NCBI GenBank assembly: GCA_029975965.1
Contig: JARKOV010000121.1
Location: 10,848 to 74,847, forward strand
Source of the DNA: Anaerolinea sp.
Lineage (GTDB): Bacteria; Chloroflexota; Anaerolineae; Anaerolineales; Anaerolineaceae
Length of the DNA: 64,000 nucleotides
Direction: 5' to 3'
In this document: positions 1 to 64,000 of the stretch, piece by piece
Layout of the letters: each line of letters opens with the position of its first letter
Numbering within the stretch: the stretch's first letter is position 1
Made by a program: the position numbers and the translations under genes
The notes under the pieces: generated by a model
Databases searched by the model: none
The model's input: only the letters and a program-made list of their open reading frames with translations
Told to the model about the DNA's origin: nothing

Positions 1-1567
<1,567 letters not shown>

Positions 1568-1582
1568 GGATGACCTTTCTGT

Positions 1583-2662
1583 TCAGTTATCGGGCTGCAA
1601 GTTGAGCATCACCCGCCTGGAAATGATCCGGCTGCGGGGTTCTTCCATGGTGCGCAAGGATGGGTCTGCGCCACACGATTCGCGGATGTACAAGCGGCCC
1701 TGGATCTTGACTTCTTCTTCAATGACAGTGTTGTCGGCAATCTGGCGCAGCATCATTTCGGCCGCCGCAAGGCCCATTTCGTAAACCGGCAGGCTGACCG
1801 TGGTCAGGTTGGGGCGACAGATGCCGGCAAAATCGCGGTTGTCGTAACCCGCTACCGCCACATCTTGCGGCACCTGTAACCCTGCCTTTTGCGCGCCGTA
1901 TATCGCGCCCAGCGCCATCAGGTCGTTGGCGGCGAAGATCGCCGTGGGGCGGTCAGGTCGGTCGAGCAGGCGCTGGGCGGCTTCATCCCCGCTGGGGAGC
2001 TCCCAATCGCCTGCCTGCACCAGCGCCGGGTCGAAGGGAATGCCGTGGGCCGCCAGGGAGTCGCGGTAGGCGTCCAGGCGGCGACGGGCTGAGTGCCATC
2101 GCTCGGGCCCGTGAATGTGAGCTATGCGGCGGTGTCCGAGGCGGAACAGGTGCTCCATGACCAACGAGGCGTTGTGGTAATCGTCCGGAACGACCGAGTT
2201 GGGCACTATGTTGCCAAACAGGCGGTGGGCGTACACGTAGGGCTTGCGCGCCTGTTCGAGCTCCTCGAGGGGCAGCAGGTGAGAAAACTCGACGAAGATA
2301 ATTCCATCCACCGGCCTGGAAAGCATCGTCTGGATGGCGCTCTTTTCCAGCTCGGGGTTGAGATCGGTGTTGACGATCAGGCTGATGTAACCGTGCTCGG
2401 TGAGATAATCCTGAATGCCGCGGATGATGGGAGGTGTAAAGGGGCTGAGCAGGTCGTCGATGACGATGCCGATGGTGTCGGTGCGCTCGGTGCGCAGGCT
2501 GCGCGCCATCAGGTTGGGCCGGTAACCCATCTCCTGTGCGGCAGCCAGGACTTTCCTGCGCGCCTCTTCGCTGACCGGGTAATCGCTGTTGGTGAGCACG
2601 CGCGAGACGGTGGGGACGGAAAGTCCGGTTCTTTTGGCGATGTCTTCCAGTTTAACGGTCAT
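1583..2662 (-). CDS. LacI-family transcriptional regulator
   Basis: A 359-residue LacI/GalR repressor. The N-terminal helix-turn-helix with the family pattern (LEDIAKRTGLSVPTVSRVL, about residues 4-22) is followed by the hinge region (YRPNLMARSL) and a periplasmic-binding-protein-like sugar domain (about 60-340) with typical stretches such as GIVIDD, VDGIIFVEF and AIFAANDLMALG. The frame could be extended to an ATG at 2731. That start lies in the -35 hexamer of the promoter and upstream of the predicted transcript start (about 2696), and the extra residues only translate the two operators, so 2662 is taken. It is the first gene of a two-gene unit with the GH127 enzyme. The operators beside its promoter imply autoregulation; the inducer is probably an arabinose- or galactose-type sugar (inference). 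Confidence 0.93.
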   Translation of the reverse strand: MTVKLEDIAKRTGLSVPTVSRVLTNSDYPVSEEARRKVLAAAQEMGYRPNLMARSLRTERTDTIGIVIDDLLSPFTPPIIRGIQDYLTEHGYISLIVNTDLNPELEKSAIQTMLSRPVDGIIFVEFSHLLPLEELEQARKPYVYAHRLFGNIVPNSVVPDDYHNASLVMEHLFRLGHRRIAHIHGPERWHSARRRLDAYRDSLAAHGIPFDPALVQAGDWELPSGDEAAQRLLDRPDRPTAIFAANDLMALGAIYGAQKAGLQVPQDVAVAGYDNRDFAGICRPNLTTVSLPVYEMGLAAAEMMLRQIADNTVIEEEVKIQGRLYIRESCGADPSLRTMEEPRSRIISRRVMLNLQPDN

Positions 2663-2676
2663 GGCTACTCTGGTTT

Positions 2677-2692
2677 CAGAAATCGTTTTCTG
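2677..2692. promoter_or_regulatory. LacI-type operator, copy O2 (just after transcript start)
   Basis: Identical 16-bp sequence to the copy at 2710-2725, lying at about +5 to +20 of the predicted transcript. Two identical sites in phase on the helix suit cooperative binding by a dimeric or tetrameric LacI protein. Confidence 0.8.
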
Positions 2693-2702
2693 GGATGATG
2701 CT

Positions 2703-2731
2703 ATCGTAGCAGAAATCGTTTTCTGTGTCAA
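2703..2731 (-). promoter_or_regulatory. sigma-70-type promoter of the LacI-GH127 unit
   Basis: On the minus strand a perfect -35 TTGACA (2731-2726) is followed by a 17-bp spacer and the -10 TACGAT (2708-2703). The transcript start would be near 2696, giving a leader of about 34 nt before the ATG at 2662. The spacer is almost exactly the upstream operator copy, so repressor and RNA polymerase should compete for it. Confidence 0.8.
2710..2725. promoter_or_regulatory. LacI-type operator, copy O1 (in promoter spacer)
   Basis: CAGAAATCGTTTTCTG is a 16-bp near-perfect palindrome around a central CG, as expected of LacI/GalR operators. It fills the spacer between -35 and -10. An identical copy lies 33 bp away, centre to centre, about three helical turns. 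Confidence 0.8.
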
Positions 2732-2818
2732 TACCCAATTTTCTACCCGCTGCCTGTCGTCGTTTCTTTTTAATCGTGTTTCTCATTCTGCTAAAAATCA
2801 TGGGCTCAATCGCTTTTT

Positions 2819-2827
2819 TGTTATACT
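2819..2827 (+). promoter_or_regulatory. possible extended -10 promoter for the epimerase / GH13 unit
   Basis: TGT followed by TATACT fits an extended -10 element reading rightward, with a transcript start near 2834 and a 66-nt leader. No good -35 is visible and no copy of the LacI operator lies next to it, so joint control with the LacI unit is not shown. Confidence 0.4.
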
Positions 2828-2899
2828 TGGGACGATCCAACTGCCTGCCCAATTCCATATCCGTTGGCGGGTGACCTGCCGTCATATTCGAGGAACCCC

Positions 2900-3751
2900 A
2901 TGAAGTTTGGCGCACATTCGTACATCTTCTCGGAGAGCTGGAGCGACGCCGACCTGAGCGTGTTGGACGAAGTTAGGCGGCTGGGGCTTGACCTGCTCGA
3001 TATCGCTGTGGGAGACGATGTCGTTTTCACCCCGGCGCAGGTGCGCCGCCAGGCGGAGTCGCTGGGGCTGGAGTTGGCAATCAGCCCGGGCGGGTTGTGG
3101 CCGCTGGCGTGCGACCTTTCTGCCGAAGATGAAGCCGACCGCGCCGCCGGGCTGGCCTGGCACCGCAAGCAGGTCGAGCTGGCATCTGAAATGGGCGCGA
3201 TTGCTTACAGCGGCTCGCTCTACGGGCACACCGGCGTTGTCCGGCCGCATGCGCCGACAAGCGATGAGTATGCGCTGATTGCCGAGGGATTGCGGCGGCT
3301 GGCGGAGTACGGCCAGGCGCACGGGGTAAAGATCTTAATCGAGCCGATGAGTCACTTCCGCACCAACCTGGTCAATAAGCCCGAGCAGGCCGTGCGCCTC
3401 GTCGAACTGGCGGATCACCCCAACCTGGGCATCTTGCTGGACACCTACCACATGGTGGTGGAAGTGCGCGACTACGGCCAGGGCATTCGCGCGGCGAGCC
3501 GGCATCTGTGGGGTCTGCATGCCTGCGAGAACGACCGCGGCGCGCCAGGTGGGGGCATTGTGCCGTGGGATGAGGTGTTCCAGGCGCTGCGCGATCTCCG
3601 GTTCGACGGTTACCTGGTGATGGAAGCCTACAATTCCTCCATCCCCGGTTTTGCCTGGCGGCGCGGGATGTTCCACAATGTCTGCCCGGATGCGCAGGCT
3701 TTCGTCCGCCAGGGTTTAGATTTTTTACACGCCGGTCTGCAGAATTGGTGA
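2900..3751 (+). CDS. Sugar phosphate isomerase/epimerase-like protein, D-tagatose/D-psicose 3-epimerase type
   Basis: A 283-residue TIM-barrel protein of the AP-endonuclease-2-like superfamily. Candidate active-site residues are Glu148, Asp181, His184, His207, Arg213 and Glu242. They fall at a constant offset of -4 from the catalytic set remembered for D-tagatose 3-epimerase (E152, D185, H188, H211, R217, E246). This argues for a metal-dependent ketose 3-epimerase acting in the cytoplasm on a free keto-sugar. The longer frame begins at 2864, but the ATG at 2900 has AGGA just upstream and gives the normal N-terminus. It is divergent from the LacI gene and heads a rightward unit with the DUF1330 and GH13 genes. 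A related keto-acid isomerase role cannot be excluded. Confidence 0.82.
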   Translation: MKFGAHSYIFSESWSDADLSVLDEVRRLGLDLLDIAVGDDVVFTPAQVRRQAESLGLELAISPGGLWPLACDLSAEDEADRAAGLAWHRKQVELASEMGAIAYSGSLYGHTGVVRPHAPTSDEYALIAEGLRRLAEYGQAHGVKILIEPMSHFRTNLVNKPEQAVRLVELADHPNLGILLDTYHMVVEVRDYGQGIRAASRHLWGLHACENDRGAPGGGIVPWDEVFQALRDLRFDGYLVMEAYNSSIPGFAWRRGMFHNVCPDAQAFVRQGLDFLHAGLQNW

Positions 3752-3807
3752 GCGCAGGGAACACAATCCAGAAAAGGTTCATTTCAGTCTCATGCCAGGA
3801 GGAATGC

Positions 3808-4101
3808 ATGACAGCCTATGTGATCGTTGAAATCGAAGTGCTGGACCCAGAGAAGTACGCGGTCTACCGCGAGATGGCTCCACCATTGGTCGCCGCCTAC
3901 GGCGGGAAATACCTGGCGCGTGGCGGCAAGACCGTTTTGCTGGAAGGGGAGAAAGATCCAGAGCGATTGGTGATCCTCGAATTTGAAAGCGTCGAACGGG
4001 CCCTGGCCTGGTGGAACTCGCCAGAATATGCCGAGGCAAAACGCATGCGCCAGTTGACGACTCGCTCGCGCATGGTGGTCATCGAAGGTGTTTCTGCCTG
4101 A
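3808..4101 (+). CDS. DUF1330 family protein
   Basis: A 97-residue protein with the ferredoxin-like dimeric alpha/beta pattern of DUF1330: the opening MTAYVIVEIEVLDPEKYAVY, a central GGKYLARGG turn, and the closing LVILEFESVERALAWWNSPEY segment. The ATG at 3808 follows a perfect AGGAGG at 3797-3802, which decides the start against an upstream in-frame codon at 3745. Members of this family have no settled function; small stress-related or monooxygenase-like roles have been proposed. It lies 14 bp before the GH13 gene and 56 bp after the epimerase, so it is probably co-transcribed with both. Confidence 0.85.
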   Translation: MTAYVIVEIEVLDPEKYAVYREMAPPLVAAYGGKYLARGGKTVLLEGEKDPERLVILEFESVERALAWWNSPEYAEAKRMRQLTTRSRMVVIEGVSA

Positions 4102-4115
4102 TCAAGGAGGTTGAT

Positions 4116-5729
4116 ATGAGCGACCAATTGCGTTGGTGGCAGCGCGGGACGGTTTACCAGATTTACCCGCGCAGTTTCATGGACTCGAACGGCGATGGGG
4201 TGGGCGACCTGCAAGGGATCCTCCGCAAGCTGGACTATCTCAACGACGGCACACCCGGCTCGTTGGGCGTCGATGCAATCTGGCTGAGCCCGTTCCAACG
4301 CTCGCCGATGGCTGATTTCGGTTACGATGTGTCGGATTACTGCGATGTGGACCCGTTGTTCGGCACCCTCGCTGATTTCGACCAGTTGGTGGTCGAGGCG
4401 CACAAGCGCGGGATGAAGGTGATCATCGACTACGTCCCCAACCACACCTCCGATCAGCACGCCTGGTTCATCGAGTCGCGCTCGAGCCGCGACAACCCCA
4501 AGCGCGACTGGTATATCTGGCGCGACCCGAAGCCCGACGGCTCGCCGCCCAATAACTGGGGCAGCTTTTTCGGTGGGCCGGCATGGACCTTTGACGCTCA
4601 CACCGGACAGTACTACATGCACCAGTTCGTCAAGGAACAGCCGGAGCTCAACTGGCGCAACCCGGAGGTGCGCGCGGCGATGCTGGATGTGCTGCGTTTC
4701 TGGATGCGGCGCGGTGTGGACGGTTTTCGCATGGATGTGATCGGTCTGATCATCAAGGACGCCGGGTTGCGCGATAACCCGCCCAACCCCAATGCCCCGC
4801 CCAACCTGCCCGCCAATGACCTTTTCTCGCGCTTACAGCAGGTCTACAACCTGGACCAGGATGAAGTCCACGAGGTGATCAAGGACATCCGTAAAACGCT
4901 GGACGAGTTTGACGACACCTGCGGGATCGGTGAGCTGTGGGGACCGCTGGATCGCTGGGTGCGCTACTACGGTGAAAACGGCGATGAGCTGCAGTTGCCC
5001 TTCAATTTCCGCCTGATGCAACAGCCGTGGAGCGCGCAGGCGATGCGAGCCAGCGTGGATGAGCTGGAGGCGGCGATCCCGACCTGGGCCTGGCCGAATT
5101 ACGTGCTGGGCAACCACGACCAGCCGCGCATGGCCTCGCGCTTTGGCGGGCTGGCGCAGGCCCGCTTGGCGGGGATGATGCTGCTCACCCTGCGCGGTAC
5201 GCCGACGTTTTACTATGGCGATGAAATCGGCCTGGAAAATGGGGTGATCCCGCCGGACAAGATCCAGGATCCGCAGGGCGTGAACCTGGGGGCTGAGCGC
5301 ACCCGGGATGTGTGCCGCACGCCGATGCAATGGGACGCCGGCCCGCACGCCGGCTTTTCGACTGTCGAGCCCTGGTTGCCGGTGACGGCTGATTACGCGG
5401 TGCGAAATGTGGCAGCGCAAAGCAAGGATGCGGGCTCGATGCTGAATTTCTACCGCAAGCTGTTCTGGCTGCGGCGCGGCTCTCCGGCGCTATACGGTGG
5501 GAGTTACCGCCCCCTGGATGTGGCGGGCGACTGCTTCGTTTACCTGCGTGAGAGCGGTTCGGAGCGGAAGCTGGTGGCGCTCAACTTCGGCGCCGAGCCG
5601 GTGAACCTCAGCCTGCCGCTGGAAGGGGAAGGAAAGGTGCTGCTCTCGACCCGCCTGGGACGGAAGAGCGCGATCGACCTCGCGAAGCTCCACCTGGATG
5701 GTTACGAAGGCGTGGTGGTGGAGGTGTAA
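4116..5729 (+). CDS. GH13 alpha-glucosidase (oligo-1,6-glucosidase type)
   Basis: A 537-residue GH13 enzyme that would hydrolyse alpha-glucosidic bonds of imported oligosaccharides in the cytoplasm. The (beta/alpha)8 domain opens with the usual YQIYPRSFMDSNGDGVGDL block. Catalytic residues are visible: nucleophile Asp207 (GFRMDVIG), acid/base Glu273 (GELWG) and transition-state Asp335 (GNHDQP). TPMQWD and the calcium-site-like DSNGDG loop are typical of the alpha-glucosidase subfamilies. A short C-terminal beta domain follows. The start at 4116 is set by AAGGAGG at 4104-4110, and the length is normal. Final gene of the rightward unit; a palindromic repeat element follows its stop. Confidence 0.92.
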   Translation: MSDQLRWWQRGTVYQIYPRSFMDSNGDGVGDLQGILRKLDYLNDGTPGSLGVDAIWLSPFQRSPMADFGYDVSDYCDVDPLFGTLADFDQLVVEAHKRGMKVIIDYVPNHTSDQHAWFIESRSSRDNPKRDWYIWRDPKPDGSPPNNWGSFFGGPAWTFDAHTGQYYMHQFVKEQPELNWRNPEVRAAMLDVLRFWMRRGVDGFRMDVIGLIIKDAGLRDNPPNPNAPPNLPANDLFSRLQQVYNLDQDEVHEVIKDIRKTLDEFDDTCGIGELWGPLDRWVRYYGENGDELQLPFNFRLMQQPWSAQAMRASVDELEAAIPTWAWPNYVLGNHDQPRMASRFGGLAQARLAGMMLLTLRGTPTFYYGDEIGLENGVIPPDKIQDPQGVNLGAERTRDVCRTPMQWDAGPHAGFSTVEPWLPVTADYAVRNVAAQSKDAGSMLNFYRKLFWLRRGSPALYGGSYRPLDVAGDCFVYLRESGSERKLVALNFGAEPVNLSLPLEGEGKVLLSTRLGRKSAIDLAKLHLDGYEGVVVEV

Positions 5730-5750
5730 GCCCCACAGCGGCCAGCTCTG

Positions 5751-5818
5751 ATTGTGCAATTCATTTTCTGTAAAATGTGGGCTTGGCCCCACATTTTATA
5801 GAAAAATTGACACACAAT
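5751..5818. repeat. Palindromic intergenic element, copy 1
   Basis: ATTTTCTGTAAAATGTGGG (from 5763) is mirrored by CCCACATTTTATAGAAAA, with AATT next to both arms and ATTGTG / CACAAT as outer ends. It can fold into a stem of more than 20 bp around a short loop. Close relatives lie at 14121, 27189 and 63396. It sits just after the GH13 stop and before the 3' end of a convergent gene. Confidence 0.8.
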
Positions 5819-5914
5819 CCCAGCTCTGAACGAAAGAGGACCCCTCTCGGCTTCCTCTCCATGGGGAGAAGCGCTTGCTTCCTTCTTGTTGAGGATGGGG
5901 TGGGGTCCTTCTGT

Positions 5915-6787
5915 TTAAGCCGGTCTTTCGCTTTTGACGTTCATCAACAGCAGCACCGCAAGGAGGATGTCCGCCAGGGTCAGGACGATGAAACCGCCCA
6001 CCACGGCCAGGCTGTCAGGCACACCTTGCAGCGCCTGGTTGATGCCCATGGCGCTGACCGCGATGCTCATGGTCAACGACTTCATCACCGCGACCGACGA
6101 GAGCAGGTAGCCCCAAGCGCTGCGCTTGAGCAGCAAGATACCGGCGAGCGAAGCCAGGGGAAGGATCAAGCCCAGGTCCATCGCCTGGATGACCATGGTG
6201 ATGCCGTTCTCGAGCATCGGCACCGAGCCGTGGGTGAGCGGCGGCAGGATGCGCCCACCGATCCAGGCGACGAAGAGAAAGGCGGCGGTGGCAATCAGCA
6301 CCCAGGCGATCAAGCGGCGGGGCAGGCGTTCGGAGAAGCGCTGCGGCAGGCTTGCCAGGTCGAAGGACAGCATGCAGAGAATGAAAGCAAACAGGCTGAG
6401 GCTGAACAAGGCCACATATACCAGGAAGAGAGCGTTGAAGGCGGTGTTGAACGACATCGACATATAGGTGTAGAGGAAGAACCCCAACGTTCCGGTGAGC
6501 AGCAGCCGTCCGCGCAGCGACCCGCGGAACGCCAGCCAGGTCGAAATAGCGAGGAGCGGCAGCCCCAGGACCAGGGCCACCAGGTCGTTGGCCTGCATCT
6601 GCGCGGCAGAGCTGAGCGTATCGTAGAAATATAACCCGCGCCCGTTGATCGTCACCTCTTCGCCGCGCAGGCTGGTAAAGGGGTAGGGCTCGCCGTCCGT
6701 GGGGTAAAAAAGCCCCATGCAGGCGGCGAACAAGGCCAGGATGAAGATAGCGGGCAGCATCCATTTCAAGGCGGACTGGTTTTTCAT
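5915..6787 (-). CDS. Multi-pass membrane protein of unknown function
   Basis: A 290-residue protein with about eight hydrophobic segments: residues 7-26, then after a roughly 40-residue polar loop seven more spans to the C-terminus. No enzymatic motif is recognised. The loop after the first segment (around FTSLRGEEVTINGRGLYFYD) would lie outside the membrane. The start at 6787 gives a short basic N-terminus, and the stop of the flavodoxin-like gene lies 26 bp upstream, so the two are probably one transcript. Function unknown; position suggests a link to the flavodoxin-like protein (inference). Confidence 0.75.
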   Translation of the reverse strand: MKNQSALKWMLPAIFILALFAACMGLFYPTDGEPYPFTSLRGEEVTINGRGLYFYDTLSSAAQMQANDLVALVLGLPLLAISTWLAFRGSLRGRLLLTGTLGFFLYTYMSMSFNTAFNALFLVYVALFSLSLFAFILCMLSFDLASLPQRFSERLPRRLIAWVLIATAAFLFVAWIGGRILPPLTHGSVPMLENGITMVIQAMDLGLILPLASLAGILLLKRSAWGYLLSSVAVMKSLTMSIAVSAMGINQALQGVPDSLAVVGGFIVLTLADILLAVLLLMNVKSERPA

Positions 6788-6813
6788 TCAGACAAGCTCC
6801 TCGTATCGCAAAA

Positions 6814-7305
6814 TCACAGTGCAATGGTCTCAGCCCAGCCGCGAATCGCCGCCCAGTCACGGAAGTCTCCTTCAGGCGACTTGACCGCTTTGCCGATCAG
6901 GCGCTCGATCAGAGAGACCTTTGCCAGGTCGCCGACTCCGGCGAAAAAGGCTTCGCATTTTGGCTGCACCAGCTTGCGCACCGGGTCGAGATATGCCCGC
7001 CGGGCAGCGCGGCTGGTCTCTTCATCACCGGTATTGAGGATGTGCACAGCGAAGAATGCGGTCGGCATCTGATTGAGGGCGCCGCGGTTGCTCTCGACGA
7101 ACTTGATCGCTTCGGGCAGCCACTGGCCAAAGCGCACCGCGCTGCCCAGCACCACCGCGTGGTACTGCGCGACCGGTGGATTTTCTTTGACCGGTGTCAA
7201 GTCCACCTGATAACCGCGTGCGGTCAGGGTTTCGGCAATCGCTGCTGCCACCTGGGTGGTGGAACCGGCGCGGGTGGCATACGTGACTAGAATTCGTTCC
7301 TTCAT
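6814..7305 (-). CDS. Flavodoxin-domain protein, HemG-like
   Basis: A 163-residue flavodoxin fold. The FMN phosphate loop is visible near the N-terminus (TYATRAGSTTQVAAAIAETL), and the hallmark VVLGSAVRFGQW segment follows at the second binding loop. The C-terminal GDLAKVSLIERLIGKAVKSPEGDFRDW resembles the menaquinone-dependent protoporphyrinogen IX dehydrogenase (HemG) group, which accepts electrons from haem precursors or other reductants. The ATG at 7305 (MKERILVTYATRAG) gives the normal flavodoxin start; the frame is open to 7404, but the extra residues have no family match. No other haem gene is nearby, so a general flavodoxin reductase role is equally possible. Confidence 0.83.
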   Translation of the reverse strand: MKERILVTYATRAGSTTQVAAAIAETLTARGYQVDLTPVKENPPVAQYHAVVLGSAVRFGQWLPEAIKFVESNRGALNQMPTAFFAVHILNTGDEETSRAARRAYLDPVRKLVQPKCEAFFAGVGDLAKVSLIERLIGKAVKSPEGDFRDWAAIRGWAETIAL

Positions 7306-7474
7306 TGCATCGGCCTCTCTAAATAATAGCCTGAGGATTTCCGGCTGGGCCGGATGGTCGTGCAACCAGGCCCGCTGCATATGAATATCATACGCTTGAT
7401 CCACTCGACAAGTTGCGCTGGTTTAATCTCTAAAGCAGGCGAGGCGGCTCAGGACTCTCTCATATGGAATTTGG

Positions 7475-7510
7475 TGGGTTATTTGGGGGACAAAGCCCAC
7501 AAATAACCCA
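7475..7510. repeat. Hairpin related to the palindromic element family (copy 5, diverged)
   Basis: TGGGTTATTTG pairs perfectly with CAAATAACCCA across a GGGG...CAAAGCCC centre. The centre resembles the GGGGCAAAGCCC loop of the other palindromic elements, but the arms differ. It lies between the stop of the HlyD-like gene and the flavodoxin gene on the leftward strand, so it could also end or process the exporter transcript. There is no T-run. Confidence 0.6.
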
Positions 7511-7573
7511 TAAAAATCGATCTGACTGACCACTCGGGGTGGATTGTGCAAATAACAAAAATGAACTCCAATC

Positions 7574-8752
7574 TCAGGGTGAAAAGCTCACGGTTGCGCT
7601 CATTCCCCACAGCAGCCCGGCGGGCGACCCGTCGAACTGGATTGTTACCTTGTACACCACGTCACCGCCTAATTTGCTGGCGCGTTGCGAGATTTTCACC
7701 ACCTTGCCTGGAAAGCTTTCGCCCAGCGCGACCAGCGAAATTTCCACTGGCTGGCCGGTCCGGATCAACTGGATATCCCGCTCGCTCAGGTCGGTGGTTT
7801 CGACCTGCATCTGGTCCAGGGTCGCGATGGTCATCACCGTTTGCCCCGGGACAACGGCCTGCCCAGAGGTCACCGGCACGCTGACCACCGTGCCGGAAAA
7901 AGGCGCCTTCAGCACAGCCCGATCGAGGGCGAGCTGGGTGGTGCTCAGGTTGGCCTCTGCACTGGCAACGGCGGCTTGCAAGCGGGTCAGTTCACCCGGA
8001 TCGACGCCGTTTTGCTGGGCAAGCAGCTCGTAGCGCGCGGTGGCATGATCCAACCCCGCCTTCGCCACGGCCAGCTCTGCACTCGATTCGGCGATCTCCT
8101 CGTCGGTATAGCGGATGCAATACAGGTAATTGGCCTGGGCCACATTGAAGTTTTGCTGCGCGTCGTAGATGCGCTGGAGGTGGAAGGTCGAGTCGTCGTT
8201 GTCATCGCGCAGGTCGTTAAGGATTTCCTCGGCATCTTTCATGCGGCTGTAGAACAGTTCGATGGTGTCGTCGTCGCAGCGGTGGAAATCTTTCTGCTTG
8301 AGCGATTTCACCGCGTCGTCGTAGCGTTTCTGGGCGTTGACCAAAGCGAGCTGGGCGTCTGCCATCTCAAGGGGGGCGCTGGCGGTCAGATCGTCCAGCG
8401 CCTGTTGTGCGCTGATCAGGCTCAGGCGAGCCGATTCGAGCACCGATCGCAACTGAGCCAGGTTTTCCTGCGCGGCAAGCAGGTCGCCGGCTTGCACCTC
8501 GTCACCCTCGGCGACGTTGACCTCCGACACCAGCCCAGGGACGACGAAGCTGAGATCGGCGAAGAGCTGCGGGACGACTTCAGCCGAGGCGGTGATCGAT
8601 CCCGATGTGGCGGGTGAAGCAGCGGAAGCCGCGGTTGGCATCGCCAGGGTGGGAATGGCGGTCGGTGTGGCCGTGTTGCAGGCAGCGAGCGCGAGGACAC
8701 AGACCACAACGATGGATGATAATAGAACTACAGCATGGCGGCGGTTAGGCAT
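7574..8752 (-). CDS. HlyD/MacA-like efflux adaptor lipoprotein
   Basis: A 392-residue periplasmic-adaptor-type protein. The N-terminal signal ends in a lipobox LAAC (Cys25), so it should be an anchored lipoprotein on the outer face of the cell membrane. The lipoyl/barrel-sandwich halves flank a long helical hairpin (about residues 85-270) with coiled-coil-like heptads, and a beta-barrel domain follows (GTVVSVPVTSGQAVVPGQTV). It is the last gene of a four-gene leftward exporter cluster, 26 bp after the ATPase. With MacB-type permeases it would couple substrate capture to export. No outer-membrane TolC partner is present, in keeping with a one-membrane envelope (inference). Confidence 0.88.
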   Translation of the reverse strand: MPNRRHAVVLLSSIVVVCVLALAACNTATPTAIPTLAMPTAASAASPATSGSITASAEVVPQLFADLSFVVPGLVSEVNVAEGDEVQAGDLLAAQENLAQLRSVLESARLSLISAQQALDDLTASAPLEMADAQLALVNAQKRYDDAVKSLKQKDFHRCDDDTIELFYSRMKDAEEILNDLRDDNDDSTFHLQRIYDAQQNFNVAQANYLYCIRYTDEEIAESSAELAVAKAGLDHATARYELLAQQNGVDPGELTRLQAAVASAEANLSTTQLALDRAVLKAPFSGTVVSVPVTSGQAVVPGQTVMTIATLDQMQVETTDLSERDIQLIRTGQPVEISLVALGESFPGKVVKISQRASKLGGDVVYKVTIQFDGSPAGLLWGMSATVSFSP

Positions 8753-8778
8753 AGGTCACCTGTGGCGATCGGGTCTGG

Positions 8779-9468
8779 TCACTGCGCAGATTGGTGGTTG
8801 TCGGAAACCAGGCCGTCACGCAGTTGGATGACCCGCCGAGCGTAGGAAACAACCCGCGGGTCGTGGGTGGCGAAGATGAAGGTGACGCCAGTCTCTTGGT
8901 TGAGGCGCAGCATGATCTCCATGACTTGCTTGCCGTTTGCGGTGTCCAGGTTGGCGGTGGGCTCGTCGGCGAGCACCATCACCGGGTTGATCGCCAGCGC
9001 GCGGGCGACCGCTACGCGCTGCTGTTCTCCGCCCGATAGCTGGTCAGGGCGGTGGTGGGCGCGCTCGGTTAACCCAACGCTTTCCAGCAGTTTGTTGACG
9101 CGCGCCTTGCGCTCAGACAGCTTAAGGTTGTTGAGCAACAGCGGCAACTCGACGTTCTCATAGGCGTTGAGCCCGGGGACAAGGGCAAAGAATTGGAAGA
9201 CGAACCCGATGGTCTCTTTGCGCAGGTCAGCCCGTTGGTTGGCGTTCAAACGGGTCACGTCCTTGCCGTTGATGATCACCGAGCCGCTGGTGGGTTGGTC
9301 GAGGCAACCGATTAACTGGAGCAGGGTGGTTTTTCCCGAGCCAGAGGGCCCGACCAGGGCGGAAAATTCCCCCTGCTCGAAAGACATGCTGACGCCGCGC
9401 AGCGCCGGGGTCTCGACCTCCCCGATTTTAAAGATTTTGGTTACATTTCGTACTTCGATGGATGGCAT
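8779..9468 (-). CDS. ABC exporter ATP-binding protein (LolD/MacB type)
   Basis: A 229-residue ATPase of the MacB/LolD/FtsE class. Walker A is GPSGSGKTT (about residues 38-46), the signature is [15 protein letters not shown], Walker B is [11 protein letters not shown], and the switch His lies in FATHDPRV. Length and motif order are normal. It sits between the second permease and the adaptor gene in one leftward cluster, which together form a tripartite-like exporter energised by ATP. Substrates of such systems include lipoproteins, peptides and macrolides; the substrate here cannot be read from sequence. Confidence 0.93.
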
Positions 9469-9506
9469 AACGCTCCTCCGCGATCAATGACAGGAAAGTA
9501 CTTGAA

Positions 9507-10736
9507 TTAATCCCCGTGCAAAGCCTTCACCGGCTCCATGCGCGCGGCTATTCTCGCCGGATACAGCGAGACCAGCAGAATCAGGGCCAAAGAGAATAGA
9601 GACAGGTAGGCGGCTTGCCCGGGGGCAAATTTTGTGTACAGGATGCGCCCGTAGGTGATCATGTTCGAGGCTTTGACCTGCATGATATCTTGCCCGAAAC
9701 TGATCCCTTCTTTGGCGAAATAGAGAACAACCGCGCCACCCACCAGCAATCCTAAAACCACGCCGACCACGCCGAGTACACCGGCTTCGAGAAGGAACAT
9801 AGCCAGAATCTGGCGCGCTTTCATGCCCAACGCCGTGAGGATACCGATCTCATGGGTGCGCTCGAAAACCGACATCAACAGCGTGTTGGCGATGACCACT
9901 GCCACGATGCCCAGCACGATGAAATTGAGAATTTGCATGAAGGCCACGCTCGTGTTGACCGATTCGAGCAGCAACTCGTTCAGGTCGCGCCAGGTGAGCA
10001 CGCTCAGGCCGGAAGATTTGAAGGTGGCGGCGTAGGCGTCGGCATCTTCGCGCCTGTCCAATAACACGCGAATGGCGCTTACCCGGTCACCGACGGCGGT
10101 GAATGTCTGAGCTTTCGGCAGAGGCATGTAGAGGGTGGATTCGTCGTATTGCACCACCCCCGTGTCAAACAGGCCGCGGATGGTAAATTCGGCCTGATCG
10201 GTGGTTTGGTTGGCAGTGTTGACCACCACCACGACGCTTTCGCCAACGCTTAATCCCAGGTCATCCGCGAGCGGTTTTCCCATCAAAATTCCGGTGCGAT
10301 CGTCAATGGCAGGCATCTCTCCGGCCACGATGGACTGGCGAATCGGCGTAAAGATCGAAGACTGGGGCACGATGCCATTGACGCTCACGCCCACGGTCTC
10401 CTCGCCCGACAACACCAGGCCGTTGGCCCACAAGACCGGCGTGGCAGCCTGCACCCCCTGGATCGCCTCGATCTGATCGGTTAACGCCGTGGGGGCTTCG
10501 ACCAGGTCTTTCCATTCCAGGCTGACCTTATCTTCATCGTAGCTGGGGGCGCGGAGCTGCAGGTGGCTGGATTGCAGGTCGATGCCCATTTTCAACGATC
10601 CATCGAAAACGCCCGCATAGAAACTGGAGATGAAAATGAGCATTGCCACGCCGATCACCACCGAAAGCAGGGTTAGCAGGGTGCGGCGGCGGTTGCGCTC
10701 CAGGTCGCGTACGGCGATTTTCCATAATTTGATCAT
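9507..10736 (-). CDS. ABC transporter permease, FtsX/MacB family (second of two)
   Basis: A 409-residue permease with the MacB/FtsX layout: a first membrane segment at about 18-40 (LLSVVIGVAMLIFISSFYAG), a large outer MacB-type domain (about 50-265) and three C-terminal membrane segments (about 270-400) containing the coupling motif FERTHEIGILTALGMKARQI. It pairs with the upstream permease of the same length and likely forms a heterodimer with it. The start follows an intercistronic hairpin at 10754-10791. The C-terminus ends in the EPVKALHGD stretch common to the family. Confidence 0.9.
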   Translation of the reverse strand: MIKLWKIAVRDLERNRRRTLLTLLSVVIGVAMLIFISSFYAGVFDGSLKMGIDLQSSHLQLRAPSYDEDKVSLEWKDLVEAPTALTDQIEAIQGVQAATPVLWANGLVLSGEETVGVSVNGIVPQSSIFTPIRQSIVAGEMPAIDDRTGILMGKPLADDLGLSVGESVVVVVNTANQTTDQAEFTIRGLFDTGVVQYDESTLYMPLPKAQTFTAVGDRVSAIRVLLDRREDADAYAATFKSSGLSVLTWRDLNELLLESVNTSVAFMQILNFIVLGIVAVVIANTLLMSVFERTHEIGILTALGMKARQILAMFLLEAGVLGVVGVVLGLLVGGAVVLYFAKEGISFGQDIMQVKASNMITYGRILYTKFAPGQAAYLSLFSLALILLVSLYPARIAARMEPVKALHGD

Positions 10737-10753
10737 TTTGACACCTCTTTCCG

Positions 10754-10791
10754 CCAGCCGGGCTCTCCCGAATGGGGTTGAGCCGGGCTGG
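10754..10791 (-). other. Intercistronic hairpin between the two exporter permease genes
   Basis: CCAGCCGGGCTC and GAGCCGGGCTGG form a 12-bp stem with one internal mismatch. It fills most of the 57-bp gap between the two permease genes. With no T-run it is more likely an mRNA-processing or stabilising structure than a terminator. Confidence 0.45.
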
Positions 10792-10793
10792 TT

Positions 10794-12023
10794 TCAGACA
10801 TAATGCAGCGCCTCCGCTGGCTCGCGGTGGGCCGCCTGCCAGGCCGGGTAGAGCGAAGCCAGCGCAGCCATGACGATGACCATCGCGGAGCGGTTGACCA
10901 GGTAGCTGCTTTCGAGGTTGGGGTAGAGCTTGGTGCCCATCAGCGCCATCATGTCGCCTGCCTCACTGTATGCCGTCATGTCAAACCCGACCGACATGGA
11001 AACCAGTAACGCGATAACCCCCAGGATGCAGCCGGCGATCGCGCCCATCACCCCAATCAAGGTGCCTTCCAATAAGAACAGGCCCATGATCTGGCCGCGT
11101 TTTAGCCCCATCGCCCCGAGAAGACCGATCTCGCGCGTGCGCTCGAAGACGGCCATCAGCATCAGGTTGAGGATGCCAATGGCGGCGATGAGGATGATCA
11201 CGACGCCAAAAATGGTCATGAACTGCTCGCCCAGGTCGTACGCCGAGAGGAGGGCCGGGTTCAACTCCTGCCAGGTCGCCACCTCGTAACCGGGCAGCGC
11301 CGCGCGCAGCGCGTCTGCCACGCTATCTTCGTCGCCCACGGATTTAAGCGCGATGGTGATTTCGGTCACCTGGTTTTCGAGCCCATAAAGCGCCTGTGAT
11401 TCTCCGAGCGAGATGTACACCTGGCGCTTCTCGGCTTCCGGGGAGCCGACGTTGTAGATTCCGATCACGGTCATGCTGCGCGTGCGCATCTGCTCGTGGG
11501 TCGCCCGCCCCACCAGGCTGATGCGGTCGTTGACGCTCACCTGCAGGCGGTCGGCCAGCGTCTTGCCGATCAACACCACGTCTCGATCCTCCGCGGTCAG
11601 GTAACGCCCCTGAGAGATGTGCCCGGCCACCAGGCTGAGCGCCGCTTCTTGTTCAGGCTGGATGCCGTTGATGGTGACTGGCAAGGTGGAGTCGCGACTG
11701 CTGGCAAATCCTCCCGTATTGATTCGCGAAGATACGCCAGATACCCCCGGCTGGCGCTGCGCGGTCTGGATGACGGTCTCGGCGTCCGCGATGGGCAGGA
11801 GCGGCATGCGTTTGGCTTTCTCCATATATCCCTGGGCGTGCACCTGGATGTTCCCGCCCAGGAGCTTGATCAGGTTGCCGTAAATGGCGGTTTTCGATCC
11901 GCCCAGCACGCCGTCCATGAAGATGAGAAAGAAAAGCCCCAATGCGATGGCAACAAACGCGATCATGGATCGACGCCAGTTGCGCCACATGTTTCGCCAG
12001 GCGATTTTGATAAATTTTGACAT
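10794..12023 (-). CDS. ABC transporter permease, FtsX/MacB family (first of two)
   Basis: A 409-residue permease, first gene of the leftward exporter cluster. It opens with the family start (MSKFIKIAWRNMWRNWRRS) and one membrane segment at about 20-40. An outer domain follows to about 265, then three membrane segments with the coupling helix FERTREIGLLGAMGLKRGQI. It ends in REPAEALHYV, as family members usually do. A canonical promoter lies about 280 bp upstream at 12304-12332. The same length as the next permease suggests an ancient duplication. Confidence 0.9.
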   Translation of the reverse strand: MSKFIKIAWRNMWRNWRRSMIAFVAIALGLFFLIFMDGVLGGSKTAIYGNLIKLLGGNIQVHAQGYMEKAKRMPLLPIADAETVIQTAQRQPGVSGVSSRINTGGFASSRDSTLPVTINGIQPEQEAALSLVAGHISQGRYLTAEDRDVVLIGKTLADRLQVSVNDRISLVGRATHEQMRTRSMTVIGIYNVGSPEAEKRQVYISLGESQALYGLENQVTEITIALKSVGDEDSVADALRAALPGYEVATWQELNPALLSAYDLGEQFMTIFGVVIILIAAIGILNLMLMAVFERTREIGLLGAMGLKRGQIMGLFLLEGTLIGVMGAIAGCILGVIALLVSMSVGFDMTAYSEAGDMMALMGTKLYPNLESSYLVNRSAMVIVMAALASLYPAWQAAHREPAEALHYV

Positions 12024-12303
12024 TCGACCTTCCTCTCCTCATTCGACAAGTTTCGGCATGCACCGCCGGCTTTCCTTCTTCAAGGTTCAAACCGCTTGCC
12101 TCAGGCCACTTATTTATTGTTGTTTAGCAGGATTGGGGGAGGGGGAGTGGCTTGACTCAACGCGATTTGGCCATCTCCCGTCGCAAAGGAGATGGCTACA
12201 GGTCACGCCGCTGGTCGGGCGGCGGGATCAACGAATTCGGTAGCAGACCAGAAAAGGATCGCATCGTTTGCATTTGGTGAGAAAATATTAATCTTCTCGG
12301 TAG

Positions 12304-12332
12304 AATATATACATAGAATCGCCTTTTGTCAA
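12304..12332 (-). promoter_or_regulatory. sigma-70-type promoter for the exporter cluster
   Basis: Minus strand: -35 TTGACA (12332-12327), a 17-bp spacer and -10 TATATT (12309-12304), a near-consensus promoter. The start would be near 12297, leaving a leader of about 275 nt, which is long for this genome and contains a stable small hairpin. Confidence 0.7.
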
Positions 12333-12434
12333 TCCATTTCCGGCGGAATCCGGGTCAGGGATCAGGGCGCTTGCATTTAAAATCTGGCCATTGGCTTCAA
12401 ATTGGGAAACGAAGATAAAATAGCCCCAGTAAGT

Positions 12435-12541
12435 GTCATTACGAGATGCCGGAGGTTTTGCGAAGGCATCGAAGCCATCTCGCCTTGATTTTCCCTAAGC
12501 GAAAACGAGATTGCTTGGGCGCAAAGCTGCCTTGCAATGGC
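12435..12541. repeat. Degenerate GTCATT-type palindromic repeat, copy 1
   Basis: The left end GTCATTACGAG and the right end CTTGCAATGGC are imperfect inverses, and inside them GAAGCCATCTCG faces CGAGATTGCTTG. This matches the widespread bacterial repeat of the form GTCATTGCGAG...GAAGCAATCTC. Relatives lie at 44031 and 49155. It is non-coding. Confidence 0.7.
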
Positions 12542-12766
12542 ATTTTGGGGGTCTCTTGTTGGTTCGAAATTCCATAATACAGTCGCCCTGGGGTCGGAGG
12601 TGGCGATTGAGTCGATATACTATGATTAACCAGAATAATTGGCTCTGCTAATGCGGTCGTTCCAGGCAAGCCTCGGAAGCGGGGCGGCGAGCCAAGCAGC
12701 CGCACCTGGTGCGTAATGGATCGCCCAGGTGGGTTCAATGTTAACGCTTCAGAAGGGAGCGGCGAT

Positions 12767-13399
12767 ATGCAAAAATTGGATCTTAAAAAGCAGCTCAAGC
12801 AATTCTACTCCCCACCCGTCGGCAAGGTCGTGTTGGTGGATGTGCCCGCCTTCAACTTCGTGATGATCGACGGGGCTATCGAGCCCGACCATGCTCCGGG
12901 CACCTCGCCTGGTTTCGAGCAGGCGATGCAGGCTTTATACGGCGCGGCTTACACCTTGAAGTTCGCTGCCAAGCAGCGCAAACAAGACCCGGTGGATTAT
13001 CCGGTAATGGCGCTGGAAGGCCTGTGGTGGGTCGAGGATGGTCAGTTTGATATCCGCAAGCCGGGCAACTGGAAATACACGCTGATGATCTTGCAGCCCG
13101 ACCTGGTGACGCCGGATATGTTCGCGGAGGCTTTAAAGAAGCTGCGGGTGAAAAAGCCCAACCCTGCACTCGATCGGCTGCGTTTCGAACGATTCACCGA
13201 AGGCCTGTGCGTGCAGATGCTGCATCTCGGGCCTTACGCCGACGAGCCGGCTTCGGTTGAAAAAATGGAAGTCTTTGCCAGGGAAAACGGATACGTGATG
13301 CAATTCAAGCACCATGAAATATACATGGGCGACCCGCGCCGGGGTGACCCCGCAAAACTCAAAACGGTCTTGCGCCACCCGGTGAGGAAAGCGTCTTAA
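12767..13399 (+). CDS. GyrI-like small-molecule-binding domain protein
   Basis: A 210-residue single-domain protein with the GyrI-like (SOUL/AraC effector-binding) pattern. VDVPAFNFVMIDGAIEP is the usual opening, YTLKFAAKQRK lies in the middle, and the closing block ends in KTVLRHPVRKAS. Family members bind hydrophobic small molecules or cyclopropanoid-type substrates; some are hydrolases. There is no DNA-binding domain, so it is a stand-alone sensor or enzyme. The start at 12767 is chosen for AAGGGAG at 12752-12758; the upstream in-frame ATG at 12716 lacks such a site. It stands alone, convergent with the next gene. Confidence 0.82.
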   Translation: MQKLDLKKQLKQFYSPPVGKVVLVDVPAFNFVMIDGAIEPDHAPGTSPGFEQAMQALYGAAYTLKFAAKQRKQDPVDYPVMALEGLWWVEDGQFDIRKPGNWKYTLMILQPDLVTPDMFAEALKKLRVKKPNPALDRLRFERFTEGLCVQMLHLGPYADEPASVEKMEVFARENGYVMQFKHHEIYMGDPRRGDPAKLKTVLRHPVRKAS

Positions 13400-13425
13400 T
13401 TTGACGGTGGTCCGGCCCCGCAGGA

Positions 13426-14094
13426 TTACCGCGGGCGCAACTCGGCGGCCAACCAGAAATAGAAGAGCGGGTTGGCGATGAATCCGGCGAGCAGCGCCGG
13501 AACCAACACGAAAAGGTTGCCTTCTTCGGGGATGACGAGGCGACTCAGGTAGACCACGACCAGCAAGATGCTGAGCACGGTGCCGGCGGTGCTCAAGCCC
13601 CTTGTAAATTGGCGGCTGCGGTACATCATGTTGGTCAAGAACCACAGGCCCAGCCCGGTCAGCCCGAAGGTGAACAGGCCGCGGGGGTCGACCGGGTTTG
13701 GGATGTTGACCGGGATGTAATTGGCGAGTTGAGAGATGTCGAGATAGTGGGCGAGATCGTACCCGCCGTGCACGCATGCGCCGATGGCGCTGATGAAGCT
13801 GAGCAGGTAGGCCCAGAACGCCTGGTCTGGATCGACCGTGGCGGACTGGCGCAAGCGCTTGTAGATACCGGTCAACGCCGCGCTGGTGAACAGTCCGCCG
13901 AACATCAGGAAGATCGAGCTCAATAACCCGCCCAGCTCGGGTCGGTTGCCAGAGACGAGAACAAAGGTGAGGGAGTAGAGAAGCCCAGAAAACCCGGTGA
14001 AGAACGCCGCCCTCGCAAACCCTCCCCCCTGGCTGCTGGCGGGATCATGGGGATGATTCCTGGTCGATGGCGGCGCCGCCTTCTCCTGGTTCAT
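13426..14094 (-). CDS. Six-segment membrane protein of unknown function
   Basis: A 222-residue protein with a polar N-terminal stretch of about 25 residues and roughly six membrane segments. The spans begin around residues 28, 57, 92, 140, 170 and 197. The layout resembles DUF4386-type integral membrane proteins, but no diagnostic motif is certain. It is a single gene, convergent with the GyrI-like gene across 26 bp. A palindromic element lies 26 bp upstream of its start. Function unknown. Confidence 0.72.
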   Translation of the reverse strand: MNQEKAAPPSTRNHPHDPASSQGGGFARAAFFTGFSGLLYSLTFVLVSGNRPELGGLLSSIFLMFGGLFTSAALTGIYKRLRQSATVDPDQAFWAYLLSFISAIGACVHGGYDLAHYLDISQLANYIPVNIPNPVDPRGLFTFGLTGLGLWFLTNMMYRSRQFTRGLSTAGTVLSILLVVVYLSRLVIPEEGNLFVLVPALLAGFIANPLFYFWLAAELRPR

Positions 14095-14120
14095 CGCCTT
14101 TCTCCTTCCATATCCGGATC

Positions 14121-14179
14121 GTGTAATTTTTCTGTAACATGTGGGGCGAAGCCCACATTTTACAGAAAAATTGAAACAC
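14121..14179. repeat. Palindromic intergenic element, copy 2
   Basis: AATTTTTCTGTAACATGTGGG is mirrored by CCCACATTTTACAGAAAAATT with GTGT and ACAC at the outer ends and a GCGAAG centre. One base pair in the stem is disturbed (AACAT against ATTTT). It lies just upstream of the membrane-protein gene read leftward, so it is not tied to gene 3' ends only. Confidence 0.8.
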
Positions 14180-14343
14180 TACCCATTTCCGCAGGATTAT
14201 CCTGCCTTATGGCAAAATTACGATATGTTTGATAATTATTATAGCAGATTGTGGCGATAGGGGATTGTCCGCTCCAGCACATTGGTTTATGGCAGGGTGT
14301 AAAGCCGGGGCCGACCTATCGGCAATAAGCTGAAAATAACCGG

Positions 14344-15726
14344 TTACCTGTCGGAATTATTGGAGACGAAATTTCCCGAACCTGTGTTCAACCACACCTG
14401 GTATGCATCTCCGCCGCTCGCGGCAAATATGTCCTCATCCCCATCTCTATCAAAATCGCTCACCGCAACCCCGGTGTCTTCGCGATAGGCGAAATGCACG
14501 CCTGAGGGTTGAAAATTTGCCTGGCCCAAGTTCCACCAGATCTCCGCCCCCCAAAGCCTGGCAATCAGCACATCCAGATCGGCATCTCCATCCAGGTCCC
14601 TCAAAAAAACAGCCCGGGTTCGCGTGCTTCCGTAGGGTAGATACAGCCTGAACAAGCCGGACGCGGTTGCCGATAACCCATTGAGCAGCCGGTCTTTGAT
14701 CGATCGGGTTGCCTGGAAGGTCTGATCAACCTGGATGAATAGTGGAACACCATCTTCCGGGGTGCCCTGATTGAGCCACAACTGCGCCCCATCGTTCGTC
14801 CCCACCAGGATATCCAGCCGGCTGTCCCCGTTCACATCTCCCAACGCGACTGAGGTGCTGTCTTGGTTGACCAGTTTTTGCTCGCAGATTTCCAGATTTC
14901 CCAATCCATCGTTCAACAGGATCAAGTCATCCAACGACGGCGTTGATCCCATGGTCGGTCTATCCACCGCGAGGATTGCATCCAGGTCACCGTCGCCGTC
15001 TATGTCTCCAATGGCTGCTTCTCGTATGGGCAATCCGTCGAGGAATTCCAGCTCGATGTTATGACCTCGTTGAATTCGATCTTCTGCGCCATCATTGATC
15101 CACACCCAGGACACCGATGGAAGATTGGGGGTTTCATAACCAGGCTCAGTCGGGTTCAGACCGTAGCAACAGCCTGCGATCAGGGCGTCGGTCCAACCAT
15201 CGCCGTTCAAGTCGCCGGTCAAGATTGTCCCACCCATGTCACGGTATCCCTGGTTGGAAGCAGCCGGCGGATTGATCCCACCACTCGACCGGAATTCACC
15301 GGGGGTTCCGCCTTGAACACCTCCCTGGTTCTGAAGCAAGCGAATGCCAGAATTGGCGACAAAGACATCCGTGTCGCCGTCGCGATCGAAGTCGGCTGCT
15401 CCTCCGGCAAAACCGGCAAAGTATTCCGTCCCCTGCTCGCGGAGGCGCTCAAAACGACCATCCCGCTGGTTGATCCACCTGCCGATCCCAGCCCACGAAA
15501 GGTCTTCATCCTCCCAGCGCGTGTGGCTGACCAGCACGTCCAGGTCACCATCGCCCTCAAGGTCAACCACCTGCGTTGCGTTCTTAAAAGGTCCTTTCGT
15601 CTCCGAGTACCACAGGCTGATGCCGACGTAAACCGGTAGACCGGCCAACACCAGGAAAATAGCCGCGATGGTCAGGCATCCGCGCAACCATCGCGATGAG
15701 AACCGCAAAGAGTTATTGCCTTTCAT
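14344..15726 (-). CDS. Membrane-anchored FG-GAP/VCBS repeat protein (seven-bladed propeller)
   Basis: A 460-residue protein with one N-terminal membrane segment (about residues 16-38), so the rest should face outward. Seven calcium-binding-like motifs of the form DxDxDGDxD recur, for example DLEGDGDLD, DFDRDGDTD, DLNGDGWTD, DIDGDGDLD, DVNGDSRLD, DLDGDADLD and DFDRDGDED. Seven repeats fit a closed integrin-alpha-like beta propeller. Such proteins bind calcium and often carbohydrates or proteins at the cell surface. The start at 15726 has AGGAG seven bases upstream; the longer frame from 15759 lacks this. The gene is single and its partner is unknown. Confidence 0.85.
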   Translation of the reverse strand: MKGNNSLRFSSRWLRGCLTIAAIFLVLAGLPVYVGISLWYSETKGPFKNATQVVDLEGDGDLDVLVSHTRWEDEDLSWAGIGRWINQRDGRFERLREQGTEYFAGFAGGAADFDRDGDTDVFVANSGIRLLQNQGGVQGGTPGEFRSSGGINPPAASNQGYRDMGGTILTGDLNGDGWTDALIAGCCYGLNPTEPGYETPNLPSVSWVWINDGAEDRIQRGHNIELEFLDGLPIREAAIGDIDGDGDLDAILAVDRPTMGSTPSLDDLILLNDGLGNLEICEQKLVNQDSTSVALGDVNGDSRLDILVGTNDGAQLWLNQGTPEDGVPLFIQVDQTFQATRSIKDRLLNGLSATASGLFRLYLPYGSTRTRAVFLRDLDGDADLDVLIARLWGAEIWWNLGQANFQPSGVHFAYREDTGVAVSDFDRDGDEDIFAASGGDAYQVWLNTGSGNFVSNNSDR

Positions 15727-16095
15727 AATTAATCTCCTCGCGTCACCTGTCACCAACATGGCTTTAGTGTGTCATCTCCCCCTGCGCGACCGGGTAAATC
15801 GCCCGGGTGTATGGTATCTTTCGTGATATAGCGCTGTGAGGATTCCGTTTTATGCTTTGGCTCTCACCTTATTGTGTACCTTCCATGTATTATTTTATTC
15901 CGTTTTTATGCAAAAGGCTCAAGTTGTAACTGCTCAGGTCATTGGGATATCACCCTCTCCTCCCGGCTGAATAATTCCATGGTGCAGAGAAGCGACTCCA
16001 TCTCTTCGCATGGGCTGGAGTTGATCGGTGAGGTAGGTGAAAACCTTCGGAATATGTTATCCTTGAGGTCACCACCTCCATGATCACAGGATGAT
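15727..16095. other. 369-bp intergenic region, no element recognised
   Basis: The gap lies between divergent genes (propeller protein leftward, GH42 rightward) and must hold both promoters. It is AT-rich around 15840-15920. No near-consensus promoter, operator palindrome or RNA structure could be assigned with confidence. Confidence 0.4.
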
Positions 16096-18306
16096 ATGGA
16101 CCACACCACCTTCTTAAAGCAATTCGCCCTGGGCGCACACCTTTGCCGCGAACCTATGCCGCCGATGCGCGAGCTCAAGCGCGACATGCAAGTGCTGAAA
16201 AAGGCCGGCTTTAACCTGGTCAAGCTGCAAGAGCATTGGATGCTGGATGAGCCGGTCGAAGGGCAAACCGATTTCTCCAGGTACGCCGAGTTGATCGAGT
16301 TCGCTGCCGGGCTGGATCTGGGCGTCTACCTCGGGTTGACCTGCGAACAGGCGCCCGGCTGGTTATTCCAGAAGCATCCCGGCTGCCGCATGGTCGGTCG
16401 CGACGGGCGGGCGATCATCTACGAGGCGCAGTCGACTCTCCCGGCGGACGGCAAGCCTGGGCCGTGCTTCGACCATCCGGAAGCGCGCGTCGACCAGTTG
16501 CGTTTCATCCGCAAGGTCGTCGAGGAGCTGGGGCGGTATGAAAACGTGGTGGTGTGGAACACCTGGCAGGAGATCGGTTACTGGTCGCGCATGACGGTGG
16601 GGCAGGAAGTGTGTTATTGCGAGCACACCCTGGCGGCTTTCCGGCGCTGGCTGGAGGAGCGATACGGCGACCTGGATGGGCTTAACCACGCCTGGAACAC
16701 CCGCTACGGTGACTGGCGCTTCGTCCAGCCGGACCGCGGGGCTTATGGTCAGGTCGGGCTGCCGCAAGATATTGACTGGCGATACTTCATGGATAACGTG
16801 CAGGTGACGAACGTGTTACGCGAGCGGGCCGAGGCAATCCGTCAGGCCGACCCATTGCACCGTCCGGTCTTCGCGCACAAAGCCGGGATGAGCCTGGGTT
16901 TTGCCCACGACTGGGAGTATGCCCGCGCTCAGGATTTCCTCGCCGCGTCCTGCTACCCGGCCTGGAATCCGTACCACGCCTGGGATGACCGGGCGGCTAT
17001 CCCTGAGCGGCGCGAAGCGCTGACCGCCGAGATGGTGCACGGTGTGGCGCTGACCTTCGATACCCTGCGCTCCTGCAATCCACCCGGCGCGCCCATCTGG
17101 GCGGCGGAGTTCCAGGGTGGGCCGGTGAGCCAGTTCCTGCACCTGGGACGCACCCCGTCTCCGGAGGATATACGGCGCTGGATGCTGACCGCGGTTGGGG
17201 CGGGCGCGACCGGCATCTCGTTCTGGAACGCGCGGGCAGAGCGCATGGCGCTGGAGATGAACGGCTTTGGACTGCTGGATGGCGAAGGCGATTCGACCCC
17301 ACGCTTCCGAGAAGCTGCGCGGGTGGGTGCAGCGTTGCAGCGCCACGCGGAGCTTTTCGCGCAACCGAGCTGGGGTGGCGCCGAGGTGGGCATCCTGGTC
17401 AACGAGTGGAACGCGCAACTGGCGAGCGCCTGCCCGCCAGCGGGCGACCACCTGGGTTACTCGACGCGCGGCTGGCATCGGCTGCTGTGGGAGCTGGGCG
17501 TGGCGGCCGATTTCGTCAATGCGGCGCAGGTCACCGACGACCTGGTCAACCCCTACCGGGTGCTCGTGCTGCCCTTCCCGCTGTCGCTTTCGGAAGACGT
17601 GGCCCAGAAGATCGGCTCCTTCGTTTACGCTGGCGGGGGGTTGATCTGCGAGGCTGTGCCGGGGCGGCTGGACGAACACGGCATGGCGCGACCGGGTGAG
17701 ATTTCTCCCATTTTTAGCAACCTGTTCGGCGCGCGCCAGACCGGATTGCGCGTGGTGCGCGAGCCGGGAGCCGATGCTCGCTGGACGCCGCCTGAGCGGA
17801 CCTGGGGGGAGTTCATTGAGGGTGGCTGGCTGGTGGGCGACGGGCCGCTTGCAGGAGTGAGCGTGCCGGCCAGCCTTTACGTGCAAACCTTCGAGCTGCA
17901 GGGCAGCCAGCCGGTGCTCAAATTCAACGGTCGCCCGGCGGGCACTTTCCGCGTCGGACGCTACGGTTGGGCCTGGCTGGTGGGGACGCTGGTGGGGCAC
18001 AGCGCCACTGCCCACGCGTCAGGCGAGACTCGAGCTTTCGTGAAGCGCTTGCTCGAGCTGTGCAACGTGCGCCCCGCCCATGAAGGACGGCTGCTGCTGC
18101 GCGTGCGCTCTGTGCCAGGCAAACAGGCCTGGTTCCTGACCAATCCACAGGATGAGCCGGTCACCGAGACGCTTGAGGTGGGTGACGCGGTGGTCAAAGA
18201 TTTATTGGATCAACCTTTCGAGCGCAGCGGCTCTCGCTTAACCCTCACCGTTGCAGGGTTGGACGTGCGGGTGCTGGTGCTGAGCCAACCGCACCCACCC
18301 GCTTAG
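16096..18306 (+). CDS. GH42 beta-galactosidase
   Basis: A 736-residue GH42 enzyme hydrolysing terminal beta-galactosides. The N-terminal TIM barrel carries the acid/base Glu159 in NTWQEIGYW and the nucleophile Glu338 in WAAEFQGG; both are in the usual places for the family. A trimerisation (class I glutamine amidotransferase-like) domain spans about residues 395-600, and a small C-terminal beta domain follows. There is no signal peptide, so it acts on imported galacto-oligosaccharides. The ATG at 16096 follows CAGGA at 16087-16091. It is convergent with an aldose-1-epimerase-like gene, which may process the released sugar. Confidence 0.92.
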   Translation: MDHTTFLKQFALGAHLCREPMPPMRELKRDMQVLKKAGFNLVKLQEHWMLDEPVEGQTDFSRYAELIEFAAGLDLGVYLGLTCEQAPGWLFQKHPGCRMVGRDGRAIIYEAQSTLPADGKPGPCFDHPEARVDQLRFIRKVVEELGRYENVVVWNTWQEIGYWSRMTVGQEVCYCEHTLAAFRRWLEERYGDLDGLNHAWNTRYGDWRFVQPDRGAYGQVGLPQDIDWRYFMDNVQVTNVLRERAEAIRQADPLHRPVFAHKAGMSLGFAHDWEYARAQDFLAASCYPAWNPYHAWDDRAAIPERREALTAEMVHGVALTFDTLRSCNPPGAPIWAAEFQGGPVSQFLHLGRTPSPEDIRRWMLTAVGAGATGISFWNARAERMALEMNGFGLLDGEGDSTPRFREAARVGAALQRHAELFAQPSWGGAEVGILVNEWNAQLASACPPAGDHLGYSTRGWHRLLWELGVAADFVNAAQVTDDLVNPYRVLVLPFPLSLSEDVAQKIGSFVYAGGGLICEAVPGRLDEHGMARPGEISPIFSNLFGARQTGLRVVREPGADARWTPPERTWGEFIEGGWLVGDGPLAGVSVPASLYVQTFELQGSQPVLKFNGRPAGTFRVGRYGWAWLVGTLVGHSATAHASGETRAFVKRLLELCNVRPAHEGRLLLRVRSVPGKQAWFLTNPQDEPVTETLEVGDAVVKDLLDQPFERSGSRLTLTVAGLDVRVLVLSQPHPPA

Positions 18307-18383
18307 CGTTTCACAATACGCCGTAGGCATTGTAGACTTCACGCAGGCTTTTGCCTTCGTGGATGGCTTGCCGCGAGGTCGAC

Positions 18384-19106
18384 TCAATTGCGCGCCCACG
18401 TCAGTGTGAGCGACCCCTCGAACAATCCTCCAGATGGCAAGATTAACCCTGCTGGCACTTCGGCGGCGGTGTTGGTCGCTTCGATGCCGAGGCAATAAAC
18501 CTCCCCCAGCCGGTCGACTGGCCAGCCCCCTTTATCCAGCCACACCCCCCACCATGGCTGGGCAGTCTGCAGCTCGATGTTGAAGCCCGCGTATTTCATC
18601 TTCACCGGCGCGCCGGTGTGGATGAACCACTTGCGCTCCGATCCATCGGGAGAGAAATCGTCCAGGTGCGTGCCATCCGGAAAATCAACGCGCAGCAGGT
18701 GGTCGATGGCGAGCATCGGGTGCGAAGCCCAGAGGAACTCGACTGGCAGCGAGGAGGTGTTTTCTACGCTAAATTCCAGTTTCAGTTGATTCGCTTCAAG
18801 CAAACGGAACGTGCGCCGCGCGCGAAAATCCTTCGCCACCCAGGTCTGGTGGACTGCTCTATCCTCGCGCTCGAGGGTTGGGGCGAACCTCACCAACCGT
18901 CCCATTATCGGCGTCTCGCCGTGTGGCTCGATGGTCGGGTAAATTTCGTCCCAGCCGGCAATGCGGTAGGTCAACCCGCCGCTGATGTCAAAAGCCACCT
19001 GCCCTTCGTAAAGCAGGTTCAGGCCTTCCGGCGGCGACAGCCATTCCAGCTTACCGCCCGGCGCAAACGCCAATGAAAAAACACCTAACTTGATTTGGAT
19101 TGCCAT
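18384..19106 (-). CDS. Aldose 1-epimerase-like (galactose mutarotase superfamily) protein
   Basis: A 240-residue beta-sandwich protein of the galactose-mutarotase-like superfamily. Recognisable stretches are GGWDEIYPT-like (AGWDEIYPTIEPHG), ASHPMLAID with the expected His, and GIEATN near the C-terminal acidic residue. It is shorter than the usual 300-350 residue GalM, so it may belong to one of the compact unclassified groups that act on other sugars. Convergent with the GH42 gene, 77 bp apart. The start at 19106 has GGGTGAAAA upstream, a modest ribosome site. Confidence 0.8.
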   Translation of the reverse strand: MAIQIKLGVFSLAFAPGGKLEWLSPPEGLNLLYEGQVAFDISGGLTYRIAGWDEIYPTIEPHGETPIMGRLVRFAPTLEREDRAVHQTWVAKDFRARRTFRLLEANQLKLEFSVENTSSLPVEFLWASHPMLAIDHLLRVDFPDGTHLDDFSPDGSERKWFIHTGAPVKMKYAGFNIELQTAQPWWGVWLDKGGWPVDRLGEVYCLGIEATNTAAEVPAGLILPSGGLFEGSLTLTWARN

Positions 19107-19455
19107 TTTTCACCCGATGCGAACCTTTACGTTTGGTTTTCCAACCACATCACGCTCCGGCCAGTGGATGTATGGGATGTGAATTTTGTCGTCTGACATC
19201 GCGGGGTTGGTCGCCGTTTTCACCCCACCATTATATATAACTTTTTCACTTCTCAGCGAGTAGAGGAGAAGCCCCCGCAAACACCTTAAATTCGGATCTC
19301 TTTCACCACTGGCGAGTAGTTACATTACTTTCGATCAGATTCTCCGATATTATGGTTGGATTGATGGTAAAATTTCGGAGTAAAATAGGTTGATTCGTAT
19401 TTGTTGGGCGATGCTAGATCTGAGTTTTCCTCGATAAGCGGTTTTTGGAGGGACG
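19107..19455. other. 349-bp intergenic region, no element recognised
   Basis: Divergent gap between the epimerase-like gene and the fumarase genes. It is AT-rich with a TATATATAA run near 19233 and repeated TAAAAT-like boxes at 19365-19390. No pair of hexamers with proper spacing could be fixed, and no stable RNA fold stands out. Confidence 0.4.
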
Positions 19456-20328
19456 ATGCGTGACCTGACCCAAGAGATTCTCGAGTTGGTGCGATTCACT
19501 TCGACCAACCTGCCCGAAGACGTCGAAAAAGCCTTGCGCGAGGCGTATGCCAAAGAAGAACCCGGTTCAGCGGCTCACGGCGCGCTGGAGACCATCCTCG
19601 CCAACGTGGAGATGACCCGGCGCAATTCCACCCCGATCTGCCAGGACACCGGCACGCCGATCTTCTTCGTGCGTTACCCGGATGGGTGGAGCCCGCGGGC
19701 GCTGCGCGAGCAGATCAAGGCGGCGGTGGCTCAGGCGACCAAACTGACCTACCTGCGCCCCAACGCTGTTGACTCCCTCAATGGCAAAAACACCGGGACC
19801 AACCTGGGCGACCAGCACTTCCCGACCATCCACTTCGAGGAGAGCGACGGTAATGAACTGACCATCGAGCTGATGTTGAAAGGCGGGGGCTGCGAGAACG
19901 TGGGCCGGCAATACTCCCTGCCAGATAACCAGCTTCAGGCCGGGCGCGACCTGGAAGGTGTGCGTCGTTCCGCGCTGGATGCGGTGTGGCGGGCGCAGGG
20001 TGAGGGCTGTGCGCCGGGATTCCTGGGCATCGCCGTGGGCGGCGACCGGGGCTCATCCTATGTGGCGTCGAAAGAGGCGCTGCTGCGCAAGGTGGATGAC
20101 CACAACGCGGATGCCGAGTTGGCGAACCTGGAGGAGCGCATCACCCGCGAGTCCAACGAAATGGGCATCGGCCCGATGGGCTTTGGTGGAAAATCCACCG
20201 TGTTGGGCACCAAGATCACCGCCACCCACCGCCTGCCGGCTTCGTTTTTCGTGACCGTCTCGTACATGTGCTGGGCTTACCGCCGGCGCAAGATGACGGT
20301 CGCCGGCGACCAGGTGACTTACGAATAA
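19456..20328 (+). CDS. Class I fumarate hydratase, alpha subunit (Fe-S)
   Basis: A 290-residue subunit of the oxygen-sensitive iron-sulfur hydro-lyase family (FumA/TtdA N-terminal domain). Three cysteines fit the [4Fe-4S] ligands: TPICQDTGTP (about 61), GGGCENVGRQ (about 145) and GEGCAPGF (about 180). The GGDRGSSY block follows. It pairs with the next gene, which encodes the other half; in enteric FumA both are fused. Together they convert fumarate to L-malate, or possibly tartrate or a related acid, in the cytoplasm. Start 19456 is preceded by GGAGGGACG. Confidence 0.92.
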   Translation: MRDLTQEILELVRFTSTNLPEDVEKALREAYAKEEPGSAAHGALETILANVEMTRRNSTPICQDTGTPIFFVRYPDGWSPRALREQIKAAVAQATKLTYLRPNAVDSLNGKNTGTNLGDQHFPTIHFEESDGNELTIELMLKGGGCENVGRQYSLPDNQLQAGRDLEGVRRSALDAVWRAQGEGCAPGFLGIAVGGDRGSSYVASKEALLRKVDDHNADAELANLEERITRESNEMGIGPMGFGGKSTVLGTKITATHRLPASFFVTVSYMCWAYRRRKMTVAGDQVTYE

Positions 20329-20340
20329 AGCGAGGCGAAC

Positions 20341-20961
20341 ATGGCCATCAAATTAACCATTCCCATTGCGGATGAGAAAATCCGCGCGCTTAAGGTCGGC
20401 AATTCGGTGCTGCTCTCCGGCATCATGATCACCGGGCGCGACGCGGTGCACAAGTGGATGGCGGACACCTTCATCAAGAAAACTCGCGAGCCTGCCGGGG
20501 ATGACCTGCAGGTGCTTGAAGCGATCCGCCCGCTGCTGGACGGGGGAATCATTTACCACTGTGGGCCGGTGGTGGGCGGCCTGGATACGCAGCAATACCG
20601 CTTTGTGGCGGCCGGCCCGACCACCAGCATCCGCGAAGAGCCTTACCAGGGCGACGTGATGCGCCTTTTCAACCTGAAGGGCGTGATTGGCAAGGGCGGC
20701 ATGGGCGACCAGACCCTGAAAGCCTGTCAGGAGGTGCCGGGGGTGTATTTCCACGCCATCGGTGGGGCGGCTTCTTTGATTGCGCAAACGGTGCGGCGCG
20801 TGCTGGGCGTGTACAAGTTGGATTTCGGCGTGCCGGAAGCTATGTGGGTGATCGAGGTGCAAGATTTCCCGGCAGTGGTGACGATGGACGCCAACGGTAA
20901 CAGCCTGCACGACAAGGTGCGCCAGGAATCGGGCAAGGTGCTGGATCAGTTGATCATCTAA
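20341..20961 (+). CDS. Class I fumarate hydratase, beta subunit
   Basis: A 206-residue partner subunit (FumA C-terminal/TtdB-like), 12 bp after the alpha subunit. Family blocks are visible: LLSGIMITGRDAVHKWM, YHCGPVV, TTSIREEPYQGDVMR and GVIGKGGMG. It forms the small swivelling domain that completes the active site. The split alpha/beta form is normal in anaerobes. Whether the pair is fumarase or L-tartrate dehydratase cannot be decided by motif; fumarase is favoured because no tartrate gene is near. A clear terminator follows. Confidence 0.92.
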   Translation: MAIKLTIPIADEKIRALKVGNSVLLSGIMITGRDAVHKWMADTFIKKTREPAGDDLQVLEAIRPLLDGGIIYHCGPVVGGLDTQQYRFVAAGPTTSIREEPYQGDVMRLFNLKGVIGKGGMGDQTLKACQEVPGVYFHAIGGAASLIAQTVRRVLGVYKLDFGVPEAMWVIEVQDFPAVVTMDANGNSLHDKVRQESGKVLDQLII

Positions 20962-21020
20962 CGATCATCCGGCTCGGCCCGATAGTGCCGGGCAATGGCG
21001 ACGACAGGGTTTTTCCTTGG

Positions 21021-21046
21021 GGGCGGTTTATAGACCGCCCTTTTTT
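21021..21046 (+). terminator. Rho-independent terminator after the fumarase genes
   Basis: GGGCGGT (21021-21027) and ACCGCCC (21034-21040) form a 7-bp GC-rich stem with a 6-nt loop, followed at once by six T (21041-21046). This is the classical form. Confidence 0.88.
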
Positions 21047-21098
21047 CGTGGAATGCTACGTATAATGGAATGGACACAGATCACTTCGAGGAGCGGCA

Positions 21099-21422
21099 AT
21101 GAAACGGGTGGCATTTTTATTAAAAGTCAAACCGGAGCGCATCGAGGAATACAAATCCCGCCACCAGGCGGTGTGGCCCGAAATGCTGGACGCGCTGCGG
21201 CGCAACGGCTGGCACAATTACTCCCTCTTCTTGCGCGAAGATGGGCTGCTGTTCGGCTACTGCGAGGTTCCCGAAGACCTGCAGGCGGCGGTGCGGGGCA
21301 TGGCGTCTGAAGAGGTCAACGCCCGCTGGCAGGATTGGATGGCGCCGTTCTTCGAGGACATCGGCGGCAGGCACGCCGACGAAGGGTTGTTGGAGCTGGA
21401 AGAGGTTTTCCACCTGGATTAA
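21099..21422 (+). CDS. rhaM: L-rhamnose mutarotase
   Basis: A 107-residue dimeric alpha/beta barrel-type protein that interconverts alpha and beta anomers of L-rhamnose. The sequence matches the family along its full length: KRVAFLLKVKPERIEEYKSR, HQAVWPEM with the catalytic-region His, NYSLFLREDG, GYCEVPED and ARWQDWM. The ATG at 21099 has GAGGAG 10 bases upstream. It lies alone from other rhamnose-catabolic genes, but the window also makes dTDP-rhamnose and degrades plant polymers that contain rhamnose. It is the first gene of a probable three-gene set with the DUF2721 and EEP genes. Confidence 0.92.
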   Translation: MKRVAFLLKVKPERIEEYKSRHQAVWPEMLDALRRNGWHNYSLFLREDGLLFGYCEVPEDLQAAVRGMASEEVNARWQDWMAPFFEDIGGRHADEGLLELEEVFHLD

Positions 21423-21455
21423 GGTGATTTCAACTGCATTTGGTGAGGTGCGCAG

Positions 21456-21842
21456 ATGGACATTCCATTGACCACGCCGGCATTATTGTTTCCGGCGATC
21501 TCCCTTTTGTTGCTGGCGTACACCAACCGCTTCCTGGCGCTGGCGAACCTGGTGCGCGACCTGTACGATCGCTACAAAGCCAACCCCGACCCGTTAATCA
21601 AAGGCCAGATGGCCAATTTGAATTACCGCCTCGGTGTAATCCGCGACATGCAGATTTTTGGCGTAGCCAGCTTCTTTCTCTGCGTGCTGTGCATGTTCCT
21701 GCTCTACGTGGGACTTGGCGTGCTGGCCAAATGGACATTTGGCATCAGCCTGGCGCTCCTGCTCGTCTCTCTTGGCCTGTCGCTGCGCGAGCTGCAGGTC
21801 TCGGTGGATGCGCTCAAATTGCGCATGCGCGACCTGGAATGA
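21456..21842 (+). CDS. DUF2721 family membrane protein
   Basis: A 128-residue protein with the DUF2721 opening (TTPALLFPAISLLLLAYTNRF) as a first membrane segment. A charged amphipathic stretch (about 33-60), two further membrane segments (about 65-85 and 90-110) and a C-terminal heptad-like helix follow. The family is widespread and its role is unknown. The start follows GGTGAGGTGCGCAG. Its stop overlaps the start of the next gene by four bases (ATGA), indicating translational coupling. Confidence 0.87.
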   Translation: MDIPLTTPALLFPAISLLLLAYTNRFLALANLVRDLYDRYKANPDPLIKGQMANLNYRLGVIRDMQIFGVASFFLCVLCMFLLYVGLGVLAKWTFGISLALLLVSLGLSLRELQVSVDALKLRMRDLE

Positions 21843-22561
21843 AAATTCTCACCTGGAACTGCCAGGGGGCTTTTCGGAAAAAATATCCGCTGGTCGCAGC
21901 GATGACCCCCGACCTGGCGGTGATCCAGGAATGCGAGCACCCCGACCGCCTGCCCTGGAAGCAGGGCAGCCCGCCCAGCGCGGCGCTCTGGTTCGGTGAC
22001 AAACCCACCCGAGGGTTGGGCGTTTTCTCCTGGACGGGCCACAGCATCGAGACGGCGCCGGGGCACGACCCCGGCATCCGCCACTGCGCGCCGGTGGTGG
22101 TTGACGCGCAGGAGCCCTTTCACCTGGTGGGGGTTTGGGCGATGGACCACAAAGATGCAAAACTCAGCTACAGCGCGCAGATTTTTCAAGCGGTGGCGGC
22201 TTACCGCGAGTTCATTCTGGCGGCCGACACGGTTTTCCTGGGCGATTTTAACAGCAACTTGCGCTCCACACCGCGCTCGCGGATTGGCAACCACACCACG
22301 CTGATCAACGCGCTGAGCGGCCTGGGAATGATCAGCGCATACCACTTCGCGACCGGTGAAAAGCAAGGCAAAGAGCGCCGTGGGACGCACTACCGGGCTC
22401 GCAAGATCGACCGGCCCGGGCATATCGATTACATTTACTTCCCCACGCGCTGGATCCGCCGCTTCAAGCGGGTCGAGATCGGCGATCCGAAGAAGTGGCT
22501 GGCGTTCAGCGATCACTGCCCGCTGGTGGTGATTTTCGACGACAAAGCGGCCGAGTCATAG
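21839..22561 (+). CDS. Endonuclease/exonuclease/phosphatase (EEP) fold hydrolase
   Basis: A 240-residue EEP-superfamily protein. The active-site signatures appear in order: TWNCQG (metal-region Asn, about 6), IQECEH (Glu, metal ligand, about 28), GDFNSN (Asp/Asn, about 137), GHIDYIY and the C-terminal SDHCPL (Asp-His pair, about 225). Members are Mg-dependent phosphodiesterases acting on nucleic acids, phosphoinositides or similar substrates; the substrate is not evident. The ATG at 21839 overlaps the DUF2721 stop. The stop at 22559-22561 abuts that of the convergent gene. Confidence 0.87.
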   Translation: MKILTWNCQGAFRKKYPLVAAMTPDLAVIQECEHPDRLPWKQGSPPSAALWFGDKPTRGLGVFSWTGHSIETAPGHDPGIRHCAPVVVDAQEPFHLVGVWAMDHKDAKLSYSAQIFQAVAAYREFILAADTVFLGDFNSNLRSTPRSRIGNHTTLINALSGLGMISAYHFATGEKQGKERRGTHYRARKIDRPGHIDYIYFPTRWIRRFKRVEIGDPKKWLAFSDHCPLVVIFDDKAAES

Positions 22562-23731
22562 GCGGCCATCCGGCAGCTTGCCGGCATGCATGGCTTCAAC
22601 CTGCTGCGGGGTGAACGGCGGCTCGAACAGGTTCGAGTGTTCCTGGTAACAGCGGAACAGGTCGATGATGAAATGCAGCCGGTCGGGCAGGTCGGCCCAA
22701 TCGACGGCGCCGCTGTCGATTGGGCTGTCGGGTGTTGGGTCATGTTCTGCGAGGAGGCGCTCCAGGTCGGGCAGGCTAACGTTGCGGAGCGACTCGGGGA
22801 AGCCGATCGCCAGGTCTTTGCCCAGGCGCAATACCACGCCTGAAGGCAGGGAGATGGTCATCATCGTTTCGGTGATCAGCCGGCGAAGCTGTATTCTCAC
22901 TTCGGCGAGCCAGGCCTGGATGGCGCGGTCGAGGGCGGTGGGGCGGCGAAGCAGCCGCCGGAGATACAGGTGTGCCAGGTGAAACCAGCCGTTCCAAGGA
23001 AAAATGCTGCGAAAGAGCGCGCGGGAGAATTCTAAAAAACTGATATAACCGGCATCCAGGCTTTCGGCGATCTCGGGCTGCAGGCGCGTCTGCTCATGAA
23101 AGCCGATCTCGATATTGCCCAGCAGGATGAGCTGCGCTCGGGTGTTGGCATCCGCCTCGGTCAGCGCCTGCGCGTAATGGTGGAAAGCCATGCGCAGGTA
23201 GCCCTGGCCGTCCGGCGGGTCGCCCGGGCGAAGCTGCTCACAAAAGCGGTCGACCCGTTCCAGGTCTATCTGAAGGTCGGTGAAGCAGGTCTGGTAGAAA
23301 CGGGCAAACTCGTACCCGATCTCCTCAAAGACCTTTCGATTACCGCGACCGACCGCATCGGAGGCGCGCTCGATGGCCGGTAAGAAAGCGCTTGATCTCA
23401 GGGTGAGTGTCCGCGAGCCGGCGACCTGGTTGCCACCCTGGATGTTGATTGCCGCGGCCACTCCTTCGGAAGCTTGAACTGCGGAAGGTGATTGCATCAG
23501 GCGGCGTTCCAACAGGCGGGCGAGATCCTCTTTGCGGATGGTTTGCCCGGCTTGCTTGGATGCCCAGGTTGCGAAGGTGCACCAGTTGGCCATCGGGCCG
23601 GTGCGGGCGGCCAGGACCGCCGAAAGCTCGTGGTAGCATTGGGTGATCTGCAGGTTGCGGATCACTCCATCTTCCAGGCTCTTGATCCGGAGAACGTCCT
23701 CCAGGGTGGGTTGATGTTGATCGGATGACAT
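22556..23731 (-). CDS. Conserved protein of unknown function, last gene of the 12-kb leftward series
   Basis: A 391-residue mainly helical protein. I recognise its opening ([19 protein letters not shown], then [17 protein letters not shown]) as that of a conserved bacterial family without an assigned function. No catalytic motif is clear; several Cys and His residues are scattered. The ATG at 23731 is chosen because the frame above it only translates the end of the MttB-like gene. It starts 16 bp after that gene's stop and is probably co-translated. Its stop lies tail-to-tail with the EEP gene stop within six bases. Function unknown. Confidence 0.82.
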
Positions 23732-23747
23732 GGTGGTAGTTGCGGTT

Positions 23748-25184
23748 CTAGTCGTTCTCCAGCAGCGAAAGAACCGGATCTCTCGTGTCGCCGCCCAGTT
23801 TTTTCCAAGCGCGCTCGAAGATGCGGCGCACCTCTGCGATGGACGGTGGGGGCTGGTAGCGGTAGGCTGCCAGTCGCTCCAGAACCACGTGCCGGGCGCG
23901 CCGGCGCGCCGTTTGACCCTGGGACTGCTGAAACGAGTGCCAGGACAGCCGGTCGAACAGATCGCTGGACCAGTAGGATTCGCGGTAGTGGTCGAGGGTA
24001 GTGTCGGCTTGCACGTAGCCATGCTCCACGCCCTCGCGGATGATCTCCAGCCAACTGGCCGGATCGCTGGCGGGGATGCCCTGGCGCAACCGGGCAAGGG
24101 CGTCGCGAAGCTCGCAATCGGCGATCATTTGCTCGGGGCTAAAGATGTCGTCAAAGCTGAGCACCCCAACGTAGTGCAGATCATCGCAACCGGTCAGCAC
24201 CCCGAAAGCGCCAGCGATGCCTTTTTCCAGCCCGGCCTGCAATCCGGGGCGCTTGGCCTGCGTGCCGAGCATCATCGAGTAACCCGACGATGGATTGTAA
24301 AAGCGATTGACCTGCGCGCTGGCCCAGTACATCCAGGCGCACTCGGGCATCCCGCCCACGATGGTGACCATGCGCAGATCGACCGGGAACATGCCGGCTG
24401 AGAACCAGACCGGCTTGCCTTCGCCAACGATGTGCAGGGTGACCGCCCCGCCGAGGGCTTCGGCGATCGAGAGTACCCAGGCCGGGCGGAAGACGACCGG
24501 GGCCGAGACGCCCGCAGCCGGGTAGGTGGTGACCGAAAATTCCTGCCAGCGCCGGCGGTGCTGCACGGCCAGGTCGAACTCGTACCCCGACAGGCGCAGC
24601 GGGCTGACCGAAAAGATACCGGTGCTGCGCATCGGTTGTCCAAACGCCTCCGCCATGTCAAAGAGCGTGTCCAGCGCTTCGGGGGGGTGGAGCGTATCCA
24701 GGGTGGGGCCACCGGCAGCGAACTCGGCCCCGATGCGATACTCGACGATGGCCTGCAGTTGCGCGGGCACATCGCGCGGCACGCCCGGCACGTAACTGCC
24801 CAGGCCACGGCTGCGCAGGCACTCGACGCTCCGCGTGGCCTCGATCACGTTGGCGGTGGTCATCAGCTCGATCTGGTCGTTGTGCGGGTTGTGGTAATAC
24901 TGGCACATGTCGCCCACAGTACAGGTCAGCGCGGCGGGGTCTGGCGCAGGCCGGGTCGACCAGTGGGCTTTCATCTGGGCGAGGTGCTCTTCGACCAGAG
25001 CCGGAGGGAAATAAGCGCGATTCCCGGTGATGCGCACGCCAGCCCTGGCGAGTGCCTGGATGGCGGTGTCGTTTTCGACTGCCAGGCCAATCTCGTCCAG
25101 CACCTGCAAGGCCGCCTGGTGCATGCGTTGAAGCTCGCCGGTAGAAAAACCGGCCTGTTCTTGCAGCAATAAAATTGGATTCAC
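23748..25184 (-). CDS. MttB-family (COG5598) methyltransferase-like protein without pyrrolysine
   Basis: A 478-residue protein of the trimethylamine methyltransferase MttB superfamily, which transfers methyl groups from quaternary or tertiary amines to a corrinoid protein. Family blocks include MHQAALQVLDEIGLAVEN at the start, LDTLFDMAEAFGQPMRSTGIF, GGMPECAWMYWASAQVNRFY and GVLTGCDDLHYVGVLSFDDIFS. True TMA enzymes read an internal UAG as pyrrolysine near residue 330; here the frame has no internal UAG, and the only one is the terminal stop. It therefore belongs to the large group that includes glycine-betaine demethylases. No corrinoid partner gene lies in the window. It sits 23 bp after a sugar-permease gene. 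Confidence 0.85.
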   Translation of the reverse strand: MNPILLLQEQAGFSTGELQRMHQAALQVLDEIGLAVENDTAIQALARAGVRITGNRAYFPPALVEEHLAQMKAHWSTRPAPDPAALTCTVGDMCQYYHNPHNDQIELMTTANVIEATRSVECLRSRGLGSYVPGVPRDVPAQLQAIVEYRIGAEFAAGGPTLDTLHPPEALDTLFDMAEAFGQPMRSTGIFSVSPLRLSGYEFDLAVQHRRRWQEFSVTTYPAAGVSAPVVFRPAWVLSIAEALGGAVTLHIVGEGKPVWFSAGMFPVDLRMVTIVGGMPECAWMYWASAQVNRFYNPSSGYSMMLGTQAKRPGLQAGLEKGIAGAFGVLTGCDDLHYVGVLSFDDIFSPEQMIADCELRDALARLRQGIPASDPASWLEIIREGVEHGYVQADTTLDHYRESYWSSDLFDRLSWHSFQQSQGQTARRRARHVVLERLAAYRYQPPPSIAEVRRIFERAWKKLGGDTRDPVLSLLEND

Positions 25185-25207
25185 GCCTTGCCTTTGCGTA
25201 GTCTGGC

Positions 25208-26095
25208 TTACCCTTTAAGGCCGGTGGTGACGATGCCCTGGACGATATTCTTCTGGGCGACAAAGTAGAGGATGATGCAGGGGGTCATGAACATGACGCT
25301 GGCGGCCATTTGCACGGCCAGGTCGCCGCCGCCGCGGAACGAGCGCAGGTAATTGATCCCCAGCGCCAGGGTGTACATGTCGCGGTCGTTGAGGTAGATC
25401 AGCGGTCCCATGAAGTCGTTCCAGTTGCCCATGAAGGAGAAAATGGCGATCGTCGCCAGGGCGGGTTTGGCCAGCGGAAGGATGATGCGCCAGTAGATCA
25501 ACAGCTCGTTTGCGCCGTCCACCTTGGCGGCCTCGTCCAGCTCGGAGTTGATCGTCAGGAAGAACTGGCGCAGCATGAAGATGGAGAAAGCCGGCCCGAA
25601 GAAAGGCGGCAACACCAGCGGCAGGTAGGTGCCGACCATGTTCAGAATCTTGAAGAGGATGAAGGTCGGCACCATCGTCACCGGATAAGGGATCATCATG
25701 GTCGCCAGGACGATGAGAAACAACACATTCCGGCCGGGGAAGCGCAGGCGCGCGAAGGCGTAAGCCACCATCGAGGCCGAGAGCAATTCTCCGGTCACGG
25801 CGATCGCTGCGATGAACACGCTGTTCTTCAAGAAGGTGAAGAAGGGGATCAGCTCGAAGACCTTGGGGTAGTTGCTCCACACCAGCGTGGAAGGGATGAA
25901 CTCGGGCGGGAAGCGGATGCCCGCGCCGTATGGTTTCAATGAAGAGGACACAGTCCAGAAAAAGGGCAGCAGGATGGCCGCGCTGGCGACGGCGAGCAGG
26001 CCGTAGATGAGCACCTGTCGCCAGACATCCGCAACGACTCGGCGGAAGGACTTGCGATGTTTTAACGTCGTGGTTGGGGCGGTGATAGATGCCAT
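25208..26095 (-). CDS. Carbohydrate ABC importer permease, MalG type
   Basis: A 295-residue inner-membrane permease with six expected spans; the first is at about 29-50. The EAA loop that docks the ATPase reads ELDEAAKVDGANELLIYWRIILPLAKP. Start 26095 lies one base after the stop of the MalF-type gene, a typical coupled pair. The two permeases and the lipoprotein upstream form a CUT1 sugar importer; no ATPase gene is in the cluster, so a shared MsmK/UgpC-like ATPase elsewhere is likely. Confidence 0.93.
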   Translation of the reverse strand: MASITAPTTTLKHRKSFRRVVADVWRQVLIYGLLAVASAAILLPFFWTVSSSLKPYGAGIRFPPEFIPSTLVWSNYPKVFELIPFFTFLKNSVFIAAIAVTGELLSASMVAYAFARLRFPGRNVLFLIVLATMMIPYPVTMVPTFILFKILNMVGTYLPLVLPPFFGPAFSIFMLRQFFLTINSELDEAAKVDGANELLIYWRIILPLAKPALATIAIFSFMGNWNDFMGPLIYLNDRDMYTLALGINYLRSFRGGGDLAVQMAASVMFMTPCIILYFVAQKNIVQGIVTTGLKG

Positions 26096-26096
26096 C

Positions 26097-27044
26097 TCAG
26101 TTGCCTCCTCCGCCTTCGTAATAGACCCAACGCCCGGAGCTGCGCCACAAGATCAACGTGCAGGTGAGGATGATGATGAACAACAGCCAGGCGAGGGCAG
26201 AGGCGTAGCCCATTTCGAACCAGTTGAAGGCGTTGCGATAAAGATAGAGTAAAAAGAACAAGGTGGCATTCGCCGGACCTCCCCCCGTCATGATGTAAGA
26301 TGTGGTGAAAGTCTGGAAGGTGCCGATGATGCCCATGATGAGGGTAAAGAGCAGCACCGGGGTGATGAGCGGCAGGGTGATGTTCCTGAAACGGTGCCAG
26401 CCGTTTGCGCCGTCGATCTTGGCGGCCTCATGAAGCGAGACCGGCACGCCCTGCAGGGCGGCAAGGAAGATGACCACGTTGCCGCCGATGCCCCACAACC
26501 CCATGATGATGAACGCCCACAGGACATACCGGGGGTGGCCCAGCCAGTTGGGACCGTCGATCCCTACCAATCCCAACAGGAAATTCAGGATGCCAAAGCG
26601 ATAATTGAAGATCCAGGCGAACACGATGGCCACCGCAACGCCGGAGATGAGCGAGGGCAGGTAGAAAATGGTGCGAAACACGCCTGAGGCGACTATTTTT
26701 TGGTTGAGCAACATGGCCACCGAGAGCGCCAAAATGATCGACATTGGAACGCTGATGAAGGTGAAGGTGGCGGTGACCTGTAAGGACTTGGCGACGAATG
26801 GATCGGAGAACATGCGCTCGTAGTTGGCCAGGCCGACCCACACCGGGGCTTTGATCATCTTGTAGTCCGTCAGGCTGAGGTAGATCGAAGCGACCATCGG
26901 GCCTAATAAGAAGACTACGAAACCGATCAACCATGGGCTGAGGAAAAGATACCCCATCAGCGCCTCGCGCTTGCGCATGTTCCAACGGAACAGGCGGCGC
27001 ACGCTTGAGGCAGGCGATTCAGGTGCCAGCGGGTATTGCGCCAT
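26097..27044 (-). CDS. Carbohydrate ABC importer permease, MalF/UgpA type
   Basis: A 315-residue permease with a basic N-terminus (about residues 1-30), a first span at about 31-55 (GYLFLSPWLIGFVVFLLGP) and about six membrane segments. The EAA motif is visible as SLHEAAKIDGANGWHRFRNITLPLITP. It is coupled to the MalG-type gene, with one base between the stop and the next start. A 334-bp gap with hairpins and a palindromic element separates it from the binding-protein gene upstream. Confidence 0.93.
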   Translation of the reverse strand: MAQYPLAPESPASSVRRLFRWNMRKREALMGYLFLSPWLIGFVVFLLGPMVASIYLSLTDYKMIKAPVWVGLANYERMFSDPFVAKSLQVTATFTFISVPMSIILALSVAMLLNQKIVASGVFRTIFYLPSLISGVAVAIVFAWIFNYRFGILNFLLGLVGIDGPNWLGHPRYVLWAFIIMGLWGIGGNVVIFLAALQGVPVSLHEAAKIDGANGWHRFRNITLPLITPVLLFTLIMGIIGTFQTFTTSYIMTGGGPANATLFFLLYLYRNAFNWFEMGYASALAWLLFIIILTCTLILWRSSGRWVYYEGGGGN

Positions 27045-27188
27045 TTTTGTCTCCTGATTTTGCTCTCATGTTTCGACCGTTCAACTCAATCTAAAGGGCA
27101 TGCGTGCTGCTCTTGTCGCTGAGTGGATGCGGTGAAACCGTCTCATATCATTAAACACCAGATTATCCGAGTGGCAGCCAAATCGATA

Positions 27189-27249
27189 GTGTTCCAATTT
27201 TTCTGTAAAATGTGGGGCAAAGCCCACATTTTACAGAAAATATATTACA
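27189..27249. repeat. Palindromic intergenic element, copy 3
   Basis: AATTTTTCTGTAAAATGTGGGGC (from 27196) is followed by AAA and GCCCACATTTTACAGAAAA, a nearly perfect 20-bp stem. GTGT lies outside on the left and ACAT on the right. It is inserted between the binding-protein gene and the permease genes of one operon. Confidence 0.82.
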
Positions 27250-27295
27250 TAATCGCCAAATCGAAGGAGGCAACAGTGAATTTGTGAAGGTGGTC

Positions 27296-27326
27296 GGTAA
27301 GGGCGGATCAGGGCTCCGCCCTTACC
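27296..27326 (-). terminator. Strong hairpin after the binding-protein gene
   Basis: GGTAAGGGCGGA pairs perfectly with TCCGCCCTTACC (12 bp) around a 7-nt loop. No T-run follows on the minus strand, so it may act as a 3' stabiliser or partial terminator, allowing more binding protein than permease. Confidence 0.5.
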
Positions 27327-27334
27327 GGTATCCA

Positions 27335-27363
27335 GGCGCCGGTCGACCGAGCCGTCCGGCGCC
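27335..27363 (-). terminator. Second hairpin directly after the binding-protein stop
   Basis: GGCGCCGG (27335-27342) and CCGGCGCC (27356-27363) make an 8-bp all-GC stem 15 bp after the stop of the binding-protein gene. With the 27296 hairpin it forms a double barrier in the leftward transcript, without a T-run. Confidence 0.45.
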
Positions 27364-27378
27364 TCAATGCGACAGTGG

Positions 27379-28785
27379 CTAGAAGCGACAGTTGCAGTCG
27401 TCCACCAGGCTGGCGGTTCGAGCCAACTCTTGATCCACCAGCGGGGCAGCGGTGCTCATCGCCTGCTGGGCGGTCTTGTCACCGATCATCACCAGGTCGA
27501 GCTCGGCCTGGATCAAGCCGGAGATTTTGTCCCACTTGGCGCCCGAGCCCGGAACGCGAATATTCTTGGGGTCGGCGATGATGTCGGGGATTTTGTCCCA
27601 GCCGTATTCAATGTGTTCGGGGGTCAGGAAGAGGTCGATGCGGTCTTTCAACAGCGGGATGCCCGGATAATATTGCACGAACTCCTCGATGGCGTCGGTG
27701 GTGTAATCGCGGATGTACTGCCAGGCGGCCTTGGGCATCTTCGATTTATCCGCCATCGCCCAACATTCCAGGTGCATGTAGAAAACGCGCCCGCCGCTGT
27801 CGGTTGTCGGGGGCAGGCAGGTAGACCAGTTGAGCCCCTGTTCGCGGGCGGCTTTCATGTCGGCGATGTTCCAGGCATAACCCAGGTACATCGAAACCGC
27901 GCCGGTGATGAACGCGTTGGCTGCTCCCTGCAGGGCAGAAAGCTCGGTGGCGGGGATGGCGCAATCATCTTTGAGCGCCAGGTCGGCCCAGAACTGGATG
28001 GCTTCGGTGGCCGGCGCTTCGGCGATGGTGCATTTGGTCTCATCGGCGTTGAACACGTCGCCGCCGTTAGACCAGATCCAATACAGCCACGGCACGAACC
28101 AGGTCTCGTAGGTGACGCCCCACTGGTTGATCGTGTTGCCGCCGGTGGTGTCCACGGTCAGCGCTTTGGCAACTTCCTTCATCTTGGTCCAGGTCCAATC
28201 GGCGTTCGGGTACTCCTGACCGGCCGCATCGAAGATGTCTTTGTTGTAGAAGAACAGCGCAGGACCGGGGTAGAAATCGCGCACGATGGAGTAAAGCCGT
28301 CCCTGCCAGCTGCTGGCGGCCACCGCCGCGGGTTGGAAGTCGTCCATCTTCCATTCGGGGTCGGCTTCGACGAATGGCGTTAAATCTTTCAGCACGCCGT
28401 TCTGAGCGTAAGGAGCCACGTAACCCTCCCACATGTCGAACACGTCGGGCGGGGTTCCGGCGGCTACCAGGGTCTGCAACTTTTCGAAGTAGTTGGTCCC
28501 CGGCGGGGGTTGCTCCACGGTGACCTTAACCCCTGGATTCCTGGCGGTGAAATCGGCGCTGAAACGATCTTGCAGCCCGCGAGATTGTTCCGTCGCGCAG
28601 CAGAGCAAGACCTTGAGCTCGCCCTCCTCCAGTCCCGATGGAGCGCCCCCTGAAACATCCTCGGTCGGTGCTTCAGTCGATTGGGCTTTCGGGGCGCAGG
28701 CAGCCAGAACCAGACCCGCCGACCCGACGCCCAGCATCTTCAGCATCTGGCGTCGGGATTTCGAAAATGGTGAGTGTCCTTTCAT
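27379..28785 (-). CDS. Extracellular sugar-binding lipoprotein (ABC importer), Tat-type signal
   Basis: A 468-residue family-1 solute-binding protein. The N-terminus carries an Arg-Arg pair (residues 11-12, SRRQMLKMLG) and a lipobox ending at Cys30 (LVLAAC), i.e. a Tat-like lipoprotein signal. The mature domain has the usual SBP order: EQPPPGTNYFEKLQTLVAAG near 75-95, PPDVFDMWEGYVAPYAQNG, and aromatic sites suited to oligosaccharide stacking. It would deliver glycans to the permeases downstream. The ATG at 28785 has AGAGGAGGAAC just upstream, better than the in-frame start at 28881. Confidence 0.92.
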   Translation of the reverse strand: MKGHSPFSKSRRQMLKMLGVGSAGLVLAACAPKAQSTEAPTEDVSGGAPSGLEEGELKVLLCCATEQSRGLQDRFSADFTARNPGVKVTVEQPPPGTNYFEKLQTLVAAGTPPDVFDMWEGYVAPYAQNGVLKDLTPFVEADPEWKMDDFQPAAVAASSWQGRLYSIVRDFYPGPALFFYNKDIFDAAGQEYPNADWTWTKMKEVAKALTVDTTGGNTINQWGVTYETWFVPWLYWIWSNGGDVFNADETKCTIAEAPATEAIQFWADLALKDDCAIPATELSALQGAANAFITGAVSMYLGYAWNIADMKAAREQGLNWSTCLPPTTDSGGRVFYMHLECWAMADKSKMPKAAWQYIRDYTTDAIEEFVQYYPGIPLLKDRIDLFLTPEHIEYGWDKIPDIIADPKNIRVPGSGAKWDKISGLIQAELDLVMIGDKTAQQAMSTAAPLVDQELARTASLVDDCNCRF

Positions 28786-28887
28786 TCGTTCCTCCTCTAG
28801 CGTTTGGTACTCATGGCAGTCGTTACCGGTTGGTCGATCGGTGTGTTGGGAACAATCGGCAATTTGGAACCTCCTTTTCATCGCCTC

Positions 28888-31800
28888 TCATGCGGGGTTG
28901 GTAGGGATATCATATTTCACCCAAATTTCCAACGGGGTGGAATATGCCGGTAAGTTGATCCATTCACCCTGCGCGTCGAAATCGCGGTGGGGCAGGTTGT
29001 TCACCCACACCTCCTGAATGGGTTGGCCGGCAGGGTGCCTCAGGCGCAAGCGGATGCGACGCGGCGGGTTGCGGCGTGGCGGTTGCAGCCGCACGAAAAT
29101 GGACCCGGTTGCGACAGCGGAGTGAACCTCAAAACTCGTCTCGCCGAAGTGCGTGGCGGCGCGCTGCACACTGATTCGTTGGCCATGCTCGAGCCAGGCG
29201 CGTGGCACAGCCTGCCCGATGACCAGCTCATCGCCGTGTTCCGCCAGGAGCATCAGGCGCAGCCACGAGTTGGAGTTGGCTTCGTCGGAGGATTTGAAAT
29301 GGTCGCCGCGCCAGTGTTGCAGGTCCGGCAGGGCGTGCTCGCACATCTGCACCGTATCGGGGAAAAAGGCCGAGGTGAAGGCGTTGAAGTAGGCGCGCAG
29401 GTAATGCTTTGGCTCGTCGCGCCAAAGGTACAAAGGCGGAAAGAGCAGCAGGTTGGATTGCATCGAAAACCCGCCGATGTCAAACCACTGCCGCTCGAAG
29501 TCGTCCGCCTGGTAACCGTACTGGTCGGATAGGAACAGGTTGTCCTCGTAGTCCTCCAGGATCCACAGCGCGGCAGGGTCGTCGGGAGGGATGATGCCGC
29601 AGTACACCAGGTGAGAGGCGCCTTCCAGCACCTCGCGCAGCCAGCCAAAGTCACGACCGCGGCGCTCCTGGTGGGCGGGGAAATGTGGCACCCAACGCCC
29701 GTCGCGCAGGCGCACCACCGGCGAGCGGGCACAGGCCTCATAGAAGCCGGCTTTCAGGTCGCGGTTGAAGGCTTCGGCTTCCTGTGCCAGCCTGGCAGCC
29801 TCGGGGTGGTCGATCTCGCCCAGCACGCCGGCCGCGGCGTGGAACCCCCACCCGGCGTAGGCGTTGGTCGCCAGCCAGGTCCAATAATCGGTGACATCTT
29901 CGAGCGAGCCACTGGGCAGAAAACCGTACGAGATGGAGCCACGCTGCATGGTGGCACGGCGCTCCCGGATGATCCATTCGCATCCCTTGACCAGTGCAGG
30001 GGCGATGCGCTCCAACCAGGCGCGGTCGCGGGTGTAGTAGTAATGCTCCGCCAGGGTCCACAAGATCCAGCCGTGGTTGCGGTTGTAACCTGCCTCTTCG
30101 TAGCCGCCGGAGCCGTACAGCACGCCCTCCTGGCTCTGGAAATTCCCGGGGAGTGGAACGCTGCTCTGGTAGTGAACATAGAGCTCGAGGCAGCGTTCGG
30201 CTTCGGCGTGGTAGCCGCGGCGGTCGAGGTCATGGATCGCCATGCAGCCCTCGTCGGGAAAAGAGCCGTAGAAGAAACCGCCGCAGCGCGCCACGTTGCG
30301 ATCTGCGCCTGGCTCGCGGTCGTTGATGACCAACATATGCATCAGGTGGGTGCTGTAAAAGTGGTTAATCGTCTCGTTGGGCGTGACGATCTGCGCGCCC
30401 TGGGCGATGCGCCGGCGCCAGAATTCTGCCACCTGGTCTTTCAGAGCGTCAAATTTCAACGCCTGCAGGCGCTCGCGCTCTGCGGGCGTGTTCAGGTCGA
30501 TATGTGGGATCCTGATCTCGACCGCCCGCGACACGCCAGGCGGCAGGATAGCCTTGTAGACGACTCGCCTGTCCTGCAAGTGGAGGTCGCCTGTGGCGCC
30601 GGTATCGAAGTAGAAACGCAGCCTGTCGCCCTGGGTTACCCACCCGTTCTCCACCGCCAGGGTCTCGATCCCATCCTCGTCAACCTGGGTGGTCATTGGC
30701 AGGGTCACCACCTTCGGCGTGTCGCTCAGGTTGGTAAAGGTGATGCGCAGCATGGCTACGACGGGGTCATCCCCCGGCATGCGCTCGGTCAGGCTATCAC
30801 CCCACAGCCAGGTCGCATAGGCTTCCTGGTCGTAAACCACCTCCTCTTTCTCCCAGATCGTGCGGATGATGGGCAAGGTGTTTTCGAGAATTGAGCGGTA
30901 GCCCGGCTCGACATCCGGCAAGCCGAGCTTGAAGCGCAGCATCCTGCCCTGCCAGCCCAGGCGCGGAGTGTCTTTGCCGGGCACTTTGCGGATGTAGGTG
31001 TCGGTGATGAACAGGTCGCCGCTTGGCTCGACGGCGAATTTCTGGCGAGAGCCCTCGCAACCGATGGTGAAGTAGATGCGCGAGGTCTTGCGCGGCATAT
31101 TTAGCCAGGAGCGTTCCCAGGTCTGCTCGGGCAGTTGGTGAATCTGTTGGTAAAGAGTGGGCTGGTGCTCGGCTTCCCATGTGGCCTCGAACGCAGCGAA
31201 GCTGTGCGCCTGCCCGGCGGTGCGCACCAACAAGCCCAGGTCGCGCAGGTAGACCGGACCGCGCAAGACGTCGCGCAGGCTGAAGGAGACCCCGGGCAGC
31301 CCGGCGAGGGGGACTTCTGGGCGCAGGGTGAGGATGGTGTCGTCGAAGGAGTTGCGATCTTCGTTCTCGGCGTAACGCACGGATGCCACGACGCCCGAAA
31401 TTTCGTTTCCACTCAGCGATGATTGCCAGGAGTGGTCGCCATCCAACCTGGTCAGAGCATTGGCAGCCTGCACCTGCAAGACTGCGCCGTTGAAGGCCTC
31501 CAGGTGCCCGTTTCGGTTGGTCAACCGCGAGTCCAGGGCTTTCCATTCGATCGAGACCTGGGCTTCCTGCCAGGTCGAATCGGTGAAGGCTGCCACCCGG
31601 GCAATCTGAGCGCCGCCGGCGTTCACATTCAGGCGCAGCTTGAGCGTGCGGCGGAACTCGGCGGGGAAATCGACCTCGGCGGGGAATTCCTGGCGGTTGA
31701 GGGGCAAGAAGCGGAAGGTCCAGGTGTCACCGGCGGGGTCGAGGATGCAGTCGGCGGGCTGCCAGACGCCGTTCGTCCAGTCGTCGTTGGCCAGCCAGCC

Positions 31801-32037
31801 GCTCTCGCCTGCGCCGACCACTACCCCTTTGGCCACGCGCACCCGCGGCCAGGAGCTGCGCCAATACTCCACTTGAACGTCTCCAGCCTGCGGGGCGCTG
31901 CCCGGTGAAAAGGCGACCAACACGGCCTGGATGTCGCGCGGGTCTTCCCACCAGATCTCCACCTGGTGTGGCGATGGTTTCACCTGTTTGGCCGCGAACG
32001 GCACGACGTCGACGAAGTTGCCAAATTGGAGGGACAT
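28888..32037 (-). CDS. Large glycosidase-like protein with six-hairpin (alpha/alpha) catalytic region
   Basis: A 1049-residue protein without signal peptide. The first about 480 residues look like beta-sandwich domains with a discoidin-like opening (WWEDPRDIQAVLV). From about 560 to 930 comes a helical toroid typical of six-hairpin glycosidases, with motifs such as FPDEGCMAIHDLDRRGYHAEAE, YNRNHGWILWTLAEHYYYT and TNAYAGWGFHAAAG. A C-terminal beta region closes the protein. The family is not certain; it is reminiscent of GH116/GH78/amylo-1,6-glucosidase-like proteins. It lies between an SDR gene and the binding-protein gene of a sugar operon, which supports action on an imported glycan. Candidate acids are Asp/Glu in PDEG and DLDRRG (inference). 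Confidence 0.75.
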   Translation of the reverse strand: MSLQFGNFVDVVPFAAKQVKPSPHQVEIWWEDPRDIQAVLVAFSPGSAPQAGDVQVEYWRSSWPRVRVAKGVVVGAGESGWLANDDWTNGVWQPADCILDPAGDTWTFRFLPLNRQEFPAEVDFPAEFRRTLKLRLNVNAGGAQIARVAAFTDSTWQEAQVSIEWKALDSRLTNRNGHLEAFNGAVLQVQAANALTRLDGDHSWQSSLSGNEISGVVASVRYAENEDRNSFDDTILTLRPEVPLAGLPGVSFSLRDVLRGPVYLRDLGLLVRTAGQAHSFAAFEATWEAEHQPTLYQQIHQLPEQTWERSWLNMPRKTSRIYFTIGCEGSRQKFAVEPSGDLFITDTYIRKVPGKDTPRLGWQGRMLRFKLGLPDVEPGYRSILENTLPIIRTIWEKEEVVYDQEAYATWLWGDSLTERMPGDDPVVAMLRITFTNLSDTPKVVTLPMTTQVDEDGIETLAVENGWVTQGDRLRFYFDTGATGDLHLQDRRVVYKAILPPGVSRAVEIRIPHIDLNTPAERERLQALKFDALKDQVAEFWRRRIAQGAQIVTPNETINHFYSTHLMHMLVINDREPGADRNVARCGGFFYGSFPDEGCMAIHDLDRRGYHAEAERCLELYVHYQSSVPLPGNFQSQEGVLYGSGGYEEAGYNRNHGWILWTLAEHYYYTRDRAWLERIAPALVKGCEWIIRERRATMQRGSISYGFLPSGSLEDVTDYWTWLATNAYAGWGFHAAAGVLGEIDHPEAARLAQEAEAFNRDLKAGFYEACARSPVVRLRDGRWVPHFPAHQERRGRDFGWLREVLEGASHLVYCGIIPPDDPAALWILEDYEDNLFLSDQYGYQADDFERQWFDIGGFSMQSNLLLFPPLYLWRDEPKHYLRAYFNAFTSAFFPDTVQMCEHALPDLQHWRGDHFKSSDEANSNSWLRLMLLAEHGDELVIGQAVPRAWLEHGQRISVQRAATHFGETSFEVHSAVATGSIFVRLQPPRRNPPRRIRLRLRHPAGQPIQEVWVNNLPHRDFDAQGEWINLPAYSTPLEIWVKYDIPTNPA

Positions 32038-32055
32038 AACGATCTCCGTAACCGG

Positions 32056-32799
32056 TCAATAGGTGGCGCGGCCGCCCGATAAGTCGAACACAAAGCCGGT
32101 GTTAAAACTGGCTTCATCCGAGACAATCCAACAGGCCAGCGAGGCCGTCTCTTCCACCGTGCCCAGGCGCTTCATCGGGATGCGCTCGGTCATGTACTTC
32201 ATTTGCTCTGGCGAGGTGCGCTCATTGAGCGGCGTGCGGATCACAGCCGGGGCAATGCCGTTGACGGTCACGCCGGTGTGCGCCACTTCCTTGCCGACGG
32301 CTTTCACGATCCCGATCACACCGGCTTTCGAAGCCGAGTAGCCGATCATGCCGGGATTGCCTTCTTTACCGGCGATCGAGGCCACCAACAGGATACGTCC
32401 GTAATTTTGGGCCAGCATGGGTGGGAGGGCATACTTGGTCAGGTAATACGTGCCGACCAGGTTTACGTTCAGGACGCGCAGGAAATCGGCGCTGTCATAA
32501 TCGATGATATTGGTGCCAGTCGGTCCGACGATTCCGGCGCTGTTGACCAGGATGTCGAGCCTCTCGAACTGGTTGAGGACCTCCCGGATGGCTTGCCTGA
32601 CCGCCTGTTCGTCGCCGATGTCGACGATCATGGGGATAGCCTTACATTGCGAAGCGACGCGGTCGAGGTTCTCGGCGTCCAGGTCGAAGATGACGACCCG
32701 TCCGCCCTCGGCTGCAATGCGGCAGGCGATGCCTTCGCCGATGCCGCTGGCGCCGCCGGTGACGATTGCCACCCGGCCTTCGAAGCGTGATTGGATCAT
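32056..32799 (-). CDS. SDR-family NAD(P)-dependent oxidoreductase
   Basis: A 247-residue classical short-chain dehydrogenase. The cofactor loop TGGASGIGEG lies at about 14-23, NSAGIVG at about 88, catalytic Ser in LLVASIAG and Tyr-x3-Lys in GYSASKAG (about 154-158). It resembles dehydrogenases of deoxy-sugar acids and 3-oxoacyl reductases. Its start overlaps the stop of the enolase-superfamily gene by four bases, so the two are coupled and probably act in sequence on one sugar acid. Confidence 0.9.
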   Translation of the reverse strand: MIQSRFEGRVAIVTGGASGIGEGIACRIAAEGGRVVIFDLDAENLDRVASQCKAIPMIVDIGDEQAVRQAIREVLNQFERLDILVNSAGIVGPTGTNIIDYDSADFLRVLNVNLVGTYYLTKYALPPMLAQNYGRILLVASIAGKEGNPGMIGYSASKAGVIGIVKAVGKEVAHTGVTVNGIAPAVIRTPLNERTSPEQMKYMTERIPMKRLGTVEETASLACWIVSDEASFNTGFVFDLSGGRATY

Positions 32800-33989
32800 G
32801 ATTGACTCCTCACGAGCTGCGGTGTCTGGTAGAGTGTTTTCCCGTTGACTTCGATGTGCGTGTCAACCAGGTAGCGCGAAATTGCCTCCAGGTCGGGGGT
32901 AATGCCCAGCCCGGGCGTTTCAGGGAGGTGGATCTGGCCGTTGGCATCCAGCAGCAGGTGCTCGCAGGTCAATTCCCAGGCCAGCGGCTTGAGCTCGCCA
33001 GGGTACTCGCACAGGTGGTGGTCTTTCAATCCCGCGTACGGCTGCAAGGAAGCGCTCAAGGCGAGGTGCGAGGTGAAAGTGTGGTTGACATACGTCACGC
33101 CGTGCGCCAAAGCAGAATCGACGACGCGCCGTGCGGCGGTGATGCCGCCGACCCGCCCCGTGTCGATCTGGATAAAGCCCACCCCGGCATACTCGATCAT
33201 GTGAGCGGCCAGGTGTTCGTTGTGAGCGCCTTCTCCGCCGGCCAGCTTGACGGAGCCGCTTAGCCCCGCTAGCCGTCGGTAGGCGCTCAGGGCGCTGGTA
33301 TGAAAAGGCTCTTCCAACCAGGTGACGCGGCACTCCTGAAGGGCGCGCAGCCGGGACGAGGCGACTTCGACGTCGGTGCCCCAGATGGTTCCCGCGTCGA
33401 TGCACAAAATTCCTTCCTCGCCCAACCCTTCGCGCGCGGCTCGCACCAGCTCGGTGTCATTCTCCAATGATCCGCGCCCGTAGGGACCCCAGCCCATTTT
33501 GATCGCGCGATAACCGGCTTGCCGGGCGCGATGGGCTTTTTCATGCGTTTCGGCGGGGGTGTCACCAAACAGGAGCGAGAAATAAGGCGTTTTGGGGTGC
33601 GCCCTGCGATAGCCCAGCAGGCGGTAAACCGGCTCGCCGCGCAATTTGCCAAGCAGGTCCCACAAGGCGACATCGATACCCGAGAGGGTGTGGTCGGCCT
33701 GAAGCAGGTCCATGCTGTTTTCGCGCACCCGCTGGTGGATGCGAGCGATATCCTCGACCCCATCGAGTGGTTGTCCAAGGACCGAGACTTCGACCGGTTT
33801 GCAAGCGCTGTGCGACATCGGGCAGACCAGGCTGGCGATCGTCACCAGCGGAGAGGCTTCGCATTCGCCCCAGCCCACCTCGCCGCCGGCCACGACGCGC
33901 ACGAGCAGGGCGTCCTGGCTGCCATCGCCGATGTCTTCGATGACCGGCATGGCGAGGTAGAAGAAGTCGATGGCTTCGATCTCTGGCAT
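32796..33989 (-). CDS. Enolase-superfamily enzyme (mandelate racemase/muconate lactonising group)
   Basis: A 397-residue protein with the N-terminal capping domain and TIM barrel of the superfamily. Visible active-site pieces are the Lys in AIKMGWGPYG, the Asp ligand in LCIDAGTIWG, the Glu ligand in TWLEEPFH, the Glu in AGGEGAHNE and the C-terminal His in NHTFTSHLALS. The pattern fits sugar-acid dehydratases. It lies in a coupled set between two SDR genes, suggesting oxidation to an aldonate, dehydration to a 2-keto-3-deoxy acid and further oxidation (inference). Confidence 0.88.
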   Translation of the reverse strand: MPEIEAIDFFYLAMPVIEDIGDGSQDALLVRVVAGGEVGWGECEASPLVTIASLVCPMSHSACKPVEVSVLGQPLDGVEDIARIHQRVRENSMDLLQADHTLSGIDVALWDLLGKLRGEPVYRLLGYRRAHPKTPYFSLLFGDTPAETHEKAHRARQAGYRAIKMGWGPYGRGSLENDTELVRAAREGLGEEGILCIDAGTIWGTDVEVASSRLRALQECRVTWLEEPFHTSALSAYRRLAGLSGSVKLAGGEGAHNEHLAAHMIEYAGVGFIQIDTGRVGGITAARRVVDSALAHGVTYVNHTFTSHLALSASLQPYAGLKDHHLCEYPGELKPLAWELTCEHLLLDANGQIHLPETPGLGITPDLEAISRYLVDTHIEVNGKTLYQTPQLVRSQS

Positions 33990-33997
33990 GCTGTGCG

Positions 33998-34756
33998 TCA
34001 GAACGTGATGGTCAAGCCGCCATCCACGGTGATGACCTGACCGGTGATGTAGGAAGCATCGGGACCGGCAAGGAAATAGGCCACGCCGGCGATCTCCTCG
34101 GGCAGGCCGGCTCGCCGGAGGGGCAGGTGATGGCCGTCCACATAGTTTTGCCGGAACCAGTCAGACTCGAGCTCGTTGACGCCGTTGACCACCGCCATGG
34201 GGGTGTCGATGAAACCGGGGGCGATGGCGTTGACCAGGATGTTGCGCGAGGCGAGCTCGAGGGCGAGGCCTTTGCAATACTGGTTGACGGCCGCCTTGGA
34301 TGCGGCATACGCGCTGGCATTGGCTTCGACCCGCTCGCCGTGAATCGAGGTGATGTGAATGATCCGACCACCGTCGGTCATGAAAGGCACCGCCAGGCGG
34401 GTCATCAGCACCGCGCCGTCGAACATGATATCGAACGGTTTGCGCCAATCCTCCAGCGTTGAGTCGACCGAGTGGGCGCTCATATAGACGCCGGCGCAAT
34501 TAACCAATGCGTCCAGACGTCCCCATTCCTTCTCAATCATGCTGCGGGCGCGTTCGGCGGTCTCCGCCATTTCATATGCCCCGGGACACACCAGGTGCTT
34601 GCCGGGTGGAAAAGTCTCGAGCAAAGATCGCAGCAGTGACTCGCGGCGAGCCATCAGGCACACTTCCCAACCCTCTCGCGCAAACCGCTCGGCGGTCGCC
34701 TTGCCGATGCCGGATGAGGCTCCTGTCACGACAACTCTGGGTGGATGACCTGGCAT
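33998..34756 (-). CDS. SDR-family NAD(P)-dependent oxidoreductase
   Basis: A 252-residue classical SDR, first gene of the leftward 12-kb series. Motifs: TGASSGIGKATAERF (cofactor loop, about 12-26), NCAGVYMS, the Ser in IHITSIHGE and Tyr-x3-Lys in AYAASKAAVN, and a closing GQVITVDGG. Start at 34756 follows GGAGGTGT. It probably oxidises the sugar released by the operon's glycosidase at C1, feeding the enolase-superfamily enzyme whose gene lies 8 bp downstream. Confidence 0.9.
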   Translation of the reverse strand: MPGHPPRVVVTGASSGIGKATAERFAREGWEVCLMARRESLLRSLLETFPPGKHLVCPGAYEMAETAERARSMIEKEWGRLDALVNCAGVYMSAHSVDSTLEDWRKPFDIMFDGAVLMTRLAVPFMTDGGRIIHITSIHGERVEANASAYAASKAAVNQYCKGLALELASRNILVNAIAPGFIDTPMAVVNGVNELESDWFRQNYVDGHHLPLRRAGLPEEIAGVAYFLAGPDASYITGQVITVDGGLTITF

Positions 34757-34789
34757 ACACCTCCAACTTCATGTGGAAGGCTGGATTTG

Positions 34790-34818
34790 TTGACAAAATT
34801 ACATGACTTCTCTATACT
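34790..34818 (+). promoter_or_regulatory. Consensus promoter of the GntR-GH36-SMP30 unit
   Basis: -35 TTGACA (34790-34795), a 17-bp spacer and -10 TATACT (34813-34818). The start would be near 34825, inside the operator repeat at 34822-34837, with a leader of about 120 nt to the GntR gene. Confidence 0.82.
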
Positions 34819-34842
34819 ACAACAAATTGTCATTTGTCGCAA
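34814..34842 (-). promoter_or_regulatory. Divergent promoter of the 12-kb leftward gene series
   Basis: Minus strand: -35 TTGCGA (34842-34837), a 17-bp spacer and -10 TAGTAT (34819-34814). The start would be near 34807, about 50 nt before the first SDR gene. Its -10 overlaps the -10 of the rightward promoter, so the two cannot be occupied together. Confidence 0.65.
34822..34837. promoter_or_regulatory. Inverted-repeat operator shared by both divergent promoters (likely GntR site)
   Basis: ACAAAT-TGTC-ATTTGT is a perfect 6-4-6 inverted repeat. It covers the +1 region of the rightward promoter and lies in the spacer of the leftward one, so one bound dimer would block both. The adjacent GntR gene is the obvious binder. 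Confidence 0.75.
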
Positions 34843-34947
34843 GCCATAAGACAAGAAATATAGCAGGTTAATATCTGGGAGCGACAATCGTCGGGGAAGG
34901 GTTGGGCTCACGGAGGGTTCTACGGGAGAACCGGGCCAGAGGACGAT

Positions 34948-35934
34948 ATGGCAAAAGATCAGGTAACGGCCGAAGAAGTCAGTCAGGCGATCATGCAGCG
35001 CATCACCACCGGGCAATATGCCCCCGGCGACCACCTGCCATCGGTGCGCGACTTGGCGCAACAACTCAAATCCAATCGCAATACCGTCAACAAGGCTTAC
35101 CAGATGCTGCAGGAGCTGGGCGTCCTAGAAAGCACTGCCAGCGGAAGGAAGGGGTTTGTCGTCCGTCCGGTCACCCAACTGGGCAGTAAGAAACGCCACG
35201 ACCTGATCGATTACTTTCACCACCAGTCGGTCAACCTGGTGTGGCAGGGCATGGCGGCGGGCATCTCCTCGGACGAAATGCTCGACCAGCTTACCGCTGC
35301 CGTGAGCGAAGTGTACGGACAGAGTGAAGTGCAGTTGAAATTCTTCGAGTGCAACCGGCATGATTGCGAGGAGATGGGGCGTAACCTGAGCAAAATCCTC
35401 AACCTGCCCGTTGAGTACGACCTGCTGCCGAAATTTTACGCCAACATCAGGGTCGAAACCCGCGCCAACGACCTGATCATCACCACCTTTCACCACCTGG
35501 CTGAAGTGATCGAGGCGATTCGCAAGGTGGGTGGCAAGACCGGCAAGGTGGTCTGCATCGATACGCGCCCAACCCCCGAAGTGCTCCTGCAGATCGCCCG
35601 CTTGCCTGGAGCGCGCATTGGGGTGGTGAGCACGATGGAAAACACTTCCAACATGCTCAAACACCTGATTTACAGCTATCACCCCGACCGCGACATCCAA
35701 TCGGTGACGATCGAAGAGCCCGAGCGGGTGAAAGAGCTGGCAAGCACCTGCCAGCACCTGATCGTCACGCATACCTGCAATGCGGATGTTAAGACGCTGA
35801 CCGGTCGGGACCCGGATGTGGTGGTGAATTTCCAGATCGACGACCAATCCATCCTGTTCTTGCGGCAACGCATTTACGATATCCAACGGGAAAAATCCAC
35901 TGCGCTGCCGGTGGTTACCGAACCGGGCGTTTGA
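34948..35934 (+). CDS. GntR-family transcriptional regulator with long effector domain
   Basis: A 328-residue regulator. The winged helix is at about residues 8-75 with the family line GDHLPSVRDLAQQLKSNRNTVNKAY. The C-terminal about 240 residues are much longer than in YtrA-type members and look like a periplasmic-binding-protein-like or response-type alpha/beta domain (VCIDTRPTP, LIVTHTCN, DVVVNFQID); the ligand cannot be read. It lies after a consensus promoter carrying an inverted repeat and before the alpha-galactosidase gene. It should control itself, the GH36 and SMP-30 genes, and the divergent 12-kb series. Confidence 0.88.
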   Translation: MAKDQVTAEEVSQAIMQRITTGQYAPGDHLPSVRDLAQQLKSNRNTVNKAYQMLQELGVLESTASGRKGFVVRPVTQLGSKKRHDLIDYFHHQSVNLVWQGMAAGISSDEMLDQLTAAVSEVYGQSEVQLKFFECNRHDCEEMGRNLSKILNLPVEYDLLPKFYANIRVETRANDLIITTFHHLAEVIEAIRKVGGKTGKVVCIDTRPTPEVLLQIARLPGARIGVVSTMENTSNMLKHLIYSYHPDRDIQSVTIEEPERVKELASTCQHLIVTHTCNADVKTLTGRDPDVVVNFQIDDQSILFLRQRIYDIQREKSTALPVVTEPGV

Positions 35935-35962
35935 CAACCCTTTCATTAAGGAGACAATCGAC

Positions 35963-38008
35963 ATGGGCGAGCAAGTCATCGATCTTTCAACGCGCGATTT
36001 GAGCCTGCAACTAACATCTCGTGACGGGCGACTGGCGCTGGTCAGGTGGCGCTCGGGCGACACCGTCTGGGCTGATGAAGGCATCGATCCCCCCTGGTTC
36101 GGAATCTGGGTCGATGGGGCGGCGATCGACAGCCGCAACCTGGCTCTGACCGAGACGGCGCTGGACGAGTCAGTCGGCGGGCTGCGCCATTTCACCGCGC
36201 GTTTGAGTGGCAGCGGGATCGAGGTCGAGCAACATATCCAGGTTTATGCCGACACCGCACTGGTGGAGTGCTGGCAAGTGTTGCGCAACACGGGTCGGCA
36301 GTCTTGCCGGGTGACGCGCGTCGATTCCATCTCGATTGACCTGCCGGCCGGGGGGCGAGAGTTGATGCATTACACCGGCGACTGGGGCAGCGAGTTTGAG
36401 CCCGTTCTCCGGTCGCTGCAAGGCGATATTCGCCTCGAATCGCGCACGGGGCGCTCCTCCAAAGGTCAGCATCCCTGGTTCGCCCTCTTCACCGACAAGC
36501 AGGGCGTGCTCTCGGGTTCGGTGGCCTGGTCGGGGAACTGGGTGTGGCGTTTCGAACCGCAGGACGGGGGTGGGGTGCGCCTGAGCGGCGGATTGAACGA
36601 TTGGGAATTTTTTAAGGATCTTCGCCCCGGCGAAACGATGGACAGCCCGCCGGTGGTGCTGGTTTTAGGCCGGGACCTCAATGACGTATCGCAGCAGTAT
36701 GCCCTCGCCGGGCGGCGTTTTTGGTACCCGCGGAATGCGCTCTCGGCCAGCCAGCCGGTGGAGTGGAATCACTGGTGGAGTTACGAAGACCAGGAGATCA
36801 ACGAAGCGGTGTTCCTCAACAACGTCCGGGAGGCAGCTCGCCTGGGCATCGAGGTGTGCACGCTGGACGCGGGCTGGTTTGGTCCGAGCGAAAAGGGCAG
36901 CGAATGGTACCAGTACCGTGGCGACTGGCACCTGGTCAACGACGCCCGCTTTCCAGGTGGGATTCGCCGCCTGGCAGATGAAACCCACGCGCTGGGGATG
37001 AAGTTCGGCATCTGGTGCGAAATCGAAGGATTGGGCGTCAATGCGCAACTGGCCCTCGACCGCCCCGACTTCGTCGCCAGGCGCGACGGAGAGCGACTGG
37101 GGTATGTGTGCTTTGGCAACCCGGCGGTGCAGGAATGGGCTTACCAGACGCTGCGCCGCCTGATCGTAGAATACCGGGCAGACTGGATCAAGCTGGATTT
37201 CAACCTCGACCCGGGAGCCGGCTGCAACCGCACGGATCATGGGCACGGGGCCGGAGACGGTCTCTATGAGCACTACCGCGGTTACTACCGTACGCTGGAG
37301 CGGTTGCGGCGTGACTTCCCCGAGGTGGTGCTGGAAAACTGTTCGTCTGGCGGGCTGCGCATCGACCTGGGCATGTTGCGCCGCACCGATATGACTTTCT
37401 TGAGCGACCCGGACTGGCCGGTGCACGATCTGCAAATCTTCTGGGGCGCAAGCACGATGCTCGCCCCAGATACCCTGTTGCATTGGAGCTTCTGCGAGTG
37501 GCGCAACGTCAACCCGCCCCCGCAGCAGAATTTCAACCCGCGCGACCCCAAGCTGACCCAGGCCCAACTGGATTACTACACGCGCATCTCGATGCTCGGG
37601 TTGTACGGCTTCTCTCAAAAGCTGCCCGACCTGCCGGCCTGGGTCTCGGAGCGGCTGGCTTTCCACACCGGCCTTTACAAGCAGGTTGTGCGGCGTTTTG
37701 TGCGTGAAGCCGATCTCTTCCGCCTGACCGGTCAGCCGCGCCGCGACGGCAGCGGAGACCGCTGGTGCGCCTTCCAGTACAGCCTGCCGGGTCAGGACGA
37801 ACACCTCTTGTTCGTCTTCCGCATGCCCGGCGCAGAAAAAGAGCGCTGGGTGCACCTGGAGGGCTTGCAGGCAGACCGCGCCTATCAAGTGGAGGGTTTC
37901 GAGGGAGAATATGGCGGGCAATATTCCGGAAGCCAATTGATGGAGCAGGGCATTTGCTTCGCGGATCTGCTCGAAGAAGGTTCCGCATTGCTGCGCATCG
38001 GCGCGTGA
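35963..38008 (+). CDS. GH36 alpha-galactosidase
   Basis: A 681-residue alpha-galactosidase acting on raffinose-type or galactomannan-derived sugars. The N-terminal beta-supersandwich (about 1-280) is followed by the TIM barrel. The nucleophile is Asp412 in WIKLDFN, and the acid/base is most likely Asp482 in the SDxxD motif FLSDPDW. Other family marks are ENCSSGGLRIDLGML and the WWSYEDQEINE block. It has no signal peptide and normal length. The start follows AAGGAG (35948-35953), 28 bp after the GntR gene. Confidence 0.93.
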   Translation: MGEQVIDLSTRDLSLQLTSRDGRLALVRWRSGDTVWADEGIDPPWFGIWVDGAAIDSRNLALTETALDESVGGLRHFTARLSGSGIEVEQHIQVYADTALVECWQVLRNTGRQSCRVTRVDSISIDLPAGGRELMHYTGDWGSEFEPVLRSLQGDIRLESRTGRSSKGQHPWFALFTDKQGVLSGSVAWSGNWVWRFEPQDGGGVRLSGGLNDWEFFKDLRPGETMDSPPVVLVLGRDLNDVSQQYALAGRRFWYPRNALSASQPVEWNHWWSYEDQEINEAVFLNNVREAARLGIEVCTLDAGWFGPSEKGSEWYQYRGDWHLVNDARFPGGIRRLADETHALGMKFGIWCEIEGLGVNAQLALDRPDFVARRDGERLGYVCFGNPAVQEWAYQTLRRLIVEYRADWIKLDFNLDPGAGCNRTDHGHGAGDGLYEHYRGYYRTLERLRRDFPEVVLENCSSGGLRIDLGMLRRTDMTFLSDPDWPVHDLQIFWGASTMLAPDTLLHWSFCEWRNVNPPPQQNFNPRDPKLTQAQLDYYTRISMLGLYGFSQKLPDLPAWVSERLAFHTGLYKQVVRRFVREADLFRLTGQPRRDGSGDRWCAFQYSLPGQDEHLLFVFRMPGAEKERWVHLEGLQADRAYQVEGFEGEYGGQYSGSQLMEQGICFADLLEEGSALLRIGA

Positions 38009-38039
38009 AGAGTGTGGTTTGCTGTGAATGGAGGCAAAA

Positions 38040-38903
38040 ATGGATGAGATCCGGCACGTCCTGGCTGTTCAAGATGAATTGGGGGAAGGTCCGCTGTGGG
38101 ATCCTGACGAGCAGGTGCTGTACTGGGTGGACATCGAAAGGAAGTTGTATCACCGCCTGCGCCCGAGCGATGGCGCTCACGAGGTGGTGGAAGTCGGCGA
38201 GAAGGTGGGTGTGCTGGCCCTTCGCCAAGCGGGTGGAATGGTCATGGCGACCGACTTTGGCTTTGCCTTTTGGGACGCTCAGGAGCGCAAGCTCCAGCGC
38301 ATTGCCGACCCGGAAGCCGATAAACCCCAGTCGCGCTTCAATGACGGCGCGGTGGACCGGCGCGGGCGATTTTGGGCCGGCACACTCGGCGACGATTATA
38401 AAAACAGCCTGTACCGGCTTGACCCAGACCTATCGCTCCGGCGCATGGAGACCGGGATCGATGTGTCCAATGGCATCGGTTGGAGCCTGGACAACCGGGT
38501 GATGTACTTCACCGATTCCTCACCCTGCGTGATTTACGCTTACGACTATGACCTGGCGACCGGCAACATTGCCAACCGGCGGGTTTTCGTCGACAGCTCG
38601 GACCGGCCGGGTGTGCATGATGGTTTGACAGTGGACAGCCAGGGTTTTGTGTGGAGCGCCCGCTGGGACGGCTGGTGCGTGGAACGCTACGATCCAGACG
38701 GCAAGCTGGAGCGCACTTTGCGCCTGCCGGTGCAGCGCCCAACCAGCGTGATGTTCGGCGGGGCGAACCTGGACGAGTTGTACATCACCTCGGCGCGCAT
38801 GGAGTTGAGCGAGGCCGAGCTGGCCCAGGCACCCCTCTCCGGCGACCTGTTCTGCGCGTATGTGGGTGTGAAAGGGCTGCCCGAACCGAAATTCGCCGGG
38901 TGA
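38040..38903 (+). CDS. SMP-30/gluconolactonase-family sugar lactonase
   Basis: A 287-residue six-bladed propeller lactonase that opens sugar 1,4- or 1,5-lactones to acids. Metal ligands fit the family: Glu16 (GEGPLW), Asn in SRFNDGAVD, Asn in SNGIGWSLD and Asp in HDGLTVD. It is 31 bp after the GH36 gene and shares its promoter, consistent with oxidation of galactose or a related sugar to lactone and then acid. The ATG at 38040 is preferred over 38028 because GGAGG lies between them. Confidence 0.9.
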   Translation: MDEIRHVLAVQDELGEGPLWDPDEQVLYWVDIERKLYHRLRPSDGAHEVVEVGEKVGVLALRQAGGMVMATDFGFAFWDAQERKLQRIADPEADKPQSRFNDGAVDRRGRFWAGTLGDDYKNSLYRLDPDLSLRRMETGIDVSNGIGWSLDNRVMYFTDSSPCVIYAYDYDLATGNIANRRVFVDSSDRPGVHDGLTVDSQGFVWSARWDGWCVERYDPDGKLERTLRLPVQRPTSVMFGGANLDELYITSARMELSEAELAQAPLSGDLFCAYVGVKGLPEPKFAG

Positions 38904-38918
38904 TTGGACCGGGTGGAG

Positions 38919-39728
38919 CTATTCTACCCAGTAATAGATCGGGTAATCTTGCTGGGGGATGTAGCCGAGTTTTTCCGCCAGGTTGCTGGAGGCTTCATTG
39001 TCCCAGAAGCATTCCCAGTTCGGATGTTTGCCGCGTTCCAGGCTGGCCTCGATGAAGGCGCACGCCGCCAGGAAGCCCAATCCCCGCCGGCGATATGGCT
39101 CGGCGGTGAAGATGTCGATTTCGTATCCCCGGCTGGAGGCGTAGACCGCGGTGCACTGGCTGGCGACCTGCTCTCCGTCAAGAATCAAAATGCCCAGCCC
39201 GCCGGCGAGAAAAGCCTCGGTCGATGCCCAGGTGGGTGGAATCTCGCCGGCATAACGGCTTCCGCTTTCATTTAACAGCTCCCGGTCGATCAGGCTCAGG
39301 CGCATCCCAGCCGGGATGCACTCACGCCAGCCGGTATGCCGCTCAAAGCGCTCCCGGCTGAATTGAAACTGGCGGCGGAAGATGGGATAAAACTGCCTGC
39401 CCTGTAAAATCACCTGCATTGCCGGTTCCCAGGCTGGGGGATAAGGATAGAGAATGAAACCCCGCTCCTCTTGCCTTTTCGATTCTGCGACGAAGACCTC
39501 ATGGAGGGTGCGCCGGATATCCGCCAGCATCTCAATTTCTGGCGGGTCGCCTGCCAGAAAATAGTAGCCGGAGGAGGTCCAGATCATCGCCAGGCGGGGA
39601 TCTTTAGGCTGGTCGACGAAGACGCGCCCGGGGTTCATCCCCTCGAGAATGGCGCCGGGGAGGAGGCAATGCAGCCCCGCGAACAGGGACGCGGCGCGAT
39701 GAAATTCGGTGATGGCCAGTTCATGCAT
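38919..39728 (-). CDS. GNAT-family N-acetyltransferase
   Basis: A 269-residue protein whose C-terminal half (about 150-269) has the GNAT acetyl-CoA fold. The pyrophosphate-binding loop appears as FTAEPYRRRGLGFLAACAFIE, followed by NEASSNLAEKLGY. The N-terminal half matches the GNAT-like extension of the group with an extra domain (PF12746 type). Substrate unknown. It is convergent with the SMP-30 gene, 15 bp apart, and next to the cytochrome-b5-like gene on the same strand, 38 bp away. Confidence 0.85.
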   Translation of the reverse strand: MHELAITEFHRAASLFAGLHCLLPGAILEGMNPGRVFVDQPKDPRLAMIWTSSGYYFLAGDPPEIEMLADIRRTLHEVFVAESKRQEERGFILYPYPPAWEPAMQVILQGRQFYPIFRRQFQFSRERFERHTGWRECIPAGMRLSLIDRELLNESGSRYAGEIPPTWASTEAFLAGGLGILILDGEQVASQCTAVYASSRGYEIDIFTAEPYRRRGLGFLAACAFIEASLERGKHPNWECFWDNEASSNLAEKLGYIPQQDYPIYYWVE

Positions 39729-39766
39729 GGGTGCTTCCTAGATAGTCGATCTGGGTTGGACAAGGG

Positions 39767-40027
39767 CTATTCGACCAGTTTCCCAATCACCTGAACGCAG
39801 GGGCGGGTAAACACATCCGCCTGGTGGGGCGCGTCGGGCAGCTCGGAGGTCAGGTCGAGACCAGCATAGTGCAGGCGCTCGTGCAGCTCTGGTCGCCAGC
39901 GCGGGCAGTCGGTCACATCGTAGACGATGCCATCGAAGGCGACCCATTTACGCGCGCCGCGCTCCCCGTTGTGGCGGCGCAGCTCGAGCGGGGTGACGGT
40001 GCGATCGGGGATGCTCACGCAGATCAT
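39767..40027 (-). CDS. Cytochrome b5-like haem/steroid-binding domain protein
   Basis: An 86-residue protein, a single cytochrome-b5-like domain of the short bacterial type. FDGIVYDVTDCPRW is the core strand, LHERLHYAGLDLT and APHQADVF supply the two His segments expected to ligate haem or related ligands. No membrane segment is present. The start at 40027 (MICVSIP) fits the family better than the one at 40060. Ligand (haem or sterol-like) cannot be told apart. Confidence 0.82.
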   Translation of the reverse strand: MICVSIPDRTVTPLELRRHNGERGARKWVAFDGIVYDVTDCPRWRPELHERLHYAGLDLTSELPDAPHQADVFTRPCVQVIGKLVE

Positions 40028-40277
40028 TATAATGTCGAATGCCGAGCGATGAATGTTCAAATGTGGTTGTCGATGTAGATTGGTGATGGAGGATTGTTGG
40101 AAGGCTATTTACGAACGGCTGAGTTTTTCCGAATTGTGCACCGCTCGATCAGGCCTACAACTATAATTATGTTATCAAGATGCCCTGTGGGACGCGGAAA
40201 TTTACCATCCGCGGTGTGGATGGAAACGTGTCAGGCTTTTCGAAAGGGCATAAATCCGCAAAAGGAGATCCAAAGAA

Positions 40278-42596
40278 ATGAAATTCACCGATGGATACTG
40301 GCAGATCCGGTCGGGCGTCACGGCACACTGGCCGGCACAGGTTCACGAAGTAGAGGTTGAGACCGACGCGCTGACCGTCTACGCCCCGACCAAACGCCTC
40401 AGCCACCGCGGCGACACGCTCAACCTGCCGTTGCTGACCGTGCGATTTTCTTCACCCATGCCCAACGTGATCCGGGTCAGGCTGACCCACCACACAGGCG
40501 TTCGCCCGCTCAACCCCGTGTTTGAGCTCAAGGCGCAGCCGGCTCACCCGGTGACGGTCACCGACGATGACCACGCGGCCATGCTCACCAGCGGCGCGCT
40601 CTCTGTGTGCGTCGATAAAGTGGGCGGCTGGAAGGTCGAGTTCAGGGACGGCGAGCGGGTGATCACCTCCAGCGGCTGGCGCGGCATGGGCATCATGGAT
40701 ACGCCGGAGGGTCGCTTTATCACCGAACAGCTCAACCTGGGCGTCGGCGAGTGCGTCTATGGCCTGGGCGAACGGTTCACCGCCTTCGTCAAGAATGGGC
40801 AGGTGGTCGACTTGTGGAATGAGGACGGCGGCACGGCGAGCGAGCAAACCTACAAGAATATTCCCTTTTACCTGACCAACCGTGGCTACGGCGTCTTCAT
40901 CAACCACCCCGAAAAGGTCTCGCTGGAAGTGGCCTCCGAGAAGGTGGAGCGGGTGCAGTTCAGCGTGCCCGGTGAATCGCTGGAGTATTTCCTGATCTAC
41001 GGTCCGACGCCCAAAGAGGTGCTGGAGCGTTACACGGCGCTGACCGGTCGCCCGGCGCTGCCGCCGGCCTGGTCGTTCGGGCTGTGGCTGACCACGTCCT
41101 TCACCACCGATTACGACGAGCAGACGGTCAACGGCTTCATCCAGGGCATGGCCGAGCGTGACCTGCCGCTGCATGTCTTCCACTACGACTGCTTCTGGAT
41201 GAAGGAATTTCATTGGGTCAACTTTGAGTGGGATAAGCGCGTGTTCCCCGACCCGGTCGGCATGCTGAAGCGCCTGAAGGAGCGCGGCTTGCGCATCTGC
41301 GTGTGGATCAACCCCTACGTGGCGCAGCGCTCTGCCATGTTCGACGAGGGCATGCGCCAGGGTTACCTGCTCAAACGACCCAACGGTGACGTGTGGCAAT
41401 GGGATATGTGGCAGGCGGGCATGGGGCTGGTGGATTTCACCAACCCGGAGGCCTGCCGCTGGTATGCGGGCAAGCTGCGCGCTCTGCTCGAGATGGGCGT
41501 GGACTGCTTTAAAACCGACTTCGGCGAGCGCATCCCCACCGACGTGGTGTATTTCGACGGCTCGGACCCGCTCAAGATGCACAATTACTATTCCTACCTC
41601 TACAACAAAACCGTGTTCGAGGTGCTGGAAGAGGTGCGCGGCAAAGGCGAGGCGGCGGTATTTGCCCGTTCCGCCACCACCGGAGGGCAGCAGTTCCCGG
41701 TGCATTGGGGCGGTGACAGCACCGCCACGTTCGAGTCGATGGCGGAGAGCCTGCGCGGCGGGCTTTCGCTGTGCCTGTCGGGTTTCAGCTTCTGGAGCCA
41801 CGACATGGGGGGCTTCGAGCAGACCGCTTCTGCCGATGTGTACAAACGCTGGTGCGCCTTCGGCTTGCTCTCGTCGCACAGCCGGCTGCACGGCAGCAGC
41901 TCGTACCGCGTGCCCTGGTTGTTCGACGACGAAGCGGTGGATGTGCTGCGCTTCTTCACCCGGCTCAAGTGCCGGCTGATGCCTTACCTGTTCGAAGCCG
42001 CCTGCACTTCGCACCACACCGGGGTTCCGGTGATGCGCGCCATGCCGCTCGAGTTTCCCGGCGACCCGGCGTGCGACACCCTCGACCGCCAGTACATGCT
42101 CGGCGACAGCCTGCTCGTCGCGCCGGTCTTTACCCAGGATGGTTGGGTGGATTACTACCTGCCTGCCGGGCGGTGGACGCACTTCACCAGCGGAAAGGTG
42201 GTCGAGGGCGGGCGCTGGCAGCGCGAGCAGCACGACTTTCTCAGCCTGCCGCTGATGGCGCGCCCCAATTCGGTCATCGCGGTGGGGGACAATGAGCTCA
42301 AACCCGACTATGATTACGCTGTTGGCACCACGCTGCACGTCTTCGAGCTGGAAGAGGGCGCGAGCATCACCACCCGCGTGCCCACCGTGAAGGGGGAGAC
42401 GGCCTTTACCTCCACGACCAGCCGTTCCGGCAACCAGGTCGTCGTGCGGGTGAAGGGCAACGCGAGCGGTTGGAGCGTCTTGCTGCGGGGGGTGGACGTT
42501 GTCGACGGGGTGCAAGGTGGGGTAGCGCGCAAAGAGGCTTTGGGCATGCGGATTGTTCCGGCGGCGGGGGCGGCCGAGCTGAAGGTAGATTTGTAA
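40278..42596 (+). CDS. yicI: GH31 alpha-xylosidase (YicI type)
   Basis: A 772-residue GH31 enzyme removing non-reducing alpha-xylose, as from xyloglucan oligosaccharides such as isoprimeverose. The nucleophile Asp414 (FKTDFGERIPT) and acid/base Asp480 (HWGGDSTATF) stand at a constant offset of two from the E. coli YicI catalytic pair D416/D482. The YicI-specific blocks FHYDCFWMKEFHW and KRPNGDVWQWDMWQ are present. It is intracellular, without a signal peptide. The start follows AAAAGGAGATCC. A TATAAT box lies at 40162, but no convincing -35 was found. Confidence 0.95.
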   Translation: MKFTDGYWQIRSGVTAHWPAQVHEVEVETDALTVYAPTKRLSHRGDTLNLPLLTVRFSSPMPNVIRVRLTHHTGVRPLNPVFELKAQPAHPVTVTDDDHAAMLTSGALSVCVDKVGGWKVEFRDGERVITSSGWRGMGIMDTPEGRFITEQLNLGVGECVYGLGERFTAFVKNGQVVDLWNEDGGTASEQTYKNIPFYLTNRGYGVFINHPEKVSLEVASEKVERVQFSVPGESLEYFLIYGPTPKEVLERYTALTGRPALPPAWSFGLWLTTSFTTDYDEQTVNGFIQGMAERDLPLHVFHYDCFWMKEFHWVNFEWDKRVFPDPVGMLKRLKERGLRICVWINPYVAQRSAMFDEGMRQGYLLKRPNGDVWQWDMWQAGMGLVDFTNPEACRWYAGKLRALLEMGVDCFKTDFGERIPTDVVYFDGSDPLKMHNYYSYLYNKTVFEVLEEVRGKGEAAVFARSATTGGQQFPVHWGGDSTATFESMAESLRGGLSLCLSGFSFWSHDMGGFEQTASADVYKRWCAFGLLSSHSRLHGSSSYRVPWLFDDEAVDVLRFFTRLKCRLMPYLFEAACTSHHTGVPVMRAMPLEFPGDPACDTLDRQYMLGDSLLVAPVFTQDGWVDYYLPAGRWTHFTSGKVVEGGRWQREQHDFLSLPLMARPNSVIAVGDNELKPDYDYAVGTTLHVFELEEGASITTRVPTVKGETAFTSTTSRSGNQVVVRVKGNASGWSVLLRGVDVVDGVQGGVARKEALGMRIVPAAGAAELKVDL

Positions 42597-42623
42597 ACGT
42601 TAACCAGGTTGGCAAAACCGTTG

Positions 42624-42650
42624 TGGGGGCGCTTCGCGAAGCGCCCCACA
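42624..42650. terminator. Palindromic hairpin between convergent genes
   Basis: GTGGGGGCGCTTCG faces CGAAGCGCCCCAC, a 13-bp stem with one bulged G and almost no loop. It lies between the 3' ends of yicI and the DgoD-like gene and could mark the end of both transcripts. No T-run follows on either strand. Confidence 0.5.
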
Positions 42651-42678
42651 CCTATTAATTTAAATCCGTGAATCGGAT

Positions 42679-43785
42679 TTACCAGTCCACCACCGAGTTG
42701 TCGTCGGGGTGGTATGACATCGGGTTGGTCCAATCGTGCCCGATTTTATCCGCCATGGCTTCCTCATCCAGCTCGATGCCCAGGCCGGGTGCGGTGGGCA
42801 GGTCGATGCAGCCGTCTTTGACCACGAAGGGCTCTTTCAGATAACCTTCGCCCAACGAGACCTGCTCCTGCGCCAGGAAGTTGGGGATGGTGGCGTCGAG
42901 CTGCAGGCAGGCCGCCAGCGAGATGGGTCCAAGCGGATTGTGTGGCGCGACCGCGGCGTAGTAGGCTTCAGCCATCCCGGCGATGATGTGCACCTCGTGG
43001 ATGCCGCCCGCGTGGCACAGGTCGGGCTGCAGGATCGAGGCGGCGTGCTTTTCGAGGATTTCGCGGAAACCCCACTTGGTGAAGATGCGCTCACCCGCCG
43101 CGATGGGCAGGTGGGTGCTGCGCGCGATCTCGGCCAGCACGTCCACGTTCTGGCACTGCACCGGCTCCTCGATGAACATGGGCTGGTAGGGTTCCAGCGC
43201 CTTAATCAGCACTTTGGCGGTTTGCGGCGGGATCGCGCCGTGGAAGTCGATGGCGATGTCCACTTCCGGTCCGCCAGCTTCGCGCAAAGCGGCATAATTC
43301 TCCACCGCCCGGTCGACAAAGCCCTTCGTCTCGATGATGCGCGCCGGGCGCCCGCCCGCGATGCCGGTTTTAAAAGCGTTAAAACCCTTGCCCGCCCATT
43401 CCTTGATCATGGCCGGGTTGTTGCCGGCATGTTTATAAACGCGGATGCGCTCGCGGGTGGGACCGCCGAACAATTTGTACACCGGTAGCCCATAATATTT
43501 TCCGGTCAGGTCCCACAACGCCTGCTCGACGCCGCTCAGGGCGCTGGTGAGGATCGGCCCGCCGCGGTAAAATGCGTGGCGGTACATGGCCTGCCAGTGG
43601 TGAATCACTTTGGTGGGGTCTTGCCCGACCAGGTAGGGCTCCAGCTCGCCGACCGCCTGGGCGCAGGTCAAGGCGCGCCCCTCGGTGATCGGCTCGCCCA
43701 ACCCGACCAGTCCCTCGTCGGTGTGGATTTTCAAGAACAGCCAGCGCGGTTTAACGAGAAAGGTCTCCAGCTTGGTAATTTCCAT
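42679..43785 (-). CDS. dgoD: D-galactonate dehydratase-like enolase-superfamily enzyme
   Basis: A 368-residue enzyme of the DgoD/mandelate-racemase group, dehydrating an aldonate (D-galactonate in the type enzyme) to 2-keto-3-deoxy acid. Key segments: AFKTGIAGG, IDFHGAIPP (Asp and His), FIEEPVQ (Glu ligand), AAGERIF (Glu), and the C-terminal AVAPHNPLGPIS with the catalytic His. The ATG at 43785 (MEITKLETF) is the family's usual start; the frame extends to 43923 without resemblance. It is probably monocistronic. Substrate assignment is by similarity only. Confidence 0.85.
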   Translation of the reverse strand: MEITKLETFLVKPRWLFLKIHTDEGLVGLGEPITEGRALTCAQAVGELEPYLVGQDPTKVIHHWQAMYRHAFYRGGPILTSALSGVEQALWDLTGKYYGLPVYKLFGGPTRERIRVYKHAGNNPAMIKEWAGKGFNAFKTGIAGGRPARIIETKGFVDRAVENYAALREAGGPEVDIAIDFHGAIPPQTAKVLIKALEPYQPMFIEEPVQCQNVDVLAEIARSTHLPIAAGERIFTKWGFREILEKHAASILQPDLCHAGGIHEVHIIAGMAEAYYAAVAPHNPLGPISLAACLQLDATIPNFLAQEQVSLGEGYLKEPFVVKDGCIDLPTAPGLGIELDEEAMADKIGHDWTNPMSYHPDDNSVVDW

Positions 43786-43909
43786 GGGGCACTCCGGTGA
43801 AGTGATAGGTTGGATCGGGTTAAGTGTAGCGCGAAATCCGAAACGCGGGCGGGCATCCGCAGCCAGGCGCCGGTATGAATTCTCCTCCGCCGCTGATAAC
43901 TGGTGGAAA

Positions 43910-43942
43910 CAGGGTCTACTCAAAGTCGCTTGACAAACGAAC
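43910..43942. repeat. 33-bp dispersed repeat, copy A
   Basis: 30 of 33 bases are identical to 63312-63344 (CAGGGTCT.CTC.AAGTCGCTTGACAA.CGAAC). The core TCGCTTG-A-CAAGCGA is a small inverted repeat, one base worn in this copy. Confidence 0.65.
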
Positions 43943-43964
43943 CGAAGATGGAAAAGGTGTCAGA

Positions 43965-43994
43965 TTGCGGATCACTTCCTGCCTGTGCTAAACT
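43965..43994 (+). promoter_or_regulatory. weak promoter candidate for the Gfo/Idh/MocA gene
   Basis: TTGCGG (43965-43970) and TAAACT (43989-43994) with an 18-bp spacer. Both hexamers differ from consensus, so support is modest. Confidence 0.3.
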
Positions 43995-44030
43995 ATTTTG
44001 TAAGTTGTCGAATGTAATTGGAAATTCAAT

Positions 44031-44065
44031 GTCATTTTGAAGGAGCACAGCGGCTGAAGAGTGAC
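44031..44065. repeat. GTCATT-type repeat, copy 2 (left half only)
   Basis: GTCATTTTGAAGGAGCACAG... (44031 on) aligns with the left half of the copy at 49155 over about 35 bases, both with AGCGnCnGAAGAGT. The inverted right half is not clear, and CCAGGCAG follows both copies some way downstream. Confidence 0.6.
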
Positions 44066-44136
44066 ACGGCGTTATCAATTTCATTCGACGATCCAGGCAG
44101 TTGTTTGCTATCCGTTCGTTTCCAAAGGAGGTGCGC

Positions 44137-45378
44137 ATGGCTTCGCTTAAATTAGGAATCGTGGGCGCCGGGTTCGTGGCCCATTTTCATGTCCGCGCCT
44201 TGATGCAAATGCGCGGCTTCGACGTCGATGGGGTTGTTTCCCCGAACCGGGCGGCGAAACTGGCGGAGGTGGTCAGGCGGCATCACCTCGGTGAAGGCAA
44301 GGTATACCCGAGCATTCGCGAGATGGCCAACCATGTCGACGTGATTGCTCTTTACGCGCCGAACTACCTGCGGGTGGAGATGGTCGAGGAACTGGTCGAG
44401 GCGGTCCGGCAGGGCGCAGCGCTCCAAGGGGTGATCTGCGAAAAACCGCTGGCGCGTAACGTGAAAGAGGCGCGGCGGCTGGTGGAGTTGATCGAGTCGG
44501 TTGGGTTGAAGAACGCCTACTTTGAAAACCAGATCTTTATGAAACCGATCCAGGCGCAGCGAAGCCAGTTGGCTTCATTGCAGGCCAGCATGGGTCCGCT
44601 CTCGCTGGTGCGCTCGGCGGAGGAGCACGGCGGACCTCACGAAGGGTGGTTCTGGGATCCGACTCGCCAGGGCGGTGGGGTGCTCAGTGACATGGGCTGC
44701 CACAGCATCGCCGCCGGCTGGTATTGCCTGACGCCGGTCAGCAAGCCGGTCGACTTCCTCCAGCCCGTTTCGGTGATGGCCGATTGCGCGCTGCTCAAAT
44801 GGGGCCAGCCGCAGTGGCGCGAGAAGCTGCTCCGCGAGCGGGGTGTGGATTACGCCAAAACGCCGGCGGAAGACTTCACCACCGGCATGGTCACCTTCCG
44901 CAACCCAGAGACCGGCCAGCGTGTCAAAGCGCAGTTCACCAACTCCTGGATGTTTGAGAAGCAGGGATTACGCCTGTTGATGGACGGTATGGGGCCGGGC
45001 TACGCTTTCGAGGCCAACACACTGCAATCCACCCTGAGCATTTTCATCGGGGATGCCGCCGCAGAAGCCATCGCCAATGCCGAGCTGGCGCTGGAGAAAT
45101 CGACTGCGTCGCGGGGTTTGTTGGCGGTGCAGTACAACGAGCCGGACCTGTACGGTTACACCGACGAAAATATCGAAGCGGCCGAGGCCTTCGCCGCCGG
45201 GCGAGACGGGATGCTGACCTGGCGTTACGGCCTGGAGATCACCCGACTGGTGATGGCGGCGTACATGGCAGCCGAACGCAAGAAGACGATCGACCTGACC
45301 GATCCGGCAGTGCAGCAGGAGTTGGAAAGCTACATCCCCTTGATCCAGCAGGGGCGCGGGGCAGAAGTGCTGTATTAA
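44137..45378 (+). CDS. Gfo/Idh/MocA-family oxidoreductase
   Basis: A 413-residue NAD(P)-dependent sugar or inositol dehydrogenase-like protein. The Rossmann loop is LGIVGAGFVAHFHVRAL (about 4-20) and the family EKP motif is in VICEKPLARNVKEA (about 110). The catalytic-region His lies in SDMGCHSIA (about 190). The ATG at 44137 is set by AAAGGAGG at 44124-44131. The stop overlaps by four bases, tail to tail, with that of rfbD. Substrate is unknown; sugar-acid or glycoside oxidation would fit the setting. Confidence 0.9.
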   Translation: MASLKLGIVGAGFVAHFHVRALMQMRGFDVDGVVSPNRAAKLAEVVRRHHLGEGKVYPSIREMANHVDVIALYAPNYLRVEMVEELVEAVRQGAALQGVICEKPLARNVKEARRLVELIESVGLKNAYFENQIFMKPIQAQRSQLASLQASMGPLSLVRSAEEHGGPHEGWFWDPTRQGGGVLSDMGCHSIAAGWYCLTPVSKPVDFLQPVSVMADCALLKWGQPQWREKLLRERGVDYAKTPAEDFTTGMVTFRNPETGQRVKAQFTNSWMFEKQGLRLLMDGMGPGYAFEANTLQSTLSIFIGDAAAEAIANAELALEKSTASRGLLAVQYNEPDLYGYTDENIEAAEAFAAGRDGMLTWRYGLEITRLVMAAYMAAERKKTIDLTDPAVQQELESYIPLIQQGRGAEVLY

Positions 45379-46253
45379 CCCATTGCCAGGCGCAAGGCAT
45401 CGCGCCAGGGTGGCAGGCGCAGGCCAAATGTGCGCTCGTATTTGCCGCAATCGAGGGCCGAAAAGAGCGGCCGTTCGGCGGGAGATGGAAAATCGACCGT
45501 TTTCGCCGGCGACACCTGGTGCGCCGTGCGCAGTTCGGGCTGCGGATCGCAGGCGAGGATCTCCTGCGCCCATTCGTAGCGGCTGGCGTAGCCGCTGCCC
45601 GCCAGGTGGTAGATTCCGCTGTGCTCGCCGGCCCAACCATGCGGATCGTCGCCAGCCTGCGCCAGCATTTGCGCGGTGACCTCGGCCAACATCCGTGCCC
45701 AGGTCGGGTTGCTGACCTGGTCCGAGACCACCTTCAGCTCCGCTTGCCGGCGCGACCATTCCAGCACTTTGCTGACGAAGCTGTCGCGGCGGTTGGAATA
45801 CACCCACGCGGTGCGCAATATCAACGCGGCGCAGCCGGATGCCAGGATAGCCTGCTCGCCCTCCCACTTGGTGCGCCCGTACACGTTGAGCGGATTAGGG
45901 GCATCCGATTCGAGGTATGGAGAGCCTTTTCGCCCGTCGAAGACGAAATCGGTCGAAAAATGGATCAAGGCTGCGCCACATTTGCGGGCGGCGTCGGCCA
46001 GGGCGGCGCTGGCCTCGGTGTTGATCAGGCGGGCCAGGTCGGGCTCGCTTTCGGCTTTGTCCACCAGGGTGTAAGCGGCGCTGTTATAAATCACCTGCGG
46101 GCAGTGCTGCTTGACCAGGCCGGCCAGCGTTCCAGGATTGCGAAAATCCACCTCGGGATAGTCGAACGAGTAGACCTCGCCGAGGGTGGCGAGTGTGCGC
46201 TGCGCCTCCCAGCCGAGTTGACCGGTCTTGCCGAGCAGCAGGATGCGAATCAC
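45375..46253 (-). CDS. rfbD: dTDP-4-dehydrorhamnose reductase
   Basis: A 292-residue NADPH-dependent reductase completing dTDP-L-rhamnose synthesis. The nucleotide loop is [14 protein letters not shown] (about 5-18), the FSTDFVFDG block carries the catalytic Thr/Asp region, and Tyr-x3-Lys appears in [11 protein letters not shown]. It is the last gene of rfbCBAD, overlapping the end of rfbA by four bases. Product sugar is used for cell-surface polysaccharide; no glycosyltransferase is present in the window. Confidence 0.95.
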
Positions 46254-47125
46254 TTGATGCGCCCCTCGAGCAAATCGAGCAGGTACTTGCCGTAGGCGTT
46301 TCCGGCATAACGCGCGGCTTGCTGGCGCAGTTGAGCTCCATCAATAAAGCCGAGGCGGTAGGCGATTTCTTCCGGGCAGGAGATCATCATGCCCTGCCGG
46401 TCTTCGACCGCCTGGACGAAATTGGCTGCCTGGAGTAGCGACTCATGGGTGCCGGCATCTAGCCAGGCCACGCCTCGACCGAGGGTCATCACCTGCAGCT
46501 CACCGCGCTCCAGGTAGATGCGGTTGAGATCGGTAATTTCCAGCTCTCCACGCGCCGAGGGTTTCAACGCCGCGGCAAGCCCGGCGACCTGCTGGTCGTA
46601 GAAGTAAATGCCTGGCACGGCATAATGCGATTTGGGTTGCAATGGTTTTTCCTCGATGCTCAAGGCGCGACCCTGGGCGTCGAATTCGACCACGCCGTAT
46701 CGCTCGGGGTCGCGCACGCCGTAGGCAAAGATCACCGCGCCGCTGGTGAGCCCGGCGGCCTGGCGCAGCGTGGTGGGCAACCCCTGTCCGTAGAAGATGT
46801 TGTCGCCAAGGATCAGGCAGGCGGTGTCTCCGCCGAGAAAATCGCGCCCGATGATGAAGGATTCGGCCAGCCCACGCGGCTCGGCTTGCTCCGCATAGGC
46901 AAACTTCAACCCCCACTGGCTGCCATCGCCCAGCAGGCGGCGGAAGACCGGCAGGTCTTCCGGGGTGCTGATCACCAGTATCTCGCGGATACCCGCCAGC
47001 ATGAGCATGGAGAGCGGGTAATAGACCATTGGTTTGTCATAGACAGGCAGGAGCTGCTTGCTCACGCCGAGGGTCAGCGGGTAGAGCCGGGTGCCTTTTC
47101 CACCGGCCAGGATAATCCCTTTCAT
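46250..47125 (-). CDS. rfbA: Glucose-1-phosphate thymidylyltransferase
   Basis: A 291-residue enzyme making dTDP-glucose from glucose-1-phosphate and dTTP, the first step of the rhamnose pathway. The N-terminal pyrophosphorylase signature is intact ([17 protein letters not shown]), with [20 protein letters not shown] (metal Asp) and SIEEKP following. The ATG at 47125 overlaps the rfbB stop (ATGA). A longer frame to 47203 is rejected because it would run into rfbB. Confidence 0.96.
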
Positions 47126-48210
47126 GGTTTTCCTCCACGTTGGCCATAATTCTTGTCCATCCAGCCGAGCAAGCCGGAGTCCTTTGCCACAGCTTCTACC
47201 CATTGTGGATGGCTCATGTACCAGCGAACGGTCTCCAGCAGGCCGTTTGCCAGGTCTATCCCGGGTCGCCAGCCCAGCTCGCTTTCGATTTTGCGGATAT
47301 CCATCGCATACCGCCGGTCATGCCCCGGGCGGTCCGTCACAAAGCGGATCAGGTCACGGTGCGGGCGGTGGGATGAGGCGGGCGCCAACTCGTCGAGGAT
47401 GTCGCACAGGGTGTGGACGATCTGCAGGTTGGCCGGTTGGTTGCCCCCGCCGATATTGTAGGTCTCGCCCAGCCGGCCGCGGGTGACCACCTGCCAGATC
47501 GCCTCGCAGTGGTCGACAACGTACAACCAGTCGCGCACCTGCTGCCCGTCACCGTAGACAGGCAGTGGTTTGCCGTTCAGGGCGTTGAAGATCATCAGCG
47601 GGATCAGTTTTTCGGGATACTGGTAAGGGCCGTAGTTGTTGGAGCAGTTGGAAATCGTCACCGGAAGCCCATAGGTGTGGTGGTAGGCGCGTACCAGGTG
47701 ATCGCTGGAGGCTTTGCTTGCAGAATAGGGCGAGCGCGGCGAGTAGGGGGTGGTCTCGGTGAAGGCAGGGTCGGTGGGTGAAAGCGAGCCGAACACTTCG
47801 TCGGTGGAAACATGGTGAAAACGTGCCTGATCGAGTGGGGCAATTTGATCGACCAGCCAGGCTTGCCGGGCGGCTTCGAGCAAGGTGAAGGTGCCGACGA
47901 TGTTGGTCTGGATGAAGGTGGCCGGCCCCAGGATGGAGCGGTCCACGTGCGATTCGGCGGCGAAATGCACCACTGTGTCGAAGGCGTGTTGCTGGAAGAG
48001 ACTCTGCACCAACTGGTTGTCGCAGATATCGCCATGAACGAACTGATGCCTGGTAGGGTCGGAGAGATCGGCGAGGTTTTCCAGGCTGCCGGCGTAGGTG
48101 AGCGCATCCAGGTTGACGATTTGAACGCCCGGATCCGCAGCCAGCAGGTACCGGATGAAATTCGAACCGATAAAACCGGCGCCGCCGGTGACGAGAACGT
48201 GCTTGGCCAT
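47122..48210 (-). CDS. rfbB: dTDP-glucose 4,6-dehydratase
   Basis: A 362-residue NAD-dependent SDR-type dehydratase converting dTDP-glucose to the 4-keto-6-deoxy sugar. The NAD loop is [12 protein letters not shown] (about 7-18), [12 protein letters not shown] follows, the catalytic segment is STDEVFGSL, and the active Tyr-x3-Lys is in [17 protein letters not shown]-type sequence appears as [15 protein letters not shown]. It lies 36 bp after rfbC and overlaps rfbA. Confidence 0.96.
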
Positions 48211-48246
48211 GCTACCTCCCTGCCAAATGAATTTTGCCAGATAATC

Positions 48247-48804
48247 TCAGACCCGGTCGAACAGGTCGGCTTCGCTCAGCAACTTGCCCTGCCGATCTTT
48301 CTCTGAAAGAAGCGGCTCTTCTCCGGGGGGAACCGGCCACTCGATCGCCAGCGCCGGATCGTTCCATAGAAGGGTGCGTTCCCATTGCGGGGCGTAGTAA
48401 TCGGTGACTTTGTAGAAGAATTCAGCCCATTCGCTGAGCACGTAAAACCCGTGGGCGAATCCGGGTGGGACCCACAACTGGCGGTGGTTTTCCGCCGAAA
48501 GACGCGTGCCGGTCCACCGGCCAAAGGTGGGTGAGCCCAGGCGAAGGTCAACGGCCACATCGAAAATCTCACCCGTCACAACCCGCACCAGCTTGCCTTG
48601 GGGCTGGCGGATCTGGTAATGCAAACCGCGCAAAATCCCCTTTCGCGATCCAGACTGGTTGTCCTGGACGAAATTGGCAGGGATTCCTGCTTCGGCGTAA
48701 AGCTGCGCCTGGTAGGTTTCCATGAAATAACCGCGTGCATCCCCGTGCAACTGCGGGGTGATGATCAGCACGTCTGGGATTTGAGCGGGTTGAATATCGA
48801 GCAT
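48247..48804 (-). CDS. rfbC: dTDP-4-dehydrorhamnose 3,5-epimerase
   Basis: A 185-residue cupin epimerase, first gene of the operon. Family marks: RGYFMETYQ, FVQDNQSGSRKGILRGLHYQ with the catalytic His, FDVAVDLRLGSPTFG, and WVPPGFAHGFYVLS. Start at 48804; a promoter with TTGTTT-17-TACAAT lies 49 bp upstream. The order C-B-A-D with short gaps gives a complete, co-transcribed pathway. Confidence 0.95.
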   Translation of the reverse strand: MLDIQPAQIPDVLIITPQLHGDARGYFMETYQAQLYAEAGIPANFVQDNQSGSRKGILRGLHYQIRQPQGKLVRVVTGEIFDVAVDLRLGSPTFGRWTGTRLSAENHRQLWVPPGFAHGFYVLSEWAEFFYKVTDYYAPQWERTLLWNDPALAIEWPVPPGEEPLLSEKDRQGKLLSEADLFDRV

Positions 48805-48852
48805 ACCGGTCTGTAGAAATTCTCCCCTGGGTTGGCTGTGTGGCGATGGTGT

Positions 48853-48881
48853 ATTGTAACTTAAATATTCCTACCAAACAA
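48853..48881 (-). promoter_or_regulatory. sigma-70-type promoter for the rfbCBAD operon
   Basis: Minus strand: -35 TTGTTT (48881-48876), a 17-bp spacer, -10 TACAAT (48858-48853). Start near 48846, giving a leader of about 42 nt. Confidence 0.6.
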
Positions 48882-49154
48882 ATCGGGAATCGCGGGTAGG
48901 TGCGTATCAAATTTTCGTAACCACTCGGCCCTGGCTGGGGAATTCACGAATCAAATTCGGAACCTTTCTCTATGAGCCTGAGCAATCACAAATTATCTTA
49001 AGAAAAAACCCAAATATCATCTATAATCAAGCTATCTGCCTTTAAATGAAAATCAAGATGCGGTTACAGGGACGGGAAAGAGTCCGGATGCTCCAAGGTA
49101 ACCGTCTGATCCTTTGAAAAATCTAAATCATGTGAATTCGGGATAACCAATGGC

Positions 49155-49240
49155 GTCACTCCGAGGGAGCATAGCGACCGAAGAGTCTCATTCCAGGCAG
49201 ATAATGAGGTGTTTCGCCACCTGGCGATCACTCAAATGAC
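49155..49240. repeat. GTCATT-type palindromic repeat, copy 3
   Basis: The left half GTCACTCCGAGGGAGC... is mirrored by a right half ending ...ACTCAAATGAC (49230-49240). Both halves resemble the known class GTCATTCTGAGCG...GAAGAATCTC. It lies between the rfb promoter region and the GGDEF gene. Confidence 0.7.
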
Positions 49241-49310
49241 ATCCTCTTCACGCCAGGTTATCCTGAACTGATGCCGAATTGCTGTGAATCTTGCCTGGGC
49301 GGCGGGCTCT

Positions 49311-52205
49311 ATGCTGAATGCATCAACGGTCATCTCATCTATCGCATTGCTTTTCTACGCCGGTCTGTTATTGATCGTCAACCTGCGCAGTGGGAAAAGC
49401 CGCCTTAACATGTACTTTTCGCTCTACCTGGCGACCATGCTGGTGTGGAGCCTGGGCTCGTTGATGATTTTTGCCGGTCTCCCCCTGGTGGATACCACCT
49501 TCTGGAACCGCTTTATGGTCATCGGGTCTACGGCAATGCCGGTGGCGTTTTTCGGCTTCGTGCAGGTGTACCTGATGCGCGACCGGAGCCGCTGGCTCTG
49601 GCTCGGCTATATCGTGTATCTCATCATCCAGGTTGCCAACCTGCTGGGGTGGGTGATCGTCGATGCGCAGGTGACCAACGGCACGTTGACCAACCAGTAT
49701 GGTCCAGCCATCTATCTGACCAGCCTGACCTGGGTCTTCTTTATGGGTTTTTCTGCCTTCAGCCTGTTCGTGGAATTTCGCCGCACCAAGGAGCCGATCA
49801 ACCGCAACCGGATCAAATACCTGATCATTGTGTTGGGGGTCATTTTCTTGGGCGCCTCGACCAACTCCACCGCCCTGCAAATTTACCCGGTCGATATTGC
49901 CTTCAACATCCTTTCGGCGCTGATCATCGCCTACGCGATTTTCCGTTACCAACTGGTCGATATCAACCGGGTGGTGCGCAAGGGGTTGTTGTATTCGTCG
50001 ACGACCGTCATCATCGGCACGATGTACTTCCTGGTGATCTTTGTCATTTCGCGCATCTTCCACGTGCTGACCGAGCCTACGCTCTTTATCCTGGCGGTGG
50101 TCGTGGCGGTGATGACGGCGGTGTTGGCACAGCCGCTCAAAGAAAAGGCGCAATCCTGGGTGGACCGGTTGTTCTACCGTGAAACGTACGATGTCAACTT
50201 GATGACCCAGCGCCTCAACCAGACGATGACCAGCGTCCTCGACCTGAATCAGTTGACCCAGATGATTTTGGACGAAGTCACCGGCACGATGCACATGCTT
50301 TACGCGGGTTTCTTCTTGCGCCTGGGCGAAAAAGGTGAGTTCTACCTGATGGTCCAGAAGGGCATGAAGGTGACTGACTTGAAACTGAGCAACCAGCATC
50401 CTCTGGTGGAGTACTTCCAGCAGAACAATGAAGCCCTTTCGCGCTATAACCTGGAAGTTCTGCCCCAATTCCGCGCGCTCTGGCAAAAAGAGCGCGCCGA
50501 GCTGGAGCAGGTGGGCGGCGAGCTTTACCTGCCGCTGAAAAGCAAGGGCGAGCTGGTGGGAATCTTCGTGGTTGGTCCGAAGCGCTCCGACCTTCCGTAT
50601 ACCCAGGAGGATCAAACCGTCCTGTTGACGCTGGCGCGCCAGATGGCCTCCGCCATAGAGAACGCTCTGCTGTTTGCCGGCGAGGCTCGCCGGAGGCATG
50701 AAGCAGAAACCCTGCAGAATGCGCTGTTGCAGCTTACCTCGGACATCGATCTCGAACAGGTGCTGGATAACATCCTGGTCAACCTGGCTTCGGTCATCCC
50801 CTATGACAGCGCCTGCCTGTTCCTTCTGCAGCGCGACCAGTTGATTGCGGTGGCGGGGCGTGGCTTCGAAAACCTGGAGCAAGTGCTCGGGCAGGAATAC
50901 CCGGTTGAAGAAGACGACCTGTTCCTCGAAATCCAGCGCACCCGCCGCCCGTTGCTGATTGCCGACGTGCGGGACCATTACAAATTCAAGGCGTATGCCG
51001 GGACGCGCAACATCCGTAGCTGGATGGGCGTTCCGTTGATTGCCCGTGGCACGGTGATCGGTTGCCTGACCCTGGACAGCCACACGCCCGGGGTATACAG
51101 CCAGAGCGAGCAGGCTAACCTGGCGCTGGCGTTTGCCAGCCATGCAAGCATTGCGGTAGAAAATTCCCGCCTGTTCAAGGTCGAGCGCGAGCAACGCCAG
51201 TTGGCCGAAGCGTTGCGTGAGATTGGCGCCATCTTGAGCACGACGCTCGACTTCGATAACGTGCTGGATTTACTCCTCGATCAGGTCGGGCGGGTGGTGC
51301 CCTATTCGGTGGCCAACATCATCCTGGTGGAGGGCAACCGCACGCGCATCGCGCGCACACGCTACCACGAGACGATCGATCCCGAAGTGGCGCAACTGCT
51401 CAAGACGTCGGTGTTCAACATCTCGCCTTCGCCGCACATCTATTACATGATCGACTCGGCCCAGCCGCTGGTTCTGCCGGTGGTGCCCGATTATGCGGAG
51501 TGGATCGAAAGCCCGGTGCCGATTCGTTCCTGGATCGGCGCGCCGGTGCTGGTCAAGGGCAAGGTGATCGGATGCTTCTCGCTTTCGACCCTCGAGCCGG
51601 ACGTCTACCGCTATCGCCACGCCGAGTTGCTTTCGGTCTTTGCCGGGCAGGCGGCGCTCGCCATGCAGAATGCACGGCTGTTCTCGGAAATCCAGCAACT
51701 GGCGACGGTCGACGAGTTGACGGGCATCTTCAACCGGAGGCATCTGTTCGAGCTGGGCGAGCGCGAATTTGGCCGCGCGCAGCGTTACAACCGCCCGCTA
51801 TCGGCGATCATGCTCGACATCGATGAATTCAAGCGGGTGAACGACAATTACGGCCACATGGTCGGCGACCAGGTGTTGCGGGTCGTCGCCGAGCGCTGTA
51901 AATCGAACATTCGCGAGGTCGACATCCTGGGTCGGTATGGCGGGGAGGAGTTCACCATCATCCTGCCCGAGGCGACGCGCCAGGACGCCTACAATATATG
52001 CGAGCGCCTGCGCAGACACGTCGCCATCATGCCGATTACCACCACGGCCGGCGCATTGAAAATCACCATCAGCCTGGGAACCGCCAGCTTGAGCGTTGAG
52101 ACGCCCAACCTGGTTAAGTTAATCGAATGCGCCGACATCGCGATGTACGAGGCAAAGAGGAGCGGGCGTAACAAAGCTTGTGCTTTTGAAGAGATCAGCG
52201 TTTAA
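49311..52205 (+). CDS. 7TM-GAF sensor diguanylate cyclase (GGDEF)
   Basis: A 964-residue membrane sensor predicted to make cyclic di-GMP. The first about 245 residues are a seven-span histidine-kinase-type N-terminal receptor domain. Three GAF-like domains follow (about 280-455, 475-630 and 640-800), then a GGDEF domain (about 800-960). The active-site loop is GGEEF (877-881), and RxxD (868-871) stands five residues before it, the product-inhibition I-site, so an active, feedback-controlled enzyme is expected. The first 460 residues are clearly paralogous to the HD-GYP protein at 54619. ATG at 49311 is chosen because it aligns with that paralogue's start; a GTG at 49284 would add nine residues. 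First gene of a four-gene unit. Confidence 0.9.
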   Translation: MLNASTVISSIALLFYAGLLLIVNLRSGKSRLNMYFSLYLATMLVWSLGSLMIFAGLPLVDTTFWNRFMVIGSTAMPVAFFGFVQVYLMRDRSRWLWLGYIVYLIIQVANLLGWVIVDAQVTNGTLTNQYGPAIYLTSLTWVFFMGFSAFSLFVEFRRTKEPINRNRIKYLIIVLGVIFLGASTNSTALQIYPVDIAFNILSALIIAYAIFRYQLVDINRVVRKGLLYSSTTVIIGTMYFLVIFVISRIFHVLTEPTLFILAVVVAVMTAVLAQPLKEKAQSWVDRLFYRETYDVNLMTQRLNQTMTSVLDLNQLTQMILDEVTGTMHMLYAGFFLRLGEKGEFYLMVQKGMKVTDLKLSNQHPLVEYFQQNNEALSRYNLEVLPQFRALWQKERAELEQVGGELYLPLKSKGELVGIFVVGPKRSDLPYTQEDQTVLLTLARQMASAIENALLFAGEARRRHEAETLQNALLQLTSDIDLEQVLDNILVNLASVIPYDSACLFLLQRDQLIAVAGRGFENLEQVLGQEYPVEEDDLFLEIQRTRRPLLIADVRDHYKFKAYAGTRNIRSWMGVPLIARGTVIGCLTLDSHTPGVYSQSEQANLALAFASHASIAVENSRLFKVEREQRQLAEALREIGAILSTTLDFDNVLDLLLDQVGRVVPYSVANIILVEGNRTRIARTRYHETIDPEVAQLLKTSVFNISPSPHIYYMIDSAQPLVLPVVPDYAEWIESPVPIRSWIGAPVLVKGKVIGCFSLSTLEPDVYRYRHAELLSVFAGQAALAMQNARLFSEIQQLATVDELTGIFNRRHLFELGEREFGRAQRYNRPLSAIMLDIDEFKRVNDNYGHMVGDQVLRVVAERCKSNIREVDILGRYGGEEFTIILPEATRQDAYNICERLRRHVAIMPITTTAGALKITISLGTASLSVETPNLVKLIECADIAMYEAKRSGRNKACAFEEISV

Positions 52206-52251
52206 TATGGCTTACGTGGGAATTTAATGGGTATGCCGGGAGCTTGCCAGG

Positions 52252-52971
52252 ATGAGCGATAAAAAGGTCATCGTTGAAGCCTTCACCGAAATGTCATCTC
52301 ACTACGAATCTACGGTCGATAGTGAGTTGAAACGATTTTGGGGTTGGAGTTACAATGATTTCATTGAAAACCTGGTCGACATGGCGTCCTTGCGAGACGA
52401 GGATGTTGTGTTGGATATCGCGACCGGCACAGGTGTGATTCCGACCCGGTTAATGCAGCGTGGGAAATCCGGCGGGAAGATTGTTGGGTTAGACATCACG
52501 TTTGCCATGCTGCAGAAGGCGGCGAAAAAAGCCGAAAACAATCGATGGAGCGAATCCATTGAGTTGACGTGCGCTTCGGCGATGCACATGCCGTTCCGTT
52601 CGGGTCATTTCGACGTGATCTTCTGTGCCCTGGCTACCCATCACCTGGATGTGCCGGAGGTGTTATCAGAGATGAATCGCGTGTTGAAATCGGGGGGAAA
52701 ACTGGCCATCGCCGACGTGGGTGGGTCGGCAGCCTGGCGCCTTCCGGTCATTAACACGCTGATGCGCACCGCGACATTTTTGTATTTTTTGCCAAAAGAA
52801 GGGCGCGCCCGGGCCGCTTCAGAAGCGGCCGCCCTGAACAATGTCTTCACAAGAAAGGAGTGGGAGGGGAAATTAAATGAGTTGCGTTTTCGAGATATAT
52901 CGATAGTCGATCTCCCTGCGAGCCATTTTTGGTCTCCGACGCCATTTGTCATCCGCGCTGTAAAGAATTGA
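52252..52971 (+). CDS. Class I SAM-dependent methyltransferase (UbiE-like)
   Basis: A 239-residue Rossmann-fold methyltransferase. The SAM loop reads VLDIATGTGVIPTRL (about 46-60), the second acidic site is IVGLDITFAML, and the post-III region has MPFRSGHFDVIFC and LKSGGKLAIADVG. It resembles the UbiE/COQ5 group but no quinone gene is nearby. It lies 46 bp after the GGDEF gene and 11 bp before the GH3-like gene, so it is probably part of the same transcript and may act on the same small molecule as the adenylating enzyme. Confidence 0.88.
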   Translation: MSDKKVIVEAFTEMSSHYESTVDSELKRFWGWSYNDFIENLVDMASLRDEDVVLDIATGTGVIPTRLMQRGKSGGKIVGLDITFAMLQKAAKKAENNRWSESIELTCASAMHMPFRSGHFDVIFCALATHHLDVPEVLSEMNRVLKSGGKLAIADVGGSAAWRLPVINTLMRTATFLYFLPKEGRARAASEAAALNNVFTRKEWEGKLNELRFRDISIVDLPASHFWSPTPFVIRAVKN

Positions 52972-52982
52972 GTGGAGTGAGC

Positions 52983-54590
52983 ATGATGCCAACAACTGCG
53001 ATTGAGCTATTGCGCCAGGGACGTAAAAACCAGATTTGGACCAAGTATTGTGGTTTTTTGGATTTGAGCGTGAAAGAATTCATGCAAATCCAGGAACGTC
53101 TCTTGATGGAGCAGATCAACCTCATTTCTCGAAGCGAACTTGGAAAATATTTCTTGGGGGACAGAGTTCCAAATAGCTTGGCAGAATTCCGTGCCAGGGT
53201 GCCCGTGACCACGTATGAAGATTACGAGCCCTACCTGGATCCAGAAAAAGATTATTTCAATGACGCCTACACCTGGGCGCACACTTCGGGCCGTTCCGGA
53301 AAGTTCAAGTGGATTCCCTATACCAAAGAGGCATACGATCGCCTGGGCGAGCGGGTGCTGAGTGGGGTCATCCTCGGGTCGGCTCGCGAGAAGGGCGATG
53401 TGCGCCTCGAAGAAGGCGATGTATTAGTCTACAACACCCCCCCACGACCCTACATCAGTGGGATTGCGTTGCGCGCCCTCGCCGACCAGTTCAACTTCCG
53501 GTTTATCCCTGAGCTGGATAAAACGGAGCAGATGGAATTCCAGGAGCGCATTCTGACGGGCTTCAACGTCGGCATGCGTACCGGCATCGATATTCTTGGC
53601 TCGATGTCTGCTGTGCTGGTCAAGATGGGCGAATCCTTCACCAGTGGGGCGCGGAAAACCAAAATTTCGCGCAGCATGTTGCACCCGCAGGTGCTGTTCC
53701 GCATGATCCGGGGCCTGATTCGCAGCAAACTGGAGGGGCGCGCGATGCTCCCCAAGGATTTGTGGACATTGAAGGCTCTGCCCTGCGGCGGCGCCGATAC
53801 CGCCATCTACCGCGATAAGATCGCCTATTTTTGGGGCGCCTTGCCATACGAACAGTACGGTTGCACCGAAGAGGGCGCCATCGCCACGCAGGCCTGGAAC
53901 AAACGCTACATGACCTTCTTCCCGGATGCGGCGTTCTACGAGTTTATTCCGGAAGAAGAATGGGCCAAGTGGCGCTTGAACCCGGCTCATATTCCCCAGA
54001 CGGTGCTCTTTGATCAGGTGGTGCCCAATAAGCGCTACGAGGTGGTGCTGACCAATTTCTACGGAAAACCCTTGATGCGCTACCGCACCTACGACCTGAT
54101 CGAGTTTCCTGTGCTGCAGGACGAGGAAATCGGCGTCAGGCTCCCCCAGATGTCCTTCGTCGGGCGCACGGCCGACTTCATCGACCTGGCCGGCTTCACC
54201 GGTCTGATCGACGAGCGCATGGTCTGGAAGGCGATCAACGAGACGGGCATCGAGTACAACGAATGGGCGATCCGCAAGGAAACCCACGACGGTGACCCGA
54301 TCTTGCGCCTGTACATGGAGCCCAAGCAAAACGTGGACCGCGAGACCATCCGGCACAAGGTACACGAGGCGCTGAAAGGCGTCAATTCTTTCTACGCCGA
54401 TTACGAGTCGATGATCGAGAAACCCGCGTTAGATGTCACCGTGCTCACGCCGGGGACCTTCCAGGCCTACATGATGGAGAAACAAGCGGCCGGGGCTGAC
54501 CTGTCGCATCTCAAGCCGCCGCACATGAACGCCTCGGATGAAGTGATCGAGACTTTGCTCAAGCACAACGGGAACGGGAAAGGAAATTAA
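52983..54590 (+). CDS. GH3 (auxin-responsive promoter type) acyl-adenylate/amido synthetase
   Basis: A 535-residue member of the GH3 family, whose plant members activate carboxylic acids with ATP and join them to amino acids. ATP-binding motifs are visible: TSGRSGKFKWIPYT (motif I, about 102-115), YGCTEEGAIA (motif II, about 300) and MRYRTYDLIEF (motif III, about 370). Bacterial members exist but their products are mostly unknown. ATG 52983 follows GAGTGGAG; the frame from 52929 would overlap the methyltransferase. Gene three of the sensor-flanked unit. Confidence 0.87.
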   Translation: MMPTTAIELLRQGRKNQIWTKYCGFLDLSVKEFMQIQERLLMEQINLISRSELGKYFLGDRVPNSLAEFRARVPVTTYEDYEPYLDPEKDYFNDAYTWAHTSGRSGKFKWIPYTKEAYDRLGERVLSGVILGSAREKGDVRLEEGDVLVYNTPPRPYISGIALRALADQFNFRFIPELDKTEQMEFQERILTGFNVGMRTGIDILGSMSAVLVKMGESFTSGARKTKISRSMLHPQVLFRMIRGLIRSKLEGRAMLPKDLWTLKALPCGGADTAIYRDKIAYFWGALPYEQYGCTEEGAIATQAWNKRYMTFFPDAAFYEFIPEEEWAKWRLNPAHIPQTVLFDQVVPNKRYEVVLTNFYGKPLMRYRTYDLIEFPVLQDEEIGVRLPQMSFVGRTADFIDLAGFTGLIDERMVWKAINETGIEYNEWAIRKETHDGDPILRLYMEPKQNVDRETIRHKVHEALKGVNSFYADYESMIEKPALDVTVLTPGTFQAYMMEKQAAGADLSHLKPPHMNASDEVIETLLKHNGNGKGN

Positions 54591-54618
54591 CCCTGGTCCG
54601 TAAGATCGAGATGCACCG

Positions 54619-57126
54619 ATGATCTCATACGCCTCAACCATCATCGCATTAGTGGCGCTGATATATTACAGCGCCTTGATGGTTTTCATCTTGAGGCAGG
54701 ATATTCGCGATCGGGTGAGGCTGTTTTTCAGCCTCTACCTGCTCTCGATGATCATCTGGAGCTTATCGGCTTTCATGATTTTTTCGGACCTCGGCCTCAT
54801 GACCACCGTTTTCTGGAACCGTGTCCTGGTCGTGGGCTCGATGGCCATGCCGGTGGCTTTCTTTGGATTCGTGCAAGCCTTCCTTATGCAAGACCGGCAG
54901 CGCTGGCTGTTGGTAGGGTTGATCACCTACCTGGTCATCCAGGTGGCCAACGTGTCGGGGCAGGTGATCCTGTCCGCCTACATGCAAGACGGTTACCTGT
55001 ACAACGAATATGGCGGTTTTGGGTTGATCTTGACCGGTTCGAGCTGGGCCTTTTTCCTGGGCTTTTCGGCGTACGATTTGATTCAAGCCTATCGCCGCTC
55101 GAAAGACTCGGCCTTTCGCAACCGCTTGAAGTACCTGTTCCTGGTGGTTATGGCCATTTTTACCGGGACATTGACCAACCTGACCGCGCTGAAGCATTTT
55201 CCGGGTGACGTCGCGGCCAATATCATTTCGGCGCTGCTGATCACCTATGCCATTTTGCGCCACCAGTTGCTGGATATCAGCAACGTGGTGCGCAAAGGTC
55301 TGTTGTACTCGCTGCCCACCCTGGTCATCGCGCTCAGTTATTACGTGATCATTTTCGTTGCCCAGGCGATCTTCCACACGGTGATTGGCTTTCAATTGGT
55401 GTTGATCTCGTTGATCGTGGCGATCCTGACGGCAGTGATTGTGGTTCCGGTGCGCGACAAGATGCAGAACTGGGTCGACCAGGTGTTTTTCCGTGAAAAA
55501 TACAACACCGGGTTAATGCTTCAGCGCATCAGCCAGACGGTCGCCTACGAGCTCGACCTGAACAACCTCTCTGAGATGGTGCTGAAAGAGGTCACCTCGA
55601 CGCTCCACATCGACCGGATGGCCTTTTTCATCCGCCAGGAGGAGGCGCGTTATTTCGAGCTGCGGGCGCATGTGGGTGAAGATCTACCCCCCGGGTTGGT
55701 GATGGACCGCGATCATCCGATTGTGCAGATGATGACCCGGCTGGATCGCTGCCTGACGCGTTACGATTTAAGCGTCATGCCGCAATTCCGCTCGATGTGG
55801 GCGGACGAACGCAATGAACTGGAAACCCTTGGCGCTGAATTGCTCATTCCACTCAAAGTGAAGGGTGAGCTGGTCGGAATTCTGACGGTCGGCCCGAAAC
55901 GCTCGGGTGAGACGTACACGGATGACGACCAGCTCACCCTGATGACCCTGGCAAACCAGATCTCGATTGCCACGGAGCGCGCGCGACTCTATTCGGCCGA
56001 GCAATCGCGCCGCGCCGAACTGGACACCCTTTACAAGCTCACCCGCCAGCTGGTTGTGCTGGATGACGTGGAGAGCGTGCTGCAAAGCACGGTAAAGCAC
56101 ATTGTCAACAGCGCGCACGTCACATTTGCTCGCCTGGTCGTGCTGCAGGGCGAAGCCGTGTTCCGCTGCAAGGCGGCTTACCCGATCCGCGAGTTGGGTT
56201 ACGATTTAGGCCTGGACCAGATTGAGCCGGAAGAGAGCACGCTGTATTACCTGCGGGCCTTGCGCAAGCTGGATGTCACGTTGCTTTCGCGCTTTGATCC
56301 CTTCATGAGCAACGAGTCGCGCGCCGCCCTGAAACTTGACCTGGCGACTTCGATTTGTCTGTCTCCCTTGCGGTTGGATGGCAAACCCTACGGCTTGTTC
56401 GTGCTGGGTGAGGCGCGCCGGGAGGCTCGCGAGCCGTTCGATGATAACAAAATCCGCTTGATCAGTGCAATTACCGACCAGGCTGCCAGCGCGCTGCAGC
56501 GCGCCAACATGCACGAGCAAGTGGAAAACACCTTCTTTGAAACCATCCTGGCCCTGGCAAACACGATGGACGCGCGCGACACCTACACCAGCAATCACAG
56601 CCTGCGCCTGGCATACCTGGCAGAGGCCGTCTGTCGTGAGCTGCATTGCAGCGAAGAGATCATCCAGTCGGTGCATTGGGCGGCGCTGCTGCATGACATC
56701 GGCAAAATTGGCGTGCCAGATGAAATACTGCGCAAGCCGGGTCCGTTGACCGATGAAGAATGGCAGATCATGCGCCAGCATCCCGAAGTGGGCGCTCGCA
56801 TCGTCGCTCCAATCAAGCGGCTGGCAAATGTCGCGCCGTTGATCCGCTCACACCACGAGCGCTACGACGGCAGCGGTTACCCGGAGGGCTTGCAGGGTGA
56901 GAAGATCCCCTTCGGGGCGCGCCTGCTGACCATCGTCGATGCGTATGGCGCGATGACCGACGTGCGGGTGTATCGCATGAACCGCAAGCCCAGCGAGGCG
57001 ATTGAGGAGTTGAAACGCTGCCGGGGAAAACAGTTCGACCCACAACTGGTGGATGTGTTCGTGCGCATTCTCGAGCGTGACGCCACGCGCCCGCTGGATC
57101 CATCGGTGCTTGGCAGGTACGGGTAA
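54619..57126 (+). CDS. 7TM-GAF sensor with HD-GYP output (cyclic di-GMP phosphodiesterase type)
   Basis: An 835-residue membrane sensor. The seven-span receptor (about 1-245) and first GAF (about 275-460) are paralogous to the diguanylate cyclase at 49311, with shared blocks such as MPVAFFGFVQ, VVRKGLLYS and GELVGI..VGPKRS. A second GAF follows (about 470-640), then an HD-GYP domain (about 645-820). Metal and signature residues are intact: HD at 692-693 in HDIGKIGVP and GYP at 753-755 in YDGSGYPEG, so hydrolysis of cyclic di-GMP is expected. It lies 28 bp after the GH3-like gene and ends the unit. Confidence 0.9.
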   Translation: MISYASTIIALVALIYYSALMVFILRQDIRDRVRLFFSLYLLSMIIWSLSAFMIFSDLGLMTTVFWNRVLVVGSMAMPVAFFGFVQAFLMQDRQRWLLVGLITYLVIQVANVSGQVILSAYMQDGYLYNEYGGFGLILTGSSWAFFLGFSAYDLIQAYRRSKDSAFRNRLKYLFLVVMAIFTGTLTNLTALKHFPGDVAANIISALLITYAILRHQLLDISNVVRKGLLYSLPTLVIALSYYVIIFVAQAIFHTVIGFQLVLISLIVAILTAVIVVPVRDKMQNWVDQVFFREKYNTGLMLQRISQTVAYELDLNNLSEMVLKEVTSTLHIDRMAFFIRQEEARYFELRAHVGEDLPPGLVMDRDHPIVQMMTRLDRCLTRYDLSVMPQFRSMWADERNELETLGAELLIPLKVKGELVGILTVGPKRSGETYTDDDQLTLMTLANQISIATERARLYSAEQSRRAELDTLYKLTRQLVVLDDVESVLQSTVKHIVNSAHVTFARLVVLQGEAVFRCKAAYPIRELGYDLGLDQIEPEESTLYYLRALRKLDVTLLSRFDPFMSNESRAALKLDLATSICLSPLRLDGKPYGLFVLGEARREAREPFDDNKIRLISAITDQAASALQRANMHEQVENTFFETILALANTMDARDTYTSNHSLRLAYLAEAVCRELHCSEEIIQSVHWAALLHDIGKIGVPDEILRKPGPLTDEEWQIMRQHPEVGARIVAPIKRLANVAPLIRSHHERYDGSGYPEGLQGEKIPFGARLLTIVDAYGAMTDVRVYRMNRKPSEAIEELKRCRGKQFDPQLVDVFVRILERDATRPLDPSVLGRYG

Positions 57127-57179
57127 AGGTTGCGTCCGGCCTTCAGGGGTGATATGATCAGCGCCGGAGGATCACGCGG

Positions 57180-57773
57180 ATGAATTTGGCTGGCAATTCA
57201 GGCAAACCCCCCGAGCTGTTCATTGTGGTGGATGTCGAGGCGGCTGGTCCTACCCCTGGAAAGTATGCCCTGCTTTCGATTGGGGCATGCACGGTGGGTG
57301 AGCCTCGCCAGACGTTTTATGTCGAGCTGCAACCCGACAGCGGGGAGGTCGAAGCCGGCGCGATGAGCATCCATCACCTCGAGATGGATGCGCTGGCGGC
57401 AAACGGGTTGGAACCGCGCGAGGCATTGCAGCGGTTTGCCGCATGGGTGGAAAAGGTGACACCACAAGGAGCCGTGCCCGTCTTCACAGCTTTCAATGCG
57501 CCCTTCGATTGGATGTTCGTCAACGAGTATTTTCATCGCTACCTGGGATGGAATCCTTTTGGACACAAAGGTCTGGACGTCAAGGCGTATTTCATGGGTC
57601 TGCATGGCGTTTCGTGGATGGAGACTTCGTTCCAATCGATCTGCGCGCATTATGGGGTGGTCGCCAGCCTGACGCACAATGCAGTGGAGGATGCCATTCA
57701 AGAAGCGGATTTATTCAGCTACATCCTGGCAGATATGCGACAGCGACAACTAGGAAAGGGGACCGATCAATGA
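57180..57773 (+). CDS. DEDDh-type 3'-5' exonuclease
   Basis: A 197-residue exonuclease of the DnaQ/RNase T superfamily. Exo I is VVDVEAAGPTPGKYALLSIG (Asp and Glu, about 18-21), Exo II is TAFNAPFDWMFV (Asp about 109), and Exo III has His and Asp in LTHNAVEDAIQEADL. It would trim DNA or RNA 3' ends. A GGAGG lies upstream of the ATG at 57180. The stop overlaps the next gene's start (ATGA), so the two proteins are translationally coupled. Confidence 0.88.
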   Translation: MNLAGNSGKPPELFIVVDVEAAGPTPGKYALLSIGACTVGEPRQTFYVELQPDSGEVEAGAMSIHHLEMDALAANGLEPREALQRFAAWVEKVTPQGAVPVFTAFNAPFDWMFVNEYFHRYLGWNPFGHKGLDVKAYFMGLHGVSWMETSFQSICAHYGVVASLTHNAVEDAIQEADLFSYILADMRQRQLGKGTDQ

Positions 57774-59089
57774 GCGAGCCATCTTCTTATCAGGCAGATT
57801 TGCAGCGGATTATCGAATCGGCACGCCGCTTGGGCGTTGAGCTGGACGAGGCAGACGCGCTGCAGTGGTTGACCGCGGTGAGCGCCGGGAAAGCCGAAGA
57901 GGTCATGGTGGATGAGCGGAGTGGGACCTTCGGACATCACATCGCCATGCTGGATTTCAGCCCGGCCGAGCTGGCTCACTTCCGAAAGATCGGCAGGCTG
58001 GTGGAGTTTGCCGACGTGCCGGGCAAAGTGGAGACGGCCCTGGCTTTATCCGGTTCGGCAGCCCAGTCCAAGGTGCAGACCTACCCGGGCGATTGCGATT
58101 ACTTCGAGCGCGTCAATATCCTCGCGCCCACTCGCGAGGAAGCCTGCCGCATCCTGGGCGAGATCATGCGCGAGAAAGCTCTCGCCACGCTGAAAGGCGC
58201 GGAGTACACCCTGATCGAGGTGAAGCTGGGGAATTATCCCTTCGACATCGTGCGCAATGGTGATCTGGAAAAGGCCGGACGGCCAATCGCCTGGCTGCCT
58301 GCGGAGATCGAAGCCGGGCGCATCAGCGGTCAGACCCCGGATGGCCAGCCGGCCGAGATCACCTGGGAGCAGGCGGCCAGCCAGCCCGGCTGGTGCAAGC
58401 TGGATTGGGTCGTGGCCGATCCAGTGCGCAAGCAACTGGTCAACGCCAGCAACATGCTGGATGTGACCTGGGAAGCGCCGGATGGCTCGATCACCCCCCT
58501 CGACGGATACCTGGACTCGTACTTCCAGGAAATTTACCTGGAGGCCGACTCGGTACCGGTCTTCAGCAAGCTGGTCAAGCACGTCTCGGGCGACGCGCTC
58601 GATCAATACGTGGCCCAACTGACCAACGAGGTCAAAAAGTACGTCACCAAAGACGCCAATTACGGGAAAGCCGCCAAGCGGATGTACAATATCTTCCGCC
58701 TGACCGGGCGCTACGCCGAAGCGGCCTACCTGCGCGAGCTGTTCGACGAGCCGACGACCATGCTCTACCAGGTGTGGTCGTTGATTCGCACCATCGACGA
58801 CACTTTCTCGGGGCCATCGGAGATCGACCTGGACACGCTGCTGGGCCAGGCCGACCAGTTGATCTTGTCAGTGATCGATGCGCTGGAGGGAGAGCACGAA
58901 GTTGAGATCGTGCGCCTGCTGCTGCGCTTCCGCAGCCTGGTCCAGGCGGACGCGCCGAAGGGCGAGCTTTCTGCCCCGGCCAATGCGGCGCGCGCCGAGC
59001 TGATCAATGTGGTTAACAATTTCTTCTATGATAAGCTGACCGGCGTACCGGAAATTCGCGAGTATATTGAGCAACTCAAGAGCGAATAA
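57770..59089 (+). CDS. Protein of unknown function with a nucleotidyltransferase-like GS...DxD motif
   Basis: A 439-residue protein I cannot assign to a named family. Near residues 87-102 it has GSAAQSK...GDCDYFE, which fits the pol-beta nucleotidyltransferase signature G-S-x(9-13)-D-x-D, followed by an acidic strand candidate in LIEVKLG. The C-terminal part is helical and rich in charged residues. The ATG at 57770 has AAGGGG upstream and overlaps the exonuclease stop; the frame above only shadows that gene. Coupling with an exonuclease suggests nucleic-acid or nucleotide metabolism (inference). Confidence 0.75.
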   Translation: MSEPSSYQADLQRIIESARRLGVELDEADALQWLTAVSAGKAEEVMVDERSGTFGHHIAMLDFSPAELAHFRKIGRLVEFADVPGKVETALALSGSAAQSKVQTYPGDCDYFERVNILAPTREEACRILGEIMREKALATLKGAEYTLIEVKLGNYPFDIVRNGDLEKAGRPIAWLPAEIEAGRISGQTPDGQPAEITWEQAASQPGWCKLDWVVADPVRKQLVNASNMLDVTWEAPDGSITPLDGYLDSYFQEIYLEADSVPVFSKLVKHVSGDALDQYVAQLTNEVKKYVTKDANYGKAAKRMYNIFRLTGRYAEAAYLRELFDEPTTMLYQVWSLIRTIDDTFSGPSEIDLDTLLGQADQLILSVIDALEGEHEVEIVRLLLRFRSLVQADAPKGELSAPANAARAELINVVNNFFYDKLTGVPEIREYIEQLKSE

Positions 59090-59100
59090 AGATTCTAAGA

Positions 59101-59138
59101 TAGCAAAGCGCAGAGGCCGCCACCTCTGCGCTTTGCTA
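59101..59138 (+). terminator. Strong hairpin, probable terminator after the 57770 gene
   Basis: TAGCAAAGCGCAGAGG (59101-59116) and CCTCTGCGCTTTGCTA (59123-59138) form a perfect 16-bp stem with a 6-nt loop, 12 bp after the stop. Only TT follows, so release may need Rho or the hairpin may just protect the 3' end. Confidence 0.6.
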
Positions 59139-59213
59139 TTAAGCCATATTGTGTCCAGGGGAGAAACCGTTACAATCAATACAGAGGTGGTGCTCACCTG
59201 AGCAGGAGGAAAA

Positions 59214-60233
59214 ATGACCCTCGGCAACCGTATGACTGATCGGGCTGAGATGCAAGGTGCAGCGGCTTCTGTCGAGGATTGGCTTCTGCGCGGGCCAGCC
59301 TGGGTTCGATACCGGGCGATGCTGGACCTGGGGATCGAGGATGGCGGCGCAGCCGCCACCCGGTTGGATGTGTTGCGCGATGCGCAGGTGCAGGCTCTCA
59401 TCGCCGGCCTTGCGGATTGGCCGGGCGAAGTACTCAACAGCCACCGCTCAGCCAGCCAGCCTTATCACCGCTTGAATTTCCTCGCCGACCTCGGTTTGCG
59501 CGCAGATGACCCAGGCATGGCGGTGATCGTGGAGCGGATTTTCGAGCATGCCAGCGCCGAGGGACCGTTCCAGCTCCCGCTCAACATCTCGAAAGGGCAT
59601 GGGGGGACGGGCGAAGATACCTGGGCCTGGGCCCTGTGTGACGCCCCACTGTTGGTGTACGCTTTGACCAGGCTTGGGTTGGGTGACCACCCACTGGTTC
59701 AACGCGCGGCGCAGCACTTGCTTTCTCTGGTGCGGGAGAATGGATGGCCCTGCGCGGTGTCTCCCGAAATGGGTGGCTTTCGCGGACCGGGTCGCAGCAG
59801 CGACCCATGCCCGTATGCCAACCTTGCCATGCTCAAAATGCTGGGGCAGTATACCGAACTGCGCGATTGCTGGCCGGCTGTTGCCGGTGTAGAGACTCTT
59901 CTGGGGCTCTGGGAGCGGCGCCGTAGCGAACACCCGTATATTTTCTACATGGGCACAGATTTCTGCAAATTGAAGGCTCCGCTGGTCTGGTACGACCTGT
60001 TGCACGTCCTGGATACCCTGGCCATGTTTCCAGGTGTTGGGGCAGACCCTCGGTTCGCCGATATGCTGCGCAATTTGCAAGAAAAACAGGACGGCGAAGG
60101 TCGTTTCACGGCCGAATCGGTCTATACCGCCTGGAAAGAATGGGAGTTTGGACAGAAAAAAACGCCTTCGAGATGGATCACGTTGATCGCCAGGCGGGTG
60201 ATCCGGCGAAGTGCTGGGAATCCGTTGGGATAG
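59214..60233 (+). CDS. Conserved helical (alpha-toroid-like) protein of unknown function
   Basis: A 339-residue soluble protein built of helical repeats. Stretches such as AWVRYRAMLDLG, DTWAWALCDAPLLVYAL, CPYANLAMLKMLGQY and PLVWYDLLHVLDTLAMFP resemble the paired helices of terpenoid-cyclase/squalene-oxidase-like toroids. The DxDD-type catalytic motif of cyclases is not seen, so an enzymatic role is unproven. The ATG at 59214 has AGGAGGA at 59203-59209. It stands alone between a hairpin and the riboswitch region. Confidence 0.75.
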   Translation: MTLGNRMTDRAEMQGAAASVEDWLLRGPAWVRYRAMLDLGIEDGGAAATRLDVLRDAQVQALIAGLADWPGEVLNSHRSASQPYHRLNFLADLGLRADDPGMAVIVERIFEHASAEGPFQLPLNISKGHGGTGEDTWAWALCDAPLLVYALTRLGLGDHPLVQRAAQHLLSLVRENGWPCAVSPEMGGFRGPGRSSDPCPYANLAMLKMLGQYTELRDCWPAVAGVETLLGLWERRRSEHPYIFYMGTDFCKLKAPLVWYDLLHVLDTLAMFPGVGADPRFADMLRNLQEKQDGEGRFTAESVYTAWKEWEFGQKKTPSRWITLIARRVIRRSAGNPLG

Positions 60234-60297
60234 CGAACTTCTCCAAATCAATATGCCACGCTGCGAGCTTTTATTCCGTGATGAGATGTGATAGAAT

Positions 60298-60411
60298 TTC
60301 TCCGGTTTGGGGAGTAGCTTACCCGCCGAACAAGCGGGATGGGCAGCCGTCAAGACGAAGCGTTGCTTCCGGTTACCCACGCAACCAATGCGCAAGCAAG
60401 ACCACTGAGAA
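60298..60411 (+). promoter_or_regulatory. yybP-ykoY (Mn2+) riboswitch
   Basis: The conserved marks of the class occur in order: GGGGAGTAGC (60309-60318), a CCCGC/GCGGG stem (60323-60337), GCCGTCA (60346-60352) and the terminal AGCAAGACC (60395-60403). The closing stem pairs TTCTC (60298-60302) with GAGAA (60407-60411). This RNA senses Mn2+ and usually controls Mn exporters. It lies in the leader of a P-type cation ATPase, a known target type. Class assignment is by motif; the fold was not computed. Confidence 0.85.
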
Positions 60412-60437
60412 GTTCATCCTGGTGGTTTTCTTTGTTT
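60398..60437 (+). terminator. Riboswitch-controlled terminator (expression platform)
   Basis: AAGACCAC (60398-60405) can pair with GTGGTTTT (60422-60429), followed by CTTTGTTT. The left arm includes bases needed for the riboswitch closing stem, so Mn2+ binding should prevent this terminator and turn the ATPase gene on (inference from mutually exclusive pairing). Confidence 0.65.
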
Positions 60438-60451
60438 AAAAGGATACAACA

Positions 60452-63211
60452 ATGAGCGAGTGGTATCAAAAAAGCGTCCCGGAAGTAGAAGCAGAGCTGG
60501 AGACATCCGTTGAAACGGGTTTGCCCGCCCGTGAGATTGGTCCCCGGTTAGAAAAGTTTGGCAAAAACGAGCTCGTCGAGCGGGCTGGGAAAAGCCCCTG
60601 GAAAATTTTGCTCGACCAGCTGGTGGGCATCATGACCATTGTGCTGATCATCGCTTCGGTCATTTCTTTTTTCTTGGGAGATATCGAGGACACACTGGTC
60701 ATCCTGGCCATCGTGGTGATCAATACGATCCTGGGCTTTACACAGGAGTACCGCGCCGAACGCGCCATGGCAGCGCTTAAAAAGATGGCTGTGCCGCACG
60801 TCAAGGTGAAAAGGGAAGGGCGGGTGCAGGAGATCCTGGCTCGCGACCTGGTTCCGGGTGACCTGGTGTTGTTGGAAGCCGGCAATCTGGTTCCGGCTGA
60901 CGGGCGCCTGGTCGAAAGTGTCAATTTACGCATTCAAGAAGCGGTGCTGACCGGCGAGTCGGAGCCGGTGGAAAAAATTACCGAGCCGCTGGCCCGTGAG
61001 CACCTGACGGTGGGCGACCAGCGCAACCGCGGCTTCATGGGCACCATCGTCACCTATGGCCGCGGCAGTTTACTGGTCACCCAGACGGGCATGCAGACCG
61101 AGCTCGGGCGCATCGCAGAGCTGTTGCAAGGGGTGCGTGAGGAGCCCACACCCATGCAGCGCCGCCTCGAAAAACTGGCCAAAACCCTGGCGCTGGGAGC
61201 GTTTGGGATCGTGGTGCTCGTGTTCGTGCTGGGCGTTATTCGCGGCGAGGAATTGCGCATCTTGTTGCTCACCGCGATCAGCATGGCTGTGGCCGCGATT
61301 CCCGAAGGCCTGCCGACTGTGGTGACGATCGGCCTGGCGCTGGGCGCGCAGGCTATGTTGAGGCGCAACGCTTTGATCCGCAAGCTGGCAGCGGTCGAGT
61401 CGCTGGGTTCGGTGACGGTGATCTGTTCCGATAAGACCGGCACGCTGACCGAAAACCGCATGACGGTCACCCTGCTGGATGTAGCCAACAACGAGCTGGA
61501 TCTCAAGGAAGAAGTGACGAACTTCAGCCCTCGCGTGCGCCGCGACGAGGTCAATCGGGGCATCATCAAGCACCCGGCGGTCGGTATGCTGCTGGTGGCA
61601 GGGGCATTGTGCAACGACGCTGTCCTTGAGGAAGATGTTGAGCATCCTGGGGAGTACTCCTCGGTGGGTGACCCCACCGAGGGCGCATTGGTCATCGCTG
61701 CGGCGCGGGCGGATCTCTGGAAGGATCAACTGGAAAAATTGATGCCGCGGGTTGGGGAATTGCCGTTCGATTCGGATCGAAAGCGCATGACCACCGTGCA
61801 TCGGCTCCCAGAGCGGACGGCGGTACCGGAGCTCGAAACGCTTTTTGCCAGCGACCCACACGCAACAGGGCAAGTCTTCATCGCTTTTACAAAGGGCGCG
61901 GTCGATTCGATGCTGGAGATCAGCAGCCATGTGATGGTAGGCGGTCACCTTGAAGCCATCGACAGCCAATGGGAAGAGCGGATTCGCAAAGCCAACAACA
62001 ACCTGGCTCAAAAAGGCATGCGCGTTTTGGGCGTGGCCTACCAGTTGCGCAGTCATGGCGAGGCGGACGCCGCCGACGAGCCGGTGGAGCAAGACCTGGT
62101 GTTTGTTGGGATGGCAGCGATGATCGACCCGGCGCGCCCTGAGGTGTACGACGCCGTGCGCACGGCGAAGGCGGCCGGGGTGCGGCCAATCATGATCACC
62201 GGCGATCACCCCCTCACCGCGCTGTCGATTGCCGCCGACCTGGATATCAGCCGCAGCGGCAAGGTTGTGACCGGTCAGGAATTGGCCAGGATGGATCTGC
62301 CAACCTTGTCCCAGGTGGTCAAAGAGACCTCGGTCTTTGCCCGGGTTTCACCCGAGCACAAATTGAAAATCGTCGAGGCGCTCCAATCGAACGGCGAGGT
62401 GGTTGCGATGACCGGCGACGGGGTGAACGACGCGCCGGCGTTAAAGAAGGCCGATATTGGCGTGGGGATGGGGATCACCGGCACCGACGTGACCAAGGAA
62501 TCGTCGCACATGGTGCTGCTGGACGACAATTTTGCCACGATCGTGGCGGCTGTCCGCGAAGGCCGCCGGATCTACGATAATATACGCAAATTCATCAAGT
62601 ACACCTTAGGCTCGAACATTGGCGAGATTGTTGTCATGCTGGCGGCTCCTTTCTTCGGCATGCCGCTGCCGTTGATGCCATTGCAGATCTTGTGGGTCAA
62701 CCTGGTCACTGATGGCCTGCCCGGCCTGGCTTTGACGGTTGAGAAAGCCGAAAAGAACGTGATGAACCGCCCACCGTACCATCCCAAAGAAGGCGTCTTC
62801 ACCCACGGCCTGGGCCGATCCACGTTGATCACCGGTTTCGTGCTGGGATTTATCTCGCTTGGCGTGGCGTACTGGGCGTGGGATACCGGCCAGGAGGCCT
62901 GGCGCACGATGGCATTTACCACCCTCACCCTGGCCCAGATGGGCAATGTGTTTGCGCTGCGCACCGGGCAGGAATCGGTTTTCAAGTCGGGTTTGTTCTC
63001 GAACCGCTTGCTCGTCGGAGCGATCTTGTTGACCGTGGGCTTGCAGGCCATGGTGGTGTACGTGCCTTTCTTGCAGCACATCTTTGAAACACAGGCCCTT
63101 ACCGCAACCCAGTTTGGCATCACCGTTGTGGCCAGCGTGCTGGTGTTTTTCGTGGTTGAGCTCGAAAAATGGATTTTTCGCAAGGTCGATTGGGCTGAGA
63201 GAACAGCCTAA
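60452..63211 (+). CDS. P2-type cation-transporting ATPase, probably Mn2+/Ca2+ exporter
   Basis: A 919-residue P-type ATPase of the SERCA/PMR1-like P2A group. Domains in order: cation-ATPase N-domain (about 5-70), A-domain with LTGESEPVEK (about 167-176), M4 motif PEGLP (284-288), phosphorylation loop DKTGTLT with Asp327, N-domain (about 350-550), hinge GDGVNDAPALKKADIG (about 655-670), and six C-terminal spans. All catalytic elements are intact. The upstream Mn riboswitch suggests Mn2+ export to avoid toxicity, as for homologous riboswitch-linked ATPases; Ca2+ transport is also possible. The start follows AAAAGGA (60438-60444). Confidence 0.93.
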   Translation: MSEWYQKSVPEVEAELETSVETGLPAREIGPRLEKFGKNELVERAGKSPWKILLDQLVGIMTIVLIIASVISFFLGDIEDTLVILAIVVINTILGFTQEYRAERAMAALKKMAVPHVKVKREGRVQEILARDLVPGDLVLLEAGNLVPADGRLVESVNLRIQEAVLTGESEPVEKITEPLAREHLTVGDQRNRGFMGTIVTYGRGSLLVTQTGMQTELGRIAELLQGVREEPTPMQRRLEKLAKTLALGAFGIVVLVFVLGVIRGEELRILLLTAISMAVAAIPEGLPTVVTIGLALGAQAMLRRNALIRKLAAVESLGSVTVICSDKTGTLTENRMTVTLLDVANNELDLKEEVTNFSPRVRRDEVNRGIIKHPAVGMLLVAGALCNDAVLEEDVEHPGEYSSVGDPTEGALVIAAARADLWKDQLEKLMPRVGELPFDSDRKRMTTVHRLPERTAVPELETLFASDPHATGQVFIAFTKGAVDSMLEISSHVMVGGHLEAIDSQWEERIRKANNNLAQKGMRVLGVAYQLRSHGEADAADEPVEQDLVFVGMAAMIDPARPEVYDAVRTAKAAGVRPIMITGDHPLTALSIAADLDISRSGKVVTGQELARMDLPTLSQVVKETSVFARVSPEHKLKIVEALQSNGEVVAMTGDGVNDAPALKKADIGVGMGITGTDVTKESSHMVLLDDNFATIVAAVREGRRIYDNIRKFIKYTLGSNIGEIVVMLAAPFFGMPLPLMPLQILWVNLVTDGLPGLALTVEKAEKNVMNRPPYHPKEGVFTHGLGRSTLITGFVLGFISLGVAYWAWDTGQEAWRTMAFTTLTLAQMGNVFALRTGQESVFKSGLFSNRLLVGAILLTVGLQAMVVYVPFLQHIFETQALTATQFGITVVASVLVFFVVELEKWIFRKVDWAERTA

Positions 63212-63234
63212 CCGGAAGTCAACCCGGCACGAAG

Positions 63235-63280
63235 CCAACCAGTCAACGAGGAATTGCGTCCCTCGTTGACTGGTTGGTTT
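63235..63280 (+). terminator. Terminator after the P-type ATPase
   Basis: A perfect 17-bp inverted repeat (63235-63251 with 63261-63277; CCAACCAGTCAACGAGG form) around a 9-nt loop, followed by TTT. Confidence 0.78.
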
Positions 63281-63311
63281 ATCGACCATTCTTCTTTGAA
63301 TGGATTCTTCC

Positions 63312-63344
63312 CAGGGTCTTCTCGAAGTCGCTTGACAAGCGAAC
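63312..63344. repeat. 33-bp dispersed repeat, copy B
   Basis: Matches 43910-43942 at 30 of 33 bases. Here the core TCGCTTG-A-CAAGCGA is a perfect 7-bp inverted repeat. Confidence 0.65.
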
Positions 63345-63395
63345 AAAACACCCTCAAGACTCCGTTTTCCCCTCCCCATTTTTGGGGAGGGGGTT

Positions 63396-63457
63396 GTGTA
63401 CTTTATTTTCTGTAAAATGTGGGGCAAAACCCACATTTTACAGATAAATTTGAGCAC
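63396..63457. repeat. Palindromic intergenic element, copy 4
   Basis: ATTTTCTGTAAAATGTGGG is mirrored by CCCACATTTTACAGATAAAT around a GCAAAA centre, with GTGT on the left and GCAC on the right outside. Confidence 0.82.
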
Positions 63458-63612
63458 GATCGGGGTGGGGGTGTCAGACCATACTTTGAGAAAATTATAG
63501 GATTCCTCCATTGTCTGATTGATCAAAACTCGAATATCGTGGATAATAAGACCATATATCTTGTGAATTAATTCACGATTGGTTTTCCCTGGCTTATTCC
63601 TCACGAGGAACC

Positions 63613-64000
63613 ATGAAAACTTACGATGTGATCATCATCGGTGGGGGCGTGGTCGGTTGCATGGTCGCGCGCTTCCTGTCGCGTTACCAACTCGCGGTGC
63701 TGCTGGTCGAAAAGGAGGCCGATATCGGCATGGGGGCCAGCTCGGCCAACTCGGCCATCGTGCACGCCGGATATGATCCCCTGCCCGGCACCCTGAAAGC
63801 GGATATGAACGTGAAGGGGAATGCGATGTGGGATACCCTCTCGAGCGAGCTGGGCTTTGACTTCGACCGGCGCGGCGATTACGTGGTGGCGGTCGGAGCG
63901 GAGGAGTTCCATGCGCTCGACCTGTTGCTCGAGCAGGGCCGAAAGAACGGCGTTCCTGGGCTGCACGTCATCTTGGGCGACGAAATGCGCCTCCGCGAGC
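63613..64000 (+). CDS. GlpA-like FAD-dependent oxidoreductase (3' end cut by window)
   Basis: The frame from ATG 63613 is open to the window end (129 residues seen). It begins with the FAD-binding loop YDVIIIGGGVVGCMVARFLSRY and continues with EKEADIGMGASSANSAIVHAG, a pattern of the GlpA/anaerobic glycerol-3-phosphate dehydrogenase-like group. Full-length members have 480-550 residues and oxidise glycerol-3-phosphate or related 2-hydroxy acids. GAGGA at 63605-63609 is the ribosome site. The exact substrate needs the missing part. Confidence 0.87.
   Translation, partial: MKTYDVIIIGGGVVGCMVARFLSRYQLAVLLVEKEADIGMGASSANSAIVHAGYDPLPGTLKADMNVKGNAMWDTLSSELGFDFDRRGDYVVAVGAEEFHALDLLLEQGRKNGVPGLHVILGDEMRLRE

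What the first reader, a model, noticed from the sequence alone, without database searches (positions are those of the whole stretch)
49311..57126. Two paralogous 7TM-GAF sensors with opposite cyclic di-GMP outputs enclose a methyltransferase and a GH3-type adenylating enzyme
Four same-strand genes with gaps of 46, 11 and 28 bp look like one transcript. The outer two share about 460 homologous N-terminal residues (seven-span receptor plus GAF) but end in GGDEF with an intact I-site (make) and HD-GYP (break). The inner two would modify a small carboxylic acid: GH3 proteins adenylate acids and join them to amino acids, and the methyltransferase could cap or tailor the product. A coherent hypothesis is a self-contained signal system: enzymes make an acyl-amino-acid-like signal, and paired receptors read it, or a precursor, to push cyclic di-GMP up or down. 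I know of no described system with this layout. The link between enzymes and receptors is inference from gene order.
Basis: partly seen in the sequence, partly recalled or inferred. Interest (0 to 1): 0.88.

Follow-up and report, generated by a model that had tools for sequence, protein, structure and literature searches.

The report
Enzyme-and-receptor signalling cassette with c-di-GMP outputs
A bacterial gene cluster pairs enzymes predicted to build a methylated, amide-linked small molecule with a membrane receptor that controls the second messenger cyclic di-GMP, and the same enzyme-receptor set recurs in distant bacteria, so it looks like an undescribed chemical signalling system.

Summary
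The four same-strand genes are present as described. The receptors share 49% identity over 456 residues; one ends in GGDEF (GGEEF with an RxxD I-site), the other in an intact HD-GYP. The sensor has nine hydrophobic helices, not seven. The full four-gene set was shown only here and in Anaerolinea thermolimosa, but its core, methyltransferase + GH3 + 9TM-GAF receptor, is widely conserved. Of 76 loci read (this window, 74 genomes from the phyla of A. thermolimosa and of a Bacillota MAG, one IMG/VR contig), 65 have a receptor downstream of GH3 on the same strand and 8 have it divergent 2.8-5.1 kb away; two contigs end at GH3 and one locus lacks it. The receptor output is swapped freely: histidine kinase, hybrid kinase, HD-GYP, or GGDEF+HD-GYP. 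The methyltransferase comes in two unrelated families. Receptor and GH3 trees agree (r = 0.90). This strongly supports a dedicated enzyme-receptor unit. Best reading: GH3 makes an amide (probably N-acyl-amino-acid-like), a methyltransferase caps it, and the receptor reads it; activity, ligand and secretion are untested. Closest precedents: OlsH/OlsG and PhcB/PhcS. No described system with this layout was found in the searches made.

The parts
49311..52205 (+). 9TM-GAF-GAF-GAF-GGDEF receptor, predicted diguanylate cyclase with I-site (local paralogue of the HD-GYP receptor)
   Evidence: Pfam HisKA_7TM 45 bits, three GAF stretches, GGDEF 159 bits; nine hydrophobic segments, REVD I-site before GGEEF; same place in L001 4336-7227
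52252..52971 (+). soluble class-I SAM-dependent methyltransferase
   Evidence: Methyltransf_11 80 bits; relatives near GH3 in 21 of 76 loci; in other loci an ICMT/PEMT-type membrane methyltransferase takes the place
52983..54590 (+). GH3-family adenylating enzyme, predicted acyl acid amido synthetase
   Evidence: Pfam GH3/GH3_M/GH3_C above cut-off; first PDB matches by sequence profile and by predicted fold are plant GH3 amido synthetases; motifs TSGRSGK, YGCTEEG, RYRTYD
54619..57126 (+). 9TM-GAF-GAF-HD-GYP receptor, predicted c-di-GMP phosphodiesterase; the conserved receptor position downstream of GH3
   Evidence: Pfam HisKA_7TM 36 bits, GAF, HD_5 145 bits; HDIGK and HHERYDGSGYP intact; predicted model matches HD-GYP structures 4mcw, 9rbz, 4r8z

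Best explanation
This is a self-contained chemical signalling cassette. GH3 activates an acid with ATP and joins it to an amine, most likely a fatty acid to an amino acid (inferred from family chemistry). The methyltransferase caps the product, perhaps as a methyl ester or on nitrogen, giving a membrane-permeant amphiphile (inferred). The 9TM domain of the receptor encoded next to GH3 binds that product in the membrane and passes the state through GAF domains to a swappable output (architecture shown, ligand inferred). In Anaerolinea the receptor was duplicated, so one ligand could drive both synthesis (GGDEF) and breakdown (HD-GYP) of cyclic di-GMP (inferred). My split: dedicated enzyme-receptor unit 0.9; the enzymes make the receptor's ligand 0.65; the ligand is a methylated N-acyl amino acid 0.4; it is secreted and density-dependent 0.4.
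For: Receptor downstream of GH3 on the same strand in 65 of 76 loci (next gene in 61, second or third in 4) and divergent 2.8-5.1 kb away in 8 more. 39 of 40 GH3-bearing genomes examined have a receptor of 269 bits or more, against 1 of 28 without GH3. HisKA_7TM genes are few, 77 matches in 25 genomes; with about 3,500 genes per genome (assumed) chance adjacency is of the order of 0.1% per locus. A methyltransferase of one of two unrelated families lies next to GH3 in 65 of 76 loci (63, L057, L051); 4 more end at a contig edge. Among the five ORFs on either side in all 76 loci, no family other than receptor/output proteins and the two methyltransferases occurs in more than 14 loci, and none of those larger ones reaches both phyla. 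GH3 and receptor trees: r = 0.90, 0 of 999 permutations as high, 33 of 49 bipartitions shared. Precedents: OlsH, a bacterial GH3 making N-acyl-ornithine, in an operon with methyltransferase OlsG (PMC12493201); PhcB/PhcS, methyltransferase signal synthase with histidine-kinase receptor (PMC11960443).
Against: No activity, ligand or export is shown. Seven loci have no recognised methyltransferase beside GH3 (L048, L053, L124, L127, L136-L138). Motif I of GH3 is altered in Bacillota (TTWEGGK-like instead of TSGRSGK-like), so ATP use there is less certain. No canonical GG(D/E)EF was found by my pattern in the 17 receptors of the Bacillota order draw. Genome G013 has receptor-like proteins (280 and 228 bits) but no GH3 match; weaker ones (175-191 bits) occur in three more genomes without GH3; G114 has GH3 without receptor. 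GH3 is sporadic in every draw. Matching trees would also follow from joint vertical inheritance of a linked pair. The receptor profile was built from GH3-linked receptors, so its scores favour them.
Confidence: 0.6

Rival explanations
1. Lipid homeostasis: GH3 and the methyltransferase make a structural aminolipid (ornithine-lipid-like, as OlsH/OlsG do), and the 9TM receptor monitors the membrane or that lipid in the same cell and adjusts surface behaviour or lipid synthesis. It is a sensor-regulated lipid module, not communication.
For: OlsH and OlsG lie in one operon and trimethyl-ornithine lipid is lost in the olsH mutant (PMC12493201); the membrane methyltransferase is of the ICMT/PEMT type, relatives of which act on lipids or lipidated residues; some loci carry a DNA-binding response regulator beside the kinase, e.g. 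L052.
Against: No third enzyme family recurs across the loci, so no OlsI-like partner is evident; OlsH model far below cut-off, 32.5 of 620 bits; many outputs are c-di-GMP enzymes rather than transcription control; GH3 is sporadic within its groups, 29 of 298 and 17 of 148 genomes, unlike a bulk membrane lipid.
Confidence: 0.2
2. Signal conversion: the acid is the signal, from the environment or from other cells, and GH3 plus methyltransferase inactivate or convert it, as plant GH3 enzymes control auxin, while the receptor reads the free acid.
For: Plant GH3 enzymes conjugate and so inactivate or activate acid hormones (family knowledge; PDB relatives); tight linkage fits feedback control of a ligand.
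Against: Two conserved successive modifications look more like biosynthesis than removal (judgement); no further gene family, hence no uptake gene, recurs across the loci.
Confidence: 0.12
3. Neighbourhood hitchhiking: the genes are adjacent for historical reasons and act in separate pathways.
For: Flanking sugar genes are also kept between the window and L001.
Against: The core persists while flanks, gene order (GH3-methyltransferase-receptor in L049, L052, L054), orientation and receptor output change, in two phyla, with strong co-occurrence.
Confidence: 0.03

Closest known systems
OlsH-OlsG-OlsI ornithine-lipid operon, Singulisphaera acidiphila (PMC12493201)
   Same: Bacterial GH3 enzyme encoded with a SAM methyltransferase; GH3 forms an N-acyl amino acid from a free fatty acid, ATP and ornithine
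   Different: The reported three-gene operon has no receptor and has acyltransferase OlsI; the window GH3 scores 32.5 bits against the OlsH cut-off of 620; the paper's main text has no hit for 'chloroflex'
PhcB-PhcS(-PhcR) quorum sensing of the Ralstonia solanacearum complex (PMC11960443)
   Same: Methyltransferase-made lipidic signal; synthase and histidine-kinase receptor in one operon (phcBSR); PhcB and PhcS sequences group by signal type
   Different: No GH3 or amide ligase in the described pathway; signal is a hydroxy fatty acid methyl ester; output reaches the transcription factor PhcA, not c-di-GMP enzymes in the receptor
Plant GH3 acyl acid amido synthetases (JAR1, GH3.5, GH3.12)
   Same: Same enzyme family and fold; JAR1 makes the hormone jasmonoyl-isoleucine (stated in PMC12493201)
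   Different: 16-19% identity in the fold match; plant receptors are soluble and unrelated (recalled)
LuxM/LuxN and CqsA/CqsS autoinducer synthase-receptor pairs (recalled, no call)
   Same: Synthase gene next to the gene of a polytopic membrane receptor kinase
   Different: Other chemistry and receptor families; phosphorelay rather than c-di-GMP output in the receptor
XrtA/PEP-CTERM histidine kinase PrsK (TIGR02916)
   Same: Weak similarity over residues 157-451 of the window GGDEF receptor, 37 bits
   Different: Far below its cut-off of 300 bits

Membership tests
[quoted passage not shown]
   PF03321 49.1, PF23571 44.9, PF23572 28.3 bits, cut-off 23.6 each
[quoted passage not shown]
   TSGRSGK, YGCTEEG, RYRTYD in the window protein; motif I is divergent in the Bacillota relatives
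[quoted passage not shown]
   needs an enzyme assay
OlsH lyso-ornithine lipid synthetase (NF052613) | score above curated cut-off | tested here: not met
   32.5 of 620 bits for the window; 21.9 for L002, 27.2 for L154, no hit for L128 and L121
UbiE/MenG methyltransferase (TIGR01934) | score above curated cut-off | tested here: not met
   73.7 of 158.35 bits
ICMT isoprenylcysteine carboxyl methyltransferase (membrane methyltransferase of related loci) | score above NCBIfam cut-off | tested here: not met
   NF040696 20.3 of 160 bits for L128, none for L002; yet the profile of 16 such proteins finds ICMT structures first, 4a2n E 5e-7
GGDEF diguanylate cyclase with I-site | GG(D/E)EF and RxxD five residues before it | tested here: met
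   REVD-ILGRY-GGEEF in the window protein
HD-GYP phosphodiesterase | HD and HHxxxxGxGYP signatures | tested here: met
   HDIGK, HHERYDGSGYP; PDB matches 4mcw, 9rbz, 4r8z
Synthase-receptor quorum-sensing pair | receptor gene linked to ligand-making enzyme genes across species | tested here: inconclusive
   Linkage met in 73 of 76 loci; that these enzymes make the ligand is assumed
Synthase-receptor quorum-sensing pair | secreted, density-dependent signal that binds the receptor | not testable with these tools
   needs chemistry and binding assays

The most novel reading that the evidence does not exclude
An undescribed class of bacterial cell-cell signalling in which a GH3 amide ligase and a methyltransferase make a methylated N-acyl-amino-acid-type autoinducer read by a 9TM-GAF receptor that directly makes or breaks cyclic di-GMP (or signals as a kinase), spread over Chloroflexota and Bacillota: a bacterial parallel to plant GH3-made hormone conjugates.
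Probability: 0.45. Interest if true: 0.95.

Novelty: new variant of a known kind. Interest (0 to 1): 0.86.

Why it matters
Only one paper in the held library contained all four terms Chloroflexi, Anaerolineae, quorum sensing and c-di-GMP, so chemical communication in this group looks little studied. A conserved enzyme-receptor cassette gives a concrete ligand hypothesis, a receptor family with no ligand known to me, and outputs that can be measured (c-di-GMP or kinase activity). It also offers a role for some of the uncharacterised bacterial GH3 proteins, whose functions the OlsH paper leaves open (PMC12493201).

Tried and rejected
Chance linkage: rejected. OlsH membership: rejected by cut-off. 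UbiE membership: rejected. 'Four-gene operon conserved as such': only the window and L001 were shown directly. In the protein searches a GH3, an HD-GYP receptor and a GGDEF receptor have identical longest-contig lengths in two further sets (8221; 338457), which suggests but does not prove the same layout.

L135 first looked like a methyltransferase-GH3 fusion. Only the C-terminal half of the methyltransferase is in the frame, so I make no claim; it is counted among the 63 loci with a methyltransferase. L141 (IMG/VR) first looked like a Clostridia case in my notes; its GH3 nests inside the Bacillota order-draw group, so it is not a further lineage. Close GH3 relatives carry Clostridia names (Syntrophomonadaceae, Desulfotomaculum sp. 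46_296, Anoxynatronum buryatiense), but their gene neighbourhoods could not be reached.

My ORF picker hid the methyltransferase in L051 and L057 behind an over-long GH3 frame; searches show them. My first I-site pattern was too strict and returned none; it was corrected. Structure confidence was modest (GH3 pLDDT 71.6, pTM 0.61; receptor pLDDT 77.7, pTM 0.44). Paper searches for an existing description gave listings in which I saw none; they cover the open PMC library only, no subscription papers or preprints, and except for PMC12493201 the listed papers were not opened.

Full report
What is there. Four genes on the + strand encode a GGDEF receptor (49311-52205), a class-I methyltransferase (52252-52971), a GH3 enzyme (52983-54590) and an HD-GYP receptor (54619-57126), with gaps of 46, 11 and 28 bp. 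The receptors align at 49% identity over 456 residues; the GGDEF protein has GGEEF with an RxxD I-site, and the HD-GYP protein has intact HD and GYP signatures. A simple hydropathy scan finds nine segments in both, with positive charges on alternate loops; of 59 GH3-linked receptors scanned, 55 give nine. Pfam's HisKA_7TM covers only about the first 220 residues, so I call the sensor 9TM.

How widespread. Class of A. thermolimosa: 57 of 298 genomes with a match, 29 strong and 28 with only weak matches of 33 bits or less. Phylum of A. thermolimosa: 26 of 301 at E 1e-20, one of them weak at 75 bits and two already known from the class draw. Order of the Bacillota MAG L002 (record titled Erysipelothrix sp.): 17 of 148. 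Phylum of L002: 12 of 392, six of them new. That makes 75 GH3-bearing genomes; I read the neighbourhood in 74 (G596, a partial hit, was left out), plus the window and one IMG/VR contig: 76 loci. The loci are not independent; some genomes are close relatives.

The core. A receptor lies downstream of GH3 on the same strand in 65 of 76 loci: the next gene in 61; L049, L052 and L054 have a methyltransferase in between, and L135 another ORF. In 8 loci from small Chloroflexota genomes (L126, L131-L134, L140, L160, L161) the receptor is divergent, 2.8-5.1 kb from GH3. L056 and L060 end at the GH3; L055 lacks the receptor in 9.4 kb downstream, with under 1 kb upstream held. Receptor outputs in the 68 loci: histidine kinase 23, hybrid kinase 5, HD-GYP 3, GGDEF+HD-GYP 26, two labelled by the sensor part only (L058, a HisKA_2 kinase by Pfam; L124, where GGDEF-HD-GYP is a separate ORF), and 9 without a downstream receptor. 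The six loci L154-L159 add six GGDEF+HD-GYP. HD and GYP signatures were found in every HD-GYP-bearing receptor listed. The GGDEF motif is not canonical by my pattern in the 17 receptors of the Bacillota order draw (for example GGDMF, SGKEF) but is GGEEF in L154-L159.

The methyltransferase. In one search the soluble enzyme of the window has relatives within five ORFs of GH3 in 21 loci, all Chloroflexota, and an integral-membrane enzyme with an RHPG motif in 44 loci, including 23 of 24 Bacillota loci (the other, L120, starts at GH3). The membrane enzyme scores around the PEMT cut-off and its profile finds ICMT structures first in the PDB. By script 63 of 76 loci have one or the other next to GH3; L051 and L057 were masked by my ORF picker and do have one; 4 end at a contig edge; 7 have none recognised. 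Two unrelated enzyme families filling one place suggests that methylation itself is what is kept.

Nothing else recurs. I clustered the five ORFs on either side of GH3 in all 76 loci (627 ORFs). Apart from receptors with their output proteins and the two methyltransferases, the largest families occur in 14, 12 and 10 loci, all in the small-genome Chloroflexota; families present in both phyla reach at most 4 loci.

Controls. HisKA_7TM is rare: 77 matches in 25 GH3-bearing genomes. A profile of linked receptors (A3) scores 269 bits or more in 39 of 40 GH3-bearing genomes examined and in 1 of 28 without GH3 (G013, 280 and 228 bits; next best G022 191, G008 180, G005 175). The profile was built from linked receptors, and the 28 were picked from the listings, not at random. 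Trees of GH3 and of the receptor N-termini over 52 loci correlate at 0.90 (0 of 999 permutations reached it; within groups 0.96, 0.77 and 0.92) and share 33 of 49 bipartitions. Dropped before this: loci with GH3 of 450 aa or less, loci without a downstream receptor, and L054, L057, L109 and L135; L154-L161 were fetched later. Joint vertical inheritance would also give this result.

What the enzymes may do. The predicted GH3 structure and the sequence profile find plant GH3 amido synthetases first. The nearest characterised bacterial precedent is OlsH of Singulisphaera acidiphila, which joins free fatty acids to ornithine and lies in an operon with methyltransferase OlsG and acyltransferase OlsI; its authors expect other bacterial GH3 proteins to make other N-acyl amino acids (PMC12493201: outline with abstract, passages, sections 6 and 8, and part 1 of 2 of section 9 read). 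The proteins here are not OlsH by the NCBIfam cut-off. Motif I of GH3 is TSGRSGK-like in Chloroflexota but TTWEGGK-like in Bacillota, which leaves ATP binding there less certain.

Mechanism. I favour a signal cassette: amide made by GH3, methyl cap, recognition by the 9TM domain, output through GAF domains. The parallel in logic is PhcB/PhcS of the Ralstonia solanacearum complex, where a methyltransferase makes a fatty-acid methyl ester read by a histidine kinase, and both proteins group by signal type (PMC11960443: start of abstract in the listing and passages). In seven of the eight rearranged Chloroflexota loci (not L133) the receptor adjoins a gene of 363-380 aa; these fall in one family of ten loci, and the one tested (L131) is a PilT/PilU-family type IV pilus ATPase (452 bits, cut-off 319). 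This points to surface behaviour as a possible output. The Anaerolinea arrangement, with separate GGDEF and HD-GYP receptors of one origin around the enzymes, could let one ligand turn c-di-GMP over in both directions; this is inference.

What remains open. Whether GH3 is active, what acid and amine it uses, whether the product leaves the cell, and whether it binds the receptor. The lipid-homeostasis rival is the strongest. No published description was found in the searches named under Tried and rejected.

Noticed in passing
L131 9777-10874; same place in L126, L132, L134, L140, L160, L161: A PilT/PilU-family ATPase gene (tested in L131 only; the others by BLAST family, place and length) lies next to the receptor in Chloroflexota loci where the receptor is divergent from GH3.
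   Followed up: partly
L126 11212-14538, L132 358-3696, L160 10380-13718: Receptors of about 1110 aa carry two tandem copies of the membrane sensor domain.
   Followed up: no
[not shown]
   Followed up: no
L054 1758-7847: GH3-linked histidine kinase of 2029 aa with eight GAF stretches.
   Followed up: no
window 45375-48804 (minus strand): Genes that look like a dTDP-rhamnose set lie upstream and are kept in L001; named from sequence by recall, a possible exopolysaccharide link to c-di-GMP.
   Followed up: no
window 57767-59089 and 59214-60233: Two ORFs of 440 and 339 aa downstream have no Pfam match at E 0.001.
   Followed up: no
Bacillota GH3 proteins, e.g. L002 677-2278, L141 8001-9635: Nucleotide-binding motif I is changed to TTWEGGK-like, while motifs II and III are recognisable.
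   Followed up: partly
G001 contig C4 6983-7651 and 43964-44632: Two HisKA_7TM matches with identical score on opposite strands of one contig, perhaps a large inverted duplication.
   Followed up: no
Small-genome Chloroflexota loci, e.g. L128 5165-5884: A short ORF of about 137 aa without Pfam match (family of 14 loci) and a short ORF family in 12 loci, a winged-helix protein in L128, lie upstream of the methyltransferase.
   Followed up: no
L154 1688-5319, same place in L155-L158: Divergent acetate-kinase-, phosphotransacetylase- and PEPCK-like genes sit upstream in five Bacillota loci (Pfam in L154 only; families).
   Followed up: no
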